Source of the DNA: Acidimicrobiales bacterium
GTDB taxonomy: Bacteria; Actinomycetota; Acidimicrobiia; Acidimicrobiales; Aldehydirespiratoraceae
DNA: 64,000 bases
Direction of reading: 5' to 3'
NCBI GenBank assembly: GCA_029263215.1
Contig: JAJCXY010000041.1
Coordinates: 62,001 to 126,000 of the forward strand
The position numbers were made by a program, and so were the translations under genes. The notes beneath the pieces were generated by a model. That model saw only the letters and a list, made by a program, of their open reading frames with translations. It was not told the DNA's origin and searched no databases. The first letter of the stretch is position 1. Each line of letters begins with the position of its first letter. Of the stretch, positions 1-64,000 are shown one piece after another.

Positions 1-552
1 GATGCCGTCGCAGACTTCTCCGGCTGCCTGGGCCATCAGATCGCCCACCGCGGCGAGCCAGATCTTCGGTGGTCCGAACTCGGCGATGTCGGCCTTGTCG
101 GGAGTGAAGAACGGGGTCATCAGGGTGTGCCGGTAGAACTCGCCGCGAAACTGCAGCGGTTCGTCGTTGAGCCAGGTATCCCATATCGCTCGGGTGGCGG
201 AGATCATCTCCTTCATGCGGGCCGCGGGCCGCGACCACTCCATGGAGAATCGTTTGGTGATGTGGGGTCTGATCTGGGTGCCCAGCCCCAGATTGAATCG
301 GCCCTTGGTGAGCGCCTGTAGGTCCCAGCCGATGTTGGCCAGCAGCATCGGGTTGCGAGCGAAGCCGACGGCGATTGCCGTGCCCAGTTCGAGAGAGTGG
401 GTGGCTCCGGCGGCGATCGCGATCGGCAGGAAGGGATCGTGGCTCGTCTCCGCGGTCCAGATTCCGTCGTACCCGGCGGCCTCCTGGGCTTGCGCGTCGC
501 TGGTGATCTGCTCGATGTCGGGATCGAGCCTGAGTGCTCCGTCAACCTTCAT
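1..552 (-). CDS. LLM-class F420-dependent oxidoreductase (3' end outside window)
   Basis: This is the N-terminal 184 codons of a luciferase-like (bacterial luciferase/F420) flavin-type oxidoreductase; the reading frame stays open through the left edge. The translation begins MKVDGALRLDPD and contains AGYDGIWTAETSHDPFLP, then GTAIAVGFARNPM and GRFNLGLGTQIRPHI, the usual succession of beta-alpha elements of the TIM barrel. The spacing and the GTQ-R-H motif resemble the TIGR03617-type F420 subfamily (family assignment from memory). Members use coenzyme F420H2 in the cytosol; the substrate cannot be told. It lies 26 nt downstream of pcm on the same strand, so it is probably the last of at least three genes read from the promoter near 1665. 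A second LLM protein is at 36240-37202, but the two are not close copies. Confidence 0.85.
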   Translation of the reverse strand, partial: MKVDGALRLDPDIEQITSDAQAQEAAGYDGIWTAETSHDPFLPIAIAAGATHSLELGTAIAVGFARNPMLLANIGWDLQALTKGRFNLGLGTQIRPHITKRFSMEWSRPAARMKEMISATRAIWDTWLNDEPLQFRGEFYRHTLMTPFFTPDKADIAEFGPPKIWLAAVGDLMAQAAGEVCDGI

Positions 553-578
553 GACGCGTGTTCTAGCACCACATGGGC

Positions 579-1250
579 TCAGGACAAAAAGCCCTGCTCC
601 CCGATGAGGGGTACGAATCGAACGGCACCGTGCCGGCGTTGAACGGTTTGGTCGCCGTGTCGGGTGTGCACCACCAGGCTCTGGGCCCCATCTCGCTTGC
701 CGATCGGCATGACCAGGCATCCCCCGTCGGTGAGCTGGGTGAGCAGGGGCGGTGGCACCCTGGGGCCTGCGGCGGTGACGATGATCGCGTCGTACGGGGC
801 GTTCTCGAGATGGCCGAGTGTGCCGTCGCCGACAACTACCTCGACCCCGTCGTAGCCCAGGCGGGAAAGAGTCGAGGCGGCGGAGGCCGCGATGTCGGCG
901 TGGCGTTCGATGCTGGTGACCTGGGCGGACAGTTCGCTCAGGACCGCCGCTCCGTAGCCCGACCCGGTTCCGATCTCGAGTGCCCTGTTGGATTCCCGGG
1001 GCCGGGCCGAGAGCCCCGAGAGGTCGACCATCGATGCAACGATGTAGGGCTGGGAGATTGTCTGGCCGTGTCCGATCGGCAATGGGCGGTCGTCGTGGGC
1101 CTCGCCGAGGTACGCGATCGGAACGAATTCCTCACGGGGCACCCGGCGCATGGCTTCGAGTACCGCAGGTTCGTGCACATCGCGTCCCGCGATATCGGTG
1201 GCAACCATGCGCTCCCGGGCCCGGACTGGATCGGGAGGGCGTGAAGCCAA
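579..1250 (-). CDS. pcm: Protein-L-isoaspartate O-methyltransferase
   Basis: A 223-residue SAM-dependent methyltransferase that initiates repair of isoaspartyl residues in aged proteins by methylating the abnormal carboxylate. Visible landmarks are the substrate-side motif GHGQTISQPYIVASM (about residues 59-73), the SAM-binding loop LEIGTGSGYGAAVL (about 90-103) and the post-I acidic residue in TSIERHADIA. The C-terminal half follows the Rossmann-like order DAIIVTAAG, then GGCLVMPIG, as in the PCMT family; the length is typical. It begins 3 nt after the stop of the ACT protein and precedes the F420 oxidoreductase, which suggests one transcript. The start ATG gives MASRPPDPVRARERMV; the internal M at residue 15 is an alternative. 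Confidence 0.93.
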   Translation of the reverse strand: MASRPPDPVRARERMVATDIAGRDVHEPAVLEAMRRVPREEFVPIAYLGEAHDDRPLPIGHGQTISQPYIVASMVDLSGLSARPRESNRALEIGTGSGYGAAVLSELSAQVTSIERHADIAASAASTLSRLGYDGVEVVVGDGTLGHLENAPYDAIIVTAAGPRVPPPLLTQLTDGGCLVMPIGKRDGAQSLVVHTRHGDQTVQRRHGAVRFVPLIGEQGFLS

Positions 1251-1253
1251 GGA

Positions 1254-1658
1254 TCAGAGGGTCATCCCGGCGAGGGCGGTGCGGAGTTCGGAGGGGTCGG
1301 GGGCTCCGAGCACGACCCGTGAGCCGGTGGCCACGTAGATGAGGTCGATGTTGACTCCCGCGGCCGAGACCTTGCTTGCGATCGTGGCCAACTCGCCGGG
1401 GCGATCCTGGGCTTGTACGACCATGACCTCACGCTCGTGGGTAATTGCGGTGTTGGTGATTGCCAGCGCCCGTCGCACCGGCTCGCTGTGGGGGACCAGG
1501 ATGTGCAACTCGGTGGTGCTTCCATGCCCGAGGCAGGTGGCGGCGGCAAGGTTGACGCCCGCATCGCTGATAGCGGTGGCCACCGTGGCAAGCGCTCCTG
1601 GCTCATTTTGGAGCTCGATGACGATGTCGGTGGCCATGGTGGGCCCGTTGGCGCTCAC
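1254..1658 (-). CDS. Tandem ACT-domain protein
   Basis: A 134-residue cytosolic protein made of two ACT domains (about 8-70 and 77-134), the small beta-alpha-beta-beta-alpha-beta module that binds amino acids or related ligands. Each half has the ACT pattern: an initial strand followed by N/R-x-PGALA or R-PGELATIAS, then AGVNLAAAT or AGVNIDLIYV. There is no catalytic domain, so a regulatory or sensor role is inferred. The GTG start at 1658 is chosen because TACAGT lies exactly 6 nt upstream, the leaderless-promoter geometry seen elsewhere in the window. An internal ATG at 1637 would give 127 residues, exactly the length of the paralogue at 4537-4920. Both proteins end in a strand followed by a short helix. 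It is first in a run with pcm and the F420 oxidoreductase. Confidence 0.85.
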   Translation of the reverse strand: MSANGPTMATDIVIELQNEPGALATVATAISDAGVNLAAATCLGHGSTTELHILVPHSEPVRRALAITNTAITHEREVMVVQAQDRPGELATIASKVSAAGVNIDLIYVATGSRVVLGAPDPSELRTALAGMTL

Positions 1659-1664
1659 AGCGCG

Positions 1665-1670
1665 ACTGTA
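1665..1670 (-). promoter_or_regulatory. -10 box of a leaderless promoter (ACT-pcm operon)
   Basis: On the minus strand TACAGT ends 6 nt before the GTG at 1658. This is the spacing at which transcription would begin on the start codon itself, as is common in actinobacteria. No Shine-Dalgarno sequence precedes this start. Confidence 0.5.
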
Positions 1671-1809
1671 GGCGTAATGCGGCCTGCTTGTGAAGTGACG
1701 ATGGTTCTCGGCACTCGTCTGCCGTTCGATGATGTCTGGTTGACGCGCCGATGACGGTGATCAATTTGAGTGTGGCGAGCGGCACGGCGTCGCGGCTGAG
1801 GAGAAGACC

Positions 1810-2577
1810 ATGACCATCGATCGAGTTTCGCGGCGGCGGCAATCGGCTCTCCTGCTCGCGCTGGTGCTGTTCGGAGCAGCGTGCGGCGGAGGTACGAGCA
1901 CCACGGCCGATGAAGGCTCCGGCGAGTCAGCCGACACATCGGGCGACGGTGATGACGGGGCGGGGGCAGATGAGGGTACTGAAGACCCGCCCGCCGACAC
2001 TGACTCCGATACGGGCACTGAAGAGGAGACCGAAGAGGAAGTCGAACCGCCGCCGGAAGATACCGAACCCGAGATCGTGCCGGTCGCCCTCGCTCTCGAC
2101 CCGGATCCGGTGGGCAGCACCGATCCGCTCGAGACGGTCAACCATCTCGAGTCTGTTTTGGTGTGGCCGGCCGAGGGTGGGGTGGCGGTTCAGTTCGACC
2201 AGATGAGCAACGGCGGCTTGAGGGTGGAGCTGCGAGACGACGCCCAGATGGTCGATGTCTTCTGCGACCTTTACATGAGCGGTGATGTCCAGATGTCGAA
2301 CTGCTCCGGTTTCAACCGTGAGACCGGACTCTTCTTGGATCCGGAGGAAACCACCATCCTCGATTCCGCCGATGGCTATGCCTACGTCGTGCCGATGATG
2401 GTGGATGCCAGCTATGTCTCGATCTCTCTCGGTGGCGTGACCTACATGGCTCAGTCGATCATCTTCTCCGATGCGCCGGGCATGGTGCAGATAAATCCGG
2501 ATGGGTCGCTCGCCAATGAGGTCTTCCGGACAATCGGTCACGCCACTGCACTGATGCTCTCCGAAGTGCTCGCCTGA
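1810..2577 (+). CDS. Secreted lipoprotein of unknown function
   Basis: A 255-residue protein with a lipoprotein signal peptide: the RRR n-region, the hydrophobic run SALLLALVLFGAA and Cys25 in LFGAACGG. The mature protein starts with about 70 residues very rich in Asp, Glu, Gly, Ser and Thr (a disordered spacer between membrane and globular part). It ends in a globular domain from about residue 95 with four Cys, one in VFCDLYMSG and one in MSNCSGFN. I do not recognise the domain. It probably sits on the outer face of the cytoplasmic membrane. A GGAGAAG ribosome binding site lies just upstream of ATG, and TTGACG at 1740-1745 followed about 16 nt later by CAATTT is a possible promoter. The gene stands alone, divergent from the ACT-pcm run. 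Confidence 0.85.
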   Translation: MTIDRVSRRRQSALLLALVLFGAACGGGTSTTADEGSGESADTSGDGDDGAGADEGTEDPPADTDSDTGTEEETEEEVEPPPEDTEPEIVPVALALDPDPVGSTDPLETVNHLESVLVWPAEGGVAVQFDQMSNGGLRVELRDDAQMVDVFCDLYMSGDVQMSNCSGFNRETGLFLDPEETTILDSADGYAYVVPMMVDASYVSISLGGVTYMAQSIIFSDAPGMVQINPDGSLANEVFRTIGHATALMLSEVLA

Positions 2578-2592
2578 ACGGTGGTATTACGT

Positions 2593-2625
2593 CAGTTGCA
2601 ACAACTGGCTGCCTCTCGGTAACAT
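2593..2625 (+). promoter_or_regulatory. Promoter with inverted repeat over the -35 box
   Basis: TTGCAA (2596-2601) and TAACAT (2620-2625) are separated by 18 nt and end 8 nt before the desaturase ATG. The -35 element lies inside a perfect inverted repeat, CAGTTG-CAA-CAACTG (2593-2607). Because the downstream operon encodes a PaaX-type repressor, autoregulation through this site is a reasonable inference. Confidence 0.5.
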
Positions 2626-2633
2626 CAGGGCCC

Positions 2634-3638
2634 ATGTCAGCCGTCTCGACACCCAGCCAACCATCGCCCAGCCATGAGGAGCTGGTGGCCACCATGACGG
2701 GCGGGATGGTGCCCGACTTCTCGGTGTTCGGAGGCAGCGACCGGCTCCGCTCCGATGGGCGCCCTCGGCCGGAGTTGAGGGCCGAGCTGCGTCGAATTCC
2801 GAACCTCCGCAACACGATCACCACGATCAGCGTGCTTGTTCTCCCCGCGGCCCTTGTGTGGGCGGTGGTGGCCATCGGCAACTGGCTGGCACTCGTCGCC
2901 GCGATCCCACTGATGGCCACCCTCCAGAACCGGCTGTTCATCCTCCACCATGAGGGTGCCCATCGCCTCCTGTTCTCCAACCGGCGCATCAACGACCTGG
3001 TCGGGGTCAACCTGTTCGGATGGCTGTCGTTCGGCACCGGCACCCACGACTATCGCCGTGGTCACGCCAACCACCATCGCGACGAGTTCGGCCCCAAGGA
3101 GCCCGACTTCCTGCTCTACTCCTTCTACCCCATCGCCGGCGAGTCGATGAGGCGGAAGCTGGTTCGCGACGTCACCGGCATATCGGCGGTCAGAGTACTC
3201 AAGAACCGACTCACCGGAATCTTCCACCGCCGCTTCTTCGTGAACAGCCTGCGCTTCTACGGCGGCCAGTTGGCGGTGTTCGGTGTGTTCTGGATCACCG
3301 GTCGACCCTGGATGTACCTCTGGTTGTGGGTGGTGCCCTATGTGTTCATCTACCAGCTACTCAACCGGCTGAGAGCCATCGCCGAGCATGGGGGCATGAC
3401 CCGTTCCCCGGATCGGCGGGCGGCCTCACACGTCATCAGGCAGAGCCGCCTCGTGAGGGCGATCCTCGTCCCCTACGGCGTCGGATATCACCTTGCCCAC
3501 CACGTCGACTCGGGGGTGCCGTTTCGCAATCTGCCGGCCCTCACCAGGATCCTCACCGACGACGGCTACATCACTCCCGAGCTCGTGTGGTCTTCCTACC
3601 CGGCCCTCTGGCGAGGCCTGATCACCGCCGAGGCGTGA
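2634..3638 (+). CDS. Membrane fatty acid desaturase family protein
   Basis: A 334-residue integral membrane di-iron enzyme of the fatty acid desaturase superfamily, which uses O2 and electrons to introduce double bonds or hydroxyl groups into acyl chains or similar hydrophobic substrates. The three histidine boxes are present: HHEGAH near residue 105, HANHH near 144 and HLAHH near 286. Hydrophobic segments occur around residues 60-95 (two passes) and 203-245. The substrate cannot be read from the sequence. The stop overlaps the start of the PaaX-type regulator by 4 nt (GTGA, 3635-3638), so translation is coupled. It is transcribed from a nearly leaderless promoter with an inverted repeat at 2593-2607. 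Confidence 0.9.
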   Translation: MSAVSTPSQPSPSHEELVATMTGGMVPDFSVFGGSDRLRSDGRPRPELRAELRRIPNLRNTITTISVLVLPAALVWAVVAIGNWLALVAAIPLMATLQNRLFILHHEGAHRLLFSNRRINDLVGVNLFGWLSFGTGTHDYRRGHANHHRDEFGPKEPDFLLYSFYPIAGESMRRKLVRDVTGISAVRVLKNRLTGIFHRRFFVNSLRFYGGQLAVFGVFWITGRPWMYLWLWVVPYVFIYQLLNRLRAIAEHGGMTRSPDRRAASHVIRQSRLVRAILVPYGVGYHLAHHVDSGVPFRNLPALTRILTDDGYITPELVWSSYPALWRGLITAEA

Positions 3639-4462
3639 CCACCGCCAGTCCTGTCGCGAGCCGCCTGCTAAGGCCCCTCTCGGCTCGCAGCGTGGTGGCA
3701 TCCACCCTTCTCGGCACCCATCCACCCTCGCTTCCCGGCCGCCTCCTGGTTGCTTTCGGGGAGCGCTTCGGGATCTCCGCGGGTACCACGAGGGTGGCCT
3801 TGAGCCGCATGATCGACCGGGGCGAACTCACCAACACCGGTGGTGTCTATTCCCTGCACGGCTCGCTCCTCCAACGCCAGGTTCGGCAAGATGCCAGCCG
3901 CGTCCCGCCGACGGTGAGGCGTTGGGATGGCGCCTGGGAGCAGGCTCTGATAGTGGGCCAGGGTCGATCCGCCACAGAACGCGCCCATCTCAGGCGCGAT
4001 CTCACCGCGATCGGTCTCGGCGAGTTGAGGGAGGGCGTGTGGATGCGGCCCGCCAACCTCGATGCGCTTGATCAGGCGGCGGTGCGGACCCAGGTCGACG
4101 ATCACGTCACTTGGCTTCGCGTCGCGCCGGTGTCTGATGCAGAGGCGGCGGAGTTCGCCGATCGCATCTTCGATCTGGCCGGCTGGGCGGCCGGTGCGAC
4201 GGCTCTGGAAGGAGCACTCGTATCGGCCCGCGACCGGCTCGCCACCGACGACTCGGCCCTGGTCGACGGCTTCATGTTGTCGGCGGCCGCGCTGCGTCAT
4301 TTTGTGCACGACCCGAGACTGCCGACCGAACTCCAGCCCGCCGAGTGGCCCGCCGATGCGTTGCATCGTGCTTTTGACGCATATCACGTCGACTACCGGT
4401 CGGTGCTGAGCCAGTTCTTCCGATCACAGCGTCAGAAAGCGAGCTTCGAACCGGAGGGGTGA
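3635..4462 (+). CDS. PaaX-type transcriptional regulator
   Basis: A 275-residue protein that follows the PaaX family order: an N-terminal winged helix with LSARSVVASTLLGTHPPS, then GRLLVAFGERFGIS, then TTRVALSRMIDRGEL (recognition helix, about residues 52-66), a middle PaaX-like domain and a C-terminal domain ending with a segment near YHVDYRSVLSQFF. PaaX of phenylacetate catabolism is a repressor released by an acyl-CoA ligand; here the ligand is unknown. The GTG start at 3635 overlaps the desaturase stop, so the regulator is made with the enzyme. The inverted repeat over the operon promoter at 2593-2607 is the obvious candidate operator. No phenylacetate genes are in the window, so fatty acyl-CoA sensing is more likely here (inference). 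Confidence 0.85.
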   Translation: MTTASPVASRLLRPLSARSVVASTLLGTHPPSLPGRLLVAFGERFGISAGTTRVALSRMIDRGELTNTGGVYSLHGSLLQRQVRQDASRVPPTVRRWDGAWEQALIVGQGRSATERAHLRRDLTAIGLGELREGVWMRPANLDALDQAAVRTQVDDHVTWLRVAPVSDAEAAEFADRIFDLAGWAAGATALEGALVSARDRLATDDSALVDGFMLSAAALRHFVHDPRLPTELQPAEWPADALHRAFDAYHVDYRSVLSQFFRSQRQKASFEPEG

Positions 4463-4536
4463 CCGGCCCCCTGGCTCCGACCCGGCGTTGGCTGATGCCA
4501 CGTGTCATGATCGAATGGCGAGCGCAGGGGGTCCTC

Positions 4537-4920
4537 ATGTCCACCGATCTCACCATCGAACTGGCCGACACGGCCGGAGAATTGGCCCGCCTCGGACGAG
4601 CTCTGGACAAGGGCGGCGTCAACATCGAAGGTCTGTGCGGGGTCGGGTGCGGTGGGCCGACGATAGAAGTGCATGTGCTCGTCGACGATGCCGAGGCTGC
4701 TTTCACCGCGCTCACGGCGGCGGAGATAGATGTGAAGACCGACTCCGAAGTGCTCGTGATGGAGGTCGAGGACCGCGTCGGGGTGATCGGCGAGGTGGGG
4801 TCGGCCTTGGGCGATGCCGACGTGAATCTGCACATGCTGTATCTCGCCACGGCCACACGGTTGGTGATCGGGGCCGACGACCTCGCAAGCGCTCGCGAGG
4901 TGCTGCGCCACTACCGCTGA
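4537..4920 (+). CDS. Tandem ACT-domain protein (paralogue of 1254-1658)
   Basis: A 127-residue protein with two ACT modules (about 3-65 and 70-127). It starts MSTDLTIELADTAGELARL, parallel to the MATDIVIELQNEPGALATV of the other ACT protein. The second halves also match: VEDRVGVIGEVGSALG-ADVNLHMLYLATATRLVIGAD against the QDRPGELATIASKVS segment. Both end at the same relative point, so they are paralogues. Ligand binding and a regulatory role are inferred from the fold only. The ATG at 4537 is preceded by AGGGGG at a suitable distance. It lies 74 nt after the PaaX gene and converges on the AlkC-like gene, with 3 nt between them. Confidence 0.85.
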   Translation: MSTDLTIELADTAGELARLGRALDKGGVNIEGLCGVGCGGPTIEVHVLVDDAEAAFTALTAAEIDVKTDSEVLVMEVEDRVGVIGEVGSALGDADVNLHMLYLATATRLVIGADDLASAREVLRHYR

Positions 4921-4923
4921 GGG

Positions 4924-6015
4924 TCAGGAGGTGTCGACGAGGTCGAAGTGGGATGTGGCCACCGGGCGGCCTGCGATCTGGAGTTCGATCCGGTGCAGAC
5001 CCGCGTGATAGCGCCGGGTCGAGGCGGTCTGAATCTTCCGCGCCTTTGTGAGATCGATGCTCTCTCCGGGGGCCAAGGTGAGATTTGTCCACTTGAACAC
5101 CTTCGGAGAGGTCGACCCGGCAGCGGTGACGTGATGGATCACGAAATCGACTACCAGGCGCTGATCGGTTTCGCCCGTGGATCGGATGGTGGTCGTCATC
5201 TCGATCGCCGACCCGAGAGAGATACGCCGCGGCGTCACGGCGAACGACTCGATACGGACCCTGGCATCGGTGGTGAAGCCGAGCAGTGACAAGGCTCCCG
5301 GATGACCTGCTTTCACCAGCGAACGAAGCGCGTGTCGAACCATCGTCGGATCGATTGTCGGGTCGTCGCTCCAAGCGGTGAGAACTTCGACGGTGCGGTC
5401 CGGTTCGGCGCGTGAGAGGTCGTTGAGATGATTGGCGACCGATCTTCGCACGGTCTCTGAATCGTCGTTGCGTAGTTCGGTGAGGAGTTCGACGCCGATC
5501 TCGGGGTCGGCGAGCAGGGATTGCACGCGGGGACCCCACGGCAGGCGCGGTCGGGTGCCTTCCGAAGCAAGTCGCCTCACGGCCTCATCGGTGTGGTGGA
5601 CCCAGCGACGCAGATGGGTGCGGGTGAGTTCGAGGTGTTGATCGAGGAAGGGCCGGATCGCGAATTCGCACGACCAGCGGCGAGTGAGGGACTCCATCGC
5701 AAGGAGCGAAAGCTCGGGATGGTCGACACCGTGGCGTTCGACGAATGAGCACAGGGGCCAGGCGGCGAAGCCGTCCACACCGGTGGCGGCCACATCCATG
5801 ACTATTCCGAGTGCCTCGGAATAGTCGTCCGGAAGCTGCTCGGCGAGGACGTCGGCGACGAGATTGATCCGCTCCTTCAACTCCAGAGCCGGGAATTCGT
5901 CGAGCAGGGTCGAGGCGAAACGATCCGGGTCGAACTCGGCCGGGTGAGCACCGAATCGCTCGGCCAGTAGTCGAACCACGTCGGAATCGAACTGGTTCTT
6001 GAGTGGCTCGGCCAT
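4924..6015 (-). CDS. AlkC-like DNA alkylation repair protein
   Basis: A 363-residue protein starting MAEPLKNQF, the typical N-terminus of AlkC-type 3-methyladenine DNA glycosylases. Residues 1-240 form helical HEAT-like repeats rich in Leu and Arg, including RRWVHHTDEAVRRLASEG and RPRLPWGPRVQSL, which resemble the family's DNA-facing segments. Residues about 245-363 are predicted beta-strand (RISLGSAIEMTTTIRS, then HRIELQIAGRPVATSHFDLV), matching the extra Ig-like domain that distinguishes AlkC from AlkD. Known family role: removal of N3-methyladenine and N3-methylcytosine from DNA. The start at 6015 rather than the adjacent ATG at 6018 is chosen because TAGCCT lies 6 nt upstream of it. It converges on the ACT gene. 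Confidence 0.85.
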   Translation of the reverse strand: MAEPLKNQFDSDVVRLLAERFGAHPAEFDPDRFASTLLDEFPALELKERINLVADVLAEQLPDDYSEALGIVMDVAATGVDGFAAWPLCSFVERHGVDHPELSLLAMESLTRRWSCEFAIRPFLDQHLELTRTHLRRWVHHTDEAVRRLASEGTRPRLPWGPRVQSLLADPEIGVELLTELRNDDSETVRRSVANHLNDLSRAEPDRTVEVLTAWSDDPTIDPTMVRHALRSLVKAGHPGALSLLGFTTDARVRIESFAVTPRRISLGSAIEMTTTIRSTGETDQRLVVDFVIHHVTAAGSTSPKVFKWTNLTLAPGESIDLTKARKIQTASTRRYHAGLHRIELQIAGRPVATSHFDLVDTS

Positions 6016-6021
6016 CATCGG

Positions 6022-6027
6022 AGGCTA
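6022..6027 (-). promoter_or_regulatory. -10 box of a leaderless promoter (AlkC-like gene)
   Basis: TAGCCT on the minus strand ends 6 nt before the ATG at 6015, and no ribosome binding site is visible. The geometry equals that of the other leaderless candidates here. Confidence 0.45.
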
Positions 6028-6093
6028 GACCGCCTCAGCCGACAGGCCTCCTGACGCCGGGCGGCTACGGTGAGAAGTGACGAGGAGGTTGTG

Positions 6094-6345
6094 ATGGGTG
6101 ACGGGGTGTTGGAATCACTGATCGGTGAGCTGAAGGCTGCCGTCAACGACAGCGTTTCGCTCGCCACCGACGAGCGCCAACACCTCCTCGGATTGGTCGG
6201 TCAGGTCGAGAGTCGAGTCACTGAAGAGCACGGCGGCCTCGTCGACCAGATCGAGGATGCGGTGTCGCGGTTCGAGACCGATCACGTTGCCTTGGTGGGC
6301 ACGCTCAATCGGGTTGCCAACGCGCTCAGCGCCGGCGGCATCTGA
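6094..6345 (+). CDS. Small helical protein, unknown function
   Basis: An 83-residue protein, MGDGVLESLIGELKAAV onwards, rich in Leu, Val and Glu with regular heptad-like spacing and no membrane segment or Cys; it looks like two or three amphipathic helices. It faintly recalls DUF4404-type helical proteins, but I cannot establish this. The start at ATG 6094 is fixed by GAGGAGG at 6082-6088; in-frame GTG codons at 6070 and 6091 are less likely. A TACGGT box at 6066-6071 may be its -10. Its last 64 nt overlap, on the opposite strand, the 3' end of the secernin-like gene (6282-7229). Confidence 0.6.
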   Translation: MGDGVLESLIGELKAAVNDSVSLATDERQHLLGLVGQVESRVTEEHGGLVDQIEDAVSRFETDHVALVGTLNRVANALSAGGI

Positions 6346-7229
6346 GCGGCCGAGTCGGGAAACTCGAACGCCACGTATTCGTTGGCACAGGGGGATCCGA
6401 GGCAGGCCCACAAGCGAATCGGCTGGTCGGATTCGGTCGGGAGTTCGGCCACCATCGATGCTGTGGTTTCGAGGTCGCCGCGGTGCATGCAGACCGTGAG
6501 TCCCGATGGTCCGTCTCCATGGTCTCGCAGCGAGGTCATCGCCCTGTCGGGTGTGAGTTCGTGGTGGAGGGCGACACAGGAGCGGGTTGTGACCAGCCTG
6601 TGGTCGGCGCTCTCGGTGGAGACCGAAGGGTCGTGCCAATCTTCGGTCGAGAAGCCGGTCATCACATCCGGCGAGGCGATCGTCCAATCGCTCCCGAGGA
6701 CATGGCGGTTGGAGATGGCCGCGGCGCGGTCGATCGGGGCAGCCACCCAGGAGCGCCCAGAGGTCTCGAGGACCCAACCGCTGGTGCCGTCGACGATGAG
6801 GAACGAGGAATCGTAGGGATCGTCGCGATGGGGGTGGCCCGAACCCCCTTGTCCGTGCGCCTCCACCAATGAGGCGATCACGTTGAGCGCCTCATTGGCC
6901 GATTCACCGCGCTCGAGCCCGAGGCGAACGAGATCCATCCCGATCAGGCCCAGGGGACGGTCGTCGCACGGCAATGACCAGACCCGCTCGTTGCCGATGG
7001 CGACACCGTGCTCGTTGACGCCGTGCTCCGCACCCCACAACCAGGTGGGTTGAGACAGCACGACCGCATGGGTGGGAGCGTCGTCGATCGTCGTGTATTG
7101 GCAGCGGAGCTCTGGGCCGGGCGCTCGTGGCGGATGCCAGCGCACCACTTGGACCTCGCGGCTCGGGCGATCACTGTTCTTGGCGAACAAGGTCGACGAC
7201 GGCCCGAGCCGGGCGAAGGTGTCACACAC
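6282..7229 (-). CDS. Secernin-type (peptidase C69-like) Ntn hydrolase
   Basis: A 315-residue protein of the secernin/C69 group. The GTG start gives MCDTFARLGPSSTLFAKNSD, so Cys2 becomes the N-terminal nucleophile once Met is removed, as expected for the Ntn fold. The segments QPTWLWGAEHGVNEHGVAIG and GMDLVRLGLERGESANEAL align closely with animal secernins (from memory), as does SLVEAHGQGG. Family members are dipeptidase-like amidohydrolases, but secernin substrates are poorly known. Longer upstream extensions are rejected because the catalytic Cys must lie at the processed N-terminus. It starts 11 nt after the adaptor gene of the ABC exporter, so it may be the last gene of that transcript. 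It overlaps the small plus-strand gene by 64 nt at the 3' ends. Confidence 0.85.
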   Translation of the reverse strand: MCDTFARLGPSSTLFAKNSDRPSREVQVVRWHPPRAPGPELRCQYTTIDDAPTHAVVLSQPTWLWGAEHGVNEHGVAIGNERVWSLPCDDRPLGLIGMDLVRLGLERGESANEALNVIASLVEAHGQGGSGHPHRDDPYDSSFLIVDGTSGWVLETSGRSWVAAPIDRAAAISNRHVLGSDWTIASPDVMTGFSTEDWHDPSVSTESADHRLVTTRSCVALHHELTPDRAMTSLRDHGDGPSGLTVCMHRGDLETTASMVAELPTESDQPIRLWACLGSPCANEYVAFEFPDSAAQMPPALSALATRLSVPTKAT

Positions 7230-7240
7230 GCAATCTGAAT

Positions 7241-8407
7241 CTAGGGCGCGATGACGGTGTCGCCCACCGCGATGTCTCCGCTGATCTCCACCCGTCCGCC
7301 GGAACTGCGACCGACGCTCACCGCGACGAACCGTTCGGTGCCATCGGCGTCTCGAACTTCGACGTAGTACTGGCTCGAGTCGGTGCGCAGAATCGAGCCG
7401 ACGGGAACTGTGAGCAGGTTCTCGCCGAATGACACAGCCCAGGTGACGGTGGCCGGAACCATGTCGACCGAAGAATCGATCGGTTCGTCGGGAACTGCCC
7501 ACACCACCGCGCCTCCGGAGTCATCGATACTCATCTCGCTGATCGTGGCCGCGATCCTCGAGCCGTCGGGAAGATCGGCTTCCACGACCGCACCGATCGA
7601 GAGGGTGTCGCGGTCAGAGGCGGGCACGGTGAAGGTCAGCCCGCGGTCGAGAGCGGTGATGTCGAGCATCGCGCTGGCGTCCTGCACCGACTCGCCGACC
7701 GTGGCCGCGACGGCGCCGACCCGGCTCGGTTCGGCGATGTAAACGATGGCGGACGGGCTCACCTCTCCGGTGATCTCGGCACTGATGGCGTCCTGCCACC
7801 GTTCGACCATGGCCTCGGTGCTCGCGGTGAATACCTCGTCTACGGTGAGGGTGGCATCGGGGTCGTACCCGAGGGCCACGAGGCTGGCTTCGAGCTGCTC
7901 GACGTCGGCACCCTCGGCATCGCGGTCGAGAGTCCGGTAGGCCGGTTCGGGGCCCACGAGCACAACGGTTGGTTCCAGACCGATCCGCCACAGTATGTCG
8001 CCGCTGTCGATGGTGGAACCCGCGGCAACGATCTCGGTGACGACCGTTGCGGCCGAGTCCGTCGGAGCTGCGCCCGGGCCTGACCCTGCGCTCGGGGCGG
8101 CAATGAATCTCACCGTGGTGGCGTCACGAAACGACACGGTTCCATCGACGCTGTAGTCCTCGCTCAACGATGAGAGCGAGGCTGTAGCGGTGCCACGCAG
8201 CACTGGGGCATCGTCGACCGCCGATTCCTCGAAGAGATTGCGAGGGTCGTACATGAACACCACGAAGGCGATGACCGTGCCCGTGAGCGCCAGTGCGATC
8301 AGATGGCGCAGGCGTCCGGGCCGCGGGGTCGGGGCACTCGCCGGTGCGGACCTGTTGGTGGGGCTCGGTGTGTGTCTCTGGAACTCGGTGACGACCCGCG
8401 TGCTCAT
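7241..8407 (-). CDS. Periplasmic-adaptor-like protein with peptidoglycan-binding-type insert
   Basis: A 388-residue membrane-anchored adaptor (MacA/HlyD-like). A single TM helix at about residues 36-56 (LIALALTGTVIAFVVFMY) is followed by beta-rich barrel and lipoyl-like segments. In the middle is a PG_binding_1-like helix bundle: [18 protein letters not shown], then TASTEAMVERWQDA (about 166-210). The C-terminal barrel has VPVGSILRTDSSQYYVEVRDADG, typical of adaptor membrane-proximal domains. It overlaps the permease stop by 4 nt. Together with the related adaptor at 10319-11683 it frames the permease and ATPase genes. Role by family: coupling the ABC exporter to an extracytoplasmic partner or substrate; the insert may contact peptidoglycan (inference). 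Confidence 0.82.
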   Translation of the reverse strand: MSTRVVTEFQRHTPSPTNRSAPASAPTPRPGRLRHLIALALTGTVIAFVVFMYDPRNLFEESAVDDAPVLRGTATASLSSLSEDYSVDGTVSFRDATTVRFIAAPSAGSGPGAAPTDSAATVVTEIVAAGSTIDSGDILWRIGLEPTVVLVGPEPAYRTLDRDAEGADVEQLEASLVALGYDPDATLTVDEVFTASTEAMVERWQDAISAEITGEVSPSAIVYIAEPSRVGAVAATVGESVQDASAMLDITALDRGLTFTVPASDRDTLSIGAVVEADLPDGSRIAATISEMSIDDSGGAVVWAVPDEPIDSSVDMVPATVTWAVSFGENLLTVPVGSILRTDSSQYYVEVRDADGTERFVAVSVGRSSGGRVEISGDIAVGDTVIAP

Positions 8408-9621
8408 GCTGCCCTCAGTGCTTCGGTCGGGGCGAGCCGAGCAGCTCGCATTGCGGGGTAGAGACCGGCGACCGCACCGATCACGACCGCGGCCGCGAAG
8501 CCTCCGACGGCAGCCTCTGGTGGGATGACGACCTCCCAGTCCTGGAAGTTCGCGTACCCGGCGGTGACTCCGGCGCCGAGCGCGACCCCGGCGATACCGC
8601 CGAGCGTCGACAACAGCAGGGCTTCGGTGAGGAACTGGCGCCGTATATGGGCCCGGGTGGCGCCCAGCGCTCGACGGAGGCCGATCTCGTTGCGGCGCTC
8701 GATCACCGCGATCACCATCACGTTGGCGATGCCGATTCCGCCCACCAGCAGGGCCACCGCGCCGAGTCCGAGGAACAGGCTGGTGAACGCACTGTCGGCG
8801 GCCGCTTCGGCTTCGAGGATGTCGGAGGGGCGAGAAACCGAGACCTCTTCGGGCTCGGCGGGATCGACGGTCGCCGACAACACGCCGCGTACGTCGTCGA
8901 GGGACTCAGATGGGGTACGGAGGTAGATGATGCTCGGGTTGAGGTCGGCTTCGAAGAGGCTCGTGGCCACCCCCTTGCCCACGAGAGCGGAGCGGTCGAG
9001 GTCGGCGGCCAGCGGGAACGGATCGAGAACCCCGACGACAGTGAACCATTCGTTGCCGAGGAAGACCTGGGCTCCCATGTCGACCTCGGTGATACCGAGT
9101 CGCTCGGCGGAAACAGAGCCGAGCACCACATTGGTGAACTCGGCGGAAGCGTCGTTGAGCCAAGCCCCTTCGGCGACCGAGCCGTTGAGGGTGGTCAGGA
9201 GGTCGAGGTCGGTTGCCGCGACCGTGATGCCGCCTGTCTGGTTCTGGTTGACGAGGTCGTTGCGAAGTACTGAAACGTCGAGCTCGACAACATCGGCCAC
9301 CTGCTCCACCGGACCGATCCGGGAGATCTTGGCCACCGCCTCCTCGGGAAGGACACCGTCGCCGGCTCCGAAACCCTGTCCTGGCGACACGGTCAGCAGG
9401 TTCGTGCCCAGCGCCTCGATCTGGTTGCGCAGGTCGGCCCTGCTGCTCTCGGAGAGTCCGAGCACGCCGACCATGGCCGCGATGCCGATGGTGACGCCGA
9501 GGGCGGACAACGCAGTACGCATCTTGCGCGTGCGCAATCCGGAGCTCCCGACACTGAACACATCGCCCAGGCGGAGTCGTGACGGTGCGATCTTTCCCAC
9601 GGCACCCTCGCGACTGCTCAT
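8404..9621 (-). CDS. MacB-type ABC transporter permease
   Basis: A 405-residue permease of the MacB/FtsX class. The first TM lies after [23 protein letters not shown] (about residues 32-58). A large extracytoplasmic MacB_PCD-like domain (about 60-275) follows, then three C-terminal TMs: [22 protein letters not shown] near 285-310, a second around [18 protein letters not shown], and a third at [20 protein letters not shown]. The tail [11 protein letters not shown] is the usual ending of this family. Such transporters are mechanotransmitters: the ATPase in the cytosol drives movement of the outer domain rather than substrate passage through the membrane. It overlaps both neighbours by 4 nt, so the ATPase, permease and adaptors are translationally coupled. 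Confidence 0.9.
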
Positions 9622-10322
9622 CGCTCGGCTCCCGCGATCTCCAAGCGACCCGTGTCCCTTTCGATCAGGCCGTCTCGCACGAAGATCTGACGAGGAAGAG
9701 CCTCGGCCACCTCGAGGTCGTGGGTAATGACGACGATCGTCGTGCCCTGGTCGTTGAGATCGTGGAGCAGGTCGAGGATCGATGTGCTCGACCTGCTGTC
9801 GAGATTGCCGGTGGGCTCGTCGGCGAGGACGATCGCAGGCCGGTGCACCACCGCGCGAGCCACGGCGACCCGCTGGCGTTCGCCTCCGGATAGCTGGTTC
9901 GGGAGATGGAGCATCCGCTGGCCCAATCCCACGCGTGTGAGTGCCTCGGCAGCCCGGCGTCGCCGCGTTCGCTGGGGTGTGCCCGAGTAGAGGAGGCCGT
10001 TGGCCACATTGTCCAGAGTGCTCATCCCGTCGATCAGGAAGAACTGTTGAAAGACGAAGCCGATCAGGCGGGAACGTACGGCCGACAACCGGCGGTCGTT
10101 CATTTTCGAGAGGTCGCGGCCATCGATAAAGACGCTGCCTCTGGTGGGGCGATCAAGGGTGCCCATGACGTGGAGCATGGTGGACTTGCCGGAGCCGGAT
10201 GGGCCGACGATCGCGGCCAACTCACCATGCTCGACCCTCAGGTCGATGCCTGCGAGTGCCGCCACCGGTGGGTGGCCGGGATACTCCTTCACGATCCGGC
10301 GGAGTTCGAGCGCCGCGGTCAC
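9618..10322 (-). CDS. ABC transporter ATP-binding protein (MacB/LolD type)
   Basis: A 234-residue nucleotide-binding subunit. Landmarks are Walker [16 protein letters not shown] (about residues 38-52), the Q-loop [18 protein letters not shown], signature [15 protein letters not shown] (about 143-157), Walker [10 protein letters not shown] and the switch His in [12 protein letters not shown]. The sequence between Walker A and the Q-loop ([17 protein letters not shown]) is typical of the LolD/MacB subgroup. It energises the permease encoded next to it. Its stop overlaps the permease start by 4 nt, and its start overlaps the stop of the upstream adaptor by 4 nt. Confidence 0.95.
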
Positions 10323-11683
10323 TGAGGCACCACGAGTTCGTCACCCGGTTGGAGCTGGTTGGCCTCGACCTCGACCTCGACGACACCGTCGGTGAAGGCG
10401 CCTGTCTCAACGCCCACCAACACCGTGGTGCCGTCCTCGAGCACCTTCTCCACTGCGAAGCCGCCTTCAGAGAGAGTCACGAGGGCGCGGGTGGGAACTA
10501 CCAGTGCGTCGAGTACGGAGTCGCCGGCGACGATCACCGTCACCTCAGAGGCGGGAAGTGAGTCGTCGACGAGTTCGGTGAACTCGATGGTGACGTCGAT
10601 CGTCGGATCATTGCCCGGGCCCGAGGTCTGGGCGACCTCACCGATCTCCACCACCGCGCCGGCCGCAACCGACTCGTCGGGCAATTCGACCGAGACCACT
10701 TGGCCGACCACGAAGTCGCCGGAGCTGGCCAGGCCGACAGGAACCACCACCGAGAGGGTCTGGACCGACACTTCCATGACGGGCCGGCTGGTGGTGAGGA
10801 GATCGCCGGGTTCATGCAGGTGGGCCGATACCTGGGTGCCGGCCAGGCTGTCGGGGGCCGGCACGGAGACGCCGTCGGCCACGTAGAGCACGGTGCCTTC
10901 CTCGATGTCGGCGCCTATGTCGAGGATCTGGGTGATTTCACCCAAAGCATCGCCTACCACTGTGGTGGTGAGGGCACGCGCCGACACACCGGCGAGAAGT
11001 GAACCGCTCCGGGCCGCTTGGCCGACCGCGGGGGCGGTTGTGACCGAGACCGGCCCGTCGACCACCACGAAGTCGGCGATCGAGACCTCACCGGTCACCT
11101 CCACTCCGAGGTCTTCTTGCCAACGCTCCACCATGTGCTCGGTGCGGGCGGTGAACTCCTCATCGATCGTGACCGTGCCTTCGGGGTCGTAGCCGAGGGC
11201 GACGAGATTGGTCTCGAGTTGGGTCACGTCGGGTCCTTCGTCGCCGTCGGCGAGGTCACGCCAGTTGGGAACGGTGCCGTAGAGAATCACCAGCGGGGTC
11301 TCATCGATCTCCAGCGCGACATCTCCCCGGCGCAACACCGTGCCGACATCGACCGCCGAGGTGACGGTGCCGTCGACCGGTGCCGCGATATCGACCGCGG
11401 TGCCGTATCCGAGGTCGGCCAGCCACTCGAGCTCCTCGATGAGATCGCGGATCTCGACAGGAGCGGTGGCGAGCTGGAGGTCGATTCCCGGCTCGACGTC
11501 TGCGGTGGGGGCGTCGGTGTCGAATGCGAAGCCGGCCCCCGCGGCGCCACCTGCGCCCAGCAGGATTCCCGCCACGAGGAAGGGCCAGCGGCGTCGAGTG
11601 GGAAGCGCGAAGCTCTCGAACTCGTTCGGGTCCGCGCCGAACGATGCACTGTCGGTCACCCGGCGGGCGTGAAGGTCGGTCAT
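10319..11683 (-). CDS. Periplasmic-adaptor-like protein with peptidoglycan-binding-type insert
   Basis: A 454-residue adaptor. One TM helix at about residues 34-54 ([20 protein letters not shown]) is followed by a lipoyl-like half ([17 protein letters not shown]), then a PG_binding_1-like segment [18 protein letters not shown] plus [16 protein letters not shown] (about 149-190). Beta-barrel and membrane-proximal segments with [20 protein letters not shown] make up the C-terminal part. The insert is clearly homologous to that of the adaptor at 7241-8407, though the two proteins are otherwise divergent. It follows the lipoprotein gene by 3 nt and overlaps the ATPase by 4 nt. In diderms such adaptors reach TolC; here no outer-membrane factor is present, so the partner is likely the cell wall or the lipoprotein (inference). 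Confidence 0.82.
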
Positions 11684-11686
11684 TGC

Positions 11687-12373
11687 TCAGCCCTGGCCGA
11701 GTCCGATTCCGGAGAACGCGTTGTCGATGATGGGCCCGCATTCGTCGAATGCCGCGGCGACGTCGGGATCCTCGATGTCGAGACCCATCTGGTCGGCGAA
11801 CCGAGCGTCGCGATCACCGAATCCGGTCCGGGTCTCGCCCTCGCCTCGCTCGGGAGCTGCTTCGCCGTCGGGAGCTTCGCCGCCGGGTCCGGTCCCGGCT
11901 CCGAAGGTGAGGTCGCCGACGTCGTAGCCCTCATCACGGATGCAGGCCGAGAACTCGACGAAAGAATCCTGGAGTTCGGTGTTGTCGGCCAACGCCGCCC
12001 GCTGACCTCCGCCGAATCCGGTGCTAGCGAGGATCTCGCCGCAGGAATTCATGGCGTCTCTGAAGTCGCCGGAGCCAGGCTGTACTCCGGAACCCTCGAA
12101 CGCCTCACGGATATCGGGGTTGCCGTTGGAATCAACGCCGATGTCGGGGAAGTCGAGGCCCTCGTCGCGCATGCACTGGGAAAACTCGAGGGCCGCTTCC
12201 TCAGGGGTGGCGTCGGGCTCGGCGTCGGTGTCGTCGGCAACGGCACCAGCTGAGTCCTCGAGACTGGCAACGCCGATGGTCTCACCCTCGCTGTTGGTGC
12301 CGCAGGAAGCGGCGACGAGTGCGAGGATCGTGACGAGAAGGGCGATCGACCTTCGGGGGGAAAGGATGAACAT
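11687..12373 (-). CDS. Lipoprotein associated with the ABC exporter
   Basis: A 228-residue lipoprotein: signal peptide MFILSPRRSIALLVTILALV with Cys24 after AAS, an acidic linker, then a domain with two related elements, EFSQCMRDEGLDFPDIG (about residues 63-79) and EFSACIRDEGYDVGDL (about 137-152). Each is followed by a further Cys (SCGEIL and ECGPII), which suggests an internal duplication with two disulfides. Related CMRxxG-type lipoproteins commonly accompany MacAB-like operons in actinobacteria (general recollection); their function is not known. It is the first gene of the operon, with AGGAGG at 12381-12386 placed 7 nt before ATG. It may be the extracytoplasmic partner of the exporter. 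Confidence 0.8.
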   Translation of the reverse strand: MFILSPRRSIALLVTILALVAASCGTNSEGETIGVASLEDSAGAVADDTDAEPDATPEEAALEFSQCMRDEGLDFPDIGVDSNGNPDIREAFEGSGVQPGSGDFRDAMNSCGEILASTGFGGGQRAALADNTELQDSFVEFSACIRDEGYDVGDLTFGAGTGPGGEAPDGEAAPERGEGETRTGFGDRDARFADQMGLDIEDPDVAAAFDECGPIIDNAFSGIGLGQG

Positions 12374-12501
12374 GTTCGGGCCTCCTGAGGGGACCCTCCT
12401 GTTCTACGAACCGAAAGAAAGCGTGCCGTAAGAAACGTGAGCATTGGGTGGCGGGGGTCACTGCTCCTGACTAGGTTCCTGGTCCTGGATCCGGAGACCA
12501 A

Positions 12502-12750
12502 CTAGCAGTGGGGTACTGGGGTCTGCTCAACTCCGGCCGGAGCATCAGCTGAGTCGGAGCCCGTTGCAGCGTCGGAGTTGCTGCCGCTCCCCTGGGCTTC
12601 TCCGTCGGTGCTCGATGAGCCGGACGTTGCGCTGCCATCGTCGCCAGTGGTTTCGGTCGCCAATCCGGACTCGCCATCGTCTGAACAGGAGGCGACGACC
12701 AACCTGAGAGCGAGTAGTGGGGAGATCAGGAGTGGAGAGCGAAGTGCCAT
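12502..12750 (-). CDS. Small lipoprotein, unknown function
   Basis: An 82-residue protein: MALRSPLLISPLLALRLVVA followed by SC, a lipoprotein signal peptide with Cys22. The next 60 residues are almost entirely Ser, Asp, Gly, Ala, Thr and Glu, and it ends QTPVPHC. The mature chain is therefore a disordered, acidic, membrane-tethered tail with a terminal Cys. No domain is recognised. A longer in-frame reading back to 13170 runs antisense-like through the aminotransferase gene and is not credible. An alternative start (MVPGGIGTMALRS) lies 24 nt upstream. It lies between the exporter operon and the aminotransferase gene. Confidence 0.55.
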   Translation of the reverse strand: MALRSPLLISPLLALRLVVASCSDDGESGLATETTGDDGSATSGSSSTDGEAQGSGSNSDAATGSDSADAPAGVEQTPVPHC

Positions 12751-12799
12751 GGTTCCGATTCCGCCCGGGACCATATCGTCGCCATCTGATGTCGAGAGT

Positions 12800-13630
12800 T
12801 CAGGGGTCGATGGAGGCCTCGACCAACGATGTGAAAGCGGCCGCGGCAGCAGATGTGAGCGGTCCGGTCTCGAGAGCTCTGGCATCGATTCTCGAGATGG
12901 GCATGACGTCGCGAGTGGACGACGTGAGGAAGGCCTCGGAACTGGTGAGCAGGTGTTCGATCGAGACATCGGCCTCCTCGGCCGCGGTGCATTCGAGAAC
13001 GAGATCGCGGGTGACGCCGGCCAGGCAGCCGGATGTGAGGGGCGGGGTGACGAGGCGACCGTCGAGCTCGACGAAGATGTTGGTGCCGGTGCCTTCGCAC
13101 AGGTTTCCGATGGTGTTGGGAAAGATCGCTTCGGAGGCACCGAGGCGTTTCGCCTCGGCGAGGGCAACAACGTTTTCGGCGTAGCTGGTGGATTTGATGC
13201 CGGCGAGAACGCCTCGCTCGTTGCGAGGCCAGGTGACGGTGATCACCTCCGCGGTGGCAGGCCAGCCGCGATCGGGCGCCACCGCCACGATCACGGTCGG
13301 GTCGGCTTCGAAGCGCCCGGAGCTCAGCGGACCGGGCCCGGCGGTGACCGTTATTCGTACGATCCCGGCATCTTCACAGGAGGCCAACACTTGGCGGACC
13401 GCAGCCCGAATCTCGTTGTCGGTGAGGGCTAGTTCGATACCGAGCCCAGCCAGGGAGCGGCGCAGGCGTTGGAGGTGGCGAGTGATCGCAAATGCCTCGC
13501 CGCGGACGACCTTGGCCGTCTCGAAGCAGCCGTCACCAACGGTCAAGCCATGGTCGGCAATGGGCAGTGCGGCGGCGGCGGGGTCGACGAGTTGGCCATT
13601 GATCCACCATTTCGAAGTATCACTCACCAC
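12800..13630 (-). CDS. Class IV PLP-dependent aminotransferase or aminodeoxychorismate lyase
   Basis: A 276-residue fold-type IV PLP enzyme. Characteristic segments are WWINGQLV at the start, DHGLTVGDGCFETAKV (about residues 25-40), the lysine motif GIKSTSYAENVVALAEAKR (PLP lysine in IKST, about 145-163), SEAIFPNTIGNLCEGTGTNI, which binds the cofactor phosphate, and TPPLTSGCLAGVTRDLVLE. The length and the E-G-T-G-T-N pattern fit either a PabC-type 4-amino-4-deoxychorismate lyase (folate pathway) or a branched-chain/D-amino acid aminotransferase; I slightly favour PabC-like. Start: GTG 13630 or the adjacent GTG 13627; the longer upstream reading lacks family sequence. It stands apart from the genes on either side. 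Confidence 0.85.
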   Translation of the reverse strand: MVSDTSKWWINGQLVDPAAAALPIADHGLTVGDGCFETAKVVRGEAFAITRHLQRLRRSLAGLGIELALTDNEIRAAVRQVLASCEDAGIVRITVTAGPGPLSSGRFEADPTVIVAVAPDRGWPATAEVITVTWPRNERGVLAGIKSTSYAENVVALAEAKRLGASEAIFPNTIGNLCEGTGTNIFVELDGRLVTPPLTSGCLAGVTRDLVLECTAAEEADVSIEHLLTSSEAFLTSSTRDVMPISRIDARALETGPLTSAAAAAFTSLVEASIDP

Positions 13631-13701
13631 ACCATGATGCCCGCCGTTCGGGCGAGTGTCGTGTACAGCTGGTGAGAGCAGTCGTGGGGGGACCGGATCG
13701 C

Positions 13702-14331
13702 TCAGGCCGGATCGCCACAGTCGGAGAACCAGGTGAACTCGCCATCGACGCGGGTCCAATGCAGCTCTTGGATGATCGTCTGGCCGTCGACCACCCGCTC
13801 GATTTCAACCGGCGTCGTGTCGGGGATCGTGGTGATCAGCCCGTCGGTGGCGTAGTCCCACTCGGCGGATGGTCCTTCGTCGCGCAGCGTTATCTCTCCG
13901 AGGGTGGTGACGACCGTGGCGAGGTAGTTGCGACAGGCGTCGCTGCCGTAGCGGTCGAGCGTGGCCTGATTGAGGCGGGCATGGAGGAAGTCGATGTCTT
14001 CGGTGGCGAAAGCGGCGAGATAGGCATCGAAGAAGCTCGCGAGAGGTTCTGGCCCAGGCACGGTGGTGGTTGTTGTGGTTGTAGTCGTGGTGGTCGTAGT
14101 CGTGGTGGTTGTCGTAGTTGTTGTTGTTGTGGTGGTGGTCGTCGTGGTTGTTGTTGTGGTTGCGAGTGTCGTGGCGCTCGGGGGCGAACTCGTCGTTGGT
14201 GAAGTCGACGGCGGGGCCGTTGCCGAGATAAGAGCGCCATCATCGCCGGATGTGGCGAGACCGACGACCGCCACGACGAGGAGGATCGCCCCGATTGCGA
14301 TCATCGCGATCCCGGCCCGCCCCTGGTTCAT
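13702..14331 (-). CDS. Membrane-anchored protein with a 33-residue polythreonine stalk
   Basis: A 209-residue protein: a short cytosolic start, one TM helix at about residues 6-27 (IAMIAIGAILLVVAVVGLA), a Ser/Thr/Pro-rich linker, then 33 consecutive Thr (residues about 58-90). A globular C-terminal domain of about 115 residues follows, beginning PLASFFDAYLAAFATEDIDF and ending WFSDCGDPA. That domain is reminiscent of SnoaL/NTF2-like folds (tentative): it has LHARLNQATLDRYG, then CRNYLATVV, then beta strands. The Thr stalk is probably extracellular and a likely O-glycosylation site (inference). The start at 14331 is preceded by CATAGT 6 nt upstream, consistent with a leaderless transcript; the upstream ATG at 14385 is less likely. 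Confidence 0.8.
   Translation of the reverse strand: MNQGRAGIAMIAIGAILLVVAVVGLATSGDDGALISATAPPSTSPTTSSPPSATTLATTTTTTTTTTTTTTTTTTTTTTTTTTTTTTTTTVPGPEPLASFFDAYLAAFATEDIDFLHARLNQATLDRYGSDACRNYLATVVTTLGEITLRDEGPSAEWDYATDGLITTIPDTTPVEIERVVDGQTIIQELHWTRVDGEFTWFSDCGDPA
14062..14160 (-). repeat. Polythreonine-coding triplet array
   Basis: There are 33 consecutive ACN codons on the minus strand with all four synonymous codons mixed (ACC, ACA, ACG, ACT). On the plus strand it reads as GTG/GTT/GTC/GTA triplets. The codon mixture shows it is not a pure trinucleotide microsatellite. Confidence 0.95.
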
Positions 14332-14411
14332 GGAACAACTATGCCCTCCAGCCGGTCGGGTGTCACACCGGTGCGCTCGTGGCATGGAGCTCTTGTGCCA
14401 ACATTCATGTC

Positions 14412-15728
14412 ATGTTTCGTCGCGTCATTGCCGGAGTGATCCTGGGCCCGGGGCTCTTGATCGGATCGTTCGCATGGTCGGGGTTTCTCGCCCTGCGAAC
14501 CGTGTTCGACGAGGATCGGTCACGAGAGGTTGCCGAAGAACTGCTCGACAACGACGAGGTACGTAACCAGCTGGCGGAGAATCTCGGCGTAGCGATCGAA
14601 GCCGCGGTACCCGATGGTGTTCCCATAACCGCCCAGGAGGTCGATGCCGCGGCGCTCGCCGTACTCGACGATCCTCGCGTCACCAACCTGATCCTCGACG
14701 CGTTCGACTCAACCCACAAGGCCTTCCTCGGCCAGGGCGACGCTCCGGAGTCACTCGACCTCGGCCCCGTGGCCGAGGTCGCGAGGGAGCAGATCGTCGC
14801 CATCGCCCCGGGCGTTGCCGAGAGCATCCCCGACTCCCCCGACCTCGTCGTGGAGCTTCCTACCGAACGGATCCCCGATTCGAGTCCGGTCAAGAGCTTC
14901 CTCGAGACCTCGGTTCCCTTCCTTGCCGCTTCTTCTTTGGTGATGGTGTTGCTGGCCTTCCTCACCACTAGCGACCGGCCATCGGTGTTGAAGCGGGCAG
15001 CCCTCTGGGCGATCGGCACCACCTTGGTGTACCTGATCATCGGTCTGGGCGTACCTGCCCTCCTGAGGTCGATTGCGCCCTCCCAGGCCGAGGTGTTGGC
15101 TGCCTTGCTCACGGCTTTGCTGCGCACCACCCTGGTGCCGTCGATCGTGCTCGGTGCGGTCGGCGCCGGCTTGCTCATCGCCTCGTGGGTCTGGCCGACC
15201 GGTGACCGTGTCAGGGGTCGCCCCGATCCGGTTCCCGTTCCTCGAGCCCATCCCGCTCCCGCGCCTGTACCACGAGCCCAACCCGCGCCAGCGCCTTTAC
15301 CTCGACCCCAGCCCGCAGCACCGGCTTCTCCGGCTCCTGCATCAGCGCCTGCTCAGGGATCGCCTTCTGTTCCGAGTCCGGTGCCGTCCCCTGCTCCAGC
15401 TCCGCCGCCAGCCCCGGCTCCGGCCGACACCACCTCTTACGCGCCACCGGCTCCGCCGGAGCCCATCGGTAGTGAGCCGGCACCCACCGAACCCGAACCA
15501 TTTCGCCCCACCCTGCCGACGCGGGCGAACCGTCCGGATGCGGTCGACCTTCCGGCCTGGACCGGCGAGGCCGAAGTGCCACCAGAGGAGTCCCAGAAAT
15601 GGCTTCCCCCGCGGTGGGTCGAGGGCCACGGATGGGTGCTCGACCCCGACGACGAGCGCCCCCCACCGGAAAACGCCCAATGGGTGGAGGGTGTGGGCCA
15701 CATCGTGCCGGGCCCACCCCCGGCCTAG
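14412..15728 (+). CDS. Polytopic membrane protein with long Pro-rich cytosolic tail
   Basis: A 438-residue protein. One N-terminal TM lies at about residues 5-27. An extracytoplasmic region follows (about 30-175) with alternating acidic helices such as DDPRVTNLILDAFD. There are then three TM segments: FLAASSLVMVLLAFLTT (about 179-195), ALWAIGTTLVYLIIGLGVPALL (about 200-222) and TTLVPSIVLGAVGAGLLIASWVW (about 240-262). Residues 265-370 are nearly all Pro, Ala, Val and Arg in loose PAPAPVPRAQ-type repeats. The tail ends with two WVEG motifs, in RWVEGHGWVLDPDD and QWVEGVGHIVPG. I do not recognise the family. The ATG at 14412 begins the hydrophobic segment and excludes longer upstream readings. 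It is divergent from the polythreonine protein. Confidence 0.75.
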   Translation: MFRRVIAGVILGPGLLIGSFAWSGFLALRTVFDEDRSREVAEELLDNDEVRNQLAENLGVAIEAAVPDGVPITAQEVDAAALAVLDDPRVTNLILDAFDSTHKAFLGQGDAPESLDLGPVAEVAREQIVAIAPGVAESIPDSPDLVVELPTERIPDSSPVKSFLETSVPFLAASSLVMVLLAFLTTSDRPSVLKRAALWAIGTTLVYLIIGLGVPALLRSIAPSQAEVLAALLTALLRTTLVPSIVLGAVGAGLLIASWVWPTGDRVRGRPDPVPVPRAHPAPAPVPRAQPAPAPLPRPQPAAPASPAPASAPAQGSPSVPSPVPSPAPAPPPAPAPADTTSYAPPAPPEPIGSEPAPTEPEPFRPTLPTRANRPDAVDLPAWTGEAEVPPEESQKWLPPRWVEGHGWVLDPDDERPPPENAQWVEGVGHIVPGPPPA

Positions 15729-15729
15729 C

Positions 15730-17262
15730 TCAGCCGATCTGCTTGCCTTCGGCTTCCCAATAGGGCTGCCTCAGCTTGTACTTCTGGAGCTTTCCGGTGG
15801 CGGTGCGGGCCAGCTCATCACGGAACTCCACCGAGGTCGGGCACTTGTAGTGGGCGATGAGTTCGCGGCAGTGATCGATCAATTCACGTTCGGTGGCTTC
15901 GGCCCCCGATGCCAACACCACCAAGGCCTTTATCGTCTCGCCCCACTTGGGATCAGGCACACCGATCACTGCGGTTTCGGCCACCGCCGGGTGTGAGAAC
16001 AAGGCATCCTCGACCTCGATCGACGACACATTCTCACCACCGGAGATGATGACATCCTTCTTACGATCGGCGATGGTGAGATAGTTGTCGTCGTCGATGT
16101 AACCGCCGTCGCCGGTGTGGAACCAGTTGTCGGCGAGCGCATCGGAGGTGGCCTCTGGGTTGTCCCAGTACGACTTGAGAACCACGTTGCCGCGGGCGAG
16201 GATCTCTCCGCTGTCGTTGGTGGCCATCGTGATACCCACCGCGGGCGCTCCTGCTCGTGACAACTTCGCGGCGCGTTCTCCCGGAGTGAGGTCGTCCCAC
16301 TCGGCGCGCTTGCGGTTGATCGTCAGCAGGGGCGCGGTTTCGGTGAGGCCATAGATCTGGATGAACTCCCAGCCCAGTTCGGTCTCGACCCGTTCGATGG
16401 TGCGGGTGGGCGGTGGAGCGCCGGCCACGATGATGCGGACCTTGTCGCGACCGGGTACTTCGCCGTCCCACTCCGCCGCCGCGTCGAGAACCGAGGCCAC
16501 CACCGCCGGAGCGCCACACATGATGGTCACTCCGTGCTTGTCGACTCGTCGCAGAATGTCGGCGCCGTCGACCTTGCGCAGCACTACCTGGGGCACACCC
16601 ATGGCAGTCATGGTGTAAGGCATTCCCCAGCCATTGCAATGGAACATGGGAAGGGTATGGAGGTAGACATCGCGGTCGTTGACGCCCGTATGCCATCCGA
16701 ACGTGGCGGCGTTGACCCAGAGGTTGCGGTGGGTCATCTCCACCCCCTTGGGCCGTGCCGTCGTGCCGCTGGTGTAGTTGATCGTGGCCGTGGCGCTTTC
16801 GTCGGGTGTCCAAGGCGTGGGCTCCACACCCACCCTGTAGAGGGAATCAGACTCCTCGCCGGCGATGAATCGATGCTCGACCGGGATGTCGCCCAAGGCG
16901 CCCTCGAGTTCGGGGTCGATGATCAAGACCTCTGCACCCGACTGCTCGACTATGTACTCCACCTCGGCCCGGCTCAGACGGAAGTTGATCGGCACGGCGA
17001 CGCGGCCGTAGGCGCTCGCTCCGAACAAGGTGACCAGGAGGCGGGCCGCGTTCTGCGACACCATCGCAACCCTTGCTCCGTGCTCGACCCCGAGCTCGTC
17101 GAGGCCTGCCGCCATTCCCGAGGACAGCTCCTCGAAGCGACGGTAGGTGAGCCCTTCGAGGCCGGGCGCGGGCTGATCGGGTTCATCGATGATTCCGATG
17201 CGATCGCCGTAGACGAGCGAGGCCCGACGAAGATGATCGGCGATGGTGAGTGGGATTTCCAT
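15730..17262 (-). CDS. Acyl-CoA synthetase (AMP-forming)
   Basis: A 510-residue adenylate-forming ligase of the long/medium-chain acyl-CoA synthetase type: carboxylate + ATP + CoA gives acyl-CoA + AMP + PPi. Motifs visible are the phosphate loop TINYTSGTTARPKGVEMTHRN (within about residues 157-177), YGLTETAP (about 301-308), GDGGYIDDDNYLTIADRKKD (hinge region) and the catalytic Lys in RTATGKLQKYKLR near the C-terminus. The length is typical. The acyl preference cannot be read with confidence; the LPMFHCNGWGMPYT segment resembles fatty-acyl and arylpropionate-type members. An AGGAGGG ribosome binding site precedes ATG. It follows the giant-protein operon on the same strand after 33 nt. Confidence 0.92.
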   Translation of the reverse strand: MEIPLTIADHLRRASLVYGDRIGIIDEPDQPAPGLEGLTYRRFEELSSGMAAGLDELGVEHGARVAMVSQNAARLLVTLFGASAYGRVAVPINFRLSRAEVEYIVEQSGAEVLIIDPELEGALGDIPVEHRFIAGEESDSLYRVGVEPTPWTPDESATATINYTSGTTARPKGVEMTHRNLWVNAATFGWHTGVNDRDVYLHTLPMFHCNGWGMPYTMTAMGVPQVVLRKVDGADILRRVDKHGVTIMCGAPAVVASVLDAAAEWDGEVPGRDKVRIIVAGAPPPTRTIERVETELGWEFIQIYGLTETAPLLTINRKRAEWDDLTPGERAAKLSRAGAPAVGITMATNDSGEILARGNVVLKSYWDNPEATSDALADNWFHTGDGGYIDDDNYLTIADRKKDVIISGGENVSSIEVEDALFSHPAVAETAVIGVPDPKWGETIKALVVLASGAEATERELIDHCRELIAHYKCPTSVEFRDELARTATGKLQKYKLRQPYWEAEGKQIG

Positions 17263-17295
17263 GAAGCCCTCCTGGCAACGGGTGGGTCGTGTGGG

Positions 17296-18288
17296 TTACT
17301 CCCCAGCTCGCCCAGGAGGATTGTGTAGCACAGCCAGCTCAGCAGCCAATCCCGTGACCCGTTGCTTGGTGTCGACGGTGACGATTGAGATGTGTCCCGG
17401 TGCTCCCGGAGCGATGCGCAGAGCAGCGCCCGCCACACCGATGAGAACCAGGTGGTCGCTCCAGGTTGTGAGTTCGCCGTCGTGTTGGGTGGTTCGTTGC
17501 CAGCGCCAGCCGGGTGCGCCCGGTGGGAACAGGCCGGCGAGCGCCACCAGCACCTCTGCGGGAGTAACGGCCGTGCTCTCGATGGTGATCAGCTCCGTGG
17601 TGGTCAGCTTCTGAAGTGAGGCCCTGGTTTCCTCGCCGCCGGGCATAGAAGTGACTCCGCCGATCAGGCGGGTAATTAGCCGGAGGTCGTCGGGTGCAGG
17701 GACGGTGGGATCGGGGGCGGCGTGATCGATCACCGCCTCGATGGGTAGTGCCGCGGGGGGCACTCCTGCCGCCACCGCCGCCCGAGCGGCTTCAAATACT
17801 GCGGCAAAGGCCAGGGCGTCGCCCGTTGCGAGATGCAGGTCGAGCGATACGCCGGGATCGAGGTCGGGATCGGTTCCCGACAGAACAGGGGTGAGCAGAC
17901 CACCTAGTGACTTCGGTGTAACCGGCCCGGAAATCACGACCATGTCGCTGACCTCGTTGACCGCCACCCCTGTCTCGTGGTTGAGGCAGGCTCGAACCGA
18001 GGCGACGTCGAGGCCGTTCCAGATCCGGAGGTCGACGACAGAGTGAGGTTCGAGAACGACCTGAGCTACCGCCGCGAAGCCAGCTGAGACCACCAGCTCG
18101 CCCGGCCCTCGCTCCACGAGTCCGAACGACTCGAGCTGGCCCCTCTGAACTCGAGTGATCGGGCTTGCATCGCCGAGGCGGTGTCGTGGGCTGAGCGGGT
18201 TGGCTCCACCGACCCGGTCGAGCAGGTGGGCCAGTACGCCACGAGGAAGAGCCGGCACTTGGGTGATGGCAGGGGGTGCGACACTCAC
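17296..18288 (-). CDS. Unknown protein coupled to the 2022-residue protein
   Basis: A 330-residue protein without signal peptide or TM helices, mixed alpha/beta. It has a possible N-terminal helical segment (LPRGVLAHLLDRVGG), a middle with VRACLNHETGVAVNEVSDMVVISG and LLTPVLSGTD, and a C-terminal part with WQRTTQHDGELTTWSDHLVLIGVAGAALRI split over two strands. Its size and alternating strands vaguely resemble cytosolic secretion chaperones of the EspG type, but no diagnostic motif is present, so I assign no function. Its ATG overlaps the stop of the giant protein by 4 nt (18285-18288), which ties its translation, and probably its role, to that protein. Confidence 0.7.
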   Translation of the reverse strand: MSVAPPAITQVPALPRGVLAHLLDRVGGANPLSPRHRLGDASPITRVQRGQLESFGLVERGPGELVVSAGFAAVAQVVLEPHSVVDLRIWNGLDVASVRACLNHETGVAVNEVSDMVVISGPVTPKSLGGLLTPVLSGTDPDLDPGVSLDLHLATGDALAFAAVFEAARAAVAAGVPPAALPIEAVIDHAAPDPTVPAPDDLRLITRLIGGVTSMPGGEETRASLQKLTTTELITIESTAVTPAEVLVALAGLFPPGAPGWRWQRTTQHDGELTTWSDHLVLIGVAGAALRIAPGAPGHISIVTVDTKQRVTGLAAELAVLHNPPGRAGE

Positions 18289-21200
18289 GGGAGTCCCTCC
18301 TCCTGCTCGGCTGCAGCGAGGACCGCTCGTATGAGAGCGGCAGAGTCCATTGGCCGGGTGGATGTGCCTGGGGTGGTCGTGGCGGAGGTGCTGTCGAGCG
18401 GAGTGGCGGGACGAGCGAAGGCGAGCTCGGCGTGAGGGTCAGACATGCGGCTCAAGGACTGGGCGAGCGACATGTCGGGGTTGCCGTAGGCGGCGCCGAG
18501 TGACCGGGTCAGGTCAGGAATCTCGGTGGGCAGGTCGAGGCCGTGGCCGGCCCGCAGGACAGAAGCCATCGCGTTGACCTGGTCGGCGTTAAGCGGGGGC
18601 ACCTCCAGCCCCTGACGCCTGAGCCCCTCACGCTGGTCGAGAAGTTCCACCACACCCTTGCGGGCTTGCTCGACAGCTTCGGGCGGGTTGAGCTCGGCGT
18701 AGAACCGCGCCTTCTCCTCCCACATCAGCTGGGCGCCCCTGGGATCGCTGATCGTACCGAGTCCGTCCTTGGTGCGAGCCGCCTCGGCGGTGGTCTGGCC
18801 CTGTTCGGCCACCTGCAGGGCCGGTCGGGGGTTGTTGGCGGGATCGGCCTCCCAGGCGGCTTGGCGGGCCTGGAGTGCATCGGACTGCTCTTGATGGGAG
18901 GCACGCCACTCGCCGGGATCGACCACCAGTTCGTTGTCGGGGTCGCCGGCGCGACGGACCACCATCTCCGGCTCACCCTGGCTGTTGTTGCGCATGAACG
19001 CCTGGTCGCCGGCCTGCATAGTGCCGCTCTCGCGAAGCGCCGGGGTGACCGCGGCGACCGTGTCGCGGTCGACCACCGACACCCAGCGGGTGGCCTGGTC
19101 GGAGTTGGCGCTCGACGCCTCCACATGGGCGCGGTCGGTGAATAGTTGGTTGTGGGTCTCGGCGACAGCACGCGCCTGGATCTGTTGGGGTGTCCACGGC
19201 GGTTTGCCGTGCTGAAGGTGGGAGAGTTCGGCGGCCCGGTGCTGCACCTGCTCCACGAGGTGGGTGGGCATGCCTCCGGAGTTGTCGTAGATGGTGCGGA
19301 TCTCTCCCGCCATGTCGGCGTAGGCGCCCTGTTCCCAGTGTTGGCGGGGAATCTCGATGAGCTCAACACCACCGTTGGCGGTGGGACGGCGAATGACCAT
19401 TCGGGCATCGCGGTCGGCCCCCAGTGAAGGGGCGCGTCCCGGCGTGGAGAAGTTGTCGATGGCGATCTCATCGCCGGGTCTCAGCATCGCTTCCACCGCC
19501 GGAACGCGTGAGACTCGCTCGACCGTACGATCGTTGGATCGACCGTAGATCCTGTCGCGGGTGTTGTTGATCGTGGCCTGCACCTCACCCGGAGCGTTCT
19601 TGCCGGTGCGGCTGCCTGCAGTGTCACTGAGGCCTTCGAGCACCAAGCGCTCATCTGTGACCGGTCGAAGGTCGGTGGGGTCGGGGTCGACGCGTACCCT
19701 CCGGGCCACCCCGTCGTCGCCGACGACCACTCGGGAGGTTGGTCCCGCGGGTTCGTAAGTGCGTTGACCGAATGCATCTTGCACCAGCTGGCTCTGTTGC
19801 TCCAACGGGATCGTGCCGCGGGGTTTACCGTCGCGAGCGAGCTGGGAGAGCATGGCATCTTCAGCCCGCTGGGCGGCCCGCGTAGGAGCGTCACGGATCA
19901 CCGGCAGGGTGTCGTCGCCGGCCAGGTCGGGTCGTAGTAGCCCCGGCTCGGCCATACCGCTGAGGCGACCTCCGGCCCGTCCTCCCGCCCAGCCGCCGGC
20001 GCCGCCGGCCATGCCGTCCATGACTCCATCGCCGAACGAGCCGCCCTGCATCCAGGTGGCCCAACCGGCGGTGACACCTCCGAGTCCCTGGCGAGCCATA
20101 CCTTGCAACATCCCGGGAGGCAGCTGGTCGAGCCCCGCGCCGAGCATGCCGCTCCCGAATCCGGCTCCGAACGACACTTCTGCCGCGGCCAGCGCTTGTT
20201 CATGACTGGCGCCATCGAGCCGGGCACGGGCGTAGGCCTCCATGGCGTCGCCGGTGCCGGAGGCATAGGCGGTGAGGGGACTGGGGACTCCCGGCATCGA
20301 GCCCATGCGACCGACCGCGGCATCGCGGACGCCGGCGAGCACGCCGAGGCCCGAGCGGGCCGCTATCTGGGCCGCGCTCTCGCCGCGCTGCCACGAAAGG
20401 GCACCTTCCGATACGGCATTGATGGTGGAAAGGCCGGCCGCGGTGTAGGCAACCCCCGCCGGTCCGGTGACCACCACCATGCCGGTGCGGGCCGCGGCCT
20501 CGACGGCTCGCGCCGTGAGTTCCCCGGCGCGGGCCGCGTTGGCGACGGTGTTCTGCCACTCGGCCTCGGCCTGGGAGGCATCCATCTGGTCGAACATCCA
20601 GTCGGAGTAGATACCGGCGAGTTCGCCGTAGTCGCCACGTTCGAGGGCTGCTTCGATCACGCCGTCCATCGTCGGGTCTCCCGCCGTGGCTCGGATGGCT
20701 CCTGCGACGGCTCTGTCGCGGAATTGCTCCTGCTGTCGCTCCCACTCCTCTATCAGGGCCCGGTCGGCGGCCATCGCGGCGGCGTCGGCTGCTTGTTGGG
20801 CAGCCCACTCGCCCTGACGGGCGCGCCAGTCCTGTTCGGTTGTAGTCCAAAAATCCCCTGAGATGCCGCGACGAACCCGATCGGCGTAGACGTCCATCTC
20901 CCTCGGATCGGTGAAGTAGACGCGACGCTCGAGGTTGGGGTCGTAGATCGAGAGCTCACCGATCTGCTCGGTGATGATCTGTTGGGCGCGGTCGGCCGGT
21001 AGGACGCGCCAGGTCGCCTCGTCTTCGTCGTAGAACTCGATGTTCCCCTCAGGGCCAACCGTTAGTGGATCGCCCCACTGGTCGTGGACCACAGCGCCGG
21101 GCTGCAGGTCTCCTCGGCCGGTTCGTTCGGGCCTGTCCCGGGCCGACACGGCGTCGCGCACATCACTGATCGACATGCCCGCTTCGATGAGACCCACTCC

Positions 21201-24200
21201 GGCCATCCCGGCCGAGCCGAGGATGCCGACGATAGCGGCTGCGATGGCGGCTCTCTCAGCATCTGAGGCATCGTCATCGGCGATCAGGTCGACCAGGGCC
21301 TCGGTCTCGGGGTCGAGCGTTGAATCGCTGTCGTCGACATCCTCAGCTGCTGCCTCGGTGGTGGTGGGTGCTGGAGCCGATGAATCGATCACCTGTATCG
21401 ATGAGGTGGCACCCGACCCGAACGCGTTCCACGACGCGATCACATTGGCGATGGAGACGTCTCCGGGTTCGCAATGGTGGCAACGGTAGAAATACGAGCC
21501 CCACGGGAACTGGCCGTTGACCTCCACGTTGGGTCCGTCGTTGTAGTTCCAGTCGGTCCAGATCCACACCTGCCCGTCGGCTGGCGCTGTGAACGGCTTC
21601 TCCTGGGTGGCGACCGGCTGGGCATCGCCCATCATGTGGAAACCGCGATGGAGGCAACCTTCCTCTCGCGAGGCCGGTGGCAGAGGTGTGCCGTTGGCGT
21701 CGGCCCCGCAGCGGCGTTCCTCGGGGATCTCATAGGGCCGTAGGGCACTGCGCCAGTTGTCTTCGTTGCCCCAGCGGTTGTAACCGCGGTCCCACTCGCC
21801 GAGACGAGGTTGGGCGATGTCGAAGCCGAACTCGTGCCGCGTATTGCCCCTACCGTCCATTCCCACCGTAATCGGCTCGATCAAGGCACCGCGACTGCAT
21901 GCGGTGCTGTTGGGATCGGTGACGAGCTGGCCGACCGTTCCGGTGTCGACTCCGGCGATCCCGGGCACACCATTGGCGAGGACCTGCACCACCTCCTGGA
22001 AGACGGGGCACCCGTGGCGGACCGCCGAGTCGTCGGCGGCCGGAGGTGGTGGCAGCGAGTCGAGGACGCCTTGGATGGTGAGACCGCCGAGATCGCAGTC
22101 GATGGTGATGGTGGGGCGGGTGGCGTTGAACTCGTTGATGCGGACATCTGGACCCGAGACCATGGTGACAGCGATGGCGCCCAGACCATTGCTCGCTTCG
22201 AGCAGATCTTGGGATCGAACAGAGCCCACCGGGCGCCCGCAGGAGCCAGGATCTTCGTGGTCGATCAGGTTGGCCGGCCCGAAGGGAGCGCCGAGCGAGG
22301 GGCCCCCGAAGGCACCGCCGCCTCCGGCGCCTTCGATCGCCACCGACGTGATGTCGGTGAGGCTGCCCGCTGAGGTGAGGACGGACACCTCTCCGTCGAG
22401 CGGAGTGATGGTGGCATCAGCGAGATAGTCGATGCTGCAACAGAACCCGTCGCTGCGGGGCTTGAAGGTGAACGTTTCGGAGAGATCGTAAGTGGTGCCC
22501 TGGGCTTCCTCGGTCCAGCTGACGTCTCGTACCAGGGGTTCGGGCGGGGAGTCGAGCGCCTGAGGTATCTCCAGCAATGCGGTCGGCTTGCCCTTGTCGG
22601 CGAAGATTCCGCCGTTGAACTCGACCTCGGTCCAGTCGATGCCGCCGATCAGCGAGTTGGTCGCGTCGGTGCGGTTCTCGGGCAGGATCGCGCCCCGTAC
22701 CAGAGTCGCAGCAGGGTCATCCTGTGCATCAGATTCACCGGTATTGAATGCCAGTACCGCTGGTGCTGCGATCAGGAACAGCACCGTGGCGGCGCCGGCC
22801 AGCCGAGTCTTCTTCACCTGCGGCGTTCGGCCGACGAAAAGCCCGGCAGTCATCGCCGCCGACAGGAAGGTGCCCGCCACTCCGATCGATGCCATGCCGG
22901 TGCGGTTGAGAATGCCGGCCAGTTGGGCGAGAACGATGCCCCCGGCAAAAGCGGCGATCGCGATCTGGTTGCGTTGGGCGTAGAGCCCTTTCTCCTTCAG
23001 GAACACCTGCAGGTTGCTGCCTTGCCACCATCCGAGTCCACCGCCACCGACCACAGCCAAGGCCATCGCCCACACCGGTGTTTCGCGGGAAAACACGAAC
23101 AGCATGGCGAGCCCGACGCTGATCGAGATCACTATCCGGGCCACGTCCATGCGGGGCCGGAGCCGTGTCGGACGTTTTACGGTGAGAAAGGTGACGAACA
23201 GCATCAGGACGGAGATGACGATCGCGATGAACCCGGCGACCCTCACGAGCGTGCCGATCGTCTCGCCGCTCACGCCGACGATCGAGCCGGGCTGCCCGGT
23301 CGGCGACGCTCCAGTCGGTGATGCAACGGACTGGGGGTTCCGTATCGGGGGTGGATCGCCAGCGATCAGTTCCGGAGCAAACGCGGCTTCGAACTCAGGA
23401 GGGAGAGGGGTGTACCAATCGTCGATGGGAACGATTGTGACGCCCTCACAGGTGGCCACCGACTCACTGCCGCTGTCTCTCAGGGCACGCGCCGCCTCGC
23501 GCACGGGACCGAGATCGACCGGATCGGGGCTGAACAACTCGTAGTAGACGAGTGCGGCAAATCGGCCGTCGGATGCCTCGGTGCCCCACCCCATGGAGAA
23601 AGCACTCGGCTCCGAGCAAACGAAGGTTCGATCCTCGGGTGGTGTGCCGATGAGAGCGAACACCTTGGTCATCGAACCGATTCGGATGAGACCCCCATCC
23701 TCGAGCTCCTCCTCATAGGAGCAACGGAAAGCCGAGAATCCCCGCTCCGAGGTGAAGGTACCCCCATCGACCGCCGCGGAGCCGAGGAGGGCCGGGCAGG
23801 TGATCTCAGCGGGGCACGGTGCGGCAAACGGACGACCGAAGTCCAACATGGCATCGAGAGATGCTTCCAGGCCATTGCCGGAATCTCGAAATCCGAGTTG
23901 TTCGGAGTATGAGGCCTGAATGGAGTGGGTGGTGTCGACCTTTCCGACGAAGCGAATCACATCTCCGAAGGCAGGTGACTCGTCATCAAAGTCGTTGGTT
24001 CGACTCTCGGAGCCGCAGGAGCCGGTAGTGGTCGCTCCAGGCTTGAACCACTCGACCTTCAAGGTGAGCACGCGCTCCTGGTCGCTCGTGACGTAGTCGC
24101 ACTCGATGAGTACGCGATCACCATCAAGAAATATCCCGTTGTTCACGGAGAAGTCGGAGTTGTCGCGGGTGGCCCCCGTTGATGTGGTTGCCGGACACGG

Positions 24201-24353
24201 GACGGCGGCAACCACCGCGGCCTTCTGTTCGTCCGTTGCCGTGCCGTCGATCGGTGGGATGTCGAGGGGGTCCTGGGCCGCGACCGGCGCCGCTCCCAAC
24301 AGGGTTCCCAGGGCCACGATTGCAGCCAGGAGGTTTCGCAGAGCGCGGCTCAT
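18285..24353 (-). CDS. Giant secreted/polytopic membrane protein, 2022 residues
   Basis: Not assignable to a known family by eye. Order: signal peptide 1-26 (MSRALRNLLAAIVALGTLLG, cleavage after VAA); a Cys-containing extracytoplasmic region to about 360; six TM helices at about 365-535, including FIAIVISVLMLFVTFL, IAIAAFAGGIVLAQLAGIL and VLFLIAAPAVLAF; a second Cys-rich region, about 540-1030, with WIWTDWNYNDGPNVEVNG and YRCHHCEPGD; a seventh hydrophobic segment at about 1033-1058 (AAIAAAIVGILGSAGMAGVG); then about 960 residues rich in Ala, Arg, Gln and Glu. That last part contains a coiled-coil-like stretch (EEWERQQEQFRDRAVAG), a Gly-rich segment near 1430-1465 and two diverged copies of a PGDE...VIRR module near 1622 and 1776. 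It is encoded between an SLH/PASTA anchor protein and an unknown protein, with 4-nt overlaps at both ends. Topology puts the C-terminal part in the cytosol if segment 7 spans the membrane (inference). Confidence 0.75.
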   Translation of the reverse strand: MSRALRNLLAAIVALGTLLGAAPVAAQDPLDIPPIDGTATDEQKAAVVAAVPCPATTSTGATRDNSDFSVNNGIFLDGDRVLIECDYVTSDQERVLTLKVEWFKPGATTTGSCGSESRTNDFDDESPAFGDVIRFVGKVDTTHSIQASYSEQLGFRDSGNGLEASLDAMLDFGRPFAAPCPAEITCPALLGSAAVDGGTFTSERGFSAFRCSYEEELEDGGLIRIGSMTKVFALIGTPPEDRTFVCSEPSAFSMGWGTEASDGRFAALVYYELFSPDPVDLGPVREAARALRDSGSESVATCEGVTIVPIDDWYTPLPPEFEAAFAPELIAGDPPPIRNPQSVASPTGASPTGQPGSIVGVSGETIGTLVRVAGFIAIVISVLMLFVTFLTVKRPTRLRPRMDVARIVISISVGLAMLFVFSRETPVWAMALAVVGGGGLGWWQGSNLQVFLKEKGLYAQRNQIAIAAFAGGIVLAQLAGILNRTGMASIGVAGTFLSAAMTAGLFVGRTPQVKKTRLAGAATVLFLIAAPAVLAFNTGESDAQDDPAATLVRGAILPENRTDATNSLIGGIDWTEVEFNGGIFADKGKPTALLEIPQALDSPPEPLVRDVSWTEEAQGTTYDLSETFTFKPRSDGFCCSIDYLADATITPLDGEVSVLTSAGSLTDITSVAIEGAGGGGAFGGPSLGAPFGPANLIDHEDPGSCGRPVGSVRSQDLLEASNGLGAIAVTMVSGPDVRINEFNATRPTITIDCDLGGLTIQGVLDSLPPPPAADDSAVRHGCPVFQEVVQVLANGVPGIAGVDTGTVGQLVTDPNSTACSRGALIEPITVGMDGRGNTRHEFGFDIAQPRLGEWDRGYNRWGNEDNWRSALRPYEIPEERRCGADANGTPLPPASREEGCLHRGFHMMGDAQPVATQEKPFTAPADGQVWIWTDWNYNDGPNVEVNGQFPWGSYFYRCHHCEPGDVSIANVIASWNAFGSGATSSIQVIDSSAPAPTTTEAAAEDVDDSDSTLDPETEALVDLIADDDASDAERAAIAAAIVGILGSAGMAGVGLIEAGMSISDVRDAVSARDRPERTGRGDLQPGAVVHDQWGDPLTVGPEGNIEFYDEDEATWRVLPADRAQQIITEQIGELSIYDPNLERRVYFTDPREMDVYADRVRRGISGDFWTTTEQDWRARQGEWAAQQAADAAAMAADRALIEEWERQQEQFRDRAVAGAIRATAGDPTMDGVIEAALERGDYGELAGIYSDWMFDQMDASQAEAEWQNTVANAARAGELTARAVEAAARTGMVVVTGPAGVAYTAAGLSTINAVSEGALSWQRGESAAQIAARSGLGVLAGVRDAAVGRMGSMPGVPSPLTAYASGTGDAMEAYARARLDGASHEQALAAAEVSFGAGFGSGMLGAGLDQLPPGMLQGMARQGLGGVTAGWATWMQGGSFGDGVMDGMAGGAGGWAGGRAGGRLSGMAEPGLLRPDLAGDDTLPVIRDAPTRAAQRAEDAMLSQLARDGKPRGTIPLEQQSQLVQDAFGQRTYEPAGPTSRVVVGDDGVARRVRVDPDPTDLRPVTDERLVLEGLSDTAGSRTGKNAPGEVQATINNTRDRIYGRSNDRTVERVSRVPAVEAMLRPGDEIAIDNFSTPGRAPSLGADRDARMVIRRPTANGGVELIEIPRQHWEQGAYADMAGEIRTIYDNSGGMPTHLVEQVQHRAAELSHLQHGKPPWTPQQIQARAVAETHNQLFTDRAHVEASSANSDQATRWVSVVDRDTVAAVTPALRESGTMQAGDQAFMRNNSQGEPEMVVRRAGDPDNELVVDPGEWRASHQEQSDALQARQAAWEADPANNPRPALQVAEQGQTTAEAARTKDGLGTISDPRGAQLMWEEKARFYAELNPPEAVEQARKGVVELLDQREGLRRQGLEVPPLNADQVNAMASVLRAGHGLDLPTEIPDLTRSLGAAYGNPDMSLAQSLSRMSDPHAELAFARPATPLDSTSATTTPGTSTRPMDSAALIRAVLAAAEQEEGLP

Positions 24354-25528
24354 TGCATCACCTCGGGGTCGACGTTGAGTTCGAGTCTGTAGAAGAGGAT
24401 GACCGACGTGATCCGGTCGAGGGGGCCATCGGGGTCGAAGGTGTTGGCCGATGTCCCACCCACCAGACCTTCCGAGAAGGCCCAGTCGAGTGCCGACGAG
24501 TAGAAGGAACCTGCCACTGCATCGGTGAAGGGGGCCGGGCCCGCCGGCACCGGCTCACCCACGGAACGCCAGGCAATGGTGACGAACTGGGCCCGCGTGA
24601 TAGGTGCATCCGGGTTGAACGTGCCGTCGGCCGTGCCGGTGACGTAACCCTCTTCGGCCGCCCAATCAGCGGCCGTCGCATAGAACGCGCCGACATCGAC
24701 ATCGGGATACCCGGCACTGGAGGTGGGCGGCGGTTCACAGAAGTAGCGCCACAAGACGGTGGTGAGCGCGGCGCGACTCATCGGGTCGCGTGGTTTCAGT
24801 TCGGCACCATCGCTCACGAGTCCGACTGCGGCGGCCCAGTTCGCGGCGGCCGTGCCTTCGTCGCTGAGGCCACTCGTATCGCCGAAGCCGGCCGCGGGAA
24901 CCGGGTCGGATACGTCGTTGCACTCCGGTGGTGGTGTCACGGCGATCCGGACCTCGACCGAGTCGCCGGCGTTGAGCTCGGTACCCGTGCCCGGTTCGGT
25001 CGAGATCACCGTGCCGGGTTCAACTCCTGCGTCCTCCACTTCCACCGTTGTCACCATGAGGCCGGCGCTTTCGAGCATCGTCTGGGCGGCAGCGGCGCTT
25101 AGGCCTGTCGCATCGGGAACCACGATCAGCGGAATCGTTGTGGTTGTGGTCGTGCTGGTGGTCGTTGATGTGGTTGTGGTCGATGTCGTGGTGGCTGCGG
25201 CGGTCGTGGTTGAGATGGCGAGAGTGGACGAGGTCGAAGAGTCTGTCGTGGCTATCTCGGCGTCGTCGCCGCCGAGAGCGAACCATCCGAGGCCGGCAAC
25301 GATCACCGCGACAACCGCGGCGATGACAACCCAACGTTTCGAATCGGATTCTGGGTCGAGGTTGGCTTCGGGTTCCGGCTCCGGGGGCTCGAGCGGCGGG
25401 GCCACGGATGGTGCTGTCGGCTCCGTTGCCGGACGGGTGTCGCTGGTCCAGCGCGAACCGTCCCAGTATCGAACCGATCCTTGCGGATCGAATGGATCAG
25501 CCAGCCAGCCAGCCGCCCGCTCGGTCAT
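24350..25528 (-). CDS. DUF2510-TM-PASTA-SLH wall-anchoring protein
   Basis: A 392-residue protein. DUF2510-type N-terminus (WLADPFDPQGSVRYWDGSRW, within about residues 8-28); Pro/Glu-rich linker; TM helix at about 66-85 (WVVIAAVVAVIVAGLGWFAL); Thr-rich stalk at about 93-132; one PASTA domain (about 134-198, IVVPDATGLSAAAAQTML then EPGTVISTEPGTGTELNAGD); three S-layer homology motifs (about 218-262, 275-325, 336-385) with YPDVDVGAFYATAADWAAEE and GTFNPDAPITRAQF. PASTA domains bind peptidoglycan stem peptides and SLH motifs bind wall polymers, so the outer part should grip the wall. It is the first gene of the operon with the giant protein (4-nt overlap) and is read from a leaderless promoter with TATGAT. 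Confidence 0.88.
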   Translation of the reverse strand: MTERAAGWLADPFDPQGSVRYWDGSRWTSDTRPATEPTAPSVAPPLEPPEPEPEANLDPESDSKRWVVIAAVVAVIVAGLGWFALGGDDAEIATTDSSTSSTLAISTTTAAATTTSTTTTSTTTSTTTTTTIPLIVVPDATGLSAAAAQTMLESAGLMVTTVEVEDAGVEPGTVISTEPGTGTELNAGDSVEVRIAVTPPPECNDVSDPVPAAGFGDTSGLSDEGTAAANWAAAVGLVSDGAELKPRDPMSRAALTTVLWRYFCEPPPTSSAGYPDVDVGAFYATAADWAAEEGYVTGTADGTFNPDAPITRAQFVTIAWRSVGEPVPAGPAPFTDAVAGSFYSSALDWAFSEGLVGGTSANTFDPDGPLDRITSVILFYRLELNVDPEVMQ

Positions 25529-25557
25529 CGGGCGATCATATGCGTCACACTGGTGGA
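25529..25557. promoter_or_regulatory. Compact divergent promoter region, both genes leaderless
   Basis: Minus strand: TATGAT at 25535-25540 ends 6 nt before the ATG at 25528. Plus strand: CACACT at 25546-25551 ends 6 nt before the GTG at 25558. Only 29 nt separate the two start codons, so each promoter's -35 region must lie inside the opposite gene. Confidence 0.5.
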
Positions 25558-25929
25558 GTGCCGGTTCGAGTGGATAAGTGGCTGTGGGCGGTGCGGGTGT
25601 TCAAGACCCGCACCAAAGCCAATACCGCGTGCAGCGACGGTCGTGTGCTCGTCAACGACACCGTCGCCAAGCCTGCGACCAAGGTGAGCCCGGGTGATGT
25701 GGTGAGCGCGAAGCGACGCGACCGCACGATCGTTTATGTGGTGGTCGAGCCCATCGCCAAGCGGGTGTCGGCCACTCGTGCCGCGGAGTGTGTGGAGGAT
25801 CGATCGCCGCCACCCGAACCGCGCGACCAGATCCCCGCTCCGGTGTGGGCCCAGCGTGATCGGGGTACGGGTCGACCCACCAAGCGTGATCGACGCCAGA
25901 TCGATCGGCTACGAGGTCGACGGAACTGA
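25558..25929 (+). CDS. S4-domain RNA-binding protein (HslR/Hsp15-like)
   Basis: A 123-residue protein opening with an S4 RNA-binding domain: MPVRVDKWLWAVRVFKTRTK, then ACSDGRVLVNDTVAKPATKV and PGDVVSAKRRDRTIVYVV (about residues 1-70), followed by a basic tail rich in Arg (GRPTKRDRRQIDRLRGRRN). The arrangement matches the HslR/Hsp15 group, heat-shock proteins that bind stalled 50S subunits still carrying nascent chain-tRNA. The role is inferred from family. The GTG at 25558 is chosen because S4 homology starts there and CACACT lies 6 nt upstream. It converges on the DUF3179 gene. Confidence 0.85.
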   Translation: MPVRVDKWLWAVRVFKTRTKANTACSDGRVLVNDTVAKPATKVSPGDVVSAKRRDRTIVYVVVEPIAKRVSATRAAECVEDRSPPPEPRDQIPAPVWAQRDRGTGRPTKRDRRQIDRLRGRRN

Positions 25930-25946
25930 CACACAGCCGGCGAGGC

Positions 25947-27302
25947 TCACTCCAGCCAGAGCTCGGTATCGGGGTGGAATTGGCTCCACGCGAACCAGAA
26001 GGATTCGTGGGTTGCGTACTGCTCACCGGTTTCGGTGTCGGTGGCGATGAAACCGTCACCGACCAGGCTGAGCGAGACCCCCGCGAATGCCAGCGGCGTG
26101 CCGTCTCCGATGACGGTTCTCGCCGCGGCAGCGGGGAATGCCACCCCCAGACCATCAGCCCTGATCACCCCTACCACGAGCTCCTGAACGTCGAGGCGGG
26201 GATCGGCATCGCCGATCGGGAAGATCGGACCGTTGTCGTCTCGCCCCCGTAGGGGGTCGGCTGGGTAGGTGCGACCGACTCCCCCGTCCTGGGCGAGGAG
26301 CAGGGACGAGGGGTGATCGACCTTCCACGCTCCCCACCTGCTGGTCACGACGCTGAGCTGCTCGAGCGCCACGCCGCGTTCGCGGAGAGGGCCGGTGACG
26401 GCTTCGCCGGTGAAGGTGTCGAACACCGACATGGTGTGCAACTCGAACATCACCTTGTTGGAGCGCGATAGGAGTCCGCTGGTGCGCAACTCGAACGCGT
26501 CGTTGCCGTCGAGGTCGAGCCCCTCAGGCACGGTGTCGGTTAGATAGGCCTGCGCAGATCCACAGAGGGTGCAATAGGGGATGGCGACCCGCCGCCCACC
26601 TATGGTCATGTTCACCATCTCGTGGACTTCCATCATGTTCTTGGGGAGAGCGACAGCCTCGTCGCCGATCACCACCCCGAAGATCAACCGGTCGTCGGCC
26701 AGCCAGTCGTCGTCGCTGCCCGCCTTGACGAGGGGCGGGTCGTCGAGAGCAGGAATGCATCCCCGCGGGCAGCCGAATAGCATCTCAGGGATGGGCCGAT
26801 CGTCGATCAAGACCCCGCCCCAAGACACCCACCGCCAGTCGATCGTGGCGTCGTCGTCGTCGAAGAAGGGAGCCCAGGCCGGCTCGATCAGCTCGAACAC
26901 CTGGCGTTTCCAACGCACATAGTCGGGTGGTGCCGGAGTGTCTGAGGTAATCAGGTGATCGGTGACAAACATCCACACTGGTTGATCATCGGGGACAGCG
27001 ACGCCACTGTTGGCCTCCCAGGCGTCGATGGTGGCTCGCCCGAGGAAGGTGGTGGGCGAGATGAAGCGGAGGAGGTCGGCGAAGAGCCAGCCGATACGCG
27101 GGTCGCCGGCGCGCGCCAGCCGCTCCACCGCGGCGATGTCGGGTTCGCCTTCGAGTGATCCGAACAGAGATTCCAGGTCATCCCGCGTGGAATCCTCGAG
27201 CGGAGTGACCACTGCTTCGTCATCGCCGGCGTTGCCGTCGGCGCAGGCCGCGGCCAACAGGGTCACGGCGATGGCAATGGCGAGGCGGACTCGGCGATTC
27301 AT
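25947..27302 (-). CDS. DUF3179 domain lipoprotein
   Basis: A 451-residue lipoprotein: MNRRVRLAIAIAVTLLAAA then Cys20. The DUF3179 core is evident from about residue 220, in the segment RVAIPYCTLCGSAQAYLTD with its C-x2-C pair, followed by LRTSGLLSRSNKVMFELHT, SVFDTFTGEAVTGPL and the C-terminal GEQYATHESFWFAWSQFHPD. The N-terminal part contains a helical region with LERAGDPRIGW-like repeats. Function of DUF3179 is not established; the paired Cys near a His-containing tail suggest a redox or metal site (inference). The start at 27302 is set by the signal peptide; the open frame extends further upstream without support. It follows guanine deaminase by 28 nt. Confidence 0.85.
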   Translation of the reverse strand: MNRRVRLAIAIAVTLLAAACADGNAGDDEAVVTPLEDSTRDDLESLFGSLEGEPDIAAVERLARAGDPRIGWLFADLLRFISPTTFLGRATIDAWEANSGVAVPDDQPVWMFVTDHLITSDTPAPPDYVRWKRQVFELIEPAWAPFFDDDDATIDWRWVSWGGVLIDDRPIPEMLFGCPRGCIPALDDPPLVKAGSDDDWLADDRLIFGVVIGDEAVALPKNMMEVHEMVNMTIGGRRVAIPYCTLCGSAQAYLTDTVPEGLDLDGNDAFELRTSGLLSRSNKVMFELHTMSVFDTFTGEAVTGPLRERGVALEQLSVVTSRWGAWKVDHPSSLLLAQDGGVGRTYPADPLRGRDDNGPIFPIGDADPRLDVQELVVGVIRADGLGVAFPAAAARTVIGDGTPLAFAGVSLSLVGDGFIATDTETGEQYATHESFWFAWSQFHPDTELWLE

Positions 27303-27330
27303 CAGTAGATGAAACTCCGCGGGGCCTCGT

Positions 27331-28671
27331 TCAGTTCCCGACGACTGTCCGGCCGTCCACCCAGACAGTCGATATGTCGTCGGGACCGGCGAGGCGGACG
27401 ATCTTTTCGAACAGGCGGGCGTCGTCGTCGATGTCGGCCCAGTAACGGATGGCTCCGCCGCGCCGGTCGAGATCGACCACCAGGGCATCGAATCGCCGCC
27501 CAACGTCGAGGAGGCCCACCGGAACTCCCAGTGCTTCAGCTCCACCGGCGGTGGCCAACCAGAAGGCGGTCACGGTATCGATCGCCGAGTTGGCCACCCC
27601 CCGCCGGTCAGCGGCGATCGAGGCGTCGACTCCGTCGTCGAGCAGGCGCGACACCGTCACGGCATCGTGGCACTGCTGGAGCACCCCGGCCCGGGCGCCA
27701 CCTGCGATATCGGTGCCGAGCCCCACTCGTACGCCGGCATCGAGGGCACGCCGGGCGGGAAAGACAGCGTTGCCGAAGTAGGCGTTGGACAAGGGGCAGT
27801 GAGCGATGCCGGCACCCCGCCCGGCGATGAGGCCCATGTCGGCGGATGAGACGAAGTCGGCGTGAGCGAGGATCGTGTGATCGGCGAGGAGCCCGAACCG
27901 GTCGAGCATCTCGGTGTCGCTCATGCCGAACCGCTCGAAGGCGTAGCCGTGTTGCCAGTCGGACTCCGAGCAGTGAGTCTGGACCCGAACCCCCGAGGCG
28001 GCCGCGAGTTCGCCCATCCCTGCCAGCAATTCGTCGGTGCAGGCGGGGCCGAAACGAGGGGTGAGGATCGGCTCGACGATTCCATCCGGCCCGGCCACCG
28101 AGCGCACCTCGTCGATCGATGCCTCCGAGTCGGCCAGAGCTGAGCGGGCATCGGCATCTCGATACCACTCGGGAGTCCCTTCAGGATGATCCATCGCGAC
28201 CCGTCCGACGAAGGCTCGCTGGCCCGCGGCGGCACAAGCTCGAGCCAACTCGATGGTGGCCTGCCTGTGGACCGACGAGTAGTAGACGGCGGTGGTGGTT
28301 CCGTGCGCCAACAGGGAACCGACCAGATCGGCGTAGACGACGCGCGCGAAGTTGGCATCGGCGAAGCGGGCCTCGCAGGGGAAGGTGTGCTCGAAGAGCC
28401 ACTTCTCGAGAGGCAGGTCGAGGGCGGTGCCGAGTTGGGGCCACTGGGGAGCATGGATGTGGAGGTCGACGAGGCCCGGCATCAGGACCGAGCCCTCCGG
28501 GATGGTCGTGACATCGGCGGTGGCGGCGGTCGCGGTAGCGGCCACGTCGGAGCTGGCATCATGAGTCGCCACGATCGTGCCTTCGTCGACGACGATCACC
28601 CGGTCGCCTGTGTCGAGCTGATCTCGGGTCGGGGTCTGCATGACCCGCCCCACATAGGTGTGCACGCCCAT
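27331..28671 (-). CDS. guaD: Guanine deaminase
   Basis: A 446-residue amidohydrolase that converts guanine to xanthine and ammonia in purine salvage. Metal ligands are in PGLVDLHIHAPQWPQ (about residues 66-80; the DLHIHAPQ wording is characteristic of guanine deaminase), QTHCSESDW (about 232-240), HADFVSSADMGLI (about 267-279) and the Asp of GLGTDIAGG (about 316-324). FEHTFPCEARF is also a guanine deaminase landmark. The gene begins 3 nt after the MMPL transporter stop and precedes the DUF3179 gene, all on one strand, though a functional link with these neighbours is not obvious. Confidence 0.92.
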   Translation of the reverse strand: MGVHTYVGRVMQTPTRDQLDTGDRVIVVDEGTIVATHDASSDVAATATAATADVTTIPEGSVLMPGLVDLHIHAPQWPQLGTALDLPLEKWLFEHTFPCEARFADANFARVVYADLVGSLLAHGTTTAVYYSSVHRQATIELARACAAAGQRAFVGRVAMDHPEGTPEWYRDADARSALADSEASIDEVRSVAGPDGIVEPILTPRFGPACTDELLAGMGELAAASGVRVQTHCSESDWQHGYAFERFGMSDTEMLDRFGLLADHTILAHADFVSSADMGLIAGRGAGIAHCPLSNAYFGNAVFPARRALDAGVRVGLGTDIAGGARAGVLQQCHDAVTVSRLLDDGVDASIAADRRGVANSAIDTVTAFWLATAGGAEALGVPVGLLDVGRRFDALVVDLDRRGGAIRYWADIDDDARLFEKIVRLAGPDDISTVWVDGRTVVGN

Positions 28672-28674
28672 TGT

Positions 28675-30936
28675 CTAGGTCGACGATCCCTCGACGTTCA
28701 ATCGAGGCACCACCCGGTCGAGCCATGCGGGCATCCACCAGTTTCGTTCGCCCAGCAGTTCCATGGTGGCGGGGACCAGAAGCATACGAACCAGAGTTGC
28801 GTCGAGGAATATCGCTGCGCCGAGGCCGGTACCGAAGATCTGGGGCACGCGGTTGTCCTCGAGAATGAAGCTTCCGAACACCACCACCATTATCGCGGCC
28901 GCGGCGGTGATCACTCTGGCAGTGGAGGCCAGACCATCGGCCACCGACTCGACGGCATCACCGCTGCGAACGAACTCCTCCCTCACCCGGGAGAGCAGGA
29001 ACACCTCGTAGTCCATCGACAACCCGAACACGATCGCGAACAGCATCATCGGAATGAACGGCTCGATCGGGGCCGGTTCGATACCGGTGAAGGAACTGGC
29101 CCACCCCCACTGGAACAGGGCCACTACGACGCCATAGGCGGCGCTGATCGAGAGCAGGTTCATGATCACCGCCTTCAGCGGCACGAGAACCGATCGGAAG
29201 ACGGCCATCAACAACACGAACGACAGGAGCAATACGGCGGCGAAGAACACCGGGATCCTGCGAGCGAGATAGTCGGAGAAGTCGACGCCCGCCGCGGTGT
29301 TGCCGGTGATGTTGACATCGAGTCCCGTGCCCGAGACCGCAGCCGGGACCACCTCATCGCGAAGTCGGCCGATCGTCTGCTCGGTAGCCAGATCCTGAGG
29401 AGCCGTGGTGGGGATCGCCTGCACGAGGAAGGCGGCCGGGGCCTCGCGATCACTGGGCACGACAGCCGCGATCGCGGCGATGCCGGGATCAGAATCGAGG
29501 GCCGCTACGAGAACCTCGACTCCGGCGGCATCGGTCGGGTCGCCCAACTCCACTGTGATCAGCAGGGGCCCGTTGAAGCCGGGGCCGAAGCCTTCGGCGA
29601 GGGTGTCGTAGGCTCGGCGGGTGGTGGTGTCCTCGGCGAAGTTCCCTTCATCGGAGAACCCGAGGCGGAGGCTGAATAGAGGGAGGGTCAAGGTGGCCAG
29701 GATGAGCACACCCAGACCCCCCACCAGCCACGGCCGACTCTGCACCGTGCGGCTCCACCGGTAGGCGAGGGTCTCACGCACCGGCTTCACCACACGGGGA
29801 GGAACCTGCTTCTTGAGGGGGCCGACCGCGAATCCGGCAATGAAAACCACGGCCGCCAGGGGCAGGAAGAGGATCAGCAACTGGAGGCCGAGGCCGATAC
29901 CCAACAAGGCGATGGCCACCAGCCCAGCGGTGACGAGTCCGCGGTAGCGGCTCACCTCTACCCGATCACCGGCAAAGCCCAGCAGGGCCGGGAGCAGAGT
30001 GAGGGACGAGATCATGGTGACGAGCACCGTGGTGGAGGCCGCGATGCCGATGCCGGTGATGAAGGCGAGTCCGATCACCAGCAGGCCCAGGAGGGAGAAA
30101 ACGACGGTGATGCCGGCGAAGAGGACAGCCCTTCCCGCAGTGTCCATCGCCTTGACCGTCGCATCGAGTGACGAGGCCCCCTTGTGGAGTTCCTCGCGGT
30201 ACCGCGTGACGATGAAGAGGGCGTAGTCGATGCCCACACCTAGGCCGACCATGGTGGCAATGATCGTGGAGAACTCGGGTCCGTGGGTGAAGTTCGACAG
30301 CAGAGTGGTGGCCGCGAGTCCGCCGCCGACACCGAAGATCGCCACTCCCAGCGGAAGGCCCATTGCCAGCACCGATCCGGTTGCGGCGATGAGAATCACG
30401 ATCGCGAAAGCGATTCCGATCAGCTCCGATTGGGGCGGCTCGAACTCGGAGAGCGCCTCGCCGCCGATCTCCACGGTGAGTCCGTCGATGAACGGCGCGA
30501 GAGCGGCGATGTCGGCCCCGAATTCACTACCCCGCTCGCCGGGGATGTCGGCATCGAGGTCGACGGTTGCGTAGCCCACGCTTCCATCGGGGCTGATCCC
30601 ACCGCCGGGTCCTCCGAAAGGATTGCCGACGGCGACGCCATCCATCTCGGAAACTTCTGCGAGCATTTCCTGCATCGACGACATGACTTCAGGGTCGGTG
30701 AGGCCCTGCTCGGCCGAGAACACGACCTGGCCCGAGAGACCCGTGCCTTGGCCACCGAAGTGACGGTCGAGCGCGTCGAAGCCGTCGGCAGTCTCGGAGT
30801 CGGGGGCCTCCAGGATCGCTTCGAAACCGGAGCCGATCACCTGAACGCCGGCGATGAGCAACACCACGACCGCCACCCAGGATCCGAGAACGACCCTTCG
30901 ATTCACGAAACACCAACAGCCGAGCTTTGCAAGCAT
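28675..30936 (-). CDS. MMPL/RND-family transporter
   Basis: A 753-residue polytopic membrane protein with two MMPL halves. TM1 (VVLGSWVAVVVLLIAGVQVI) is followed by an extracytoplasmic domain, then TMs 2-6 (for example LIGIAFAIVILIAATGSVLAM and LGVGIDYALFIVTRYREEL), a cytosolic linker, TM7 near residue 405 and a second outer domain. The final TM bundle contains GLSMDYEVFLLSRVREEF and LGAAIFLDATLVRMLLVPAT. The GxxxDY motif in both halves is the proton-relay signature of this family. MMPL proteins export lipids or siderophores; the substrate here is not evident. It lies between glycerol-kinase-like and guanine deaminase genes (30 and 3 nt gaps) and may be cotranscribed with the glp-like genes. 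Confidence 0.92.
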   Translation of the reverse strand: MLAKLGCWCFVNRRVVLGSWVAVVVLLIAGVQVIGSGFEAILEAPDSETADGFDALDRHFGGQGTGLSGQVVFSAEQGLTDPEVMSSMQEMLAEVSEMDGVAVGNPFGGPGGGISPDGSVGYATVDLDADIPGERGSEFGADIAALAPFIDGLTVEIGGEALSEFEPPQSELIGIAFAIVILIAATGSVLAMGLPLGVAIFGVGGGLAATTLLSNFTHGPEFSTIIATMVGLGVGIDYALFIVTRYREELHKGASSLDATVKAMDTAGRAVLFAGITVVFSLLGLLVIGLAFITGIGIAASTTVLVTMISSLTLLPALLGFAGDRVEVSRYRGLVTAGLVAIALLGIGLGLQLLILFLPLAAVVFIAGFAVGPLKKQVPPRVVKPVRETLAYRWSRTVQSRPWLVGGLGVLILATLTLPLFSLRLGFSDEGNFAEDTTTRRAYDTLAEGFGPGFNGPLLITVELGDPTDAAGVEVLVAALDSDPGIAAIAAVVPSDREAPAAFLVQAIPTTAPQDLATEQTIGRLRDEVVPAAVSGTGLDVNITGNTAAGVDFSDYLARRIPVFFAAVLLLSFVLLMAVFRSVLVPLKAVIMNLLSISAAYGVVVALFQWGWASSFTGIEPAPIEPFIPMMLFAIVFGLSMDYEVFLLSRVREEFVRSGDAVESVADGLASTARVITAAAAIMVVVFGSFILEDNRVPQIFGTGLGAAIFLDATLVRMLLVPATMELLGERNWWMPAWLDRVVPRLNVEGSST

Positions 30937-30966
30937 GGCCGCCAGTCAATCAGCGTCGACGGTGAA

Positions 30967-32409
30967 TCAGAGGGCGGGAGGAGAGACTGTGCCGGCCGAC
31001 GCGGCAGAAACTGCCACGGCAAAGGCCGATCTGCGAGATTCCCGTTCGTCGCCACTGATGTCGGGTTCGATCGGCTCACGGGACACGACCGGTGAGAAGT
31101 GGTCGACACCGACGGCTGCCGCTGCGAGTCGGGCGGCACCACGAAGAGTCGTCTCGGGATCTTGTGCCGCGAGAATATTGCGACCCGTGGTGTCGGCCAG
31201 GCGTTGGGGGAACACCCGGCTTCTGGAGAGACCACCATCAACCGGAAGGTTGACGCCCACCGCCAGTGCATCCGCCATTTCGGCGCAGCGGTGAGCCAGT
31301 CCATCGAGTACGCCCAACACCAGGTCGGCCGGCTCGGTGTCGAGGGAGATGCCCGAGAAGCTTGCTCGTATCGCACTGAGGTCGTGGGGTGTGCCGAGGC
31401 CTGCGAGGGCAGGCACCACGGTGACCAGGCCCGACCCACGGGTGGCGACCGGGTCGAGCTGATCGATCGACTCGAGCAGATTCATGCGCACGAGCCACTC
31501 GACCGCGGCGCCGGCGGTAGGTATCGAACCTTCGACGCAGGACGGCTCGATCTCTTCGCCGTGAGCCTCCAGGCGCCAGAGGGGAAGGATGTGAGCACCG
31601 GCCGGTACCGGTCCCGGTGTCGTGCCGTTGGCCACATCGAGCATCGCGGAGGTGCCCAGCGTGAGCTTGGCTTCTCCTTCACTGGTCTGGTGGGCGAAGC
31701 AGGCGGCCTGCTGGTCACCCGCTCGTGCCGCAAGCGGGACGGAGTGTCCGAGCAGGGCGGGAGCGGTGGCCCCGACGATCCCTGCTGTGGTGGTGACATC
31801 AGGAAGAACCGACCGATCGATGTGAAACAGGTCGAGCGCAGCGGCACTCCAGTCTCTGTGGCGCAGGTCGTAGAGTCCCGTGGCACTCGCATTCGAGGGG
31901 TCGGTGACGAAGGCCTCCCCATCGGTGAGTTTCCAGGTGAGCCAGGAGTCGATGGTGCCGACCCGAAGATCGCCGTGCTCGTGAGCCGCCCTCGCCTCGG
32001 GACTATTGGTGAGCAGCCATTCGATCTTCGTGCAGCTGGCAAGGGTGGTGACGGGGATTCCTTCACGGCGGAGTTGGTCGACGCGAACCTGGCTGCGATT
32101 GTCCTGCCAGCCGATCGCAGGCGTCAGCGGTGTGCCGGTGCTGGCCCTCCATCCGAGGAAGGTGGCCCGTTGACAGGCGAGGCCGATCGCGGCGACCTCC
32201 GATGCGGGTAGGTCGGCTTCGTCGAGTGTGCGACGAAGAAGGTCGAGAGGGATGGAGACGAGCAGATCGGGATCCTGCTCGACCCGACCTGGGGAGGGAA
32301 AGAGGGAGCCGAGGGGTGCCCGGGCCGACGCCCGGATCGAGCCATCGGATTCGAACAGGCCGACCCGCACCGATGTGGTGCCGAGGTCGATTCCGGCTAC
32401 GACGCTCAT
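30967..32409 (-). CDS. FGGY carbohydrate kinase, glycerol-kinase-like
   Basis: A 480-residue sugar/polyol kinase of the FGGY fold; the closest recognisable relative is glycerol kinase. Conserved features: GIDLGTTSVRVGLF at the start, IGWQDNRS, CTKIEWLL, GTIDSWLTWKLT, AGDQQAACFA and the C-terminal VDGGLSRSRVFPQRLADTTG. Compared with E. coli GlpK (from memory), Arg83, Trp103 and Asp245 are kept, but Glu84 is Ala (CQRATF for NQRETT), Tyr135 is Leu (TLASCTK for PYFSGTK) and Phe270 is Met (LGTSAM for YGTGCF). The glycerol pocket is thus rebuilt, and the substrate may be another polyol or dihydroxyacetone-like compound. Context: 4 nt after the ADAPS-like flavoprotein and in one run with glpD. Confidence 0.85.
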   Translation of the reverse strand: MSVVAGIDLGTTSVRVGLFESDGSIRASARAPLGSLFPSPGRVEQDPDLLVSIPLDLLRRTLDEADLPASEVAAIGLACQRATFLGWRASTGTPLTPAIGWQDNRSQVRVDQLRREGIPVTTLASCTKIEWLLTNSPEARAAHEHGDLRVGTIDSWLTWKLTDGEAFVTDPSNASATGLYDLRHRDWSAAALDLFHIDRSVLPDVTTTAGIVGATAPALLGHSVPLAARAGDQQAACFAHQTSEGEAKLTLGTSAMLDVANGTTPGPVPAGAHILPLWRLEAHGEEIEPSCVEGSIPTAGAAVEWLVRMNLLESIDQLDPVATRGSGLVTVVPALAGLGTPHDLSAIRASFSGISLDTEPADLVLGVLDGLAHRCAEMADALAVGVNLPVDGGLSRSRVFPQRLADTTGRNILAAQDPETTLRGAARLAAAAVGVDHFSPVVSREPIEPDISGDERESRRSAFAVAVSAASAGTVSPPAL

Positions 32410-32413
32410 CGGG

Positions 32414-33817
32414 TCAGGCGACCGGGTCGGGGATGACCGCGCCGGGGTTGAACAAGTCGTCGGGATCGAGCGCCTTTTTCACCGCGGCCAGCAGGGCAGA
32501 TCCGCCGGGGCCCAGCTCGTCGGCCATCCAGGGTTGACGAATCCGGCCTACGCCGTGGTGGTGGGCGATGCCTGCTCCCGCGGCAACCGTTGCCTCCATC
32601 GCAGCGTTCCAACAGGCGGCGTGGGTGGCGGCGAAGTCGTCGGGGTCGGGTGGCTGGGCCGCGAACGAGAAGTAGAGGTTGGCTCCCGATCGGTAGGCAT
32701 GTGACGAGTGGCCGGTGGCGGCGATCACCCCGGGAACGGCGCTGACCGCGGTGGTAACCGCGTGGTAGAGGTCGGCCAGCTTGCTCCACCCGGTGGCCAC
32801 TTCGATGGTGTCGACCACCAGGCCCTGCTCGAAGAGTTCGGTCCAGCTCGGCACGATGTTGCGTTGCTCGAACCAGTGATCGACGGCCTCTGAGTCGGCG
32901 GACTCACCTTCTGCGGTCCGGCAGAGATCGGCCACCGCCGCGGCCTCGAGTTGGGCGTGTCCGGGAGGACCCTCGTGGAGGAAGATCGCCATACATCTGC
33001 CGCGTGGCACGTGTTCGCCGAAGTGGCGCCGCGACTCGCGGGCGTCGTAGAGCCTCACGACGGGAGGTCGCCAACCGGGCACGACCACACTTCGGATCGC
33101 ATTGACTCCGGCTTCGATGTCGGCAAAGTGGAATGCCTGCCGGATCCCCGGCTCGGGCAGAGGTCGCAGCGAGAAGGTGACCTCGGTAACGATCCCCAAG
33201 GTGCCTTCACTGCCGATCAGGAGATGGCGGAGATCGGGGCCGGCCGCGGCACGGGGCGTGGATCGAGAGCGGTAGATGGAGCCATCGGGGAGTACCGCCT
33301 CCAGCCCATAGACCATGTCTTCGATGTTGCCGTAGGCGGTTGAATACTGGCCTGACGCGCGGGTGGCAACCCATCCGCCGACCGTGGATCGATCGATTGA
33401 TTGGGGCCAGTGGCCAATGGTGAAGCCGTGGGCCTGGACACGGTTCTCGGCATCGATGCCGAGGGTTCCCGCGCCGAAGGAGGCAAGAAGATCGGCCGGC
33501 TCGAGGTCGCGCATCCCCGCGAGTCGCTCGGTGCTGATCACCACCGAGTCGGGGCTCGGGAGCACCCCACCGACCACGCCGGACCCGGCCCCTCGCGTCA
33601 CGATCGGGGCGCGGTGGGCAAGACAGACCCGCACCACTGCGGCTACCGCGTCGACCGTGGTGGGTGTGGCCACCGCGGCAGGCATGGTGATCTTGCCCCG
33701 CCACTCGTCGAGCTCGGACCTCACCGAATAGTCGCGAGAGCGCAAGCGGCGGTCGTCGTCGCCAAGCAGCAGGTTGTCGCCGAGCACGGCAGCGAGATCG
33801 TCGAGCAATCCGGTCAT
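32414..33817 (-). CDS. FAD-linked oxidase resembling alkyl-dihydroxyacetonephosphate synthase
   Basis: A 467-residue flavoprotein of the VAO/PCMH fold. The FAD domain includes ATPTTVDAVAAVVRVCLAHR, PIVTRGAGSGVVGGV and HWPQSIDRSTVGGWVATRA (about residues 130-150), with IGSEGTLGIVTEVTFSL (about 206-222). The C-terminal half carries IAHHHGVGRIRQPWM (about 423-437), the triple-His motif that is essential in alkyl-DHAP synthase. ADAPS replaces the acyl chain of acyl-DHAP by a fatty alcohol in ether-lipid synthesis; many bacterial homologues are instead of unknown oxidase function. It overlaps the glpD stop by 4 nt and precedes the FGGY kinase by 4 nt, pointing to a role in glycerol or DHAP chemistry. 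The start at 33817 begins the homologous region. Confidence 0.85.
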   Translation of the reverse strand: MTGLLDDLAAVLGDNLLLGDDDRRLRSRDYSVRSELDEWRGKITMPAAVATPTTVDAVAAVVRVCLAHRAPIVTRGAGSGVVGGVLPSPDSVVISTERLAGMRDLEPADLLASFGAGTLGIDAENRVQAHGFTIGHWPQSIDRSTVGGWVATRASGQYSTAYGNIEDMVYGLEAVLPDGSIYRSRSTPRAAAGPDLRHLLIGSEGTLGIVTEVTFSLRPLPEPGIRQAFHFADIEAGVNAIRSVVVPGWRPPVVRLYDARESRRHFGEHVPRGRCMAIFLHEGPPGHAQLEAAAVADLCRTAEGESADSEAVDHWFEQRNIVPSWTELFEQGLVVDTIEVATGWSKLADLYHAVTTAVSAVPGVIAATGHSSHAYRSGANLYFSFAAQPPDPDDFAATHAACWNAAMEATVAAGAGIAHHHGVGRIRQPWMADELGPGGSALLAAVKKALDPDDLFNPGAVIPDPVA

Positions 33818-35433
33818 CGAGGTTCTCCCTGGAACTTGAGTTCGTCGGTGAATTGGTGGGCCACGGAACGGACCTCGGCTTCGATACGCGGCTCGTCCCA
33901 ACCGAGCAGCGAGGCCATCCGGGTGGCAACCGGGGTGAGCAGGGCGTCGCGCTCGGAAGGGTTGTACCAGGCGGCCCTGGTGCGCCGATGGATCACATCG
34001 TCGAGCGTGAGAGCGGCCTCGCTGGTGACAGCCCACTCGATCTCACCGTTGACGAGCTCGCTGCCCTCGATGATCGGTGCGGCCCCCAGGGCAAGCACCG
34101 CGTGGGTCTCGGAGCCATAGAGCCGAACCATACGGTCGGCGACGGTCTGGGAGACTCCTGTGCGATCCCTGATCCCGGCGGCGTGGGCGTCGAGGTCGGT
34201 GCTGATGTCGCCACCAGGGATTGGTTCGGGGCCGGGGGCCGGTGGGAGGCGCCGACCGAGCCGCTTCGCCACTGCCGACATGATTGTGATCGCCATGGAT
34301 CTGAAGCCCGTGAGCTTGCCTCCGGCCACGGTGACCATGCCGCCCGTTCCGATCCATACCTCATCCTTACGAGAAATCTCCTTGGGCTGCTTGCCCCGCT
34401 GGGCGACGAGGGGCCGCACCCCCGCCCATGCGGCGATCACATCAGACGGGTCGAGGGGTTCGACATCGAAGTATCGCTCCACCGGTTCGAGCAGGTATTC
34501 GATGTCGGCCCGATCGATCTCGGGCCAGCGGAGCCGGTTGCCTCGATAGCTGGTGTCGGTAGTGCCGATCACGACCACATTGCCGCGGGGAAGGGCGAAT
34601 ATCGACCTGCGGTCGTAGGTGGACATGATCATGAAGTTGCGAACCGGGAGCCGGTCGGCCGACACCACGGCGTGCACGCCCTTGGAGAGGTGGAGGCGCT
34701 TCGGGGCATCGGGTGTCTCGAGTTGAGCGAGATGCTCCACCCAGGGCCCGGCGGCATTGACCACCGCGTCGGCGCGCACGGTGGTGCGCCGGCCCGAAAG
34801 GGCACACTCGATCTCGACCCCGGTGATCCGTTCTCCGGCACGCGTGAGTCCCACCACGGGCGTCCGACTCGAGATCGTGGCGCCGCGGCGGGCTGCATCT
34901 CGAAGCACGGCGAGGACGAGACGGGCATCGTCGGTGAGGTACTCGCGGTAGGCGCAGGCCCACGGAAAGGCATCGGTACGCAGTGCTGGTTCGTGCTCGA
35001 GGATGTCGTTGCGGCCCCAGGTGTGGTGGCGATCGGCATCGTCGATCGCGCCGAGCTTCTCGTAGGTGCCGATGCCCGCCTGGAACTTCACCAGCGAAGC
35101 GCGGTTGCGGGCGGCCACGACCATCCACCCCGGCTCGGCGAGGTGAGGAGCCATCTGGCGCACGGCCTTACGCTCCAACGCGGTTTCGCGAACCATGGCC
35201 ACCTCACCCATGGCGAGATAACGGAGCCCGCCGTGGATCAGCTTCGACGAGCGTGAGGATGTGCCCACGGCAAAGTCGTCGGCCTCCACCAGCGCCACCT
35301 TCAAGCCGCGATGGGCGGCGTCGCGGGCGGCGCCGGCGCCGGTGATTCCACCCCCGATCACCACCAGGTCGAAGTGGGTACTCTCCAGGCTGTCGAGCAG
35401 GGACTCGCGGGAGGAAGGTGTGAGTGAGTTCAT
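33814..35433 (-). CDS. glpD: Aerobic glycerol-3-phosphate dehydrogenase
   Basis: A 539-residue FAD-dependent enzyme oxidising sn-glycerol 3-phosphate to dihydroxyacetone phosphate at the membrane, with quinone as acceptor. The dinucleotide fold is FDLVVIGGGITGAGAARDAA (about residues 20-39), followed by GTSSRSSKLIHGGLRYL, a GlpD signature; later come GPWVEHLAQ, GNVVVIGTTDTSYRGN, AGVRPLV, TVAGGKLTGFR and the C-terminal helical domain with DDVIHRRTRAAW. All expected motifs are present and the length is normal. The stop overlaps the ADAPS-like gene and the start overlaps the DsbA-like gene by 4 nt each, so four genes (DsbA-like, glpD, ADAPS-like, kinase) are tightly coupled. Confidence 0.93.
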   Translation of the reverse strand: MNSLTPSSRESLLDSLESTHFDLVVIGGGITGAGAARDAAHRGLKVALVEADDFAVGTSSRSSKLIHGGLRYLAMGEVAMVRETALERKAVRQMAPHLAEPGWMVVAARNRASLVKFQAGIGTYEKLGAIDDADRHHTWGRNDILEHEPALRTDAFPWACAYREYLTDDARLVLAVLRDAARRGATISSRTPVVGLTRAGERITGVEIECALSGRRTTVRADAVVNAAGPWVEHLAQLETPDAPKRLHLSKGVHAVVSADRLPVRNFMIMSTYDRRSIFALPRGNVVVIGTTDTSYRGNRLRWPEIDRADIEYLLEPVERYFDVEPLDPSDVIAAWAGVRPLVAQRGKQPKEISRKDEVWIGTGGMVTVAGGKLTGFRSMAITIMSAVAKRLGRRLPPAPGPEPIPGGDISTDLDAHAAGIRDRTGVSQTVADRMVRLYGSETHAVLALGAAPIIEGSELVNGEIEWAVTSEAALTLDDVIHRRTRAAWYNPSERDALLTPVATRMASLLGWDEPRIEAEVRSVAHQFTDELKFQGEPR

Positions 35434-36182
35434 GCCCCGTCGCCGGGCAGGTGACCGGCTCGATGTCCGCCGGTCCAGTCTTCTTCGACGATTTCATCGG
35501 TGATGCCGCCGATGATCCTGAGCTGGGGGATCTCCCGCATGCTTCGCTTCATCTCGGAGAACCCCGGGAATCCGGCGAGGGTTATCACGGCGTCCCAGAG
35601 CCTCACCGCGTCTTCATCCGACGGAACCCTCGAGATCACCGGTCCGAAGAAGGACACGCCATCCGGGGGCTGGAACGTGATGATCGGGGTACCGACATCG
35701 CGGCCCGTACGCGACAGGGCCAACTCTGTCTCGTCGTCGAGAAGCGCGTCCCATGATTCGTCCTCGAGCGCGTCGGCGTAGTCGGCGGACACACCCGCAA
35801 TGTCGAGTACTTCCACCACATGGTCGTGGGTGCTGCGCCGGTGGCGCATCCCCGAGCCGCGGGGGAGGTCCCAGTAACTCTCGCCGTAAGCGGTCACGAT
35901 CGCGCCCAGAGGCCCGCGACCGAGATCCTGGCGGACGGCCGCAGCCACCCTCAGCATGTGCAGGCCGGCGGTGTGGCCTTGCTCATAGCCCTCCGGGAAC
36001 TCGGTGGCGTAGTCCTTGTCCTTGTTGAGGAGGCGGAGGGAGATGAAACGCCAGTCGATCGAATAGTCGGTCTGGTCTGCCACCTTCTTCACCCATCGTG
36101 AAGTGATCCAGGCGAAGGGACACACCGGGTCCCAGAAGAACTCGATGTCGTAGGCGGGATCGGACGGCGGAGCGAGCGACAT
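35430..36182 (-). CDS. DsbA-like protein of the mycothiol-dependent nitroreductase family, CPFA active site
   Basis: A 250-residue thioredoxin-fold protein. It aligns by eye with mycobacterial Rv2466c: FFWDPVCPFAWITSRWV against the family's FDPLCPWCWITSRW, ISLRLLNKD at the first strand-turn, DVGTPIITF with the cis-Pro, and FFGPVISRVPSDEDAVRLWD and FPGFSEMKRS near the C-terminus. Rv2466c uses mycothiol and a CPWC centre. Here the second Cys is Ala, so only a monothiol (Cys21) remains, and a glutaredoxin- or transferase-like mycothiol mechanism is likely (inference). CATACT lies 6 nt before ATG, suggesting a leaderless start of the glpD operon, with which it overlaps by 4 nt. Confidence 0.82.
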   Translation of the reverse strand: MSLAPPSDPAYDIEFFWDPVCPFAWITSRWVKKVADQTDYSIDWRFISLRLLNKDKDYATEFPEGYEQGHTAGLHMLRVAAAVRQDLGRGPLGAIVTAYGESYWDLPRGSGMRHRRSTHDHVVEVLDIAGVSADYADALEDESWDALLDDETELALSRTGRDVGTPIITFQPPDGVSFFGPVISRVPSDEDAVRLWDAVITLAGFPGFSEMKRSMREIPQLRIIGGITDEIVEEDWTGGHRAGHLPGDGA

Positions 36183-36188
36183 GAGCCA

Positions 36189-36194
36189 AGTATG
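36189..36194 (-). promoter_or_regulatory. -10-like box of a leaderless promoter (DsbA-like/glpD operon)
   Basis: CATACT on the minus strand ends 6 nt before ATG 36182. The 57-nt gap to the upstream gene (36240) could hold the rest of a promoter; no clear -35 is visible. Confidence 0.4.
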
Positions 36195-36239
36195 GTGCCG
36201 CGATGGCGGCTTCGACAGCTACGGGTACTGAGCGGCCGC

Positions 36240-37202
36240 TCAGCCGAGGGCGGCGTCTACCGTCTCGCCGGCGAGAGCGACGATTTCGGGGTCGTGGCCG
36301 TTGGCCACCAGGTTGAGGGTCACACCGTCGATGCCGGCATCGACCAGGTCGCTGATCTGTTCACCGATTGCGTCGGGGCCGCCGAGAACCAGCCGCGGCT
36401 TCATCAGATCTGCTACCTCAGCAGACCAACCGTGGCCGGCCACGAACTGATCGACGGCTGCTGCTGCTTCGTCGTCGGTGTGCCCGATCACCATCATCAC
36501 GAGTTTCGTGACGGCTATCTCGGAACGATCGCGACCGAGCGCCTCGCAATGGGCATCCAGCGCTTCGAGTTTGCGGGGGATCTCATGGGTGAGACAGGTG
36601 AGGTTGGATTCATCTGCGTATTGGGCCACCATCCGGAGGGTCTTCTTCTCTCCCGAACCACCGATCATCACAGGAATCCGCGAGATGGGCGCCGGCGAGT
36701 TGATCGCCTCGGTGACCTGATAGTGCTTGCCATCGAGGGTGGGACGCTCACCCCGCAACATCGGCAGGATTATGTTGAGCGCCTCTTCCAGCTTCTCGAA
36801 CCGTTGGCCGAAGGTGTTGAACTCGATCCCGAAGGAGTCGTGTTCGAGTTCGAACCAGCCAGAGCCGATCCCCAGCGTTGCTCGCCCGCCTGAAACATGA
36901 TCGAGGGCGGTGACCGTCTTGGCGAGCACGGCCGGATTTCGGTAGGTGTTGCCGGTGACCAGAGACGACAGGCGCACCGAGTCGGTGTGCTGGGCGAGGG
37001 CTGCGAGCATCGTGTAGCACTCGAGCATGAAGTCGTCGGGTTCGCCGATTCCTGGTAGCTGATAGAAGTGGTCCATCAGCAGGATCCGGTCGAATCCGCT
37101 CGCCTCGGCCGCCTTGGCCTGGGCGACCACGGAGGCGAAGATCCCTTCGGGCCCGCCGTCGGGGTAGTTGAAGTTGGGGATCTGGTATCCGAGGCGCGTC
37201 AT
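36240..37202 (-). CDS. LLM-class F420-dependent oxidoreductase
   Basis: A 320-residue luciferase-like TIM-barrel oxidoreductase. It starts MTRLGYQIPNFNYPDG and has ASGFDRILLMDHFYQLPG, GNTYRNPAVLAKTVTALDHV (about residues 92-111), the F420/FMN phosphate-contact stretch GRATLGIGSGWFELEHDSFG, IPVMIGGSGEKKTLRMVAQY (about 178-197) and a C-terminal GVTLNLVANGHD. The GGSGEKKTL segment is typical of F420-dependent family members that act on small organic substrates; the substrate is unknown. AAGGA lies 8 nt upstream of the ATG; longer upstream reading has no homology. It follows the HAD nucleotidase after 25 nt on the same strand. Confidence 0.9.
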   Translation of the reverse strand: MTRLGYQIPNFNYPDGGPEGIFASVVAQAKAAEASGFDRILLMDHFYQLPGIGEPDDFMLECYTMLAALAQHTDSVRLSSLVTGNTYRNPAVLAKTVTALDHVSGGRATLGIGSGWFELEHDSFGIEFNTFGQRFEKLEEALNIILPMLRGERPTLDGKHYQVTEAINSPAPISRIPVMIGGSGEKKTLRMVAQYADESNLTCLTHEIPRKLEALDAHCEALGRDRSEIAVTKLVMMVIGHTDDEAAAAVDQFVAGHGWSAEVADLMKPRLVLGGPDAIGEQISDLVDAGIDGVTLNLVANGHDPEIVALAGETVDAALG

Positions 37203-37227
37203 GGGGGAGTCCTTGTGATTGCGGTGG

Positions 37228-38658
37228 TCAGGAGTGATCGTGGGCGCTGTCGTGGGGGAGCGACCCGCGTGCGGCACGAAGATACCCGTAGGGAGTGGCC
37301 GCCGCGAAGTTGCTCACGCGGCTGGTGTAGACATCGGCGTACTTCTCGACCTGGCGGGCGAACAGGCTCTTGTCGACTCCGGCTCGCATGAGAGGCCCCC
37401 AGATGGCGTTGCCCTGCAGGGTCGCGGCTCGAGCGAGCGGCGCCACGCGGGTGTCGATCTGGGTGATCTTGGTGGCGGTCTTGTCGATCTCGCTGTCGAT
37501 CTCCTGGTGATCGGTGCCGGCCACCACAAGGCGTCGCCGTTCGAGGCGGAGGGCGGAATGATGCTGCTCGAGAACGGTCTTGTCGGCCATCAGCGACTCG
37601 AGTTGGTGCTCGTCGGCGGAGAACTCGGCCGACGCCCTCACCTCGGCCTCGAGTTCGCGAGCGATCAGACACGTTCGCCAGCGCAGGACGTCCTTGGTGA
37701 CATGCACGTCGCCGAAGAGGTGGTCGCCGACGTACAGGAACTGGGAACCCTCGTGCTCGAGCGATTGCTCCACCATGCGGGCGTTGCCTCCGTGGTAGAC
37801 CTCGCCGGGCTCGAGGGGGCCCAGGTGGGGTTCGAGGTGACCCCGTTCGGCATCGACCAGACGGTAGATCGGGCCTCGTCCGGAGAAGAAGCGGGGCTTT
37901 GCTGCCGCCACGATGACGATGTCGAAGAGGTCGCGCCAAGTGCGTTCGGGGCCGAGCGCTTCGTCGAAGCACCAGCTCATCATCTGCTGGGTGTACCACC
38001 ACTCCGAGTTGGTGATGAGGAGGAGTTGCTTGCCCGCCAGGCGCTGGTCCTCGAGGGTGGTGAGGATGCCAGGGTCGACATCCACGAAGCGATCGGGATC
38101 GGCCACGATCGCCTGTTTCAGAGCGCCTTCGAGGTGAGCAGCTCCCAGTGCGGTGTCGATCTCCCGATAGAGATGAAGGTATGACGTGACTCCCGGGAGT
38201 GGCGTCTTGTCGTGGATCTCGATCAGCTGGGTCCACAGCGATGCCCGGCTCAGTTCGAAGAGGGTGTTCATGAACTCGAAGCGGTCTTCGCTCAACTCGA
38301 TGACCGTGCCGTAGTAGGCGTCGCGCTGCTCATCGAAGCTGAGGAGGGTCGCTCCGTGCTGGGCTCGCACCACGTAGCCGAAGCGGGTGGCCTTCACGAG
38401 ATTGCCGAGTTCCAGATCGAACGTGAGACCGAGGGTGAACGCGTCGGGGTCGAACCGGAGGGCGTCGACTGGCCAGCCGTTCTCGGTGAGTCGATCTCGG
38501 GCGTACTCGAACGCGGCACGTTCCCATTCATGCACGTGATAGTGGATCAGCGTGTAATCCATGTCGTAGCCGATGGTGCGCACGCCTCGGAGGTTGAGGG
38601 TGCGATTGCAGAACAAGCCCCGTTCGGCTGGCGCTCCTGGTGCGGTGGGGGTGGTCAT
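37228..38658 (-). CDS. HAD-IG family 5'-nucleotidase
   Basis: A 476-residue haloacid-dehalogenase-superfamily protein related to eukaryotic cytosolic purine 5'-nucleotidase (cN-II type). HAD motif I is GYDMDYTLIHY (about residues 29-39) with nucleophile Asp, motif II is LLITNSEWWYT (about 212-222), and motif IV is LYVGDHLFGDVHVTKD (about 311-326). A following helical/coiled segment (SADEHQLESLMADKT, ALRLERRRLVV) is usual in this family, and the C-terminal NAIWGPLMRAG, FARQVEKYADVYTSRVSNF also match. Expected reaction: dephosphorylation of IMP/GMP-type nucleotides. It overlaps the stop of the preceding small gene by 4 nt, so it belongs to the three-gene run starting with the PPOX protein. Confidence 0.9.
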   Translation of the reverse strand: MTTPTAPGAPAERGLFCNRTLNLRGVRTIGYDMDYTLIHYHVHEWERAAFEYARDRLTENGWPVDALRFDPDAFTLGLTFDLELGNLVKATRFGYVVRAQHGATLLSFDEQRDAYYGTVIELSEDRFEFMNTLFELSRASLWTQLIEIHDKTPLPGVTSYLHLYREIDTALGAAHLEGALKQAIVADPDRFVDVDPGILTTLEDQRLAGKQLLLITNSEWWYTQQMMSWCFDEALGPERTWRDLFDIVIVAAAKPRFFSGRGPIYRLVDAERGHLEPHLGPLEPGEVYHGGNARMVEQSLEHEGSQFLYVGDHLFGDVHVTKDVLRWRTCLIARELEAEVRASAEFSADEHQLESLMADKTVLEQHHSALRLERRRLVVAGTDHQEIDSEIDKTATKITQIDTRVAPLARAATLQGNAIWGPLMRAGVDKSLFARQVEKYADVYTSRVSNFAAATPYGYLRAARGSLPHDSAHDHS

Positions 38659-39110
38659 CGCAATGAGTCTCGCACCCGGGCGGGCTCGATGGCATCCACA
38701 TAGTCGGCCAGGCGCCCCGCGACCTCCATCGCGGCTTCAGGATCGTCGGGATCGGGTGGCGGCCACACCTCAGAGATGCGTCGCCATCGATCCATGCCCA
38801 GGAAGGGTCCGGCAACCGCATCCTCGCCCAGTAGATCGCGCCACTCCGCCTCGACCGTCAGGAGGCGATCGAGGGTGGCTTCGTTGGCGGCCGGATCGCG
38901 GTTCTCGGCATGGAACCCGATTTCGAGGGCGGCTTCGCCATCGACGCGTATCAGCTGAGCCTCGTAGTGTTCGCGCGCCGCGGATCCGTCGCTGGCACCG
39001 AACCAGACCTTGAGCCCGCGTCGGTGGGCGGCGGCATGAACGGGGCCGTGATCGTCGCCGGCAAAGCCGTCGAAGGCATCGAGGACGTGCTCGAAGAATC
39101 CTCGTTCCAC
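38655..39110 (-). CDS. Unknown protein between PPOX flavoprotein and 5'-nucleotidase genes
   Basis: A 151-residue protein starting at GTG with ERGFFEHVLDAFDGFAGDDH. It contains HRRGLKVWFGASDGSAAREHYEAQ, an acidic middle and a C-terminal helix VAGRLADYVDAIEPARVRDSL. There is no signal peptide, TM helix or Cys. I do not recognise it; the pattern resembles small alpha/beta proteins of unknown function. The GTG at 39110 lies 7 nt after the PPOX stop, and its stop overlaps the nucleotidase start by 4 nt, so the start is chosen by operon position rather than by a ribosome binding site. Confidence 0.65.
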   Translation of the reverse strand: MERGFFEHVLDAFDGFAGDDHGPVHAAAHRRGLKVWFGASDGSAAREHYEAQLIRVDGEAALEIGFHAENRDPAANEATLDRLLTVEAEWRDLLGEDAVAGPFLGMDRWRRISEVWPPPDPDDPEAAMEVAGRLADYVDAIEPARVRDSLR

Positions 39111-39117
39111 GGTGAGA

Positions 39118-39537
39118 TCAGTGGATCTGGCCGGTAACCGAGCCAGGGGTGAGGCGGGCCACGAGGCGGCGCTCCGATACCATCGCGGCGCGGAACTCCC
39201 GCCAATCCGAATGTTCCTCACCGGTGACGTCGCGATAGATCTCCACGAGTTCATCCGCGGTTGAGTCGTGAGGGTCTGCACACTCCGGGCTCAGCTTCAC
39301 GCTGGCATCGAACGACGCGTAGCTCCACGCCGCGGGGTCGGTGACGTGAAAGACCGCTCTGGGGTCGCGACGCATGTTGATGGTCTTGGCCCGGTCGCCG
39401 GTGATCGAAATTCGTATGTCGCCATCGTTGACCGAATAGACCACGTCGGACGACTGGGCTCGTCCGTCGCGGCGGATGGTGATGAGGACACCCGTGCGGC
39501 GCGGGGCGGCCCACTCGAGAGCTTCTGATATCTGCAT
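39118..39537 (-). CDS. PPOX-class F420/FMN-dependent flavoprotein
   Basis: A 139-residue split-barrel protein of the pyridoxamine 5'-phosphate oxidase-like superfamily. Landmarks: TGVLITIRRDGRAQSSDVVYS (first two strands), ISITGDRAKTINMRRDPRA with the cofactor-contact TGDRAKTINMRRDPR, WSYASFDASVKLSPE, and DELVEIYRDVTGEEH with the C-terminal SERRLVARLTPGSVTGQ. The short length and R-xx-N-MRRDPR pattern fit the TIGR03618-type F420-dependent group (from memory). Members reduce various substrates with F420H2 in the cytosol. ATG 39537 is preceded by AACACT 6 nt upstream; an upstream in-frame ATG at 39594 adds unrelated residues. Confidence 0.85.
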   Translation of the reverse strand: MQISEALEWAAPRRTGVLITIRRDGRAQSSDVVYSVNDGDIRISITGDRAKTINMRRDPRAVFHVTDPAAWSYASFDASVKLSPECADPHDSTADELVEIYRDVTGEEHSDWREFRAAMVSERRLVARLTPGSVTGQIH

Positions 39538-39586
39538 CCGCCCAGTGTTGCACTTGTGGCCATGTCGGCCCACCGGGTGGCTCGAC

Positions 39587-40816
39587 TCAGGCATCGAGAG
39601 CAGTCGGCCGGCCGAGCACCTCGATGCCTTCGGAGCGGCGGATCAGGGATGCTCGGGCCACAGCTTTGGAACCCCATCGCTGCCGGATGTCGTCGACGAG
39701 GCCGTCGAGTCTTTCCGTACTGCGGCCCTCCTCGGGGAAACGAAGGGCGAGCTGGACCGCATCGGCGCGTCCCAAGCCGCTGAACGTGATGCCGATCAGG
39801 GAGCAGCCGACTCGACCGAGTCGGCTGCCGGGGCCGTGGGGTCCGTCGACGAGCGTGAGCAGGAGATCGTCGGCGGTGGCGGTGAGCAGTTGGGTGGAGG
39901 CACTTGGCTCGACGAGGGTACGCGAGCGACTCTCGCGCTCGTGATCGGCGTTGCGGTAGCGGACGGTGACGGTGCGGGTGACCCGCTCGGCCTTGCGGAG
40001 TCGGGCCGCTACCTTCTCCGCAAGGCCCAGGAGTTCGGTGCGGAGCTCCTCGCGGGTGCGGACCCTTTGGCCGAGCGCGCGCTGGGCGCCCATCGAGCGA
40101 TCTCGGCGGGAGTTGTCGACCGGCCGAGGGTCGCGGTTGTGGGCGAGTGCACGCAGGTGGCGACCGGCATGGGACCCGAGTAAGCCTTGGAGCTCGGCCC
40201 CGCCACTCGCGGCAAGGTCGCCGACCGTCTCCACCCCGTGGTCGCGCAGTTTGGCCGACGTGACGGGCCCCACTCCCCAAAGTACCTCCACCGGAAGGGG
40301 GTGGAGGAAGGCCCGCTCCCGATCCGGTTCGACCACGATCATTCCATCAGGTTTGGCCTGGGCACTGGCCACCTTCGCCAGGAATTTGGTGCGCGCTACA
40401 CCGACCGATATCGCGAGGCCGACGTCGGCCAGCACCTGGGAGCGGAGGTCGGCGGCAATCTGGGCGGGTGAGCCGAGCAGCTTGGTGGCCCCCGACACGT
40501 CGAGGAATGCTTCGTCGGGGGAGAGGGGCTCCACCAAGGGGGTGAAGTCGTGGAACACCTCGAACACCGCCTTCGATGCTTCGCTGTAGGTCTCCATGCG
40601 AGGCGGCACGACAATGGCGTGGGGGCAGAGCATGCGGGCTTGCCCTCCGTTCATCGCAGATCGAACTCCGTAGGCCTTGGCCTCGTAAGAGGCCGCCAAT
40701 ACCACGCCGGCTCCCACGATCACGGGCCGGTTCCGCAGGCGGGGGTTGTCGCGCTGTTCGACCGAGGCGTAGAACGAGTCGAGATCGGCGTGGAGGATGG
40801 AGGCGACCTCTGTCAC
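39587..40816 (-). CDS. dinB: DNA polymerase IV (Y-family translesion polymerase)
   Basis: A 409-residue error-prone polymerase. Catalytic motifs are ILHADLDSFYASVEQRDNP (about residues 7-25) with Asp and the steric-gate Phe-Tyr, RPVIVGAGVVLAASYEAKAYG, SPDEAFLDVSG (about 99-109), the thumb helix-hairpin-helix WGVGPVTSAKLRDHGVETVGDL (across about 180-201) and a little-finger domain. Role: bypass of damaged template during the SOS response. Regulation is visible: a perfect LexA-type box lies directly upstream, and a TAGGCT -10 places the transcription start on the GTG at 40816 (leaderless). It follows the DUF2817 peptidase gene on the same strand. Confidence 0.94.
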   Translation of the reverse strand: MTEVASILHADLDSFYASVEQRDNPRLRNRPVIVGAGVVLAASYEAKAYGVRSAMNGGQARMLCPHAIVVPPRMETYSEASKAVFEVFHDFTPLVEPLSPDEAFLDVSGATKLLGSPAQIAADLRSQVLADVGLAISVGVARTKFLAKVASAQAKPDGMIVVEPDRERAFLHPLPVEVLWGVGPVTSAKLRDHGVETVGDLAASGGAELQGLLGSHAGRHLRALAHNRDPRPVDNSRRDRSMGAQRALGQRVRTREELRTELLGLAEKVAARLRKAERVTRTVTVRYRNADHERESRSRTLVEPSASTQLLTATADDLLLTLVDGPHGPGSRLGRVGCSLIGITFSGLGRADAVQLALRFPEEGRSTERLDGLVDDIRQRWGSKAVARASLIRRSEGIEVLGRPTALDA

Positions 40817-40822
40817 TTCACT

Positions 40823-40846
40823 AGCCTATAACGAACAAACGTTCGT
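40823..40846 (-). promoter_or_regulatory. LexA (SOS) box and -10 of dinB
   Basis: ACGAACAAACGTTCGT at 40831-40846 contains CGAAC-N4-GTTCG, a perfect actinobacterial SOS box. TAGGCT (40828-40823, minus strand) follows immediately and ends 6 nt before the GTG start, so LexA would sit just upstream of, or against, the -10 box. Confidence 0.85.
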
Positions 40847-40858
40847 GTCTATGCCGGA

Positions 40859-41941
40859 CTAGGACTGGAGGGCGGCACCCATCACTTCCTCGAACCGTGG
40901 CCAGCAGGCTGCGATCCATGAGGGATCATCGTCGGCGAACGCCGATCGCACCTGAGCGCGAACATCCTCCGCGGTGGGTCCTTGCGGGTCTCCGTAGCCG
41001 TGCAGCCAGGCGTCGGCTCTCAGTGCGTGCATGACCCCGATCGGGTCGATCGTGCCGTACTCCAGTGCACACGCGGTCACTTCGGTGTCGCCTGCCCAGT
41101 GCTCGATCCACCCCAGCCAGTCGCCGCTGAGCGCGGCGGAGACGCTCTCTCCATCCACCATCGAGTGCACCTCGCCCCACATCGCCGCGGCCCTCTGATA
41201 GCCGGGAGTGCTGGAGGCGCCGTGGGCGATCAGTTCGCCGTGGCCCCAGGGGCCGAGTCCGGTGTGCAGATCGATCACGATGACCGAATCGGAGTCGGCG
41301 AGTTCGTCGCTCCAGATTGATTCGAGTTGGCGATTGCTCCATGCCGGCGCGGTTCCCCCGTAGAAGATTCCCTTGGGGTGGGCGTACTGGCCGCGCGACA
41401 CCTCGGCTTGAACCTGCTCGAGGCCCACCTCGATGACTCGACCCATCAGGGCTTCGAATGTGCGCTCCTGTTCGGCCTCGCTGAACGACTCGGGCACCAA
41501 GAGGTCGGCCAGGTCGTCGTAGTCGGCATTGTGGGGCGGCCCCGACTGCCAGTCGACGAAGTTTCGGTTGAGATCGATGTTGTCCTCGTTGACGCGGCGC
41601 ACCCAGGCGAATCCATAGGGATTGAGGGCGTGGATCAGGACGACTCTTACGTTCTCGGGTAGATCGGCGCCGCTATGGCGCAGCCAGTTGGTCTGTAGAG
41701 CCGAGCCGCAGAATCCCTCCACGCCGTGGGTGCCCGCCACCAGCAGGATCGACTGCGTGGCTGAGGTCGGGCCCAGCGTGGCGAGGTCGAGGGCGAGTGC
41801 TTCTCCGGTGGGACCGGTGAGGGCGTGGGGCGACGACCGGAGAGTTGCGCCGGCAGCGTCGGCCGCGGCCAGGAACTCGGCTCGAGCCGTGGAGTAGTCG
41901 GGGGCGAGACGTGATGGTGGAGGTGGGGGGTTCTTGTTCAT
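40859..41941 (-). CDS. DUF2817 (M14-like zinc carboxypeptidase family) protein
   Basis: A 360-residue metallohydrolase-like protein. The zinc ligands of the M14 fold can be placed: GTHGVEGFCGSALQ (H and E, about residues 75-88) and IDLHTGLGPWGHGE (third ligand His, about 230-243), with the general-base candidate Glu in CALEYGTIDP. Other family segments are VVLIHALNPYGFAWVRRVNE, then NIDLNRNFVDW and YAHPKGIFYGG. Peptide or amide hydrolysis is inferred from the fold; the substrate of DUF2817 is unknown. Start codons at 41941 and 41962 are both possible; I use the former because it avoids overlap with the divergent gene at 41961. Confidence 0.88.
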   Translation of the reverse strand: MNKNPPPPPSRLAPDYSTARAEFLAAADAAGATLRSSPHALTGPTGEALALDLATLGPTSATQSILLVAGTHGVEGFCGSALQTNWLRHSGADLPENVRVVLIHALNPYGFAWVRRVNEDNIDLNRNFVDWQSGPPHNADYDDLADLLVPESFSEAEQERTFEALMGRVIEVGLEQVQAEVSRGQYAHPKGIFYGGTAPAWSNRQLESIWSDELADSDSVIVIDLHTGLGPWGHGELIAHGASSTPGYQRAAAMWGEVHSMVDGESVSAALSGDWLGWIEHWAGDTEVTACALEYGTIDPIGVMHALRADAWLHGYGDPQGPTAEDVRAQVRSAFADDDPSWIAACWPRFEEVMGAALQS

Positions 41942-41960
41942 CCCAGGCATCATGGCTCGC

Positions 41961-42512
41961 ATGGCCGCTCGACGCTACGGCACCATTGTCCGTCATCTCA
42001 CCGAAGAACCCGAGGCCGCGGTTGAGTTGGCGGCGAAGTTGCCCGACGATGTGCTCGCGCACCTGGCGGCCGCTCTGCGCGATGAGGTGCGCAAGCGAGC
42101 GATCGACTCGGGCGATCACGACGCCCTGATCGAGCAGGCTTTCGAGGAGGGATTCGGGCGTGATGGTCTCGGGATGCCGCCGTGGATCTCAGGTGCGGTG
42201 ATCGTGTGTCCGGGATCGATTGTGGCCAAGAACCGCACCAACCATCGCTGCCGGTTCGTCAGCGTCGATGATGTTTGGATCTGGGACTCCATCGAACTGA
42301 TCGAGGAGCAAAAGCGTTCGCACCCCGGCCGTGACGACGGCTTCAAGGCCGTTGCCCTGCTTCCGATCACCGAGGCGATGACCCTCGATCTGGTCACCGG
42401 CAGAGCACGCGGCGGACAGCACTCAGTGGAGCGGGTGGTGTCGTATGAAGTTCGGCGAGGCGAACTGGTGGAGGTGAGCCAGCGAACGATCAGCGCTCGC
42501 GGGATGCAGTGA
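41961..42512 (+). CDS. Unknown conserved-looking protein
   Basis: A 183-residue soluble protein starting MAARRYGTIVRHLTEEPEAA. The N-terminal 60 residues are helical (VELAAKLPDDVLAHLAAALR). The rest is beta-rich with ISGAVIVCPGSIVAKNRTNH, FVSVDDVWIWDSIELIEEQK and FKAVALLPITEAMTLDLVTG. No motif lets me name a family. It is divergent from the DUF2817 gene with only 19 nt between start codons and converges on the nitrobindin-like gene (15 nt). Upstream in-frame ATGs at 41934 and 41952 would overlap the divergent gene. Confidence 0.65.
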   Translation: MAARRYGTIVRHLTEEPEAAVELAAKLPDDVLAHLAAALRDEVRKRAIDSGDHDALIEQAFEEGFGRDGLGMPPWISGAVIVCPGSIVAKNRTNHRCRFVSVDDVWIWDSIELIEEQKRSHPGRDDGFKAVALLPITEAMTLDLVTGRARGGQHSVERVVSYEVRRGELVEVSQRTISARGMQ

Positions 42513-42527
42513 GCCGCACCCTCTGAT

Positions 42528-43112
42528 TCATTCCGGCGGCGGGATCTCCAGCCGGGCCACCCTCTTCAACACGTTGCGGTCGGTGTGGAGGTAGGGCTCG
42601 TCGTACTCCTTCATCGCCAGGGTCGATGTCTCGTCGTAGGTGAGAGTGTCGCCGTCGACCGACAGATTGCATTCGTAGGCGATGCAGCGGGCGTTGCGGA
42701 GCAGGTAGGTGTTTTGGGTGATGCCGTATTCGTCGCTGTCGACATCGGCCCGCATAGTGAACGAAGTTGCATCGGGTGCGGCTTCACCGCCGGCGAGCAG
42801 GGCTGATCCTCGAGGGATGACGAAGCCTCGCATGACATGGCCGAGAGCCGCATCCCAGAGCCAGTAGCCGACCTCGGTGTGGAAGGGGATGTCCTCGCCG
42901 AGTCGCCAGGCCGCCATCTTGTAGTCGAGGCCATAGAGCCGCTGGTCGCCGTTGTCGACCGGGCCGAAGGGCTTGAACATGATCGTCTCGCGATAAGAGG
43001 TGTCGCCGGGAGCGTCGTCCGCGTGGTGGTACGAGACGTCGAGTCCGCCGTCGCCTTCCCACTCGCCGGCGAGTTGGGCGAGGGGACCGAAATGGGAGGT
43101 GTCACTGGTCAT
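42528..43112 (-). CDS. Nitrobindin/heme-binding beta-barrel family protein
   Basis: A 194-residue protein with the family opening GPLAQLAGEWEGDGGLDVSY, then SYRETIMFKPFGPVDNGDQ, YGLDYKMAAWRLGE, FHTEVGYWLWDAALGHVMR and GFVIPRGSALLAGGEA. These correspond to strands of a 10-stranded lipocalin-like barrel (DUF1794/THAP4-type). Nitrobindins bind heme and react with NO or peroxynitrite, but this subgroup could bind another ligand; the heme-ligating His cannot be fixed by eye. It is divergently transcribed from the selenoprotein gene; TAGACT ends 6 nt before ATG 43112 (leaderless) and two inverted repeats overlap that promoter. Confidence 0.75.
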   Translation of the reverse strand: MTSDTSHFGPLAQLAGEWEGDGGLDVSYHHADDAPGDTSYRETIMFKPFGPVDNGDQRLYGLDYKMAAWRLGEDIPFHTEVGYWLWDAALGHVMRGFVIPRGSALLAGGEAAPDATSFTMRADVDSDEYGITQNTYLLRNARCIAYECNLSVDGDTLTYDETSTLAMKEYDEPYLHTDRNVLKRVARLEIPPPE

Positions 43113-43118
43113 GGGGAG

Positions 43119-43149
43119 AGTCTATCCCAGGGAAGATAGACAATGTCTA
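43119..43149. promoter_or_regulatory. Two inverted repeats in the divergent nitrobindin/selenoprotein promoter
   Basis: TAGACA-A-TGTCTA (43137-43149) is a perfect 13-bp palindrome. It overlaps TCTATC-N8-GATAGA (43121-43140), also perfect. The minus-strand -10 box TAGACT (43124-43119) lies within the second repeat. A repressor or redox sensor controlling both genes is a reasonable inference. Confidence 0.55.
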
Positions 43150-43236
43150 AAGTTGGATTGATCTCCGACTGACCGACACTGCTATTCTCTCGCGATCACC
43201 ACCGAACCTTTCGAGTCGCCCGATATCCCAGCTCCG

Positions 43237-44238
43237 GTGGTCGCCGCCGCGTTCGCTGCGGTCGATGCATTGGGTCGACCGGGTCGATGGTGGACCGCAC
43301 CCCAGCGTCTGGCCATCGCTTCTATCGCCCGCGAGGCCAGACCTCGTCCGCTCTGGGATCGGCTCGCACCCTTGCAGACTCTCGATTCCGATCACGGCGA
43401 GCCCTTGTCGCGGTTCGTGGCGGCTCTCACCGAACTCGTTGCCGTGGAGACCTCCTCCATCGATCGGGCGACGGTCGAGTTGATCGCCGGTCGTATCGGC
43501 GACGCGGCCTACGCCGAACTCAGCGCGATAGTCGCCCAGATCGCGGCGATAGATCAGGTGTGCCATGCACTCGGCTCTTCGCTCCTGGAGTTTCCATCTC
43601 CGGGTCCGGGCCAGCCCTCACGAGTACGCCCCGACGATATGGGCGATGCCGGCGGCCATATCCAGATGACCGAGCCCTACTCGGGCCCCAATGTCGCCCG
43701 ATCGTTGAGCCTCGCAGCCGAGGACCACGGTCGTTGGCGAGGGCTGGTGCTCTCGATGTATTCGCGCGACGGATTCCTCGACATGGTCTGGACCGATCGT
43801 GCTCTCACCCGCCCCCAGGTGGAGCTGGTAGCCGCTCGCACCAGCGCACTCAACGAGTGTTTCTATTGAACGTCGGCCCACGTGATGCTGCTCGGTGCGA
43901 GCAGCGATGCAGTCGACAGCGAGGCCCATCTGGCGTCTGCGATGGATGGCTCCGACGCAGGTGTGCCGTACAGCGCCGAACTCACCGCATTCGCCGAGGC
44001 GGTGTGGAGGCGCGACGATTCACTCCCTCCGGCTCGAGATGCTCTTCGTGAAGTCGTGGGCGACGCGGGCCTGGTCGAGGCGGCCATCACCGCGGCGGTG
44101 TTTCGGTCGCTCAACATCGGAGCTGATGCCTCGGGAATCCCCCTCGACGACGAATACGCCTCCATCGCGGTGGGCTTCGTCGACGAACTCGGCCTGCGTG
44201 AGTTCTCCACCGCGGCCAACAGCCCCGACTTGGCCTGA
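43237..44238 (+). CDS. AhpD-like selenoprotein (CxxU), read through TGA 43867-43869
   Basis: A 333-residue alkylhydroperoxidase/carboxymuconolactone-decarboxylase-like protein if codon 211 (TGA) is read as selenocysteine. Reading up to that codon ends ...RTSALNECFY. The frame then continues for 122 codons with TSAHVMLLGASSDAV and, further on, FAEAVWRRDD, LPPARDALREVVGDAGLVE, IGADASGIPLDDEY and a normal stop. The motif becomes C208-F-Y-U211-x3-H215, exactly the C-x-x-C-x3-H of AhpD-type active sites with the second Cys replaced. A perfect hairpin follows at 43887-43905. The N-terminal half is a degenerate homologous domain without a Cys pair. Start: GTG 43237 has no ribosome binding site; an in-frame ATC at 43195 lies 6 nt after TATTCT and might be the true leaderless start. 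Without readthrough, a truncated 210-residue product results. Confidence 0.82.
43886..43906 (+). promoter_or_regulatory. Candidate bacterial SECIS hairpin
   Basis: GCTGCTC (43887-43893), loop GGTGC (43894-43898), GAGCAGC (43899-43905): seven Watson-Crick pairs, extendable by a U-G pair (43886/43906). The apical loop begins 24 nt after the TGA and starts with GG. Bacterial SECIS models require a loop about 16-37 nt downstream with a G in the first two positions. Confidence 0.75.
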
Positions 44239-44239
44239 A

Positions 44240-44494
44240 TCAACGAGTCTGGGTGGCCATCCGTCGTAGCGGGGGGTCGACCTTGGGCGGCGCTTTGCGC
44301 GGTGGCAGGGCTCGGAGGAGTTCGGCCGATATCGATGCCACCTCGCTCACGGCGCGCTCAAAGGCTTCCTCGGTGGCTGCTGAAGTCTTCTGCACACCAC
44401 TGATCTTGCGGCAGTACTGGCGAGCGGCAGCCTCGATTTCGGCGGGCGTGGCCCCCGGCTCGAGGCCCCTCAGGGTGGTGATGTTGCGGCACAT
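44240..44494 (-). CDS. DUF2277 family protein
   Basis: An 84-residue protein beginning MCRNITTLRGLEPGATPAEI and continuing EAAARQYCRKISGVQK, then EEAFERAVSEVASISAELL. This is the DUF2277 pattern in full (CRNI start, Y-x-RKISG, N/E-EAF-RAV). It is a short, mostly helical cytosolic protein of unknown function, common in actinobacteria. The C-terminal 20 residues are basic and Pro-rich. Its stop is one nt from the stop of the selenoprotein gene on the other strand. Confidence 0.88.
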   Translation of the reverse strand: MCRNITTLRGLEPGATPAEIEAAARQYCRKISGVQKTSAATEEAFERAVSEVASISAELLRALPPRKAPPKVDPPLRRMATQTR

Positions 44495-44528
44495 GGGGCG
44501 ATGTTAGCCATCGCGGCCGAGTGGGGTT

Positions 44529-47339
44529 TCAGCTCCCGGTGACGACGGCGAGGATCCCCTCGCCGTACCTCTCGACCTTGGCCGGACCTATGCCTGGCAC
44601 CGCCAGCAGCTCGGTGGGCGTGGTGGGATGAAGGCGAGCGAGCTCATAGAGAGTGGTGTCGGCGAAGATACGAAAGGCGGGTATCCCTTCGTCTCGCGAG
44701 GTCTCGAGTCGCCAAGCCTTGAGCTGCTCACGGAGCTGGGCCTCCCCGATCGAGGACGCCTCGGGAACCTCGCGCTTCTTGGGGCGAGCCTGGGTGGGAC
44801 CGCCGGGCGAGCGGAGGGGCACCGGCTCGGCCACGGCGTTGGGATCAGCGTGCTCGGTGAGCTGGGCGACGAAGGGCGAGCGGGGCTCACCCGCAGCGAC
44901 CAGAACCGACTCCACCCCACGAGTGAGGGCCACGTGAAAGACACGGCGTTCCTCTTCATGATCAGCCGCCAGGCGATGCGGGAAAAGACCCGCGGTGGCC
45001 TCATGGACCACGACGTGGGGCCATTCCTGCCCTTTCACCCGGTGCACCGTGGACAGGCGGACTCCGTTCCAATCGGTTGGGATGGTGCTCAACCGATTGT
45101 GGAGCCAATCGGGAAAGGCGCTGGGGTCGGGCTCGTAGCGGGCCACGGTGAGCAGGGCCGAAAGATCATCGCCATGGGCCGACCGATCGACGGATCGGCG
45201 ACTCGCATCGAGCTTGGCGTCGAGGGCGGTGCCGAGGCCCACCTGATCGCGAACCGCGGTGAGCAGGGTCGCGGTATCGGCGCCGTCGTCGGCGAGCTGG
45301 CGCAGGGCGGTGAGATCGGCCACGAACTCCGACACCTTGACCTGGTCGCGTTCCTTGCGCAGGCGGCTCGCGAGGCCCAGCAGATCGCGGGTGCTCGACT
45401 GCTCTGCCATCCAACCGACGAGCGCCCGGCTCATCCCGCGTGGTGGACGCCGTGCCGCCATGTCGATGTCGGTAGCGGAGAGCCTCTGCGCCGGGGCGAC
45501 CGCGAGGCGGAGCCAGGCCAACGCGCCGGCGATGCCGGTTCGTTCGAGGAAGCTGAGTTGGATGGGTGCATTGGTGGCGATGCCCGCTTCGGCCAGTGCC
45601 AGCATCGGGCCGAGAAGGGTGGCGTTGACCCGAGCGAGCACCGCGATATGGGCGGGAGGTGTTGCCGCATCGAGCAGGGAACTCACATGATCGAGGGTGA
45701 GCATGGTGGGATCGGTGGCCGATGCCATGCGAAGCCCGCCTCCATCGGGATCGGGCTGTCTCTGCGGTCTCGCGGTGATTTGCTTCGAGATCCTTCGGCG
45801 GTTGTGGGTGAGCAGGGTTGCCGCCGCCTGCACCACCTCGGGCGGGCATCGATAGTTGATGGTGAGGTCGTGGGAACCCGATCCGGGGAAGAGGTCGGCG
45901 AATTCGATCAGCCACTCCGGTGACGCGCCCGAGTAGCCGTAGATCGTCTGGTCGTCGTCGCCGACCCCGAACACTTCTGCCTCGGGCCCGGCAAGAAGAC
46001 GGATGAGGAGCACATGAGCGGGAGTGAGGTCCTGGAATTCGTCGACGAGTAGGACTCGGCACGCCCGCCGGGCTGCGAAGCGGGCCTGGGGGTCGGTGCA
46101 GAGCACCTCGATGGCGCCCAGGATCTGCTCGTCGAAGTCGACCAGCCCGGCTCGCCCTAGCCGGCGCCGATACTCGGGCAGCACCTCGGCGAAGTCTCGT
46201 ACGTCGCCGCCGAAGTCGTGCTCCACCGCGGCCGGCGAACGAAGCCCGAGTCGGCTCGCGGTGAGAGCTTCGATCCACACCGCCATCGGATCAGACATGG
46301 CTTGGCGTCGACCGGTGACCAGGTCGTCGAGGACGCGACGCACCTCGCGCTCCTCGATCACCCTCGGTCGGGACCTCTGGGAGGGCTTTCGGAAGGGCCC
46401 GCTTCCCGACTGGATGGCCAGGGCAAGGCTGTTGAGTGTGCGGATCTCGAGGCCCTCGAGATCGGTGGTGCGCTCCTGCATCTCTTCTCTGGCCCTCACG
46501 TTGAAGGCCAGCAGGCAGATCCCGGAGGGATCGACGCCCCGATCGAGGATCAGATGGCGGGCGCGCTCGGTGAGGACCCGGGTCTTGCCTGATCCGGCCG
46601 GGGCGATGATGCGGGCGCCACCCCCGCTGTGGGCCACCGCGGCGAGTTGATCGGGCGCGAGGTCGGCGCTTGGTGTAGCCGTGAGCAGTGGACCCAAGCT
46701 GCCCTGGCTGAGGTTGGCGGCGGGGATCACCGGCGCGCCGAGATCGGCCGACTCGAACCAGGTGAGGGGTCCGCCGTCGCACCACGCCGGACCATCGGGG
46801 GTGTCGACATCGCCGACTCCCTCGGCGCGAACCGTCGCTCCTGCAGCCACCGCCAACGACACCGACCGGACCTTCGGATGAGTTTCATCGCGCCCATCCA
46901 CCGAATGGTCGAGTACGAGATGGCGGAGCCGTTCTCCCGCCAGATCCGTGGTGGGGTCGAGTAACCAGAAGTCGGTGTCGAGCACGGGGTGAGCCTCGGG
47001 AAGCTCCACCGCGAGTTCGATCACCACGGGCTCACGGTTGGAACGGGCCGCCTGCAGCTTGTGGAGCCCGTCGGCCGACTCGTCGATGGTGATGCACGCG
47101 GCATCCTCCCACGGGGCGGGCACGGGCTGGCCGGGAAGAACAAGCAGATTCCGTCCGAGCGCCGGGGGCCCGGCCAGCCGCTGCCAATCAGGAGCGAGCA
47201 ATACGTCGGGCACTTCGAGGGCAGCCGGGGCAAGGGTGTGGGACTCCGGGAAGGAGGAATCGGCGTTGGGCGCCCCCGAACAGTTGCGCACTTCGGCGAC
47301 GGTGGGGTGGCGACCACCGCAGTGGCCACAGTTGATCAT
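44529..47339 (-). CDS. UvrD/Rep-type superfamily 1A helicase with HRDC domain (UvrD2-like)
   Basis: A 936-residue DNA helicase. The N-terminus INCGHCGGRHPTVAEVRNCSG has CxxC...C spacing suggestive of a small zinc element, followed by an unusual 200-residue N-terminal region. Helicase motifs: IIAPAGSGKTRVLTERA (Walker A, about residues 241-257), LLAFNVRAREEMQ, LLVDEFQDLTPAHVL (DEFQD, about 444-458), VGDDDQTIYGYSGAS, YRCPPEV, STVHRVKGQEWPHVVV and VFHVALTRGVESVLV. The C-terminal 70 residues are an HRDC domain (LREQLKAWRLETSRDEGIPA, then LLAVPGIGPAKVERYG). HRDC-bearing UvrD2 is characteristic of actinobacteria and works in DNA repair. No LexA box is visible upstream. Confidence 0.9.
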   Translation of the reverse strand: MINCGHCGGRHPTVAEVRNCSGAPNADSSFPESHTLAPAALEVPDVLLAPDWQRLAGPPALGRNLLVLPGQPVPAPWEDAACITIDESADGLHKLQAARSNREPVVIELAVELPEAHPVLDTDFWLLDPTTDLAGERLRHLVLDHSVDGRDETHPKVRSVSLAVAAGATVRAEGVGDVDTPDGPAWCDGGPLTWFESADLGAPVIPAANLSQGSLGPLLTATPSADLAPDQLAAVAHSGGGARIIAPAGSGKTRVLTERARHLILDRGVDPSGICLLAFNVRAREEMQERTTDLEGLEIRTLNSLALAIQSGSGPFRKPSQRSRPRVIEEREVRRVLDDLVTGRRQAMSDPMAVWIEALTASRLGLRSPAAVEHDFGGDVRDFAEVLPEYRRRLGRAGLVDFDEQILGAIEVLCTDPQARFAARRACRVLLVDEFQDLTPAHVLLIRLLAGPEAEVFGVGDDDQTIYGYSGASPEWLIEFADLFPGSGSHDLTINYRCPPEVVQAAATLLTHNRRRISKQITARPQRQPDPDGGGLRMASATDPTMLTLDHVSSLLDAATPPAHIAVLARVNATLLGPMLALAEAGIATNAPIQLSFLERTGIAGALAWLRLAVAPAQRLSATDIDMAARRPPRGMSRALVGWMAEQSSTRDLLGLASRLRKERDQVKVSEFVADLTALRQLADDGADTATLLTAVRDQVGLGTALDAKLDASRRSVDRSAHGDDLSALLTVARYEPDPSAFPDWLHNRLSTIPTDWNGVRLSTVHRVKGQEWPHVVVHEATAGLFPHRLAADHEEERRVFHVALTRGVESVLVAAGEPRSPFVAQLTEHADPNAVAEPVPLRSPGGPTQARPKKREVPEASSIGEAQLREQLKAWRLETSRDEGIPAFRIFADTTLYELARLHPTTPTELLAVPGIGPAKVERYGEGILAVVTGS

Positions 47340-47466
47340 CGGGAGCTTCTCGGCATCTGGAGCAACCTACGACATTGGTGTGACAAGCATCATCGACAGG
47401 CCGTTCCATCGCCGGCCCCGGTCAGAGCGTTGGGCGCGGCGCCGGTTCCTCGACAAGAATCCCATC

Positions 47467-48204
47467 ATGATGAAACGAATCGGTGTGATGGGTGCCGGCG
47501 TCATGGGTTCCGGCATCGCCCAGGTGTTGGCGGTGGCGGGACACGAAGTGGTGTGCCGCGACCTCGACCAAGCGGTTCTCGACAAGGCCCGCGAAGGAGT
47601 CGATTCCGGACGCTTCGGGGTGCAGGGTTCGGTTGCCCGCGCAAAGATCACCGAGGAGGCGGCTTCGGCCGCGCTCGCTCGGCTCACCTTCACCACCGAC
47701 CTGTCGGAGGCCGTGGCCGTCGATCTCATCATCGAGGCGATCCCGGAGGATCTGGCGCTCAAGATCCGCTTCTGGCACGACCTCGATGCCATGGCCGACG
47801 ATCATGTGATTTTCGCCAGCAACTCATCGGGCTTCCCGATCAGCGCCCTCGCTTCAGGAACCCGACGCCCCGACCGATTCATTGGATGGCATTGGGCGTC
47901 ACCGGCTCCGGTGATGAAGCTCGCCGAGATAGTGAGGGGTGCCGAAACGTCGCAGGCGACCGTCGATACGGTCGTGGAGACTGCGGCCAACGCCGGCAAG
48001 AACCCGGTTGTGATCAACGACACCGACCGCCACTGGGGCTATGTGGCGAATCGGGTCTATTTCGCGATGCGCCGTGAAGCCAACCGGGTCGTCGACGAGG
48101 GCATCGCCAGTGCCGAGGAGGTCGATCAGCTGATGATGGACTGCTTCCGCTGGCCCACCGGGCCCCATGGCATGGGTTTCGGGGCGCGAGGGGGGTGGAC
48201 CTGA
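47467..48204 (+). CDS. 3-hydroxyacyl-CoA dehydrogenase family protein, short form
   Basis: A 245-residue NAD-binding protein. The Rossmann motif is GVMGAGVMGSGIAQVLAVAG (within about residues 5-25), then DLIIEAIPEDLALKIRFW, ASNSSGFPISALASGTRRPD and FIGWHWASPAPVMKLAEIVR, all typical of 3-hydroxyacyl-CoA dehydrogenases; the catalytic His of the usual GMHFFNP/GLHF loop corresponds to W-H-W here. The C-terminal domain begins with NRVYFAMRREANRVVDEG but ends at FRWPTGPHGMGFGARGGW, about 50 residues earlier than full-length enzymes. Fatty-acid beta-oxidation or a related L-3-hydroxyacyl oxidation is inferred. ATG 47467 and 47470 are tandem alternatives; the former is used. Its stop overlaps the start of the next gene by one nt. 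Confidence 0.82.
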   Translation: MMKRIGVMGAGVMGSGIAQVLAVAGHEVVCRDLDQAVLDKAREGVDSGRFGVQGSVARAKITEEAASAALARLTFTTDLSEAVAVDLIIEAIPEDLALKIRFWHDLDAMADDHVIFASNSSGFPISALASGTRRPDRFIGWHWASPAPVMKLAEIVRGAETSQATVDTVVETAANAGKNPVVINDTDRHWGYVANRVYFAMRREANRVVDEGIASAEEVDQLMMDCFRWPTGPHGMGFGARGGWT

Positions 48205-48455
48205 TGGGGCTCATCGGATTCGCACTCCTCGGCCTGATTGTCGGCTTGATCGCCCGCGCGGCGGTACCCACGGGCCGCCACTACGGATGCCTCGGCACGA
48301 TCGTGCTCGGCATGGTCGGCTCGGTCGTCGGTGGCACTATTGCCTCGGTGATCGCGGGCGACGGGCTCGATCTGAAACCGTCGGGATGGATCGGCTCTCT
48401 GCTCGGAGCGGTCATCGTGCTCGTGGTAATCCGCTGGAAAGATTCAAGCGACTGA
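48204..48455 (+). CDS. GlsB/YeaQ/YmgE family small membrane protein
   Basis: An 83-residue protein: MGLIGFALLGLIVGLIARAA (TM1), GCLGTIVLGMVGSVVGGTIA (TM2) and WIGSLLGAVIVLVVIRW (TM3). This is the transglycosylase-associated/GlsB pattern with its glycine-rich helices and the R-x8-G-C-L-G/T turn. Family members are stress-associated inner membrane proteins of uncertain mechanism. The ATG at 48204 is preceded by GAGGGGGG; GTG 48195 is an in-frame alternative. It starts within the stop codon of the dehydrogenase and ends within the start of the AlkD-like gene (TGATG), so three genes are coupled. Confidence 0.9.
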   Translation: MGLIGFALLGLIVGLIARAAVPTGRHYGCLGTIVLGMVGSVVGGTIASVIAGDGLDLKPSGWIGSLLGAVIVLVVIRWKDSSD

Positions 48456-49162
48456 TGGCCTCCCTCGCCGGCGTCATGGCCGAACTCGAGGCGGCCGGAT
48501 CTGAAAAGGCCAGGAAGACATATGCCCGCCATGGCGCACAGGAGCCGATCTTCGGCGTGAGCTTCGCCGATCTGGGCATCATGGCCCGCGGCATCAAGAT
48601 CGATCATCCGCTCGCAGTGGCTCTCTGGGACACAAGGAATCACGATGCCCGCCAACTCGCCGCCAAGATCGCCGACCCTGCTCAGGCCACCACGAAGCTG
48701 GCAAATCAGTGGGCCCGCGACTGCGACTCCTATATGGCGGTCGATGCCGTGGTCGGCATGCTCGGTCGGTCGGTGCACGCCCGGGCCCTGAGTGATCAGT
48801 GGCGCGACAGCCAAGGAGAGTGGGTCGCCTCCCTCGGTTGGGCGCTGGCGGGTTTCACCGCGGAAGACACCGATGCCTGGTCCGCCGCCGACCTGAGCGC
48901 TCTGCTGGTCCAGATCGAGGCCGAGATCCACACGCGGCCCAACCGGGTGCGTCACGAGATGAACCAGGCCCTGATAATGATCGCCCTTCGTGACGGTGAG
49001 CTCCGGCGCCAAGCGGTCGCCACCGCCCACCGGGTCGCTCCGGTGATGGTCGATCACCGAGACACGGGATGCACCACCCCCGAACCGACCGCCTACATAG
49101 AGCGCATCTTCGCCCACCGAGAGAAGATGGCCGCCCGACGGGCGGTCAAGGACACTGGCTGA
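48455..49162 (+). CDS. AlkD-like DNA alkylation repair protein
   Basis: A 235-residue all-helical protein of the AlkD/DNA alkylation repair family. Visible family features: an N-terminal helix ELEAAGSEKARKTYARHG, the turn EPIFGVSFADLGIMARGIK, HPLAVALWDTRNHDARQLAA, WARDCDSYMAVDAVVGML with the D-x(n) HEAT turn and WRDSQGEWVASLGWALAGFT. AlkD excises bulky or cationic alkylpurines without base flipping; whether this homologue is catalytic cannot be decided. The ATG at 48455 overlaps the preceding stop. It converges on the AlkA-like glycosylase gene (8 nt), so two alkylation-repair genes meet end to end. Confidence 0.85.
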   Translation: MASLAGVMAELEAAGSEKARKTYARHGAQEPIFGVSFADLGIMARGIKIDHPLAVALWDTRNHDARQLAAKIADPAQATTKLANQWARDCDSYMAVDAVVGMLGRSVHARALSDQWRDSQGEWVASLGWALAGFTAEDTDAWSAADLSALLVQIEAEIHTRPNRVRHEMNQALIMIALRDGELRRQAVATAHRVAPVMVDHRDTGCTTPEPTAYIERIFAHREKMAARRAVKDTG

Positions 49163-49170
49163 CCCGCCCT

Positions 49171-50073
49171 TCAGATCCGGCTGATGTCGTGGCGAAACGG
49201 AGAGGGGCGATGGTTGGCGCCGCCGGACTCGCTCATCTTGACCAGCCGCACCACGCGTTGGCGATGGCCCGCAAACGGCTCGAGGAGCTCGAGCATCCGC
49301 TGATCATCGCCCTCCTCGCCGCTGAGTGCGTGGGTGACCTTGCGCGGGATGTGGAGGTCGCCGACGGGAACGGCATCGGCGTCGCCGCCGGCCACCGACG
49401 TGGTGAGGGCGGCGGTCCACGGCCCGATCCCTGGGAGTTGCTGGAGCCAGGCGGTGGCGGCACCGGCTTCGACATCGCCGAGAGCTTCGAGCCGCGGTGC
49501 GTATTTCGCGGCGACCCTCAGCACGCGCGCCCGCGATCTTTCGATGCCGAGCCGATGGAACTCGTGGTCGCTGAGAGTGAGGATCGTGGCCGGCGATGGG
49601 AAAGGGTTGACCGGCGCCTCGATGGATCGATCGCCGTGGTGACGGGCCAACTTCGCGCGTGAAGCGCCAGCATCAGCCTTGACCACTCGTTGACCGATGG
49701 CACCGGTGGCGAGTGCTTCGTACCACCGTCCGGTGGAGCCGATCCGGAGGCTGGTGAAGCGAGAGGCCAGGGCGGCGACCACCGGGTGGTCGGGCCGAAA
49801 CTCAGAGGAGTTGTTGTCGGCCGCGCCGAGAAGGGCAGGAAGCTGGGTGAGAGCCCAGTCGGTGCCGAGGCCCCATGCGTCGGCCCGAACCTCGGGCCCT
49901 GCCTCCCGGAAGGCCACGGCCGCAGGACCGTGAGGGGTGATGGTGCACCACCAGTACACACCGGAGCGGCGGCTGACGGTCTTGGCCCCCATGAGCGCGA
50001 AGCCGAGGTCGAGTTCGTGGCGGGGCCGATAGGTGAGACAGGCCGCGGGTGGACCGGCCGGCGCAGCCGCCAT
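49171..50073 (-). CDS. AlkA-like DNA-3-methyladenine glycosylase (HhH-GPD)
   Basis: A 300-residue base-excision glycosylase. N-terminal AlkA-type beta domain with YRPRHELDLGFALMGAKT (about residues 16-33) and VYWWCTITPHGPAAVAF; a central helical region including RFTSLRIGSTGRWYEALATG; the helix-hairpin-helix LQQLPGIGPWTAALTTSVAG (about 223-242) and the catalytic Asp in AVPVGDLHIP. Reaction: removal of alkylated bases such as 3-methyladenine, leaving abasic sites. Unlike ADA-AlkA fusions there is no N-terminal Ada module. The start at 50073 begins homology; longer upstream reading runs into the PAP2 gene. It is separated from the PAP2 stop by 2 nt. Confidence 0.9.
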   Translation of the reverse strand: MAAAPAGPPAACLTYRPRHELDLGFALMGAKTVSRRSGVYWWCTITPHGPAAVAFREAGPEVRADAWGLGTDWALTQLPALLGAADNNSSEFRPDHPVVAALASRFTSLRIGSTGRWYEALATGAIGQRVVKADAGASRAKLARHHGDRSIEAPVNPFPSPATILTLSDHEFHRLGIERSRARVLRVAAKYAPRLEALGDVEAGAATAWLQQLPGIGPWTAALTTSVAGGDADAVPVGDLHIPRKVTHALSGEEGDDQRMLELLEPFAGHRQRVVRLVKMSESGGANHRPSPFRHDISRI

Positions 50074-50075
50074 CT

Positions 50076-50891
50076 TCAGGCGGAGATGGAAGCCAGAGGC
50101 GCCAGGTCGCGCTGAGCCTGACGTCGTTCGAGATAGCGCTGGATCGGCGCATCGACGGCGATGATCACCAGCACGAGAACCGCAGCACCGACCGCGTCGA
50201 GCCACCAATGGTTGGCGGTGAGCACAACCGCTGCGGTCATCATGAGGGGATGGCCGAGCGACAACCAGCGCCATCGTGAGGCGCTGGAGATCACGATCGC
50301 CCACGCCCCGATCAGGGCCCACGCCACATGAAGCGAAGGCATCGCGGCGATCTGATTGGCGGTGCTGGAGATCGTCTCACTGTCGTAGATCCTCGGACCG
50401 TAGGTCTGGAGGGTGTCGACGAAGCCCATGTCGGGGAACCAGCGGGGAGGCGCGAGCGGGAACACCAGATGCACGGCCAGAGCGGTGAACGTTGTGCCGA
50501 ACAGCACCCGCCGAGCGCGTCCGTAGCAGCTGTAGTGGCGAGAGAACAACCAGATGAGCAGGATAGCGGTGCCGCCGAAATGGGCGAAGAAGTAGTAGCG
50601 GTTGAGCATCCACACCACGGCGTCGCTGCCGAGGATGGTGGACTGGAAGGTGACCTCGTTGAATATGCCGATGGTGCGTTCCCAGTTGACGACGGTCTGG
50701 GAGTTGGTGAAAGCCTGATCGATCTCGTCCTTCACGACGAGTCGTACCAGCCGATAGACGATCAAGCCGCCCAGGATGAGCGCGACTTCCCGGCTGACCA
50801 GCCAGCCGTAGCGTCGGTGGGGCCGCGACGAGGCGCGCGCCGGCGGAGGAGGTGCCGAAGTTTCGGGTTCGTCGATTGCGATCTGCGTCAT
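50076..50891 (-). CDS. PAP2-family membrane phosphatase/phosphotransferase (IPC-synthase-like)
   Basis: A 271-residue membrane protein with about six TM helices (for example LILGGLIVYRLVRLVV, HFGGTAILLIWLFS, VLFGTTFTALAVHLVFPLA). Motifs of the aureobasidin-resistance/inositol-phosphoceramide-synthase-like PAP2_3 group are HLVFPLAPPRWFPDMG, AAMPSLHVAWALIGAWA (catalytic His, about residues 187-203) and ANHWWLDAVGAAVLV (nucleophile His and Asp, about 229-243). It may transfer phospho-head groups to lipids or dephosphorylate lipid phosphates at the outer membrane face. In actinobacteria a role in inositol phospholipid or glycolipid synthesis is possible (inference). The AT-rich gap at 50892-50947 probably holds its promoter. 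Confidence 0.88.
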   Translation of the reverse strand: MTQIAIDEPETSAPPPPARASSRPHRRYGWLVSREVALILGGLIVYRLVRLVVKDEIDQAFTNSQTVVNWERTIGIFNEVTFQSTILGSDAVVWMLNRYYFFAHFGGTAILLIWLFSRHYSCYGRARRVLFGTTFTALAVHLVFPLAPPRWFPDMGFVDTLQTYGPRIYDSETISSTANQIAAMPSLHVAWALIGAWAIVISSASRWRWLSLGHPLMMTAAVVLTANHWWLDAVGAAVLVLVIIAVDAPIQRYLERRQAQRDLAPLASISA

Positions 50892-50947
50892 CGCGCCCTC
50901 CGCAGTCTCTTAACCATACATACTCTCAATTTGTTCCGCAGTGAAGT

Positions 50948-51421
50948 TTATCCGTCGGTTTCGGTGCCGGCCCCGGATGGAGTGAGGCCGGTGGGATCGC
51001 CGACTCCGTCGGCATCGAGCGCGTCGGCTTGATCTGATGCGGCGAGGGCGTCGATGAGCGAACCCACGAACGCGAAGACGGCCCGGTCGCTGCTGTCGTC
51101 GGCGAGGCGATACTCCTCGATTGCGGCGACGATGGCGCTCTTGGTGTTGCCGCCCATCAATCCATCGACAGGCCCGGGATCGAATCCGAGGTCGGTGAGG
51201 TAGAGCTGCAACACACCGACCTCGTCGGAATTGAGGGGCTGGTCGGGTTCGACCGCGGCGACAGAGAGGTCGACTACGTCCTCCACGTCGGCACTTTCGG
51301 CCACGATCGCACCCTCGTCTCCGAATGCCTCCTTGACCACGGGCGCGGCGATGCGAGCGGTACCCATAAGGGCTATGCCCACGATCAGCAGGATGAAGAC
51401 GCCTTGGATATGACTGCGCAT
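50948..51421 (-). CDS. Membrane-anchored protein with peptidoglycan-binding-like domain
   Basis: A 157-residue protein: an uncleaved signal anchor or signal peptide (HIQGVFILLIVGIALMGTARI, about residues 4-24 in part), an acidic linker, then a PG_binding_1-like module DEVGVLQLYLTDLGFDPGPV then GLMGGNTKSAIVAAIEEYRL (about 67-108), and a low-complexity acidic tail. The L-Q-x-x-L-x-x-L-G-x-x-x-G-x-x-D/G-G pattern is clear. Binding to peptidoglycan is inferred. GAGGAA lies 7 nt before ATG 51421, which fixes this start against longer upstream readings. Confidence 0.8.
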   Translation of the reverse strand: MRSHIQGVFILLIVGIALMGTARIAAPVVKEAFGDEGAIVAESADVEDVVDLSVAAVEPDQPLNSDEVGVLQLYLTDLGFDPGPVDGLMGGNTKSAIVAAIEEYRLADDSSDRAVFAFVGSLIDALAASDQADALDADGVGDPTGLTPSGAGTETDG

Positions 51422-51523
51422 GGGAGATTCCTCAGGCTCGATCGTCCCAAAGAAGACGCTCGAGTTCACGTTTTGGTTCCCGATCGTCACGAGCTTGAAA
51501 TACTGCCGACGGGTGACACAGGC

Positions 51524-51964
51524 TCAGTTCCCAGCACTGATGCGCATTTCCGCCTCATCCAGCGCGGCAACCACGAAGCCTGCAATTCCTTCGGGGAGTC
51601 TATCGCGTCGCAACGCCCGGCCTCCGACCCAATCGCCGCCGATGAGGGTCACGACGTCGGCCACCTTGTCGACCACCTTGCCCGCATGGATCGCGTAGGT
51701 CACGAAGCCGGCGGTTGGTTTACCCCAGATTCCCGGCATCTCGAGCAGCTGACCGGCGCCACCGGGACGATGGCCGGCAACGATGATTCCGTCGGTCCAG
51801 GTGCCGAGGAAAACCATGTCGGCCGTGGTGAGGAATTCGAGGTTGGTTTTGCCGGTGGGCCAGACGCCGACCTCATGGCCGAGCTCTTGGGCCGCGGCTG
51901 CGACAAGCTCGGCGGCGCGGGCGGTGTTGCCCGTGCGACTCTCGTAAACAACGGCGACCTTCAC
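51524..51964 (-). CDS. Flavodoxin-domain protein
   Basis: A 146-residue flavodoxin-like protein: VKVAVVYESRTGNTARAAEL gives the first strand and the FMN phosphate loop (S-x-T-G-N-T), followed by FLTTADMVFLGTWTDGIIVAG (second FMN loop) and a central strand AGFVTYAIHAGKVVDKV. It is short but covers the fold. Such proteins carry electrons or act as small FMN reductases in the cytosol. The GTG start at 51964 coincides with the first strand and has an AGGATCC-like upstream sequence; longer reading to 51997 is less likely. Confidence 0.85.
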   Translation of the reverse strand: MKVAVVYESRTGNTARAAELVAAAAQELGHEVGVWPTGKTNLEFLTTADMVFLGTWTDGIIVAGHRPGGAGQLLEMPGIWGKPTAGFVTYAIHAGKVVDKVADVVTLIGGDWVGGRALRRDRLPEGIAGFVVAALDEAEMRISAGN

Positions 51965-52038
51965 TGGGGATCCTTCGACTCGTGTGGTGCGACCCACTGA
52001 TCATCCCAGAGAGACGGGCCGAGCGCACGACTCGGCGC

Positions 52039-53721
52039 TCAGTCGAGGGCAACCTGATTTCGCCCCTTCGACTTGGCCCGATAGAGAGCGGCATCGGCTC
52101 GCTCCTTCAGGTTGGTCGCTGGTCCGGTCTCGAGAGTCGCGATCCCGACCGAGACGGTGAGGCGACCGCCGGGCTGGAGCTGTTCGCCTGGCAATTCGAG
52201 GGTCTCGATGGAGCATCGAACTCGCTCGGCCACGTTGAACGCTTCGTCGGGAGTCGCCCCCGGCAGCAGTATCGAGAACTCCTCACCGCCGTAGCGGTAA
52301 ACGACATCCTCGGCTCGTACACAAGCGGCGATGCATCGGGCGACGGCCTTGAGGGCGTTGTCGCCGGCGCCATGCCCGTGGGTGTCGTTGTAGATCTTGA
52401 AGTGGTCGACATCGATCATCGCGAATCCCACCGACCGATCGGCCGCAGTGGCCGACGCCAGCGCGGTCTCGAGGTCGCCGTCGAGGCGTCGACGGTTACC
52501 CAGTGACGTGAGGCCATCCACCATCGCCATGGTTTCCATGGATCCCAGCTCCTCGGCTCTCGCGAGAGCGCCACCGACAGCGGGGACGAGCAGTTCGAGC
52601 CGATCGCGGGTTTCCTCGTTGAACTCCCGATTGGCCTCGCGCCAGACCACGACCGCACCGATGATGATGCCCTCGTGAACCACCGGCACTGCGGCGACGG
52701 CAACCGGCGACGAGGGCCACAAGGGGTCGCTTTGGAGGGTGGCGAGAAGGGGCTGGCCCGTTTCGACGACGCGGTTGATCGAGGAGGAGGTGATTATCGG
52801 GACTGTGCCGGCGACGCGGAGACCCTCGGGAACGCTGCGTAGCAGGACCGCGTCGGAGCCTCGCGCCAGTTGGCGGGCTGCCGATGTCGTGATCTCAGCG
52901 ACTTCGGCCTCACTACGAGCACCGGTGAGCAGGCGATGGGCCTCGATCACCTCGGTGGTGCCTGAGTTGGGCACCGATCTGTGGCGTCGGAGGGTCATGG
53001 CTGCGATTCCGAGCAACACGCCACCGCACGCGGCGCCGGCCGCGATGAGTAGCCAGTTGGGTCCGGGGGGTGTCGTGCGCTGATCGGTGACCATCTCCGC
53101 GACCATCCGCCCCAGCTCGTCGATTTCGGCATCGAGGAGTTGGTTCAGCTGGTGGGCGTCGGCGAGTCGCTGGAGTGCGTCTGCAAGCTGCACCTCGAGG
53201 CTCGGTGGTGGTGCGCCCGGAGGACGGAAGGCCGGAGGAGCTCCGTCGATCAGCAGCTTGTCGAGGGTGGCGATGTATTCATGGCCGGAGATGAACTCCG
53301 GCTCGCCGGCGAGGAGGCGTAGCTTCCACTCCGGTGGCAGCTGGCCGACGGTGAACGCGAGGTCCTGGTTCTGGCCCGCGGGGAGGAGATTGAACGCGCG
53401 GACCCGTGTTGCCAGCTCGACGTCGATCGCGGTGAGTACCTCGAAGACCTGTGTCCGAGTGGTTTCGGGCCACTCACCGAACGCCCTGTGGATTCGTTCG
53501 AACTGGGCGGAGTTGTCGACCGCGAAGGCGTCGAGTTCGTAGAGTAGGGCGATCTCGTGGAGCAGCAGGCGAAGGGTGTCTTCTGAGAGGCGATCGGGGA
53601 CCACCCAGCCTTCGCGAAAGAACAGATCATCAACGGGATCGGCTTCGGCCTGCGCAGGGCCGACAAGGGCCGCGGTGATGAGCACCACGAGAAACGCCAA
53701 GGCCGCCAGTCGGTCTAACAC
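52039..53721 (-). CDS. Membrane-bound diguanylate cyclase with GAF-like domain
   Basis: A 560-residue c-di-GMP synthase. Signal peptide 1-25 (GPAQA cleavage), an extracytoplasmic helical sensor region of about 200 residues, one TM near 226-246 (LLIAAGAACGGVLLGIAAMT), a GAF-like domain (about 262-400, with AEITTSAARQLARGSDAVLL and EGIIIGAVVVWREANREF), then GGDEF (about 405-557). The active site is YRYGGEEFSILL, a functional GGEEF. An RxxD inhibitory site (RAED) lies 5 residues upstream, so product feedback inhibition is likely. Substrate: two GTP to c-di-GMP. The extracytoplasmic domain is not recognised. GTG start; it appears to be a single transcription unit. Confidence 0.9.
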   Translation of the reverse strand: MLDRLAALAFLVVLITAALVGPAQAEADPVDDLFFREGWVVPDRLSEDTLRLLLHEIALLYELDAFAVDNSAQFERIHRAFGEWPETTRTQVFEVLTAIDVELATRVRAFNLLPAGQNQDLAFTVGQLPPEWKLRLLAGEPEFISGHEYIATLDKLLIDGAPPAFRPPGAPPPSLEVQLADALQRLADAHQLNQLLDAEIDELGRMVAEMVTDQRTTPPGPNWLLIAAGAACGGVLLGIAAMTLRRHRSVPNSGTTEVIEAHRLLTGARSEAEVAEITTSAARQLARGSDAVLLRSVPEGLRVAGTVPIITSSSINRVVETGQPLLATLQSDPLWPSSPVAVAAVPVVHEGIIIGAVVVWREANREFNEETRDRLELLVPAVGGALARAEELGSMETMAMVDGLTSLGNRRRLDGDLETALASATAADRSVGFAMIDVDHFKIYNDTHGHGAGDNALKAVARCIAACVRAEDVVYRYGGEEFSILLPGATPDEAFNVAERVRCSIETLELPGEQLQPGGRLTVSVGIATLETGPATNLKERADAALYRAKSKGRNQVALD

Positions 53722-53751
53722 TGGGTCCCATCGGCACGGAGGCCGCAGGCT

Positions 53752-54006
53752 TCAGTTGTTGGAGCGGTTGAGAAGCTGGTTTCTGATCTTCTCGCATTCG
53801 GGGCAGACCGGATATTTCTTCGGGTCGCGGCTGGGCACCCATACCTTCCCGCAGATCGCTCGCACCGGTACCCCCTCCACCGCGGCACGGGCTGCGTCGG
53901 CCTTGCGCACGTAGTGGGCGAAACGGTCGTGGTCGCCGTCGTCGGTGACCGGCTGGGTGATGGTCTCCTCGACAGGAGCGGTGTGGATCTCCGGCATGGG
54001 CTCCAT
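53752..54006 (-). CDS. DUF3039 family protein
   Basis: An 84-residue protein. The C-terminal 45 residues are DUF3039 in full: RFAHYVRKADAARAAVEGVP, then VRAICGKVWVPSRDPKKYPV and CPECEKI. The three Cys (CGK...CPEC) with the preceding His suggest a small metal-binding fold. It is a widespread actinobacterial protein of unknown function. The N-terminal 30 residues are variable. ATG 54006 is used; 53997 (MPEIH) is an alternative. The ABC-F gene ends 44 nt upstream on the same strand. Confidence 0.88.
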   Translation of the reverse strand: MEPMPEIHTAPVEETITQPVTDDGDHDRFAHYVRKADAARAAVEGVPVRAICGKVWVPSRDPKKYPVCPECEKIRNQLLNRSNN

Positions 54007-54050
54007 TGTGCCGCGAAATAGACGCCCTAGGGCGCGAACGCCATCGCCTG

Positions 54051-55949
54051 TCAGTGGTCGAGTTCTTCGGCGGCCCGCTCCCACGCCTTCATGAGTTCAG
54101 CCCCCCGCGACTTGGCTGCCTCGTGCTGGGTGGCGATCCGGTGCACTTCTTCGGGCTTGTCGTAGATATCGGGATCGGCGAGTTGGGAGTGCAGCTTGGA
54201 GATCTCCGCTTCGGCCTGCGCGACGTCTCGTTCGAGGCGTTGCACCTTCTTGCGTAGGTCCTGGGAACCCTGACGGGTCTTTGCTCCGTCTCGCCGTCGC
54301 TCGGTGCGTGGATCGACCGGTTTCGAGGAGAGTCCCTTGGCCGAGGTCACCTTGGTGGGGTCGGCGGGAGTGAGCACCTTGTCGGGGACGCCGTCGTGCC
54401 AGGTGGCATGGCCATCGCGCACATCGATGATCGCGTCGGACACATTGCGGATCAGGTGGCGATCATGGGTGACCAACAGAACCGTGCCGGGGTATGCGGT
54501 GAGGGCATCCTCGAGAACATCACAGCTCGGAAGGTCGAGATGGTTGGTGGGCTCGTCGAGAACCAGCAGGTTGACCGGCTCGATCATCGTGCGAGCCAGG
54601 GCCAGCCGGGTGCGCTCTCCGCCGGACAGGTCGCCCACCTTGCGGTCGGCTGCGTCGCCGGAGAACCCGAACGAGCCCAGAACGGTTCGGAGGTTTCGCT
54701 TGCCAGGGTCGATGCCACCCGAGAACGCGGCGATCACCGTCTTCTCCAGATCGAGTTCGTCGGCCTGGTGCTGGTGAAACATCGCCACCTTCACGTTGTT
54801 GCCGAGTTGGGCAGTGCCGCTCGAGGCTTGGAGCTCTCCGAGGATGAGTCGTAGCAGGGTGGTCTTGCCCGCACCGTTGGGGCCGACGAGGGCCACGGTT
54901 TGGCCTCGCTCCACCGCGAGAGTCACATGGGAGACGACGGGGATGTCGCCGTAGCCGATGGTGGCATCGTTGAACTCGGCTACCACCCGCGATGATCGTG
55001 GTGGTTCGGGGAAGGCGAACTTGGCCACCAGTTCCTTGCGGTCGGGCACCTTGATCAGCTCGAGCTTTTCGAGGGTCTTGATCCGGCTTTGGACCTGGCG
55101 GGCCTTGGTGGCCTTGTAGCGGAATCGGTCGATGAACTGCTCGACCTTGGCCATGTCGCGGGCCTGGCGAGCGGCGGCGGCCTCGATGCGTTGGAGGCGC
55201 TCTTCTCGCGCCACGACGAACTCGGCGAATCCCCCTACGTATTCGAGGGCGGTCCCTTCCGCCAGTTCCACCACCCGATCAGCGACCGCGTCGATGAAGT
55301 CGCGGTCGTGGCTGACGAACAACAGGGCACCGGGCCATGCGGCCAACTGTTGTTCGAGCCAGGCGACGGAGTCGACATCGAGATGGTTGGTGGGCTCGTC
55401 GAGGATGAGCACGTCGGGCTTGGCGAGCAGGAGGCGAGCCAGGGCCACGCGCATGCGCCAGCCCCCCGACAGTTCACGAACGGGGCGGTCGGCGTCGGCG
55501 TCCTTGAATCCGAGGCCCGCGAGAACCTTGCGGGCCTCGGCCTCCAGTGCGTAGCCGCCCATTGCCTCGAAGCGCCCCTGCACGTCGCCGTATTCGGCCA
55601 AGACCTGTTCGGCATCGGCACCAGGGTCGGATAGCAGGCCCTCGAGCTCGTGGAGTCGGTGGCCGAGGTCCGCAAGAGGGCCCGCTCCGGCCATCACTTC
55701 TTCGATCACGAGTCCTGTTGCCGTGTCGACGAGATCCTGAGGTAGGTAGCCGAGTGTCATCTCCCGGGGCCGGGTGATCGAACCTTCATCGGGATCAGCG
55801 TCGCCCACGAGGATCTCGATGAGAGTGGTCTTGCCGGTGCCGTTGCCGCCGACGAGTGCGATTCGTCGGCCCGCGGAGAGTTGAAGGGTGACGTCGCCAA
55901 AGAGGCGACGGGGACCGTATGACTTGCCGAGTGCGGATGCGGTGAGCAC
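54051..55949 (-). CDS. ABC-F family ATPase
   Basis: A 632-residue soluble protein with two ABC ATPase domains and no membrane part. First domain: Walker A LVGGNGTGKTTLIEIL, signature ELSGGWRMRVALARLLLA, Walker B LILDEPTNHLD. An arginine-rich linker follows (RFRYKATKARQVQSRIKTLE). Second domain: LVGPNGAGKTTLLRLIL, DLSGGERTRLALARTM and LVLDEPTNHLDLPS. The C-terminal coiled coil is LRKKVQRLERDVAQAEAEIS. ABC-F proteins act on the ribosome in translation (EttA/Uup type) or antibiotic protection. The start at GTG 55949, 4 nt after surE stops, gives the usual N-terminus VLTASALGKSYG; an ATG at 56015 would overlap surE by 62 nt. Confidence 0.92.
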   Translation of the reverse strand: MLTASALGKSYGPRRLFGDVTLQLSAGRRIALVGGNGTGKTTLIEILVGDADPDEGSITRPREMTLGYLPQDLVDTATGLVIEEVMAGAGPLADLGHRLHELEGLLSDPGADAEQVLAEYGDVQGRFEAMGGYALEAEARKVLAGLGFKDADADRPVRELSGGWRMRVALARLLLAKPDVLILDEPTNHLDVDSVAWLEQQLAAWPGALLFVSHDRDFIDAVADRVVELAEGTALEYVGGFAEFVVAREERLQRIEAAAARQARDMAKVEQFIDRFRYKATKARQVQSRIKTLEKLELIKVPDRKELVAKFAFPEPPRSSRVVAEFNDATIGYGDIPVVSHVTLAVERGQTVALVGPNGAGKTTLLRLILGELQASSGTAQLGNNVKVAMFHQHQADELDLEKTVIAAFSGGIDPGKRNLRTVLGSFGFSGDAADRKVGDLSGGERTRLALARTMIEPVNLLVLDEPTNHLDLPSCDVLEDALTAYPGTVLLVTHDRHLIRNVSDAIIDVRDGHATWHDGVPDKVLTPADPTKVTSAKGLSSKPVDPRTERRRDGAKTRQGSQDLRKKVQRLERDVAQAEAEISKLHSQLADPDIYDKPEEVHRIATQHEAAKSRGAELMKAWERAAEELDH

Positions 55950-55953
55950 GAGC

Positions 55954-56778
55954 TCAGGCGAAGAAGTCGTCGAGGGCGGACTCTGCCTCTGCAACCGCTC
56001 GGCTAGCTGGGTCATCGCCGGTGATGCGGTCGAGCCAGGTCACCGACGCGTAGCCGGCCATTACCGCCCCTCCGTCGATGTCGAGGGGCATCTCGACTGG
56101 TTCGCCCCAAGTCATCTCGACGTGGAACGTGCCATCGTGACCGGGCTTGGGGACCATTCGAGCGCTGTCCATCGATCTTGGGGGAGCGGCGCCGACTTCG
56201 GTGCGCAGCCAGCCCTTCATCTCAGTGGCCGGTTGGTTCGGGACGTTGATGTTCAGAACCACTGGATCGGTCGGGAGGTCGTCGGCAAGTTGGGCGACCA
56301 TCAGGGCCGCGATGTCGGCAGCACCATGCCATTGCTGGCGATCGAGCGCGTCTTCCCAGCCCTGGCCTTCGATCCCGAACTGATCGACGGACTGGCTCAC
56401 AGCCACGCCCGAGATTCCACCGTTGCGGGCAGTGAGGCAGGCTCCGACGGTGCCCGAGTGGTAGATGCTGCGGCCCACGTTGGCACCCGGGTTTATTCCG
56501 GATACGACGAGATCGATTTCGCCGAAGAAGCCCATGCGTCCGAACATCGCGCAAAGTGCGGGCGGTGAGTTGATCGCCCACGACTCGTCGATGCCGTCGA
56601 CATGGCTGCGACGTACCTCTGGTTTCATGGTCAGGAGGGATCCGACAGCCGCACCGTAGCCGGAGTACTCCTCATCGGGCGCGGCTATGACCACCTCGCC
56701 AAACGGGCGCATGGCCCGAGCGAGAACATGGAGGCCGATCGAATCGATGCCGTCATCGTTGGTCACGAGAATCCGCAC
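55954..56778 (-). CDS. surE: 5'/3'-nucleotidase SurE
   Basis: A 274-residue metal-dependent phosphatase for 5'- and 3'-nucleoside monophosphates (survival protein E). It starts MRILVTNDDGIDSIGLHVL with the metal-binding Asp pair; EYSGYGAAV and VSGINPGANVGRSIYHSGTV (about residues 92-111) supply the Ser and Asn ligands and nucleotide site. The C-terminal half (VVLNINVPNQPATEMKGW and later VSVTWLDRIT-like strands) is also typical. The GTG start follows TAGGGT by 6 nt, so it is probably leaderless. The ABC-F gene begins immediately downstream and is likely cotranscribed. Confidence 0.93.
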   Translation of the reverse strand: MRILVTNDDGIDSIGLHVLARAMRPFGEVVIAAPDEEYSGYGAAVGSLLTMKPEVRRSHVDGIDESWAINSPPALCAMFGRMGFFGEIDLVVSGINPGANVGRSIYHSGTVGACLTARNGGISGVAVSQSVDQFGIEGQGWEDALDRQQWHGAADIAALMVAQLADDLPTDPVVLNINVPNQPATEMKGWLRTEVGAAPPRSMDSARMVPKPGHDGTFHVEMTWGEPVEMPLDIDGGAVMAGYASVTWLDRITGDDPASRAVAEAESALDDFFA

Positions 56779-56784
56779 CCGCCG

Positions 56785-56790
56785 ACCCTA
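56785..56790 (-). promoter_or_regulatory. -10 box of a leaderless promoter (surE)
   Basis: TAGGGT on the minus strand ends 6 nt before the GTG at 56778, and there is no ribosome binding site. Confidence 0.5.
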
Positions 56791-56813
56791 CCGGTGTGAA
56801 GCCCGCTGCCCGA

Positions 56814-57485
56814 TCAGGAAATGGTGTGGGAAAGTCGGATGATGCCGGTGCCGTGCAGCATCACCCCGGAGAGTACGAGGGCATGCCACACCTCATGGTG
56901 GCCGACTACACCGGGCCAGGGGTTGCCCCACCGGTTGTGCAACATGATGCCTCCGGCCGTGTACGCCAACCCGCCGAGAACCACGAGGGCGAGCACCACA
57001 ACTCCGTTGCCGGCCAGCCAGGGCAACAGGACCACCCCGGACCACCCGAGCGCACCGAAGAGCCAGTTGCCGGTGGAATCGACGGTTGAGAGCTTGCGGA
57101 GCTTGTGTCGAAAGGCCACCGCCGTGGCTCCCCAGACGAGGGCCAGCATCGGCAGCGCCACCACGTTGGGTCCGACAAGCAGCCAGTAGGCGGTCTGGGT
57201 GCCCGCGATGGCCACGAAGATCGTCCCATGATCGATCCTTCGAGCCCAGAGACGAGCTCGCGGGGTGTGCACATGGCAGTGGTAGATGGCGCTGGCCGTG
57301 AGCATCGCAACCACCGAGATCGTGAACACCCCGATTGCGAGGCGTGGCCTGAAACCGTCGGTGTACCAGATGAGTGCCAGCCCGGCCGCGGCGGTGGGGC
57401 CGGCCGCGAACTGATGGAGCCGCCCGCGAAGCAGGGGTACCGGACTGCCGTCGATTCCGACTCGCTTGCCGCGGCGCACGCTCAT
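56814..57485 (-). CDS. HlyIII/TrhA-type membrane protein
   Basis: A 223-residue protein with seven predicted TM helices. Family residues: LLRGRLHQFAAGPTAAAG at the start, MLTASAIYHCHVHTPRAR (S-x3-H motif, about residues 64-81), RRIDHGTIFVAIAGTQT (D-H, about 84-100) and the C-terminal GHHEVWHALVLSGVMLHG (H-x3-H, about 195-212). These conserved His/Asp form the hydrolase-like metal site of the CREST/PAQR superfamily to which hemolysin III belongs. Effects on membrane energetics and lipids are reported for TrhA; the substrate is unclear. ATG 57485 is chosen over 57515, which lies inside the region with the palindrome. Confidence 0.88.
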   Translation of the reverse strand: MSVRRGKRVGIDGSPVPLLRGRLHQFAAGPTAAAGLALIWYTDGFRPRLAIGVFTISVVAMLTASAIYHCHVHTPRARLWARRIDHGTIFVAIAGTQTAYWLLVGPNVVALPMLALVWGATAVAFRHKLRKLSTVDSTGNWLFGALGWSGVVLLPWLAGNGVVVLALVVLGGLAYTAGGIMLHNRWGNPWPGVVGHHEVWHALVLSGVMLHGTGIIRLSHTIS

Positions 57486-57507
57486 GGTGACCGAAGAGCT
57501 TAGTTTG

Positions 57508-57528
57508 GCGGCCAAAACCTTTGGCCGC
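57508..57528. promoter_or_regulatory. 21-bp perfect palindrome between HlyIII and two-component genes
   Basis: GCGGCCAAA-ACC-TTTGGCCGC has two perfect 9-bp arms and a 3-nt centre. It lies in the divergent region, 22 nt from the HlyIII start and 42 nt from the response-regulator start. It is a candidate operator for either gene. Confidence 0.55.
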
Positions 57529-57570
57529 GGGACTCACCGAGCTCTCACCTGCACGTGCGATGCTGGATGG

Positions 57571-58251
57571 ATGCCGACGATTATCATCGCCGAGGACGAC
57601 CGACGCGTACGGGAGTCACTCGTGCGAGCACTCGAGCTGGAGGGCTACGACGTGCGCGCGGTTCCCGACGGCGCCCGAGCCTTGGAGGCTCATGCAGAGC
57701 AGGCGGCTGATCTGCTGGTGCTCGATGTGTCGATGCCGAATGTGGATGGTCTGAGTGTGTGTCGCCGCCTGCGAGACAGGGGCGATCAGACGCCGGTGAT
57801 CATGTTGACCGCCCGCCATGAGGTGCCGGACAGGGTAGCTGGTCTCGATGCCGGTGCCGACGACTATCTGGTGAAGCCGTTCGCGCTCGATGAGCTCCTT
57901 GCCCGGCTACGGGCTCGGCTGAGGCTGGTCGGCGACGATTCCGACGCTGCCCTACGTATCGGTGACCTGATGATGGACGTGGCCGGCCGCCGCGTCGAGC
58001 GCTCGGGTCGGCCGATCGATCTTTCCAAGACGGAGTTCGATCTGTTCGAGGTGTTGCTGCTCAACCGTGGCGTCGTAATGAGCCGTGATCAGCTCTACGA
58101 CGCCGTCTGGGACGGCGCCCTCGATTCTGAATCAAAAACTCTCGATGTCTACGTGGGCTACCTGCGGCGAAAGCTCGAGGCAGGTGGAGCTCAGCGACTC
58201 GTGCACACCGTCCGAGGGCTCGGGTATGTGTGCCGCGAGGATCTCAAATGA
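57571..58251 (+). CDS. OmpR/PhoB-family response regulator
   Basis: A 226-residue two-component response regulator. Receiver domain 1-118: acidic pocket AEDD (residues 7-10), phospho-acceptor Asp52 in LLVLDVSMPNVDG, Thr in MLTARH and Lys in YLVKPFA. Winged-helix DNA-binding domain about 128-222 with IDLSKTEFDLFEVLLLNRG, MSRDQLYDAVW and TLDVYVGYLRRKLEAGG. It resembles the MprA/PrrA group. The stop overlaps the sensor kinase ATG by 4 nt. GATGCT ends 6 nt before ATG 57571, again leaderless-like, and the palindrome at 57508-57528 may be its binding site (inference). Confidence 0.93.
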   Translation: MPTIIIAEDDRRVRESLVRALELEGYDVRAVPDGARALEAHAEQAADLLVLDVSMPNVDGLSVCRRLRDRGDQTPVIMLTARHEVPDRVAGLDAGADDYLVKPFALDELLARLRARLRLVGDDSDAALRIGDLMMDVAGRRVERSGRPIDLSKTEFDLFEVLLLNRGVVMSRDQLYDAVWDGALDSESKTLDVYVGYLRRKLEAGGAQRLVHTVRGLGYVCREDLK

Positions 58252-59609
58252 CGCTGAGGTTCAGGATTGCTCTGGTGGTGGCTGCGGTGGTCACCGTGGC
58301 GGTGAGCGTGGTCGGCATCAGCGTGTTCAATGCGGCCCGCACCGAATTGATCGAGGAGGTGGATCTGGACCTGCTCAATCGCTCGCGCATCGCGACGGGG
58401 CCGGATCGTCCAGAGTTCGGCGGCCCCGGGGGTGTCCCTTTCGGGCGGCGCGGCCCCGAGACCGAAGCGGTGCGATTCGAGCGCCTCATCTCCGCCCAGA
58501 CGTTTGCTCGCGTACTCGACCGAAGCGGACAGCTGCTCGGACTCGTAGGCGAGGAGTTCGAAGCGCCCACCGATGCCTCCTCACTAGAGGCGGCCGCGGC
58601 GGGCCCGGTGGTCGGCGACGGGACGATCGCGGGTGAGCCTGCACGCGTCGTCACGATAGCGATCGCCGAAGCGGGATTTCTTCAGCTCGCCCGACCTCTC
58701 GGTGAGATCGATCAGTCGCTCGAGGATCTCCGCGGCAAGATCATCTTGATCGGGGCCGCAGCGATCGCGGCGGCGGCGGCGGCGGCGTGGTATCTCGCCA
58801 CCCGCACGGCTCGTCCGATCGGGCGACTCACCGAAGCGGCCGGCCGTGTGGCCACGACCGGCGAGTTCGATCACCCGGTCGACGGATCAGGCGGTGACGA
58901 GGTCGGGCGTCTCGCTGCGAGTTTCAACGCGATGCTTTCGGCCCTTGCTGCGTCGCGCCACCAGCAGCGCCAACTCGTGATGGATGCCAGCCACGAGCTG
59001 CGCACCCCGCTGTCGAGCCTGCGTACCAACGTCGACGTGTTGCGCTCGGGGCGCGAGCTCCCGGCCGAAACCCACGATGTGGTGTTGTCCGACATCGATG
59101 CCGAACTCGGTGAGCTCACGGAGCTTCTCGCCGAGCTGGTCGATCTGGCCGCCGATGTCCGCGAGGACGAAGCCCTCGCCCCTGTCCAGCTCGCGGAGCT
59201 GGTCGAGCCCGTGGCCGAGAGGGCCCGTCGCCGCTCAGGGCACAGGATCGATGTCGAGGTCGGCCACGACGCCCTGATCGAGGGGCGCCCCGAAGCCTTG
59301 AGTCGTGCCATCCGCAACCTCATCGACAACGCAGCCAAGTTCTCGTCCGCCGATGCGGCAATCCGCGTGACCATCGACCGGGGGACCGTTGCGGTGCACG
59401 ACACCGGGCCGGGGATTCCGGTCGACGAGAGGGAGAGCGTCTTCGACCGCTTCCACCGGATCGAGTCCAGCCGCACGCTCCCTGGTTCGGGTCTGGGGCT
59501 GGCCATCGTTCGTCAGGTTGCGGAGGTCCACGATGGTTCGGTGTTCGTCGCCGACTCACCCGAGGGTGGCGCCACAGTCGGTTTCACGGTGCCCACCGTC
59601 GACGACTGA
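58248..59609 (+). CDS. Sensor histidine kinase
   Basis: A 453-residue membrane kinase partnered with the response regulator just upstream. TM1 lies at about residues 6-28 (ALVVAAVVTVAVSVVGISVF), followed by an extracytoplasmic sensor of about 140 residues and TM2 near 164-184 with an Ala tract (GAAAIAAAAAAAWYLA). The HAMP domain is about 186-238, the H-box MDASHELRTPLSSL (His249), the N-box RNLIDNAAKF, G1 HDTGPGIP, F-box and G2 GSGLGLAIVRQ. All catalytic boxes are intact. The architecture is like MprB/PrrB. It converges on the Ser/Thr kinase gene with 38 nt between them, in which no strong terminator is seen. Confidence 0.93.
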   Translation: MTLRFRIALVVAAVVTVAVSVVGISVFNAARTELIEEVDLDLLNRSRIATGPDRPEFGGPGGVPFGRRGPETEAVRFERLISAQTFARVLDRSGQLLGLVGEEFEAPTDASSLEAAAAGPVVGDGTIAGEPARVVTIAIAEAGFLQLARPLGEIDQSLEDLRGKIILIGAAAIAAAAAAAWYLATRTARPIGRLTEAAGRVATTGEFDHPVDGSGGDEVGRLAASFNAMLSALAASRHQQRQLVMDASHELRTPLSSLRTNVDVLRSGRELPAETHDVVLSDIDAELGELTELLAELVDLAADVREDEALAPVQLAELVEPVAERARRRSGHRIDVEVGHDALIEGRPEALSRAIRNLIDNAAKFSSADAAIRVTIDRGTVAVHDTGPGIPVDERESVFDRFHRIESSRTLPGSGLGLAIVRQVAEVHDGSVFVADSPEGGATVGFTVPTVDD

Positions 59610-59647
59610 TCGACTGGCTTGGGGTCAAGTCTGCCATCAGGTTTCGG

Positions 59648-61762
59648 TCAGAGGTCGCAACTGCCGAGATTCTCGTTGCTCGAAGAGCCGTCGGGGCAAG
59701 TCGTCTCGGACCAGTCGGCGTCGGTGAAGTCTGCGCCGTCGGTGATGGCGTCGGTGAGATCGGCTCGGTGAAGCAAGGCTCCTCTGAGGTTGGCGCCGGT
59801 GAGGTCGGCGCCGACGAAGCTCGAATTTTCGAGACCTGCCCCCTCAGATGAGGTGCTCCATTCCACATTTCGCGCCGACGCGCCGTCGAAGTTCGAATTA
59901 GCACCACTGATAGCGCCGCCCTCGAACCCCGTGGCCCCGTCCAGAATTGCCCGAGCCGCGGTCGAGTTCGTGAAGCCCTGGATCTTCAGTCCGGAGAGAT
60001 TGGCGCCGGTCAGATCCGAAGAGGTGAAGGCCATCAGTGCGTCTCCGAAGTGCTCGGTGAAGTCGAAATCGACGGCTGACACATTAGTGAACGTAAGACC
60101 CTCGCCGAACTCTGAGATATCCGCTGATGCCCAGTCCAGTCCGTGCAGGTCGATGCCTTCGAAACCGCCTCCACCGAGAATGGTTCGCTGCAAAGAGGCG
60201 TTGGTCAGATCGACGCCGCTGAGAGTTGCGTCGCCGAGGCTCGCTCCAGCGAGGTTGGCGCCCGTCATGTCGATGCCGATCAGGCGGGACTGGTAAAAGT
60301 TGACATTGCTGAGATCTGCATCCGACCAGTCGAAGCATGAGAGCGTCGATCCTTGGAGATCCGCTCCCGGGTCGGGAACCGTCGAATCGAGGCCATCGGG
60401 ACAAAGGTCATCAAGGATTGGCAGCTCCGCCGTCGGCCCAGTTCCCGGTTCGGACGGGGCCGAGTCTGGGCTCTGGGCAGACCCCGAGTCGCCCTCGGAG
60501 TCCTGAGCTGTTGTTCCCCCGCCTGTCTGGTCGCCCGACGCGGTGTCTGTTGGCTCATCGGAAGAGCCGCCTCCGGAAAGGGCAAGCACCAACCCAATGA
60601 TGACGACCACGGCTGCGATTGCTGCTACGACCAGGAGATTGCGTCTCGGCTTGGTTGATCCTTCATCAGAAACAGAACCACGCAAAGCGCCGGTGGCATC
60701 GGGTGCGGCATCACCACCAGAGGCTGAAGCGATGGGGACGTCGCGGGTGGCGTCATCATGATCCACCGGGGAGTCGGCCGCAGGCGCTGACGTTGGCGTG
60801 ATCCCGGCGGCAGTGACACCAATGGTCTCGGGCTCGGCTTCCGCACCGGTGCCGGCGGCGGTGGCCTGGTCGGGATCGGCGTCTGACTTGGCGGCGGGGG
60901 GCTGGGCTTCGACCTTGAGAATGGTCAGCTCGGTGGGCCGTATGCCCAACTCGTCCTGCACCAACCGCACGTGGCGTCCGAATGTGGCAGCGGTGTCGAA
61001 GCGGGCCTCGGGGTCTTTGGCCATGGCCTTCGCGATCACCTCAGCCATCGCCGCGGGGACGCCGCGACTGGCCAGATCGACGGGTTCCTGGTTGAGAATC
61101 CGGTTCAGGATCGCCGCCACCGACGTCTCCGCGCCTACCTCGAACGGTGAGTGGCCGGCGAGAAGGTCATAGACCGTCGCCCCCAGTGAATAGATATCGG
61201 AACGAACCGTGGGCCGCTTGCCCTCGATCACCTCCGGCGGCGCATAGGCCAAGCTCGCGGTGATCACTCCCGAAGCGGTCTCCGACGCTCCTGACACTCG
61301 GGCGATACCGAAGTCGGCCAGCATCGCTTCGCCATACTCCGAGATCAACACGTTCGCCGGTTTCACATCACGATGAATGACCCCCGCGTCGTGAGCGGCA
61401 TGCAATGCGCCGGCCAGCTTCACCGCCACCTTTGATGCTTCTGCCCAAGGCAACGGCCCGTCACGGCGCACCCGGTCGCCCAACGACCCCGCCGGCATGA
61501 ACGGCATCACCATGTATGCCTGCCCGGTATCGAGGAAGCCGGCATCGAGGATCGTCACGATCGAGGGATGCTCAGAGAGCAGACCCATCGCCTGGCATTC
61601 CCGACGGAAACGCTCCGCCGACAACTCGTCGAGATCCGTGGCGTTGAGAACCTTCACCGCCACCGTGCGCCGAAAGGCAGGCTGATATGCCCGGTAGACG
61701 GTCGCGAACCCGCCGCGACCAACCTCTACTACATCTTCCAATCCTGCGACGCCCAAGTCCAT
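59648..61762 (-). CDS. Transmembrane Ser/Thr protein kinase with pentapeptide-repeat ectodomain
   Basis: A 704-residue Hanks-type kinase. Kinase domain about 8-265: Gly loop VGRGGFATVYRAY, VAVKVLNATD with catalytic Lys, IHRDVKPANVLIS, ADFGIARV and PEVIEGKRPTVRSDIYSLGA, all complete. A juxtamembrane linker of about 100 residues leads to a TM helix near 373-396 (LVVAAIAAVVVIIGLVLAL), an acidic Ser/Gly/Thr linker, then about 200 residues of pentapeptide repeats (A(D/N)LxG type: IGIDMTGANLAGASLGDATL, and FVGADLTGANLRGALLHRAD near the end). PASTA domains are absent; a right-handed beta-helix is the external sensor instead. It follows a secreted lipoprotein by 26 nt. ATG 61762 fits the kinase start. 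Confidence 0.9.
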   Translation of the reverse strand: MDLGVAGLEDVVEVGRGGFATVYRAYQPAFRRTVAVKVLNATDLDELSAERFRRECQAMGLLSEHPSIVTILDAGFLDTGQAYMVMPFMPAGSLGDRVRRDGPLPWAEASKVAVKLAGALHAAHDAGVIHRDVKPANVLISEYGEAMLADFGIARVSGASETASGVITASLAYAPPEVIEGKRPTVRSDIYSLGATVYDLLAGHSPFEVGAETSVAAILNRILNQEPVDLASRGVPAAMAEVIAKAMAKDPEARFDTAATFGRHVRLVQDELGIRPTELTILKVEAQPPAAKSDADPDQATAAGTGAEAEPETIGVTAAGITPTSAPAADSPVDHDDATRDVPIASASGGDAAPDATGALRGSVSDEGSTKPRRNLLVVAAIAAVVVIIGLVLALSGGGSSDEPTDTASGDQTGGGTTAQDSEGDSGSAQSPDSAPSEPGTGPTAELPILDDLCPDGLDSTVPDPGADLQGSTLSCFDWSDADLSNVNFYQSRLIGIDMTGANLAGASLGDATLSGVDLTNASLQRTILGGGGFEGIDLHGLDWASADISEFGEGLTFTNVSAVDFDFTEHFGDALMAFTSSDLTGANLSGLKIQGFTNSTAARAILDGATGFEGGAISGANSNFDGASARNVEWSTSSEGAGLENSSFVGADLTGANLRGALLHRADLTDAITDGADFTDADWSETTCPDGSSSNENLGSCDL

Positions 61763-61788
61763 GGTCTTGCCCTCCGCTTCCCGCTCTC

Positions 61789-63243
61789 TCAAGCGGCGGT
61801 GCCGTCGTAGGTGAATTCGTAGACGAGTACCCAATCCGGTTCAATGTAGGAGCCACCCGGTCCGTCGACTCGTCGCTGGTACACCCCAACCGAGTCGCCC
61901 TCGGTCATTTCGGAGACCGACAGGTTCCAGTTGCTGGTGTTGACTCTGCCATCGGCTCCCGCGATTCCGAAGTGGTTGCCGAGATGCGAGCCCGAACGGC
62001 GGACAGTGAGCCGGGCCACAGAGTGGGGGTCGAACTGCAGTCCCGAGGCTCGAACCTGACCGTCGCTGCGGAGTGCGAGGTTGACGTAGGGGCCGCTGGA
62101 ATCCGGATTGACGTTTGCGCCGGGAGCGATTTCAACCGTGAAGCTGTTGCCCTCGGCCGAGGTGTAGGTATCGCCGGGCTCTACATCGGCGGGAATCACG
62201 ATCTCGGTTGTCAACATCCACGAAGATCCATCCAGAACCTCGACCGTCACCTTGTTGCCGGCCACCACATTGTTGATGGGGCAGCTCTCCTGGCCATTGG
62301 CGGCGGCGGGATCGCAGTCACGCTGGAACACCTCGGTGAAGATCGATCCATCTCCGGAGGGCTCAAGCACCGTCACCCGTGAGGACTGTCCGGGTGTGAG
62401 GCCGGACATGATGGCTCGGTCGCTCGTTCCTGCCGGCTTGTCGGTCACCGCGATAGTCACGACCTGTTGCGGCTCGGGTTCGTCTCGAATGACGGTGTGG
62501 CTCCAGGTATTCGTCCGTGGATCAGGCTCGAGAAACGGGGACCCGTAGACGCGCACCGCGATGTAACTGGCAGTCGACACGTCGGTGGCGGAGTCGAAGT
62601 ACGCCTCCCATTCGCCGTCGTTGTTGGTGTCGACGGTGTCGACCGTCACCCCGTCGACTGTCACTGCTCGCCGTTCGCTCGCCGAGCCGGGCCCGTAGAC
62701 AACGTTGCCTTCGAGGCGCGAGACGGTGCTTCTTTGGGGCACGGCGGCCATCGTGCCTCCGAGGCCCTCATCAAGCAGATTCAGGCGAACGGAGTGAGTA
62801 CCTGGGTGCTCCAGATCAAGCGGTGCGTTGAACGTGAACACGGTGCACCCACACGCCCCTGTCTCCGAGTCGGCCAGAGAGATTCCCTCGTCGTTGAGAG
62901 TGACGTACTCGATTCCGATCTCAGAATGGTAGAGGTGGACGTTGCCGGCGTTCTGCACCCGATTCATGCCCGTCAGGGACACCGTGACCGCGGAACTGTC
63001 CGGGAAGAACTCATAGGCGATGGTCGGAACGTCAGGCCTGATCAAGTCGTTGCGAAGCGGATCATCTGCGGCGCCTTCGCGCGTCTGGCCGTCGATAGCG
63101 GCAGTTTCGGCACCTGAGGCCAGGGCATCGCCGGCAGCAGTGTTGGATCCATCGGATCCCCCGCCACAAGCAGTCGCGGCCATCGCTACAGCCACAACGA
63201 GAGCGACGAGTACCCTGAACGTTCGTCTTGTGGAATTTCCCAC
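61789..63243 (-). CDS. Large secreted lipoprotein, unknown function
   Basis: A 484-residue lipoprotein: GTG start, signal peptide NSTRRTFRVLVALVVAVAMA, Cys26 in ATACGGG. The mature part is beta-rich: DSSAVTVSLTGMNRVQN, ISLADSETGACGCTVFTFNA, TVSRLEGNVVYGPGSASER, TVDTVDTNNDGEWEAYFDS, IPADVEPGDTYTSAEGN and SEMTEGDSVGVYQRRVDGP. It looks like several Ig- or jelly-roll-type modules, but I cannot name them. AGGAGG, 4-5 nt before the GTG, sets the start against the in-frame ATG at 63273. It lies just upstream of the pentapeptide kinase, in the order that would suit an external partner or ligand for that kinase (inference). Confidence 0.82.
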   Translation of the reverse strand: MGNSTRRTFRVLVALVVAVAMAATACGGGSDGSNTAAGDALASGAETAAIDGQTREGAADDPLRNDLIRPDVPTIAYEFFPDSSAVTVSLTGMNRVQNAGNVHLYHSEIGIEYVTLNDEGISLADSETGACGCTVFTFNAPLDLEHPGTHSVRLNLLDEGLGGTMAAVPQRSTVSRLEGNVVYGPGSASERRAVTVDGVTVDTVDTNNDGEWEAYFDSATDVSTASYIAVRVYGSPFLEPDPRTNTWSHTVIRDEPEPQQVVTIAVTDKPAGTSDRAIMSGLTPGQSSRVTVLEPSGDGSIFTEVFQRDCDPAAANGQESCPINNVVAGNKVTVEVLDGSSWMLTTEIVIPADVEPGDTYTSAEGNSFTVEIAPGANVNPDSSGPYVNLALRSDGQVRASGLQFDPHSVARLTVRRSGSHLGNHFGIAGADGRVNTSNWNLSVSEMTEGDSVGVYQRRVDGPGGSYIEPDWVLVYEFTYDGTAA

Positions 63244-63292
63244 GATTCCTCCTGAATTGATCACCTGTCTCATCCTCGGGGTTTGCCCCACC

Positions 63293-63508
63293 TCAGGCCA
63301 TCGATAACGCATCGAATAAGCATCGACTCAAAGCGGCTTCGGGTTCCTTGACCATGGAGCTGGCAATGATCTCAGCTGTCAGGGCCCACCCTCCGATCGG
63401 CGAGGCAACAGGCTCTTCGTTGAGGGACGCAGGCTGATTGGCCCTGTAGGCGGTCGCGATTCCGCCGATCCTCATCACATCCTCCAAGGCTGCGACGCCC
63501 GAGCCCAT
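63293..63508 (-). pseudogene. Ser/Thr kinase remnant with large internal deletion
   Basis: A 71-codon frame. Its start MGSGVAALEDVMRIGGIATA then YRANQPA parallels MDLGVAGLEDVVEVGRGGFA then TVYRAYQPA of the kinase at 59648-61762. It continues with LNEEPVASPIGG and AEIIASSMVKEPEAAL, which parallels LNQEPVDLASRG and AEVIAKAMAKDPEARF of that kinase near residues 220-250. About 190 residues, including the catalytic loop, are missing in frame, and the Gly loop has lost two residues. It cannot be an active kinase. The remaining frame ends SRCLFDALSMA. Expression as a small protein cannot be ruled out. Confidence 0.7.
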
Positions 63509-63555
63509 CGCGTCTAGCTCCCTAGGGGTGGACGAGCACTCATCCGGCTGTCCGG

Positions 63556-64000
63556 CTACCGAAAGCTCGCCGGCAACGCGGATGCCGGCAGGGCGCCTAG
63601 CACCAAGGCGGATGCCGGTAGCGCGGATGCGGGAAGGGCCGATGCCGGTAGCGCGGATGCGGGAAGGGCCGATGCGGGAAGGGCCGATGCGGGAAGGGCC
63701 GATGCCGGAAGGGCGGATGCGGGAAGGGCCGATGCCGGAAGGGCGGATGCGGGAAGGGCCGATGCCGGCAGAGCATTGTCCAACATGCTCGCCGGGAGCG
63801 CGCCCGCGGGCAACGCAGGATCAACCCGAACCAACGGGTTCAGCAGTGCCAGATTTCTCGCAGCGGCACCATCTCCTCCGAACGCCTGGATCGAGGGAAC
63901 GAGCGCGTTGGCCGTGGCGTCAATGTGTTTCGGCGCGTCAGACTCGATGTGGTCGGCGGTTGTGAACGTGATCGAGTGCGTACAGTCTGTCCAGAGCAGC
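63556..64000 (-). CDS. C-terminal part of a protein ending in ALPAS pentapeptide repeats (5' end outside window)
   Basis: A minus-strand frame open from the right edge to a TAG at 63556-63558. The first 60 visible residues are non-repetitive (LLWTDCTHSITFTTADHIES, then HIDATANALVPSIQAFGGDG, then NLALLNPLVRVDP). After that come pentapeptides ALPAG, ALPAS, the interruption MLDN, eleven perfect ALPAS units, ALVLG, two more ALPAS and the end FR. No family is recognised. The regular five-residue period with Leu at the same position resembles pentapeptide-repeat helices, though Pro at every repeat is unusual. The upstream part and start codon lie outside the window. Confidence 0.6.
   Translation of the reverse strand, partial: LLWTDCTHSITFTTADHIESDAPKHIDATANALVPSIQAFGGDGAAARNLALLNPLVRVDPALPAGALPASMLDNALPASALPASALPASALPASALPASALPASALPASALPASALPASALPASALPASALVLGALPASALPASFR
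63610..63774 (-). repeat. 15-bp tandem repeat, 11 units
   Basis: Eleven head-to-tail copies of a 15-nt unit (GCTCTTCCGGCATCG-like on the minus strand, with GCC/GCG/GCT and CCC/CCG variants), each coding for Ala-Leu-Pro-Ala-Ser. More copies flank it after short interruptions. Unit length and coding frame are kept throughout. Confidence 0.9.

Follow-up and report, generated by a model that had tools for sequence, protein, structure and literature searches.

In AhpD, the second Cys of the C-x-x-C site is the attacking residue. For the AhpD of Mycobacterium tuberculosis a passage of PMC3141380 names the residues Glu118, Cys130, Cys133 and His137. A group of proteins with a CXXU motif was described in 2005 in the selenoproteome of the Sargasso Sea, where "hypothetical protein 1", as presented in a passage of that paper (PMC1088965), consisted of four sequences with a predicted SECIS element. 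A passage of a 2026 review in AEM (PMC13188914) equates the NCBIfam family NF041238 (AhpD_rel_CFYUT) with this "hypothetical protein 1" (CxxU) of the Sargasso Sea metagenome. Because the two are the same, this kind of protein is already known.

Here we describe a locus from an Acidimicrobiales bacterium, found within a stretch of 64,000 nucleotides (the window). The gene is a new, well-supported example of a known family and not a discovery. A model's earlier note, made from the letters alone, had presented the locus as a surprise, and this did not survive, as the family is already catalogued as NF041238. The best explanation overall, of which we are nearly certain, is that 43195-44238 encodes an AhpD-related CFYUT selenoprotein in which UGA 43867 is decoded as selenocysteine (Sec). 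This reading rests on sequence, machinery, homology and the conservation of codons and base pairs, from which we infer the decoding event itself.

The reading frame and its in-frame TGA

The frame from 43237 reaches an in-frame TGA at 43867-43869 directly after NECFY and then continues for 122 further codons (TSAHVMLL...) to a stop TGA at 44236-44238, seen again in the sequence as the earlier note had given it. The active-site motif C-F-Y-U-T-S-A-H spans the TGA, so that the region is read as NECFYUTSAH. The following features are referred to below:

42528-43112, minus strand: THAP4-like heme-binding protein (PF08768, 66.5 bits), divergent neighbour
43183-43188, plus strand: -10-like element TATTCT, 6 nt before ATC 43195, which suggests a leaderless mRNA
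43195-44238, plus strand: full selenoprotein gene, 347 aa, NF041238, probable start ATC 43195, stop TGA 44236-44238
43237, plus strand: fallback start GTG, giving 333 aa
43762-44199, plus strand: AhpD/CMD catalytic half, with Glu and, 12 residues on, C-x-x-U-x3-H (Pfam CMD; 6k40, 2oyo, 3c1l)
43867-43869, plus strand: in-frame TGA, read as Sec (U225 from ATC 43195, U211 from GTG 43237; selABCD in the genome)
43887-43905, plus strand: SECIS-type hairpin with a 7-bp stem, loop 43894-43898 and conserved G 43895 (covariation and codon bases)
44240-44494, minus strand: DUF2277 (PF10041, 106.8 bits), convergent neighbour, not part of the system

Window-wide, 33 TGA read-through frames had more than 150 codons upstream of the TGA and more than 100 downstream of it. 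A Cys three codons before the TGA was present in two of the 33, the CFY frame (best helix 9) and a CVG frame at 1929 on the minus strand (best helix 5). Taken by itself, a read-through frame of this kind with a hairpin is not rare. The case rests on homology, codon-level conservation and the Sec machinery. The CVGU frame at 1929, with 219 codons before the TGA and 107 after it, is probably a chance frame; neither of its pieces matched a Pfam family at E 0.01. Another TGA of the 33, at 4926 on the minus strand (366 codons before, 163 after), is followed by a helix of 9 pairs and has no Cys at the CxxU position. It is likely to be an ordinary stop, because the frame upstream of it has a DNA_alkylation (HEAT-like) match.

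Family membership

The fused frame was compared with NF041238, the family "alkylhydroperoxidase-related (seleno)protein". The match extends over 324 residues, spans the TGA and scores 249 bits, exceeding the curated cut-off of 175; with the GTG taken as the start the score is 248.3 bits. The CFYUT motif is present at the active site. Annotation pipelines carrying this model would be expected to join both pieces. The Pfam CMD family gave 28.7 bits on the fused frame and 18.3 bits on the upstream piece alone (cut-off 23), and the downstream piece alone had no Pfam match at E 1. The cut-off of the peroxidase-related enzyme family TIGR01926 was missed (30.5 vs 81.8 bits). A search of Rfam yielded three hits with E up to 5; none of them came close to its gathering score, and they were taken as chance.

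Compared with NF041238 and the Sargasso Sea protein, the window protein is alike in its score over the cut-off across near-full length, in the CFYUT and CxxU motifs and in the SECIS-type element 3' of the TGA. Nothing essential differs; the window protein has a sequence of its own, its gene probably starts at an ATC, and the genome contains a second copy. In a literature search judged by titles, no title on Acidimicrobiia selenoproteins of this kind was found.

Selenocysteine machinery and further selenoproteins in the genome

The earlier note had made its reading depend on selA, selB, selC and selD, and all four were present in the genome assembly (94.8% complete), each over its family cut-off. 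The tRNA-Sec scored 64 bits (cut-off 47; anticodon tca by ARAGORN) and lies on one contig, C78, together with selB (292 bits, cut-off 242.25) and selA (379.7 bits, cut-off 267.9), while selD is found on contig C18 (359.8 bits, cut-off 125).

In three more genes of the genome a selenoprotein site is occupied by an in-frame TGA. One of them is selD, whose frame reads HGAGUGCK. A second CFYUT gene, L012 (G000:C115:17009-17914, minus strand; G000 denotes this assembly), reads NECFYUMLAH and scored 235.3 bits with NF041238; its hairpin has an A-U pair where most relatives have C-G. The other, L081 (G000:C6:18667-19833), is a TIGR01926-type AhpD with CHYU (141 bits, cut-off 81.8), and so a third AhpD-type selenoprotein candidate in this genome.

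Recurrence among relatives and association with selB

NF041238 matches over the cut-off were collected from 298 genomes of the same order, and the family was found in 55 of them. Counted by eye, the listed over-cut-off matches made up 77 rows, of which 72 had exactly one TGA, one had two and four had none (two near-full-length Cys forms and two fragments). One genome, G249, contained four TGA copies over the cut-off. When a phylum-wide sample was searched, the family was over the cut-off in 4/296 genomes, three of them from the same order (our own genome included) and one from the same class.

The TGA forms went together with selB, which was over its cut-off in 52 of the 54 genomes with a TGA form as compared with 163/298 overall (Fisher p = 1.4e-13; the sample includes related, non-independent genomes). 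One of the 54, G239, was counted on a TGA that lies in a fragment next to the one over the cut-off. Among all 55 family-bearing genomes selB was over the cut-off in 52. The exceptions were G170 (83% complete) and G218 (76%), both with TGA forms, and G250, whose own over-cut-off form has TGC.

A total of 52 places was inspected, namely 50 fetched loci, the window and the paralogue. One locus, L051 (G239:C281), was dropped; a frameshift close to its CFYU site splits this homologue, by an assembly error or because the copy is broken. In the 51 extracted rows the Sec codon position was occupied by TGA in 49 and by TGC in two. The earlier note had suggested looking for Cys at position 211 in the family alignment, and Cys was indeed found there in L049, L050 and a Marinomonas sequence, L069, with TGC or TGT as the codon among the orthologues. 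With NF041238, L049 scored 236.9 bits and L069 288.6 bits, and L070, from the same record as L050, was also over the cut-off. The genome of L049 had no selB over the cut-off. L050 (G094:C434) has Cys at the site and comes from a genome with selB and with Sec forms as well. Most of the hairpin is present in L050, and this could be a recent change from Sec to Cys. An additional contig scan used a pattern containing CFYC, by which Cys forms alone are findable and which is silent on Sec forms. Seven of its ten loci (L072-L078) were weak matches, with E between 2e-7 and 8e-5, and were kept out of the orthologues.

The half downstream of the TGA was conserved in 38 aligned rows; the decay that the earlier note had named as evidence against its reading was not seen.

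The SECIS-type hairpin

The hairpin consists of GCTGCTC (43887-43893), the loop GGTGC (43894-43898) and GAGCAGC (43899-43905), and so has a G in a small apical loop just 3' of the TGA, as in a SECIS element. Seven base pairs and a 5-nt loop beginning with GG had been claimed before and stood. The claimed distance of 24 nt from the TGA to the stem did not; it is the loop that lies at 24 nt, and the stem begins at 17. Taken alone, the hairpin of the window is thermodynamically ordinary. Its local fold had z = -0.55, with 49/200 shuffles folding at least as well, and 449 of 4000 random 60-nt segments contained a helix of at least 7 pairs whose loop started after 16-37 nt and had G as its first or second base. 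We rejected the hairpin as sole evidence, since such helices are common in random segments and it folds no better than shuffles.

The conservation among relatives was then followed at the codon level, using 44 non-redundant Sec forms (49 reduced at 90% identity), with expected values taken from the codon use pooled over these genes. At U+8 the third base was C in 44/44 (15.2 expected), at U+9 it was T in 42/44 (6.7 expected) and at U+10 it was G in 44/44 (14.8 expected). The Ser at U+11 had C or T as its third base in 44/44, with AGC or AGT in the printed rows. The amino acid at U+10 varied among the 49 forms (Ala 26, Leu 13, Ser 4, Glu 3, Val 2, Trp 1), and the fixed G is therefore not easily explained by selection on the protein. 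The second loop base was G in 49/49 Sec forms.

In the same 49 Sec forms, 94.8% of the 343 cells of the helix were standard-paired. Cells changed on both sides numbered 9, as compared with 1.9 in shuffles, and the covariation score of 0.246 was reached by 0/500 shuffles, which leave the relatedness of the sequences in place; the best slid version of the helix scored 0.176. Two pairs showed a change on both sides, which was not above the shuffles (219/500), and the helix slid by +2 exceeded the real one in such pairs (3 vs 2) and in pair types (10 vs 9). The helix thus appears to covary on most measures. Judged from codon and pair conservation, the hairpin element acts at the nucleotide level.

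In the Marinomonas Cys form, L069, the Leu-Leu and Ser residues are kept and the hairpin positions pair in 4/7. The other Cys forms kept 3/7 (L049), 5/7 (L071) and 6/7 (L050) pairs. As L050 and L071 are still largely paired, Sec forms and Cys forms are not told apart by pairing alone.

Predicted fold and active site

AlphaFold2 was run on the fused chain of 347 residues with Cys in place of Sec, and returned a model with a mean pLDDT of 93.7 and a pTM of 0.93. Such a confident model indicates that both sides of the TGA would form one fold. Glu210, Cys222, Sec225 and His229 were invariant in 38 rows when U and Cys were counted as one, and their spacing, E-12-C-3-U-4-H, is that of the four residues of M. 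tuberculosis AhpD. This spacing and the Cys orthologues bear out the proposal that the TGA occupies the second-Cys site of the AhpD motif C-x-x-C-x3-H. The window protein differs from the M. tuberculosis enzyme in having Sec at the Cys133 position and Tyr at the His132 position.

In a profile search 6k40 was found at 1e-13, its C-x-x-C lining up with the C-x-x-U, and 2oyo and 3c1l were found as further relatives. When Foldseek was run with the model, no match at E <= 0.001 was obtained. The best one was again 6k40 (E 5.7e-3, target TM 0.62), covering about half of the chain; the AhpD-type entries (6k40, 2prr, 3c1l, 2oyo) came first, followed by the Bmp8 debrominase. The C-terminal half and the C-x-x-[C/U] site are thus common to the window protein and AhpD-like enzymes (TIGR01926; 6k40, 2oyo, 3c1l), whereas the window protein stays below the TIGR01926 cut-off, has an extra N-terminal half and carries Sec for Cys. 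For this N-terminal half no convincing solved relative was found; the profile matches in the PDB, with E of 0.07 and above, look like chance. In a test for internal duplication of the two CMD halves, hhalign gave a probability of 57.7% and E 0.0001 over 39 columns. The likeness to Bmp8 (6ohi) is a weak similarity of fold, with 15% identity in the structural match, and by the entry titles the substrate class differs.

Start codon and leader

No in-frame ATG occurs between the upstream stop at 43159 and 43237, and by eye no ribosome site was detected upstream of GTG 43237. The Met of the relatives L059, L061 and L062 precedes the WW-motif anchor by 29 codons. In the window gene the distance to this anchor is 15 codons from GTG 43237 and, with 14 codons more, also 29 from ATC 43195. 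The -10-like motif TANNNT ended 6 or 7 nt before the ATG in 15/40 homologues and in at most 2/40 at each of the other spacings between 0 and 35; these are the homologues with an assignable ATG (10/50 had none), the first in-range ATG was taken so that some are misassigned, and close relatives were counted. A consensus promoter scan found no sigma-70-type promoter here, and a literature search returned none on leaderless genes with an ATC start codon. From the sequence comparison, the gene probably starts at ATC 43195 on a leaderless mRNA; as the alternative, we infer an assembly error that turned ATG into ATC. Of the 333-residue full-length product proposed earlier, the fused frame is retained and the length probably is not, being 347 residues from the probable ATC.

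Neighbouring genes

The next gene, said before to follow after 2 nt, does so as DUF2277, with the added detail that it lies on the minus strand and is convergent. The divergent neighbour, THAP4-like, is presumably of the nitrobindin type, and a stress-related pairing with the selenoprotein gene is possible. Around 31 homologue loci, within flanks of up to 1500 nt on either side, no THAP4-like gene was present, and tblastn with four neighbour proteins was without a hit at E 1e-3 in the same flanks. When the flank ORFs were clustered, the largest group comprised 5 loci of one genus (L024-L028) and the next ones 3 to 4. Within these flanks there was thus no conserved neighbour that would name a substrate or a reductant, and the neighbourhood was rejected as a clue to function.

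Discussion

The reading as an AhpD-like selenoprotein with CxxU, put forward in the earlier note, was upheld by the match to NF041238, the presence of selABCD, the recurrence of the TGA and the conservation of codons and pairs in the hairpin. Under table 11 TGA means stop, the hairpin is unremarkable when taken alone and a terminator-like site lies at 43846, just upstream of the TGA (1 found vs 0.4 expected in shuffles), all of which would suit a true stop that separates two genes or marks a decaying pseudogene. Such a stop would not account for a TGA at the same codon in 49/51 rows from many genera of the order, nor for a downstream half that is conserved with invariant residues and matches no Pfam family when taken alone. 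With selABCD also present, we rejected the two-gene and pseudogene readings, which we regard as extremely improbable. Equally hard to credit is a read-through by suppression, with Cys or Trp and not Sec inserted at the TGA. The Cys found at this site in orthologues would agree with it, but the Sec machinery is complete, the SECIS-type hairpin appears to be under nucleotide-level constraint and the TGA forms are associated with selB.

On the selenoprotein reading, the ribosome would reach UGA 43867, and SelB with Sec-tRNASec would bind the hairpin 17 nt downstream of it. Translation would then go on with Sec in place of a stop, and the product would be a single, mostly helical protein of about 347 residues, in which Sec225 would take the place of the second Cys of the AhpD C-x-x-C and act with Cys222, Glu210 and His229. 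The AhpD matches and the spacing of the Glu/Cys/Sec/His set make peroxide reduction the best guess, and by analogy Sec-based hydroperoxide reduction is the most likely function. The selenolate would attack an organic or hydrogen peroxide to form a selenenic acid, Cys222 would resolve this to a selenenylsulfide, and the active site would be restored by a reductant of the thiol or dithiol type. A selenoprotein with another chemistry, either a Bmp8-like reductive dehalogenation or a role as adaptor or reductase, seems to us unlikely, while deserving attention. The Bmp8 structures 6ohi/6ohj were among the Foldseek matches (E 0.08-0.23), the sequence profile finds no solved relative of the N-terminal half, and the homologue flanks showed no conserved neighbour; yet the AhpD-type entries rank above Bmp8 and the Glu/Cys/Sec/His set has AhpD spacing. 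A more far-reaching idea, to which we give little credence, is that a mostly uncultured actinobacterial order expanded a leaderless Sec enzyme, here with an ATC start, and uses its selenolate for, for example, reductive dehalogenation on a two-half CMD scaffold without a solved counterpart.

The case indicates that an unaided reading of sequence can find a true recoded stop codon. The weight of such claims comes from codon-level conservation across relatives together with the Sec machinery, and not from the hairpin of one sequence. The family is frequent in one actinobacterial order, with several copies in some genomes, and rare in the sample of the wider phylum. Being a frequent but uncharacterised selenoprotein family, it is a target for enzymology.
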